From: Polyrhizophydium stewartii
Taxonomy: Eukaryota > Chytridiomycota > Chytridiomycetes > Rhizophydiales
Assembly: GCA_027604665.1 (NCBI GenBank)
Contig: JADGIZ010000429.1
Coordinates: 1 to 13,830 of the forward strand
Length of the DNA stretch: 13,830 bases
Direction of reading: 5' to 3'
Below are positions 1 through 13,830 of this stretch, piece after piece. Under the pieces are notes generated by a model. It was not told where the DNA came from. It did not search any database and worked only from the letters and a program-made list of their open reading frames with translations. The translations under genes and the position numbers were made by a program. The stretch's first letter is position 1. The number at the start of each line of letters is the position of its first letter.

Positions 1-307
1 GCTCGCGGAATCCCTCGCCGGCCCCGCATTTGCACACGACCCAAAAACCGCCTGGCGAGGCGACGGCTCTTGTAGACTCTCTCGCTGCCTCTGCCGACTC
101 CAGAAAGGAGATGCACTCCCGACGCACTGCCTCTCGCTTGCTTCCAATACACCGCACAAAACAGACCGCATCGGAGGGCGCGGGTCACGAGCGGCGCTGC
201 TTTTGTGGCGAATCCAGCGGCAGGCTCAGCGACTGCAGCCGGACCTCGCGATCTCGGGACCGGGGCTGCGCCTGTCAACAGTTGTATTGAACACACGAGA
301 AGGGGAT
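1..307. other. Intergenic / 3' flank of RPL38, no gene seen
   Basis: This stretch lies beyond the RPL38 stop codon and runs to the window edge. Neither strand shows a conserved protein or a tRNA or rRNA signature. The open frames here are short, of low complexity, and have no recognisable family. On the minus strand an AATACA hexamer lies about 20-25 nt beyond the RPL38 stop (near 284-289) and could act as a weak polyadenylation signal. Otherwise nothing is seen in it. Confidence 0.5.
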
Positions 308-1011
308 TTACGCAATCTCGGTGCGCTTGAGGGCTGTTTGCGTGCGGCACGACGCAACTCGTCAGCGTGCGTCTCTCGGGCAGCGGAAAGCCTGCAGCGC
401 GGCACCGGCGCTCACCAGGGGGAAGCGACTGCTTGAGCTTGTCGGCCTTGGCGGCGTCCGAGACAACAAGCGTGTACAGGTACTTGGAGCAGCGGACCTT
501 GAACTTGTGCTGGGCGCCGTTCTTCTTGATCTTGATCGACTGAGCGTCCTTGCGCTTGCACGTCAGGAGGAACTCCTTGATCTCCTTAATCTGCTTGGGC
601 TGTTGTCGGTCGAACAGCAGTCCGAGCGGCAGGCGTCAGCACCCGGTGCTCGAGGTCGGCAGTTGCCGCTGGCAGCGACGCGGACTCGGCAGCGGCGTAC
701 TGCGTCCGCCTATCCATCCTCCGGCACTCAGCGTGCATCCGCATGGCGCCACGGCGCGAAGCCCGCGTGCCGGCGGCAGGGCTGTCGGCCTGTCGCTCGG
801 CAGCTCGGAGCCCCGTGTCGCCCGCCGCACGGGAGGCGGCGCCGACGTCGGTGCGCGCACGGACGAGCGCGCGGATGCGCGGATGGATGGATGGATGGGC
901 GGATGCGTGGGCGCGCGCGCGCAAAGGGGCGACCCCCCGTGCGCCGCGGCCGCCGCTGCCGCCGGTGCCCGTGTCGTCGCGCGTCGCCGTGTCGCCCGCA
1001 AAACGCACCAT
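308..1011 (-). CDS. RPL38: 60S ribosomal protein eL38 (L38e), spliced
   Basis: Structural protein of the large ribosomal subunit. Exons in transcription order are 1011-1009 (ATG only), 599-416 and 333-308. They join to 213 nt encoding 70 aa, the same length as human eL38. The N-terminus reads [12 protein letters not shown] and the core contains [15 protein letters not shown] and KLKQSLPP, all hallmark eL38 sequence. The last exon completes the end as [12 protein letters not shown]. Intron 1 (1008-600, 409 nt, donor GTGCGT, acceptor ACAACAG) is far longer than others here; intron 2 (415-334, 82 nt) starts GTGAGC and ends AACAG. The ATG was chosen because it is the only ATG followed directly by GT upstream, it has G at -3, and the splice gives the conserved MPKQ start. 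The body is certain; the single-codon first exon is less so. The gene is divergent from LYAR. Confidence 0.93.
600..1008 (-). other. RPL38: Long first intron of RPL38
   Basis: A 409-nt intron starting immediately after the initiator ATG. A CTGAC branch-like site lies about 35 nt before the acceptor. It carries a GGAT microsatellite and a GC dinucleotide run. Ribosomal protein genes often carry a long intron next to the start codon, and such introns can host snoRNAs or regulate expression. I looked for C/D box motifs and saw no convincing paired set. Open frames overlapping it on both strands are arginine/alanine-rich noise. Confidence 0.6.
871..922. repeat. GGAT microsatellite followed by GC dinucleotide run
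   Basis: GCGGAT units lead into tandem GGAT copies (881-898), then GCGGATGCGTGG and a (GC)n run of about 12 nt (911-922). The tract lies inside the first intron of RPL38, so length changes should not alter protein. Confidence 0.75.
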
Positions 1012-1150
1012 GGCTGGCAGGCGTTTGCTGTGTGCCGAAAACAACCTCGTGCCCAGCGCAGCGCCGTGCTCCCGCGCACCTGAGGGCGTTTTGCGCGCTG
1101 CGACTTTGCCGCAGCAGCCCAACAACGCTTTGCGACACTCTCACAGCGCG
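1012..1150. promoter_or_regulatory. Bidirectional promoter between RPL38 and LYAR
   Basis: Only 139 bp separate the RPL38 initiator (minus) from the LYAR initiator (plus), so both promoters and 5' UTRs must lie here or in the first introns. The 10-mer GCGTTTTGCG occurs on the plus strand at 1086-1095. Its exact reverse complement is at 997-1006, just inside RPL38 intron 1, and related copies are near 1021 (GCGTTTGC) and 1125 (CGCTTTGCG). No TATA box is evident. The promoter role is inferred from gene arrangement; the motif role is speculative. Confidence 0.5.
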
Positions 1151-2155
1151 ATGGTGTCCTTTGTTTGGTGGGTGCTGCCGGATCCCCGCGGGGGCCGAGT
1201 CGCCTGCCCCGTGGTCGACGCCGCCGCCGGTGCGCAATGCAGCACTCCGATGCGTGCTCGCCGCCGCTGACACGGCCGCCCGCACTGCAATAGCGAGGTC
1301 TGCCAAGAGACCATCAAAAAGCCCAAGCTCGACCAGCATTTCTACCGCTGCCCGGACGCATATTTCAGCTGCGTCGACTGCTCAACGACCTTCCAGGGCA
1401 CCGAGTATCGCGACCACAAGTCGTGCATTTCCGAGGCGGAGAAGTACCAGAAGTCGCTGTATAAGGCGCCAAAGGGCAAGGTGGGACACTGCGCGGGCAG
1501 CCGGGTGCACTTTCGCAACGTCAGAGCTGACCAACACCATTCCGCCGCGGTGTGAGCAGCAGCAACAGCAGCAGCCGCCGCAACAGGTCCAGAAGCAGGG
1601 CCAGCAGCAAAAGAAGCATGACCAGCAGCCGGCCCCTCAGGCGTCCGCAAAGCAGAACATCGTCAAGCCGCCCACGGGCGAGTCGCTAATCTCGCAGATC
1701 AAAAAGACCGAAGCGGCTGCCAAGCCTGCCCAGGACACCAAACCCGACGATGCTGCGCCAGAAGTAGATGCGGCAGACAAAAAGAGCAAGAAGAAAGACA
1801 AGCGCAAGGCCGCCGCGGACGATGAACCACAAGCCAAGAAGGCCAAAGGTCCCGAGAGCGAAGCAAAAGCAGGCTCTGGCGACGCCGACGCCATCAAGTC
1901 AGCAGTCCATGCCGTGTTGACAAAGGTAAAGGACTCCCAGAGGTCCGTCTTGTACGCGGCCGCTTGCTACTGACAGCCTCTGCGCAGTCGTCGCCGCTGT
2001 CACTCGCCGATCTCAGAAAGAAAGTCGCCAAGAAGCTGGCTAAGAAGCTCGATGGCCTCGACGAGGCCGGCATTCTCGCGCGCATTGACAGCACCATGAC
2101 CTTCTCGCTCACAGACGGCGCCATTGCTGTGACTTTTGAGGCTGCCGACAAATAA
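1151..2155 (+). CDS. LYAR: LYAR-type nucleolar C2HC zinc-finger protein
   Basis: Homologue of the cell growth-regulating nucleolar protein LYAR, a nucleolar factor linked to pre-rRNA processing and ribosome production. Exons are 1151-1167, 1294-1480, 1560-1925 and 1988-2155, giving 738 nt and 245 aa. The first splice joins TG to C and completes Cys6, which is strong support. Two LYAR fingers follow: C6-x2-C9-x11-H21-x3-C25 and C32-x2-C35-x11-H47-x2-C50. Residues 69-95 are Q-rich, and about 140-170 is a K/D/E-rich nucleolar-style segment (KKSKKKDKRK). The C-terminal 55 residues (LADLRKKVAKKLAKKLDG) match the place of the LYAR winged-helix tail. Introns are 126, 79 and 62 nt; the second acceptor could shift by one CAG codon. 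It is paired head to head with RPL38, fitting co-expression of ribosome genes. Confidence 0.88.
1557..1616 (+). repeat. LYAR: CAG/CAA-rich polyglutamine segment in LYAR
   Basis: The start of LYAR exon 3 is a run of CAG and CAA codons broken by PP and short VQKQG segments. It follows directly after the zinc fingers. The tract also makes the acceptor ambiguous, since GAG|CAG and CAG|CAG both keep phase 0. Confidence 0.6.
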
Positions 2156-2156
2156 A
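2151..2156 (+). terminator. AATAAA hexamer overlapping the LYAR stop codon
   Basis: The last Lys codon and the TAA stop of LYAR, with the next base, form a perfect AATAAA. If used, cleavage would fall about 10-30 nt downstream and give an extremely short 3' UTR ending near the convergent LOA1 stop at 2197. Activity is inferred from the motif only. Confidence 0.4.
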
Positions 2157-2196
2157 CAGGCCACACCCGGATGGTGCAAGATAAACGACGCTTTTG

Positions 2197-3906
2197 TTAC
2201 GACCGGCCTTTCGAGCCGTACCGCCGACCCTCGCGCTCGTTGTAAAAGTCCAGGAACGTGCGCTTGTCTACGGCGTTCTTGGACGTCTTGCGTGCGCGCA
2301 TCACCTGGCCAAGCTGCGAGCTGAGCTGCGACCCAACCAAGCCTTCGTCCGGGCTTACTGTTGCGACAGACTGCGGGTCCATGGACACCGTCACCTCGCT
2401 GGCAGGCAGCTCGCGAACCTCGAGGGTGTTGACAAACTGGGCGGCGTCGCTTTGCTCATCAGCAGCCGTGAGCGACGTGTCTGGAGCCAACAAGAGAGCT
2501 TACCTGGACAAGCGTCCAAAACAGGTGTGCACGACGATCCCCAACCGTGTAGCATGGGCACCACTCGTCGTAGACGTATCTTTGTGTTGAAAATCAGCAT
2601 TCTGCGCTCGAGCATATCGCCACGTGCCTCAAAGCGGTCGCCGTGCGGGAGCGAAGCCTTACTTGAGACCAATGATGCGGATCTGAATCTTTAGCTCGTC
2701 AAGGTCCATGTCCTTGAACACGGGCAAGAATTTGAGCAGGCCGCGGCCGTTGGACGTCGTGCCCTGATATCGATTCTTAGTAAGCCACGCCTCTCTGGCC
2801 CTTCAGACTGGATTCGCAGCAGCGTGCTATACCTCAGGAAACACGACAATGGGAGGCGTATGCTTGAGGAGCGACTGCTGCTTGAGAAAGTCTGCCAGAT
2901 GCGTCGTGTCTCGTTGATCGTCCAGGTTCGGATACTCGCCTGCCGAAAACAGCGCCTGCCAAAACGACAGCGGGCGGACGAGGCCGCTTGACGAGATGTG
3001 CAGAAACGTCGGAGTGAAGCTGGGTCCGCTGGTCAGCCTTTGAGACAAGAAGCGCCCAGCATGGCAGGTTGCTTGCGCGTACCGGAAGCCGTAGTAAAGC
3101 ACATCCAGATATGACGAGTGGCTTGAGACAATCAGCTCGACTCTTGCGTCCGACTTGGAGGAGCTGGACGGGCCGCTGGGGTCTGCAGGCTTGCGTGCTC
3201 CGCGGCGCAGCGACACCTTTGACGATGAGATCCACCAGAAGCCGCACACGAGCAGCGAAAAGCGCACGAGGATGCTGTAGATGATGCGGCGCCATGCGTG
3301 GCGGGCCACCGACGCAGGGATCTGTCAAGCACCGGGGCAGCAAGAGTCAGCCAAAAGCGAGCTCGGCACATACTATGCGCTGCGCTAAACACACAATGAA
3401 TGAGACCAGGTCCAAGACCGCAAGAAGCAATGCAGCGGCGGCCAGGAGCACCAGGCGCACGATGGCCAGAGGCGGCCCAAGAACAAAGTTCTTGAGGCCG
3501 TAGGCAGCCGAGCGCAGCAGCGAGTCGTCGCTTCGCGGCGGCTACCGTGCACGAAGGAGACGGCGAGCCGGTTGATCGGCGGGTCAGCCTGCACGCAGCG
3601 ACTGGAAGGGTGCTACCGATCGCAACGTGCCGACCTTGGGCGCCAGGAATGGGTGGATTCCCGTGCCTTTGAGAGCCGACGACCGGCGGGCGACTCAGGG
3701 CGTCAGCCGAGGCACACTTGCCTGTGCGCGACTCGCTGGCCGGCGAGCACCGCACCTGGGTCACGCCAGCCAGAGTACTGCACGCAGCCGCCCCAGCCAC
3801 GTCATGTTTGCCGCCGCGAGCGAGCGAGGTTGGAGAGGAGGGTGAGCACCGGGACGGCTCCTATCGCAGCACCGGCTCGCTCGCCTTCGCCGCACACCTT
3901 CTCCAT
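2197..3906 (-). CDS. LOA1: LOA1/VPS66-type lysophosphatidic acid acyltransferase
   Basis: Predicted membrane acyltransferase that adds an acyl chain to lysophosphatidic acid at the ER or lipid droplets. The nine exons are 3906-3898, 3777-3756, 3666-3617, 3541-3374, 3321-3083, 3019-2833, 2763-2663, 2579-2504 and 2436-2197, giving 1092 nt and 363 aa. The first three tiny exons assemble the family signature MEKYSGWRDPGTGIHPFL, close to yeast Loa1. Hydrophobic segments lie near residues 43-80 and 95-115. The acyltransferase HX4D motif is H151-D156, and FPEGT (223-227) is split by an intron between E225 and G226. The pair YTVGDRR and FWTLVQ-FVNTLEV follows, then a C-terminal DKRTFLDFY segment also present in the family. 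The start is fixed by the MEKY match. An optional 40-nt GTAAGC...CAG intron within the last exon was not applied. It is convergent with LYAR and tandem to calcipressin (82 nt). Confidence 0.88.
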
Positions 3907-3988
3907 TTCTGAGGAACGTGACGATTTCGGTCGGGGCTTTCAGCAAACCAGGGGCCGCGGGCGGCGGGCAGCACGGCCGACTCTTCAT

Positions 3989-5191
3989 TCAGAGACCCGC
4001 GGGCGGCATCGGCGTGCGCGGCATCGGCATCGCCGTGCGCGGCATGCCCGTCGGTGTGCGTGCGTGTCGCGATCCGATGGCTGCCGTGCCGTCATCGACG
4101 CCGCCTGCTCCCATCGAGCTCTCCGCCTGCGGCTGCAGGCTTTCAATCACGATCGTCGGCAGCCGTTCGATGCTACGGCCCGCTGTCGCTGGTGCATTCC
4201 CTACGGCCCGATCCAGCACCACCGAAGGCCCGCTTGACCCGTCACTCGTGCCTTCCGTGGCCGCGGCCCCAAACCTCAGAATCTCGATCTTGCGCCCGTC
4301 GCTCGTCAAGGTTTCCTCGCTTGTGTGTGCATGCGCATGGTCCAGCGCTATGCCGTTCTCGTCCAAATCGAGATCAACGTCTTCGCCGCCGTCGAGATGG
4401 AAGTCGGCGAGCGACAGCGCCGAAAGCATCAGCGCTTCGGCGTGCCCACCCTGGACGGGCTCCCGTTCCTGCGTCTGCACCCATCCGACGGGCGGAGACC
4501 CTGGCGGCGAAAGCAAAAAGTTGCGCTCGGTCTCAGGAACCTGCAGCAGGTTCAGACGCATGCCGGCATTGGGGTCCAGATGGTTGAGGTCCGTGTGCTG
4601 CAGCCGGGGTAGTGTCAGATGGCCGCCCTCGTGCTCGGATGTGCGAGCACGACGTCGAGGCCTGCACACAAACGAACCTGCCCGAAATACACCCGCATCT
4701 CGCGGCCCTGGAAGTCAGACTTGTGCAGATCCTCGCGGGCCCTCTGTGCCACGAAGGTGTCCGAGAACACAGCTGAGACCGCCGTCGCTGCCGTCAGCCC
4801 AGCTCATCGCGCGTCCGGGCACCCAAGGGGCTCGTGCCGCACGGCGCCAAGGGGTGCTTGAGGCAGCGGCCAGGCGCAGCGCGCACGCACCAAGCATGCG
4901 ACCAAACGACTTGAGGATGACGAGTTTGGCCAGGCTGCCGTATGTCTGTTGGAGCATTTCTCGCACCGGCTGCCCCTGGGCCTCGAACGCCTCGGGCAGC
5001 AGATTCGTGATGACCAGCGTGTTGGTGGCGATGGGCTGCGGATCGCTGCCCTCGAGCACGGTCGCAATCGCCGCGGAGACGGCCTCGGCCTGCGCAGGCT
5101 CCTGGATGGACGCGGCGGCTGCCTGCCCATGCGCGGGCCGGTGCGCATGTGCGTGTCTTGGCGCTTGTGGGGGGTCCTTGGCACGAACCAT
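3989..5191 (-). CDS. RCN1: Calcipressin (RCAN/Rcn1 family calcineurin regulator)
   Basis: Cytosolic regulator that binds the Ca2+/calmodulin phosphatase calcineurin. Exons are 5191-4891, 4772-4678 and 4597-3989, giving 1005 nt and 334 aa; introns are 118 and 80 nt. An RRM-like fold begins at TNTLVITNLLPEAF and continues through LKSFGRML, joined across intron 1 to AVFSD, and through the β-strand MRVYFGQ ending exon 2. Exon 3 gives the family core: an LxVP site (LQVP, 150-153), then FLLSPPGSPPVGW at 159-171, the conserved serine-proline phosphorylation motif. A PxIxIT-type calcineurin docking site, PTIVIE, is at 279-284. The start has G at -3 and +4; upstream the frame hits TGA with no other ATG, though a spliced leader cannot be excluded. 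The tail (about 310-334) is low-complexity MPRT/MPMP. Residues about 192-225 are acidic and His-rich. Confidence 0.9.
4004..4066 (-). repeat. Imperfect GGCATCGGC / GGCATGCC repeat encoding the calcipressin tail
   Basis: Plus-strand units around GGCATCGGCGTGCGCGGCAT recur two to three times. Read on the minus strand they encode TPTGMPRTAMPMPRTPMP at the very end of calcipressin. This looks like local expansion of a low-complexity tail. Confidence 0.55.
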
Positions 5192-5444
5192 GTCGCCGCC
5201 TTTGGCGCCGGGGTCGAGTTCGAAAATGGCTCGTGAGCGTCAGGTCGCCGCCAGGAAGGGCCGCCGAAAGAGCGTATGCAGCCGCGGCAGTCCGCCGTCG
5301 GCTCTCTGGATCGGACAGATGCAACCGCTCGCAGGCACGCTGGCTGTCTCGCCGGGCTGCCTGGGCATGGCGAGGCTCTTGGCGGATTCCGGCAGGTTTG
5401 ATTTTCATCAAAGTCACTGAACATGCCTGACCGACATCGCCGCC
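5192..5444. promoter_or_regulatory. Divergent promoter region between calcipressin and RPC5
   Basis: These 253 bp separate two divergent starts. No TATA box stands out. A GATTTTCATCAAAGTCACTGAA stretch (about 5399-5421) is the most AT-rich part and sits directly upstream of RPC5. Two upstream ATGs occur on the plus strand. One at 5226 opens a 65-codon frame ending at 5420. The other, at 5423 with A at -3, opens a frame overlapping the RPC5 start out of phase. Promoter function is inferred from position. Confidence 0.4.
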
Positions 5445-8400
5445 ATGCGCAGGTCGGGCAGGCGAGGCAACGGCGCGGACCAGCCCATGGTCAGGGTCAA
5501 GGAGGAGGACGTCGACGACGGCGGCCTTGGCGAAAACGCACCCATTGGCTTCGAGCCCGAGGAGACGCCGCCCGCGCCAAACCTGACTGCCCGACATGCC
5601 GGTGCTCAAGCACTTGCAGATCTCGCCGACGCCAGCGTCGCTGCCTTGGGCGAGAGCCACGCCGCGAACGGCGCCGCCGCTGCCTGGGGTGGCTCTGCTG
5701 CTGCTGCGGGCCGCTCGTCGGTGGAAGACCCGCGCTTTGCGCTCTCTTCTGGGTCAGGCGCTGGCGGCCGCGCAGGAGCTGGCCCGTCCGGAATGGACGT
5801 GGACGCTGGTGCGTTCGAGGGCGACGTCGCTGGGCCGGCCGAGCCAGGATCCCGCATGAGCGGCGTGCGCCATGATATGGACTACCGTGGCTACGGCGCA
5901 GAGCGCCACGGAGAAGATGGATACGCCGACGGCGACGGCTATGGCGACCAGGACGGCGACGGCGATGACATGGGCGGCGACGACGATGACGACGACCCCA
6001 TCGTTCAGGAGTTCGATGTGTACTTGTCCAACGAAATGTCCGACTCGCTCTACCTGCTGCAGTTTCCGACTCGCCCGCACACCTTCACGTCTGAATCGAT
6101 CCCAAAGGAGGGCCGCATCAAGTACAAGCACAAGAAGCTGCAGCTTGACGTTGAGCTCGACATCACTGGCGGGCACTATGATCATCAGGCCGGCGAGCGC
6201 TTTGGCCAAGGCCTGCACAACAAACCGCTACTCACGGCGTTTGACCTGCACAGCCGCGGCTTTGAAGCGGAGCGCACGCTTTTGAAACACATCAAGCTCG
6301 AGTCCAAGATAGTTCCGCTCAATGCTCAGTACATGATTGGCGTGTTGCGGCATCGTGCGTTGATGATCCGTTGCTGCTCTCCTCGCCCGCACTCACGGCT
6401 GTGCAGCTGACCACCGTATCTTGCTTGAATCAGGCGCGCTGCATCTCCGCCCGATCTCGACGATCCTGCAGCTGCGGCAGTCGCTTGACTACATCGACAA
6501 GATCAACGAGAAAGAAAAGAACGCCAGCCAGCGCATCATGCACGAGGAGCGCAAAGAAGAAGGCATCGAAGATGAGGCCAAGATGATTCAGGTACTTGCA
6601 CGCCGTGATGCGAGCCTTTCCTCCCAGTCGCGCCGTGCTCTCTGACTTTACCGAGGTGCACAGGTCATGGTTCGCAGCTCTGACGACAAGGAGGCGTCAA
6701 AGCGTGCGTCGGTGTCCGAGATGCAGCGCCAGTCCGACTCCGAGCAGTGGACGCCGCTCTCGATCAAGGGACCAGAGGTATGATCTGTCGTCAGCGCCTA
6801 TGCAACTCTGCGGGCTCTAACCGCCGCCCGCTATCCGCTGCCCATTTGGCTTTGCAGCACGAGGATTCGGAGCATTTTCGCAGACTGATTGGCCACACAG
6901 ACGTTGCTAAAATCGACTTTGATGACACGAGCAAAAGCTACATCGACACCATCAGCCCTCTTGTCATTCAGTAAGCCCTCGCACATAGTGTTTTCGACAG
7001 CGTGGCCGCATGCGTCATGCCTCTGATCCGCAGGCACAATGTAAATATAGGCAGCAGCAGGCGGCCACCAACCCAGCCGCCTCCAAGGCAGACGCCGCCA
7101 AGGCTGAAGTGCGCCAAGGCATGTCGGTTGCCGAGATGGCCCATCTGCCCCTCGCGGACAAGTGCAAGGCGCTTCTTTTAAATGGTACTCCTGCCGCCAA
7201 AGGCCATGGGAGCATCTGATCTGGCCTGCTCACCAATGTGCCTCTGCGTCCAGCTCATGTTGTCCAACACAGCACGATTGTGAACTTAATTGGCGACCCC
7301 GGCATAGGCAATAGGGAGCTGATCAAAGCACTGACCGACGTGGCATACCTGATCCGCGGGGTCTGGGTTATCAAAAGCGAGCTGCTGTACACTGGACGAG
7401 CCTATGATGCTCGCCGCTTCCTTCTCGGCCTGCTGAATAGCAAGGAGTACGTCTCGCGCAAGGAATTCGTCGACATCACCCACCTCCTCCCCAACATGGC
7501 CGCCAACATGTTGAACGAAATCGCCGATTTGGATGAGGGCCTCGGCTGGAGACTCAAAGTGCCGCCTGATTCTGCTTTTGTCGAGAAGTGCGCAAGCGGC
7601 GTCGCTCTGTTGGGCTGCTCGCATTCGCTCGCTGACGCGGATTCCGATGGCAGCCACGACAGGATTGTCGAGTCGCAAAGGAAGCTTGTCGAGGACGAGA
7701 TGCACAAGTAAGCGTGGCTATCTTGGCAATTTGCCATCCTTACTGTTGCATGACCACTGACTCGTGCATGCCTCCTTATTCAGGGCCATGGAGGCGATGC
7801 GAGTCCCCGACCGCACGCGCCGCAGGCAGTCTCTTGTGTCTGGCCGCGAGCCTGCGGCCACGGCCGTTTCCCCCGCTGCCGCTTCCCCCGCTGCTGCCGC
7901 CGCCGCAGGCAACGCTGGCAGTGCCTCTGGCGGTAGCTCCACGACTGGCTCTCAAAATGCAGCGCAGGTGCTCGACGCCGCTAAGCTCTCTGGTGGTGGC
8001 GCTTCGGCGCAGCTCGATGCGCTCATCAAGGCCCTCTTCCACGCACACCCGCTATGCACAATGGACTTTGTGACTCGCTCGTTCCTTCTCAGCAAGTGTG
8101 AGATGCAGCGCTTGTCAGCGTACACCTGGCGCACACGCGCATGCTGACTGCGTTGTCGTCGCTGCAGACAAATCGGTTGGCTTCACGAGGGATCAGATCT
8201 CGCTGGCAGTCGAGAGTATGTGTCTGCAGGTTTCGGGCGGATATGCGCTCAAGACAGGCGCCAGCAAGTTGGCGGAGAAGTTCAGGCCGGCCATTTTCAA
8301 GCTGTTCGCCGAAAAGGGCCGCGCCAGGCGCAGCGAAATCCAGGCCAAGTGCGTCGAGGAGGGTCTTGGCGAGATCCCTCATTCGGCTTACATCAAGATC

Positions 8401-8460
8401 ATGAGCGAGATTGCCACAAGCGACGGCACCTTCTGGCAGCTCAAGCCGATGGCGCAATGA
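5445..8460 (+). CDS. RPC5: RNA polymerase III subunit RPC5 (POLR3E / Rpc37 family)
   Basis: Subunit of the Pol III RPC4-RPC5 (TFIIF-like) heterodimer, acting in initiation and termination on tRNA and 5S genes in the nucleus. Exons are 5445-6354, 6434-6591, 6664-6777, 6858-6970, 7051-7184, 7254-7707, 7784-8097 and 8168-8460, giving 2490 nt and 829 aa. After a low-complexity acidic N-terminus (about 1-184), the family core starts at PIVQEFDVYL with LYLLQFPTRP. It continues with ALHLRPISTILQLRQSLDYID, where the splice builds HRALHL, then VMVRSSDDKE. Exon 6 has VWVIKSELLY and the RKEFVDITHLL winged-helix region typical of POLR3E. The C-terminal exon forms another helical domain ending in GTFWQLKP. 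Introns are 69-80 nt. It is longer than human POLR3E (about 708 aa), mainly from the N-terminus and an Ala-rich linker. An in-frame ATG at 5487 is an alternative start. Confidence 0.9.
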
Positions 8461-8566
8461 ACGTGTCACGATGCTCGCGACGCTGGCTCCAGTGCGTCGC
8501 TGGCCATATCTTGTTCGGCAGTAGGTGCGCAGAATATGAGTTTTAATGTCATGAAGACAGCAAGCA
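8461..8566. terminator. Convergent 3' intergenic spacer, RPC5 and IRE1-like gene
   Basis: Only 106 nt lie between the RPC5 stop (TGA at 8458-8460) and the IRE1-like stop (minus, 8569-8567). Both transcripts must terminate here or overlap. No perfect AATAAA is present on either strand; ATTAAA is found on the minus strand near 8543-8548, about 20 nt after the IRE1-like stop. Confidence 0.4.
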
Positions 8567-11500
8567 TCAAGAGGGCTCGAAGAACGACTTGAAGAGAGGG
8601 TCCTGCCGCAAGGCCTTGCTTCCTGTGACGAACGCGTGGCAGTGCATCAGTAAATTGGGAAATCGCGTCTCAAAGTAGGACCAGAACTCGTTGGGCATCG
8701 GGCCCACAATCTTCCTGACGTTGGCCGGCAGGTCCTGATAGTGGTGTTTCTGTACTCGCAGTCAGCGGAGGCTGTGTGAAATCAAGCCACGCTGGCCGTG
8801 AATTAGAGAAGACAAAAAACGCACCTTGTTCCTGATTGCTCGTAGCAGATCCTGGACGAGGGCGCCGTTGTAAGGACGGTGTTGCCCAAGATTGTCAAGC
8901 ACGATTTTGTCAAGTTTGGCCGTCCAGTCGCCTCCGGTCACTTTGGCCGCGCCGCGCTCGAGGAACTTGAGCAGCGCCGACGGCGGATCGCGCTTTTCGA
9001 CTTCAAGGCGGTCAGAGATGTCCTGCAAGAAGCGGAGCCGGTCGGCCGGCTTCCAGAAGAATGGATGCATGATGACTTGGGCGGCATCCGGGCTGTGCCT
9101 GCGTGTCAGCGCCAAGTGCCAGACGCACGCCAGCCAAGCAAACAATTCGCAGCGCACCGCTTGCTCGGATCCTTTGAGATCATCCGCTTGATCAGATCCT
9201 TGGCCAGCACGCTCTCCTCCTTGAGCACGTCGAGCGCATCGAGCCTGAAGTTGCCGCGCAGCACGTTTATCTCTCGGAGGAACTTGTCGCCGAACGGGTG
9301 CTTGCCACCAGTGAGCACATAAAAGAAGACGCATCCAATCGAGAAGATGTCGACTGCGCGCGTGATGCGAATCGGCGAAGCGTCTGTGCTGGCGCTCATG
9401 ACATCGGTGTTGGCGACCGTACTTGCATCGCCCGAGTGGCCATCGTGGTCTTCGTCGCTGAGAAGCTCTCCGGGCGCCTCGTTGGCCAGCGCCAGCAGGC
9501 ACTCTGGCGCGCGCCAGCCAGCCGTGCCGCCGCCGAACCCGACCGTGTTGTGGAACGACGACTGGTCGTCCGCAAGCCGCTTCCCGAGTCCAAAGTCCGA
9601 GATCATGACGCGCGGCTTGCGGTTCTTCTTGTTCTTTGGGCCGCCAATCAGGATATTCTGCGGCTTGAGGTCGCGGTGCACGATCTTCATCGAGTGCAGG
9701 TGCTGCAGACCGGCCATGATCTGCACCAATACGTCCTTGTGTTCGAGCTGCTCGCGCAAGGCCGCCAGTACAGGTGTTGGCGGCTTCTCGACGAGGTCAA
9801 AGAGCGATGCCGGACAGAGCTCGAGCGCGATGTAAAGGAAGCCCTCGGCCTGCTCTTGGATGTAGTACCGGATAACATTGGGATGGCGATCCGACTCTTG
9901 CAGGATCTTGACCTCGTGGTCTGCCATCTCGAAAAAGTCGATAAGCAGCCGCTTGATGGCAACCTCGCGACCCTCAAAGAAGCCCTTGTACACGATCGTG
10001 CCGTGGCTGCCGTATCCTACAACGGCAGGCGTGTCAGCTTTCAGTGGCGCAGGCCGAGACAGGCCATGGTGGAGAGCATAGCGACCGTGCTCACCAAGCA
10101 CCTGGGTCGTCAGTGTCAGCTTCTGCAGGCCGCTCGGATTCGTCGTCGCGAGAGCAGAAGCAGGCGTTCCCGGCCGAGAGCCGGCATCTCCGTTTGAGAC
10201 ACTGCGGTCTTTGCCGGGAACAACAATATCGCTGTTGTCCTCGTCGTCGCCATCGTCACTGTCGTCGTCGAGCTCTTGTGCGATACTTGACGATGCCCGC
10301 TCGACGGTGGGCTGGTGGGAATGCACCTCTTCGCGAGAGGCCAGAGCGGGTAGATTCGAGCTGCCATCGACGGATCCGGCCTCGTGCGCGCTCGACGGCG
10401 CGACATGGTCACTGCCCGACGACGGCGGTCGTGACGACGGAGCGCCTTTCTTGGCAATCTCGGCGTCGAGCATCTCGCGCAGCTTGATACTCTCGAGATA
10501 CCTCTCAATCTCGTCCAAACTGGTGAACTCGTCCGCAATTGAGCCTATGTTGAGCTTTTCCGTGATGTTATCGTTAAGGATGATGGCGCGATACTTTTCG
10601 CCACTGTCTGCGACGAACGTCTGCGTGAAACCGAGTCGGTGCTCAGGCTCGCCGCAGTCGGACGAGTCTGTCAAGTCAAAGCGCAGCTGGCTGCGCTTGC
10701 CCTTCATGCCGTAAGTGAAGCGACAGATTCGCGGTTGCAAGGATCCCTTCTTGGCCCTGTTCTGCTGATAGCGCTCGTGGCGCATCTCGAGCCATTTCTC
10801 GTAGCTGATCGGCGGCTCGGGTGAAGTCAGGATGGCCTTGTACTTGCTGATACTGTCGGGGTCTTGGTCTGGTGCAGCCGGAAGCAGCGAGGACGCAGAA
10901 AAGGTCGCTTCAGACTCGGCTTTGCCCGACGCCGATGAAGCAGCAGCAGCCCCTGCATCGTCAGGAGGCCTGCGGTCCGAGTATGGCGATGCCGGGTCGG
11001 CGCCTGCAGAAGCTGCATCGCCGGAAACTTGCTTTTCAGCGCGGACCTCGGCGAGAGCGGACGCCAAGTCAATCTTCTCCAGATAGTCGTCCATGCTGGT
11101 GCCAACAGGGCGGACCTTGAGGCTAAACATCCGCTTATAGAGGGCGGCCCGAGTGTCCGCATCAATGATGCGCATCGAATAGCGAAACCCATCTGCGCCG
11201 ACTGCATGCTGAGTGAAGCCAACCTCGTGCTCGCTGTTCGAGCACTCGGACTCGTCTGTTGACTCGAACTTGATCGACATGGCTTTGCCGTCCGAAGCAA
11301 ACGTAAAGCGGCTTTTCTTGGGCGAGGTGCGCGGTTGCCGGGCAACGCCCGCGTTGGCCTTCTGAGCCTTGTGCTGCTCCTTCCTTTTCAGCCAGTCTTC
11401 GTAACTCATTGTCGAGGAGCCGGTGCCGTCGGCCTGGATCGGCACCGTCGTCTTGAGCGAAGGAGACGTGCCTGGCGCTAATGGAGACGACGCGGCGTCG

Positions 11501-13752
11501 GCTGGAGCAGCGTCGGTCAGAGTCGTATCGATCGGAGCGGCATCGGTTGTGCGATGAGCCGATGCGGTCGCGGCCAGAGCGGCGCTGGTCGCGGCTTGAT
11601 GCACGGCGTCCGATATTGCAGCTTCGGCAGCCTGCTGCGCGGCAGCCATGGCTGCCTCCTTGGCTCTCGAGAGGATTGAATCTGCGGCGTCGGAAGCCTG
11701 TCGAGCCACAGCGACCGACATATCTCTGGATCTGGATGAAATCGAGGCTGCGGCATCGGTCGCCTGCTTTGCGACAGCCATAGCCATGCTTGTGGCCATG
11801 GATGAGACGGACGCTGCTGCTTCTGAGATTTGTCTTGCGGCAGAGCCAGCCGATAGTCTTTTTCTTGACGAGACCGACGTGTGGTTTTCTCCGGCATGCG
11901 CAAGAGCTGCCTCTACTGCGGCACGTGAAGCAGCCTGTGCGGCAGCGAGCGCGGCGGGCTCTGCGGCCGCCATTCCAGCTTGGGCGGCGGCTTCATGTGC
12001 AATGGCCCTCGCGACCGAATCGGCCATATCTGCTCCACGCACCGACAACTGCTCGGACGACAGATGCGTTGAAGGGCCGCCATGATGAGGGGCAGTGGAG
12101 CCGGCGCGCGGCGGCCCATGAGTCGCACGGGGCGACGAGAGTGAAGAACTTGACAGAACCGGCGAGGTGACGTCTGAAAACGATGATGTCAATGCCCCGT
12201 ACATCATCGTATCGCAAGCTAGCAAATTGCATCTTGCGTTACCTGTCGCAGTGTATGCAGGCGGAGGAGGCGGCAGCGGCACGTCCATAAACGCGTGCTG
12301 CATCATTGGCGGTGCTGGCGGCGGTGGTGGCGGTGGGGGCAGGCTGAAGGCCGGAAAGCGGGACGGGCTGCCAATCGGCAGCGGTGGCGGAGGCGGAGGC
12401 GGAGGCGGCATCGGTATCGGGAGATGCTCGTACTTTGGAAGGAGCGGCGGCAGCGGCGGTGGTGGTGGGCCGAGTGCATGCAGCTCTTTGGCGGATCTGG
12501 ATGGCGCAGCCGAGGGCGGATCTTCTGGCGGCGCGGATCCAGGGATGCCGGGGAGAGGGCGATCGTGCATGGCCGGAACGTGAACGTTGACTCCAATGTC
12601 GCGGCCGTCTTGGAACACAAAGGCCCTGCTATCGCTGCGCGGCGGTGTGGGGGGCTCGGCGCCTTCATGACTGCCAGCGGCGCTCGTGTGCTGACTGCCC
12701 GCACTTGTCGACGATCGAAGGCTGAGCTGCGGCCCTGATCCGCCGAGCCGCATAACAAACATGGCCGGGCTTTGAGAAGACGGAATCGAAAAGGACTCTA
12801 TGAACGAGCCACTTGAAGAATGCACCCTCGTGGGCGGCCTCCCGTTGCTCGCCGGATTGGCGTCCAGCGGCGAGCTGACAATGGCGTGTGGGGTTTGAAA
12901 AGCCTGCTGCTGCTGCTGCTGCTGATGGCGATCATACTCGGACCAGATGCGCTCGGTGGTGCTGCGTGCGCGCACCGCAATCAGGCGCTGTCGCTCGTCA
13001 AGGAGGGCATCGCGCTCGGCAGCGACCGAAGCAATCTGGGCATTGATTTTGGCGAGGTCGGCGGCGGTATTGGCGGCCTCTGCGTCGAGCTGCGCATTGA
13101 CGGGGTATCCCGAACGGGCGATGGAGGCGTCGATGCGCTGAATCACGGCCTTGAGCTGGTTGCGGGTGGCATTGAGCGCAGTGAGCTGCGAGGCGGCCGC
13201 CTGGATTTGGGACTCGAGCGACACAGACTGATGGTCGGGGTGGCCAAGTGGGGGATGCGGCGCGGCAGGGGGCGCTGGACCCGGCGGATAGAGCTGCTGC
13301 GGCGCCTGGGCACCGGCGAAAGGGGGCGGTGCGTCGACAGCGGTTGCGGGCACCGGCGGTGCCAGGGGTCCGGCGTGCAGCCGTGCACGTCGCAGGCGGT
13401 CGGATGCCTCGTGCAGCGCGCGCTGGGCGGCGGCCCGCTCGTCCTGCACGGCGTCGAGCGCATCGATGGCGGCCATGACGCCCGGGCCGGGCTCGGGCCC
13501 GGCGGTCTCGCGCGCCAGCCGCTCCTCGGCCTGGTGCAGCCGTGCGTCTGCGGCAGCCAAGCGCTGCGTGGCGGCGTCCAAGTCCTGCTGGGCGAGCTCG
13601 CACTCGCGGCTTGCGATGCTGCCGACGGCAGGGATGCCTGGGAGGAGCGGCGGGGCCGAGGGCGCCGTTAAGACCGTCTGGGGCAGGTACGGCGGCGTGC
13701 CCCGCTGCTGCGGGCCGCTGCCGCTGCTGCTGCTGCCGCTTCCGCCGCCCAT
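8567..13752 (-). CDS. IRE1-type kinase-KEN endoribonuclease with a non-luminal N-terminus
   Basis: Predicted kinase/RNase of the IRE1-RNase L class. Exons are 13752-12243, 12173-10095, 10016-9158, 9092-8825 and 8749-8567, giving 4899 nt and 1632 aa. Domains by approximate residue: coiled coils 48-125 and 175-275; polyQ 277-283; polyproline 425-503; 22-residue helical repeats 617-704; unrecognised tandem domain 760-885 and 960-1079; acidic patch 1136-1153; kinase 1188-1496; KEN 1497-1628. Kinase motifs are intact: glycine loop VLGYGSHGTIVYKG, K1218 (VAIK), HRD ending D1312, DFG from D1337, GWRAPE. The KEN residues matching yeast Ire1 Y1043, R1056, N1057 and H1061 are Y1557, R1570, N1571 and H1575. 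No signal peptide, luminal domain or transmembrane helix is visible. The start has A at -3 and G at +4, and TGA lies in frame four codons upstream with no AG between. The enzymatic part is IRE1-like with high confidence; the role is unknown, so no symbol is given. Confidence 0.9.
10017..10094 (-). other. In-frame stopless intron inside the kinase glycine-rich loop
   Basis: Donor GTGAGC follows CTT-G and acceptor GTTGTAG precedes GA-TAC. Removing these 78 nt joins QVLG to YGSHG, restoring the IRE1 glycine-rich loop VLGYGSHGT. A branch-like GCTGACA lies about 25 nt before the acceptor. The intron is a multiple of three without a stop, so read-through would insert 26 foreign residues into the ATP-binding loop. 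Confidence 0.85.
11572..11835 (-). repeat. Tandem 66-bp repeat encoding 22-residue helices
   Basis: Three clear 22-residue units begin RQISEAAAS (617), KQATDAAAS (639) and RQASDAADS (661). A fourth degenerate unit begins QQAAEAAIS (683). The shared pattern is [KRQ]Q-x-[STA]-[DE]-AA-x-S-[IV]-x-S, ending in an Ala/Met-rich AxA. The DNA units have diverged at wobble positions, so the repeat is not recent. Confidence 0.85.
12174..12242 (-). other. In-frame stopless intron in the proline-rich region
   Basis: Donor GTAACG and a pyrimidine-rich acceptor TTTTCAG flank 69 nt. The translation of this segment contains two cysteines and two adjacent methionines, unlike its Ser/Pro-rich flanks, and its base composition is more AT-rich. 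Removal joins YTAT to DVTSP in frame. Confidence 0.7.
12244..12475 (-). repeat. Polyproline-encoding low-complexity tract
   Basis: Runs of GGCGGT/GGAGGC on the plus strand encode, on the minus strand, blocks of five to nine consecutive prolines separated by short hydrophobic spacers (LPPLLP, IPMP, FSLP, DVPLP). The density is like formin FH1 or WASP-type profilin/SH3 ligands. Confidence 0.85.
12904..12924 (-). repeat. CAG (CTG on plus) trinucleotide repeat, seven copies
   Basis: Seven perfect CTG units on the plus strand encode Q277-Q283 of the IRE1-like protein, just after the second coiled coil (HQQQQQQQAF). It is an uninterrupted triplet run and therefore likely length-variable. Confidence 0.9.
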
Positions 13753-13830
13753 GGTCAGAGATCAGCAAACGCGGAGAACGACAGGCAGCAAGAACGGCGA
13801 CACGGCTTGGAGCAAGGCACTTTGACGGCG
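13753..13830 (-). promoter_or_regulatory. 5' flank of the IRE1-like gene (partial)
   Basis: The 78 nt upstream of the ATG run to the window edge. In the gene's frame a TGA occurs four codons before the ATG (TGA-TCT-CTG-ACC-ATG), with no AG dinucleotide between. An upstream coding exon therefore cannot be spliced in front of this ATG. The stretch is probably 5' UTR; the promoter lies largely outside the window. Confidence 0.5.

Follow-up and report, generated by a model that had tools for sequence, protein, structure and literature searches.

The stretch of DNA analysed here (the window, 13,830 bases) is the entire contig C428 of a Polyrhizophydium stewartii genome assembly of 12.86 Mb in 690 contigs. 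According to the available part of PMC12204190, this species is a non-pathogenic, saprophytic relative of Batrachochytrium dendrobatidis. The main feature of the window is a minus-strand gene coding for a protein of ~1630-1655 residues, depending on the gene model, with the kinase and KEN RNase domains of IRE1 in its C-terminal part (Table 1). It lies tail to tail, with 106 bases between, with a plus-strand gene for the RNA polymerase III subunit RPC5 (~5445-8460), in which PF04801 is matched in two pieces, the C-terminal match being under its cut-off. A coding piece for a calcipressin (RCAN) is found at 3992-4714 on the minus strand.

Table 1. Features of the putative IRE1 paralogue gene and its 5' flank (window positions)
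Feature	Position	Strand	Remarks
Gene of the putative sensorless IRE1 paralogue, ATG 13752 to stop	8567..13752	-	~1632 aa; NCBI model 1655 aa
End of dispersed repeat, at contig end	13754..13830	-	Holds in-frame TGA 13764-13762
N-terminal helical, coiled-coil-like module	13384..13599	-	Common to B. dendrobatidis P0002
Polyproline tracts	12252..12471	-	From the sequence
Possible in-frame intron, 69 nt, GT-AG	12174..12242	-	Retained as coding in P0001
Alanine-rich array, four 22-residue (2 x 11) units, amphipathic-helix-like	11590..11853	-	Region picked after viewing the sequence
Tandem domain, unit 1	11044..11412	-	35% identity between units
Tandem domain, unit 2	10447..10809	-	35% identity between units
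Kinase domain, VAIK/HRD/DFG/APE intact	9041..10116	-	Contains introns 10094-10017 and 9157-9093
In-frame intron, 78 nt, directly before glycine loop	10017..10094	-	Absent from P0001 and from the reading of the canonical paralogue
Exact-identity mosaic with C680	9084..9654	-	9654-9488 (167 nt), 9354-9304 (51 nt), 9267-9084 (184 nt)
Intron, 65 nt	9093..9157	-	Identical in canonical paralogue
KEN RNase domain, Y/R/N/H intact	8579..9040	-	Contains intron 8824-8750

A model with four introns, the three listed in Table 1 and 8824-8750, codes for 1632 residues. It replaced a two-intron model of 1683 residues after comparison with the canonical IRE1 paralogue of the same genome and with the NCBI protein P0001 (P. 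stewartii, 1655 residues). The assignment of the 78-nt segment as an in-frame intron comes from the same two comparisons, and the acceptor of the third intron, placed at 9099 in an earlier version, was shifted by 6 nt to 9093 by comparison with P0001. Apart from gene-model differences, only two substitutions separate P0001 from the window protein. P0001 belongs to a second P. stewartii record, where the annotation places it on a contig of 503 kb. The gene of the window is real.

The 77 bases at the contig end recur on 16 other contigs, in matches of 57-77 nt with 92-100% identity. Fourteen of these 16 were checked; the match is at most 20 bases from the contig end in eleven of them and internal in one (C525). 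The segment forms one end of a dispersed element, at which the assembly breaks. The element is perhaps SINE- or LINE-like, with AATAAA and a TCTAA-type tail on the far side in C525, and an Rfam search of the C525 copy gave no match. The original prediction took the in-frame TGA before the ATG to exclude an upstream coding exon. This argument fails: since the TGA lies within the dispersed repeat, where the contig also ends, it is uninformative on the original gene. Part of the coding sequence may be missing at the 5' end, as ~215 residues precede the shared helical module in the B. dendrobatidis protein P0002 (1511 residues) versus ~50 in the window protein. Nevertheless, the ~165 extra residues of P0002 hold neither a luminal domain nor a strong hydrophobic segment, and P0001, itself a gene prediction, has the same ATG as its start. 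A missing luminal domain upstream is unlikely.

Catalytic and N-terminal halves of the protein

Alignment to yeast Ire1 (3fbv) revealed complete kinase and KEN motifs, with the RNase domain immediately C-terminal to the kinase. The residues listed in the original prediction, i.e. K1218, HRD D1312 and DFG D1337 for the kinase and Y1557, R1570, N1571 and H1575 for the RNase, are all present (numbering of the four-intron model), and the SSF..T stretch of the activation loop is retained. The intact kinase motifs argue against a pseudokinase like that of RNase L. All 16 solved sequences that match at E up to 1e-30 carry the name IRE1, and NCBIfam gave general kinase matches only, below their cut-offs. 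By pattern matching, the catalytic motifs are present in P0001, P0002 and the B. salamandrivorans protein P0121. In the Homolaphlyctis protein P0122 the kinase motifs were matched and the KEN pattern was not, yet RNKKHHY is visible in the sequence. On sequence grounds, the catalytic half is that of an ordinary IRE1.

The region before the kinase was analysed with a luminal-domain profile and by hydropathy. The profile was trained on 79 proteins (P0042-P0120) and tested on 41 other IRE1-like proteins, both sets being drawn from the best 120 of 2450 matches. It matched 38 of the 41, the misses being P0001, which is the same protein as that of the window, P0002 and the fish protein P0013. The latter, from Sparus aurata, contains several kinase-KEN units in tandem without a luminal match. 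Neither a signal peptide nor a luminal sensor was found in the window protein, for which 78 nt of contig are available ahead of the ATG. In 19-residue Kyte-Doolittle windows N-terminal to the kinase, this protein and P0001 peak at 1.12, whereas the canonical paralogue reaches 1.97 at its membrane span; the P0002 N-terminus peaks at 1.02. Thus, a membrane span before the kinase was not detected by hydropathy, a test that is weak on its own. Indeed, it is crude: P0105 and P0039, which do bear a luminal domain, score only 1.02 and 1.03, and 21 of the 120 listed proteins have no window of at least 1.6 after residue 60, 18 of which carry a luminal domain by the profile. The luminal profile is the stronger test. 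With no profile match and a hydropathy maximum of 1.12, the predicted absence of a luminal domain and of a membrane span before the kinase is borne out.

A counterpart of the long N-terminus was sought in related fungi, and its helical module was found in P0002. The similarity (E 7.1e-8 and 30% identity over 13734-13387 in a search against the genome; E 8e-10 and 29% identity over residues 52-169 of P0001 in a pairwise comparison) concerns low-complexity, helical sequence, a kind in which proteins more often resemble each other by chance. The upstream part of the B. dendrobatidis N-terminus (residues 1-172) has no match in the P. stewartii genome assembly. Neither the tandem domain, nor the 22-residue array, nor the polyproline tracts could be aligned with the N-terminus of P0002, which places these three features outside the conserved core. 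Of the two parts named in the original prediction for scaffolding, the coiled-coil-like one is also present in B. dendrobatidis and the polyproline one does not align there. These comparisons suggest that one retained, oligomerisation-like module is set amid fast-changing N-terminal parts.

Over the region picked for the 22-residue array after viewing the sequence, lag-22 self-identity is 0.31 versus a shuffle mean of 0.17, a value reached by 0 of 2000 shuffles, and the moment at 98 degrees is 0.116 versus 0.046 (0.5% of shuffles). No tandem repeats were found at the DNA level across the array. The tandem domain is present in a single copy in the genome assembly, and a search with this domain and its linker returned the P. 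stewartii protein as sole match at E up to 1, with 7999 candidates of ~900-2860 residues scored. AlphaFold2 models of the units are poor (mean pLDDT of 45.4 with one sequence and 41.7 with the two units aligned); they suggest a fold composed of a helix, four or five strands and then a helix. With a limit of E 1, Pfam has four matches in the first-exon protein. All are to kinase families except one, which is insignificant, and none is to ankyrin repeats.

A canonical IRE1 in the same genome and the age of the duplication

A search of the P. stewartii genome assembly for the KEN family revealed two loci, C428 and C680. The latter codes for a signal-peptide-like start (at 5645), a luminal domain and a membrane span. 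A luminal-domain search of the assembly, whose completeness is not given, found C680 and one weak match on C9 (E 0.18). The window gene had been proposed to be a second IRE1 paralogue, and the canonical copy on C680 and the phylogeny described below both agree with this proposal. Public records call both P. stewartii genes ‘bifunctional endoribonuclease/protein kinase ire1’, which carries a risk of confusion for work on chytrid stress responses. In the public models P0003 and P0007 of canonical IRE1, the signal peptide is apparently replaced by a cytochrome b5-like gene fused to the luminal domain, and P0007 also stops within the membrane span. For both P0001 and P0003, the longest contig is given as 503,445 bases.

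The two loci share patches of exact identity (Table 1), which map to 8391-9000 of C680 and are surrounded by diverged sequence. One of these patches spans a whole intron. This pattern looks like recent gene conversion between the two P. stewartii paralogues, collapse of the two copies in the assembly being the alternative.

For a first tree, 40 of the 120 listed proteins were chosen, and P0007 was omitted as it breaks inside the span, which left 39 rows. P0001 and P0002 pair in this tree (100/99), within a five-member clade (100/100) that also contains the canonical IRE1s of P. stewartii, B. dendrobatidis and B. salamandrivorans. A search for shorter proteins (best 120 of 756 matches) gave twelve additional chytrid models: P0121 and P0124 of B. 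salamandrivorans, P0122 and P0177 of Homolaphlyctis, six of Entophlyctis helioformis, P0142 of Gorgonomyces and P0159 of Globomyces. Nine of the twelve were included in a second tree, from which P0124, P0179 and P0209 were omitted as incomplete and nine non-chytrid rows were dropped. It showed a paralogue clade of seven rows (99/99), with the window gene and sequences of B. dendrobatidis, B. salamandrivorans, Homolaphlyctis and E. helioformis, and a sister canonical clade of five with support of 87/72 only. The two clades together make up a group of twelve (100/97) that excludes Globomyces and Gorgonomyces. The kinase-KEN phylogeny thus places the window gene inside fungal IRE1.

Grouping the window gene with the canonical gene, as expected of a duplication restricted to P. 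stewartii, was rejected (AU p 0.0005). Taken with the trees, this result suggests that IRE1 was duplicated before these genera diverged from one another and after their split from Globomyces and Gorgonomyces. The placement of E. helioformis P0123 is weak: forcing it with the paralogues is 2.16 log units worse (p 0.038). Five other E. helioformis kinase-KEN models (P0127, P0128, P0132, P0179 and P0209) have an altered APE motif (WRPRE), and three of them are in the paralogue clade. E. helioformis models also have an apparent KEN insertion, RNQASGCKHH, at the site of the P. stewartii intron, which may be an annotation slip.

Only P. stewartii and B. dendrobatidis were found to have the long sensorless N-terminus. 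The remaining paralogue models are short: the five measured have 46-323 residues N-terminal to the kinase, and P0122 begins at the kinase; these models may be truncated. The absence of a luminal match in them says little, because 97 of the best 120 of 756 short matches also have none, only 23 having one at E <1e-5. We think that most of the short proteins are unmatched because their models are cut. One hydrophobic window of 1.77 precedes the kinase in P0128 of E. helioformis.

Readings of the gene and known kinase-RNases

We propose, with a probability of roughly 0.77, that the gene is an old, retained, sensorless IRE1 paralogue that has kept the kinase-RNase and lost the ER sensor and the membrane anchor. 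The architecture in P. stewartii and B. dendrobatidis, the catalytic motifs, the relationship to canonical IRE1 and the relative age of the duplication are read directly from the sequences. IRE1 would have been duplicated in an ancestor of Batrachochytrium, Homolaphlyctis, Polyrhizophydium and E. helioformis. One copy would have remained canonical, with signal peptide, luminal sensor and membrane span, and the other would have lost these and come to have a long N-terminus, largely of low complexity, that includes a coiled-coil-like module. The protein is probably cytosolic, or might be peripherally bound to membranes. Self-association of the N-terminal parts might draw the kinase domains together, which would phosphorylate their own activation loops and then dimerise like yeast Ire1. 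Dimerisation would activate the KEN RNase, and cytosolic mRNAs would be cut as in IRE1-dependent decay, in response to an input other than unfolded protein in the ER. More speculatively, and with low confidence, the protein could be a kinase-KEN signalling enzyme uncoupled from folding in the ER lumen, a fungal counterpart of RNase L built from IRE1 in a lineage to which the amphibian chytrids belong. Its fast-changing cytosolic N-terminus, with the retained helical module and with the 11-residue amphipathic array and the tandem domain found only in P. stewartii, would then respond to the state of the cytosol or of a lipid surface by setting off mRNA decay.

The gene might instead code for a canonical membrane IRE1, with the signal peptide, luminal domain and span in exons past the contig end that are spliced over the TGA. 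The contig does end at a repeat 78 nt before the ATG, with the TGA inside that repeat; pyrimidine-rich bases with CTGAT and CTGAC precede the ATG, a splice acceptor just after the ATG is possible, and the B. dendrobatidis relative extends further at its 5' end. We nevertheless consider such upstream exons very unlikely, given that luminal sequence was found in the assembly, of unstated completeness, on C680 (and weakly on C9), that P0001 begins at the identical ATG on a 503-kb contig, that P0002, although longer at this end, is likewise devoid of a luminal domain, and that a linker of more than 1,150 residues would have to separate the span from the kinase. An assembly chimera, a misjoined gene pair or a decaying duplicate is extremely improbable. 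All gene models are automatic, and the patches identical to C680 could mislead a short-read assembler, but the junction between the N-terminus and the kinase is outside these patches, the record on the 503-kb contig has the same sequence, the parts follow one another in the same order in the B. dendrobatidis relative, and the catalytic residues are retained.

Two further readings concern what the protein does. A cytosolic defence RNase of the RNase L type, triggered by a small molecule or foreign RNA, would be built along similar lines, with an N-terminal input part ahead of the kinase and KEN domain; E. helioformis has several copies, and KEN expansions elsewhere are interpreted as conflict-related in the available part of PMC3710099. 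However, the paralogue has no ankyrin repeats, its kinase motifs are intact rather than degenerate and it is the sister of canonical IRE1, which makes this role unlikely. We are doubtful, too, that the amphipathic 22-residue array attaches the protein to the ER or another lipid surface, where it would sense lipid packing and so take over the membrane side of IRE1 function without a span. Both the periodicity and the moment of the array stand out against the shuffles, and sensorless Arabidopsis IRE1B is described as activated by glycerol treatment in the accessible text of PMC6788458, but the array was chosen post hoc and alignment revealed no counterpart in B. dendrobatidis.

A catalytic half retained without the sensor would separate kinase-RNase output from ER-lumen sensing, and the presence of both copies in one non-pathogenic species would represent a natural experiment. 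IRE1 is usually regarded as a single membrane protein per fungus. Titles and abstract openings of the papers listed, from literature that includes a minority of the subscription papers, yielded no report of a sensorless IRE1 copy in fungi.

The nearest solved relatives are yeast and human IRE1 (3fbv, 2rio and 3p23), which resemble the paralogue in the kinase and KEN domains and in the catalytic residues, whereas the paralogue has no detected signal peptide, luminal domain or span and its N-terminus is different and much longer. RNase L is a cytosolic kinase-KEN protein with an N-terminal ankyrin 2-5A sensor and a pseudokinase. It shares with the chytrid protein an N-terminal part followed by kinase and KEN domains, but the chytrid protein has no ankyrin match and its kinase motifs are intact. 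Arabidopsis IRE1C retains a membrane span, unlike the chytrid gene, in which none was detected. Like the chytrid gene, this Brassicaceae protein is a sensorless paralogue found beside canonical copies; a role in pollen development is attributed to it in the accessible text of PMC6788458. Ankyrin repeats and other fusions also occur in KEN-kinase proteins catalogued in the available part of PMC3710099. In Dictyostelium, seven IRE-family kinases all have RNase L domains and only IreA seems to be membrane bound, according to the available part of PMC1420674. As described, the other members of this amoebozoan expansion resemble the chytrid protein in being kinase-RNases that appear to have no membrane anchor. 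Proteins of this kind have published precedents in Dictyostelium and in Arabidopsis IRE1C.
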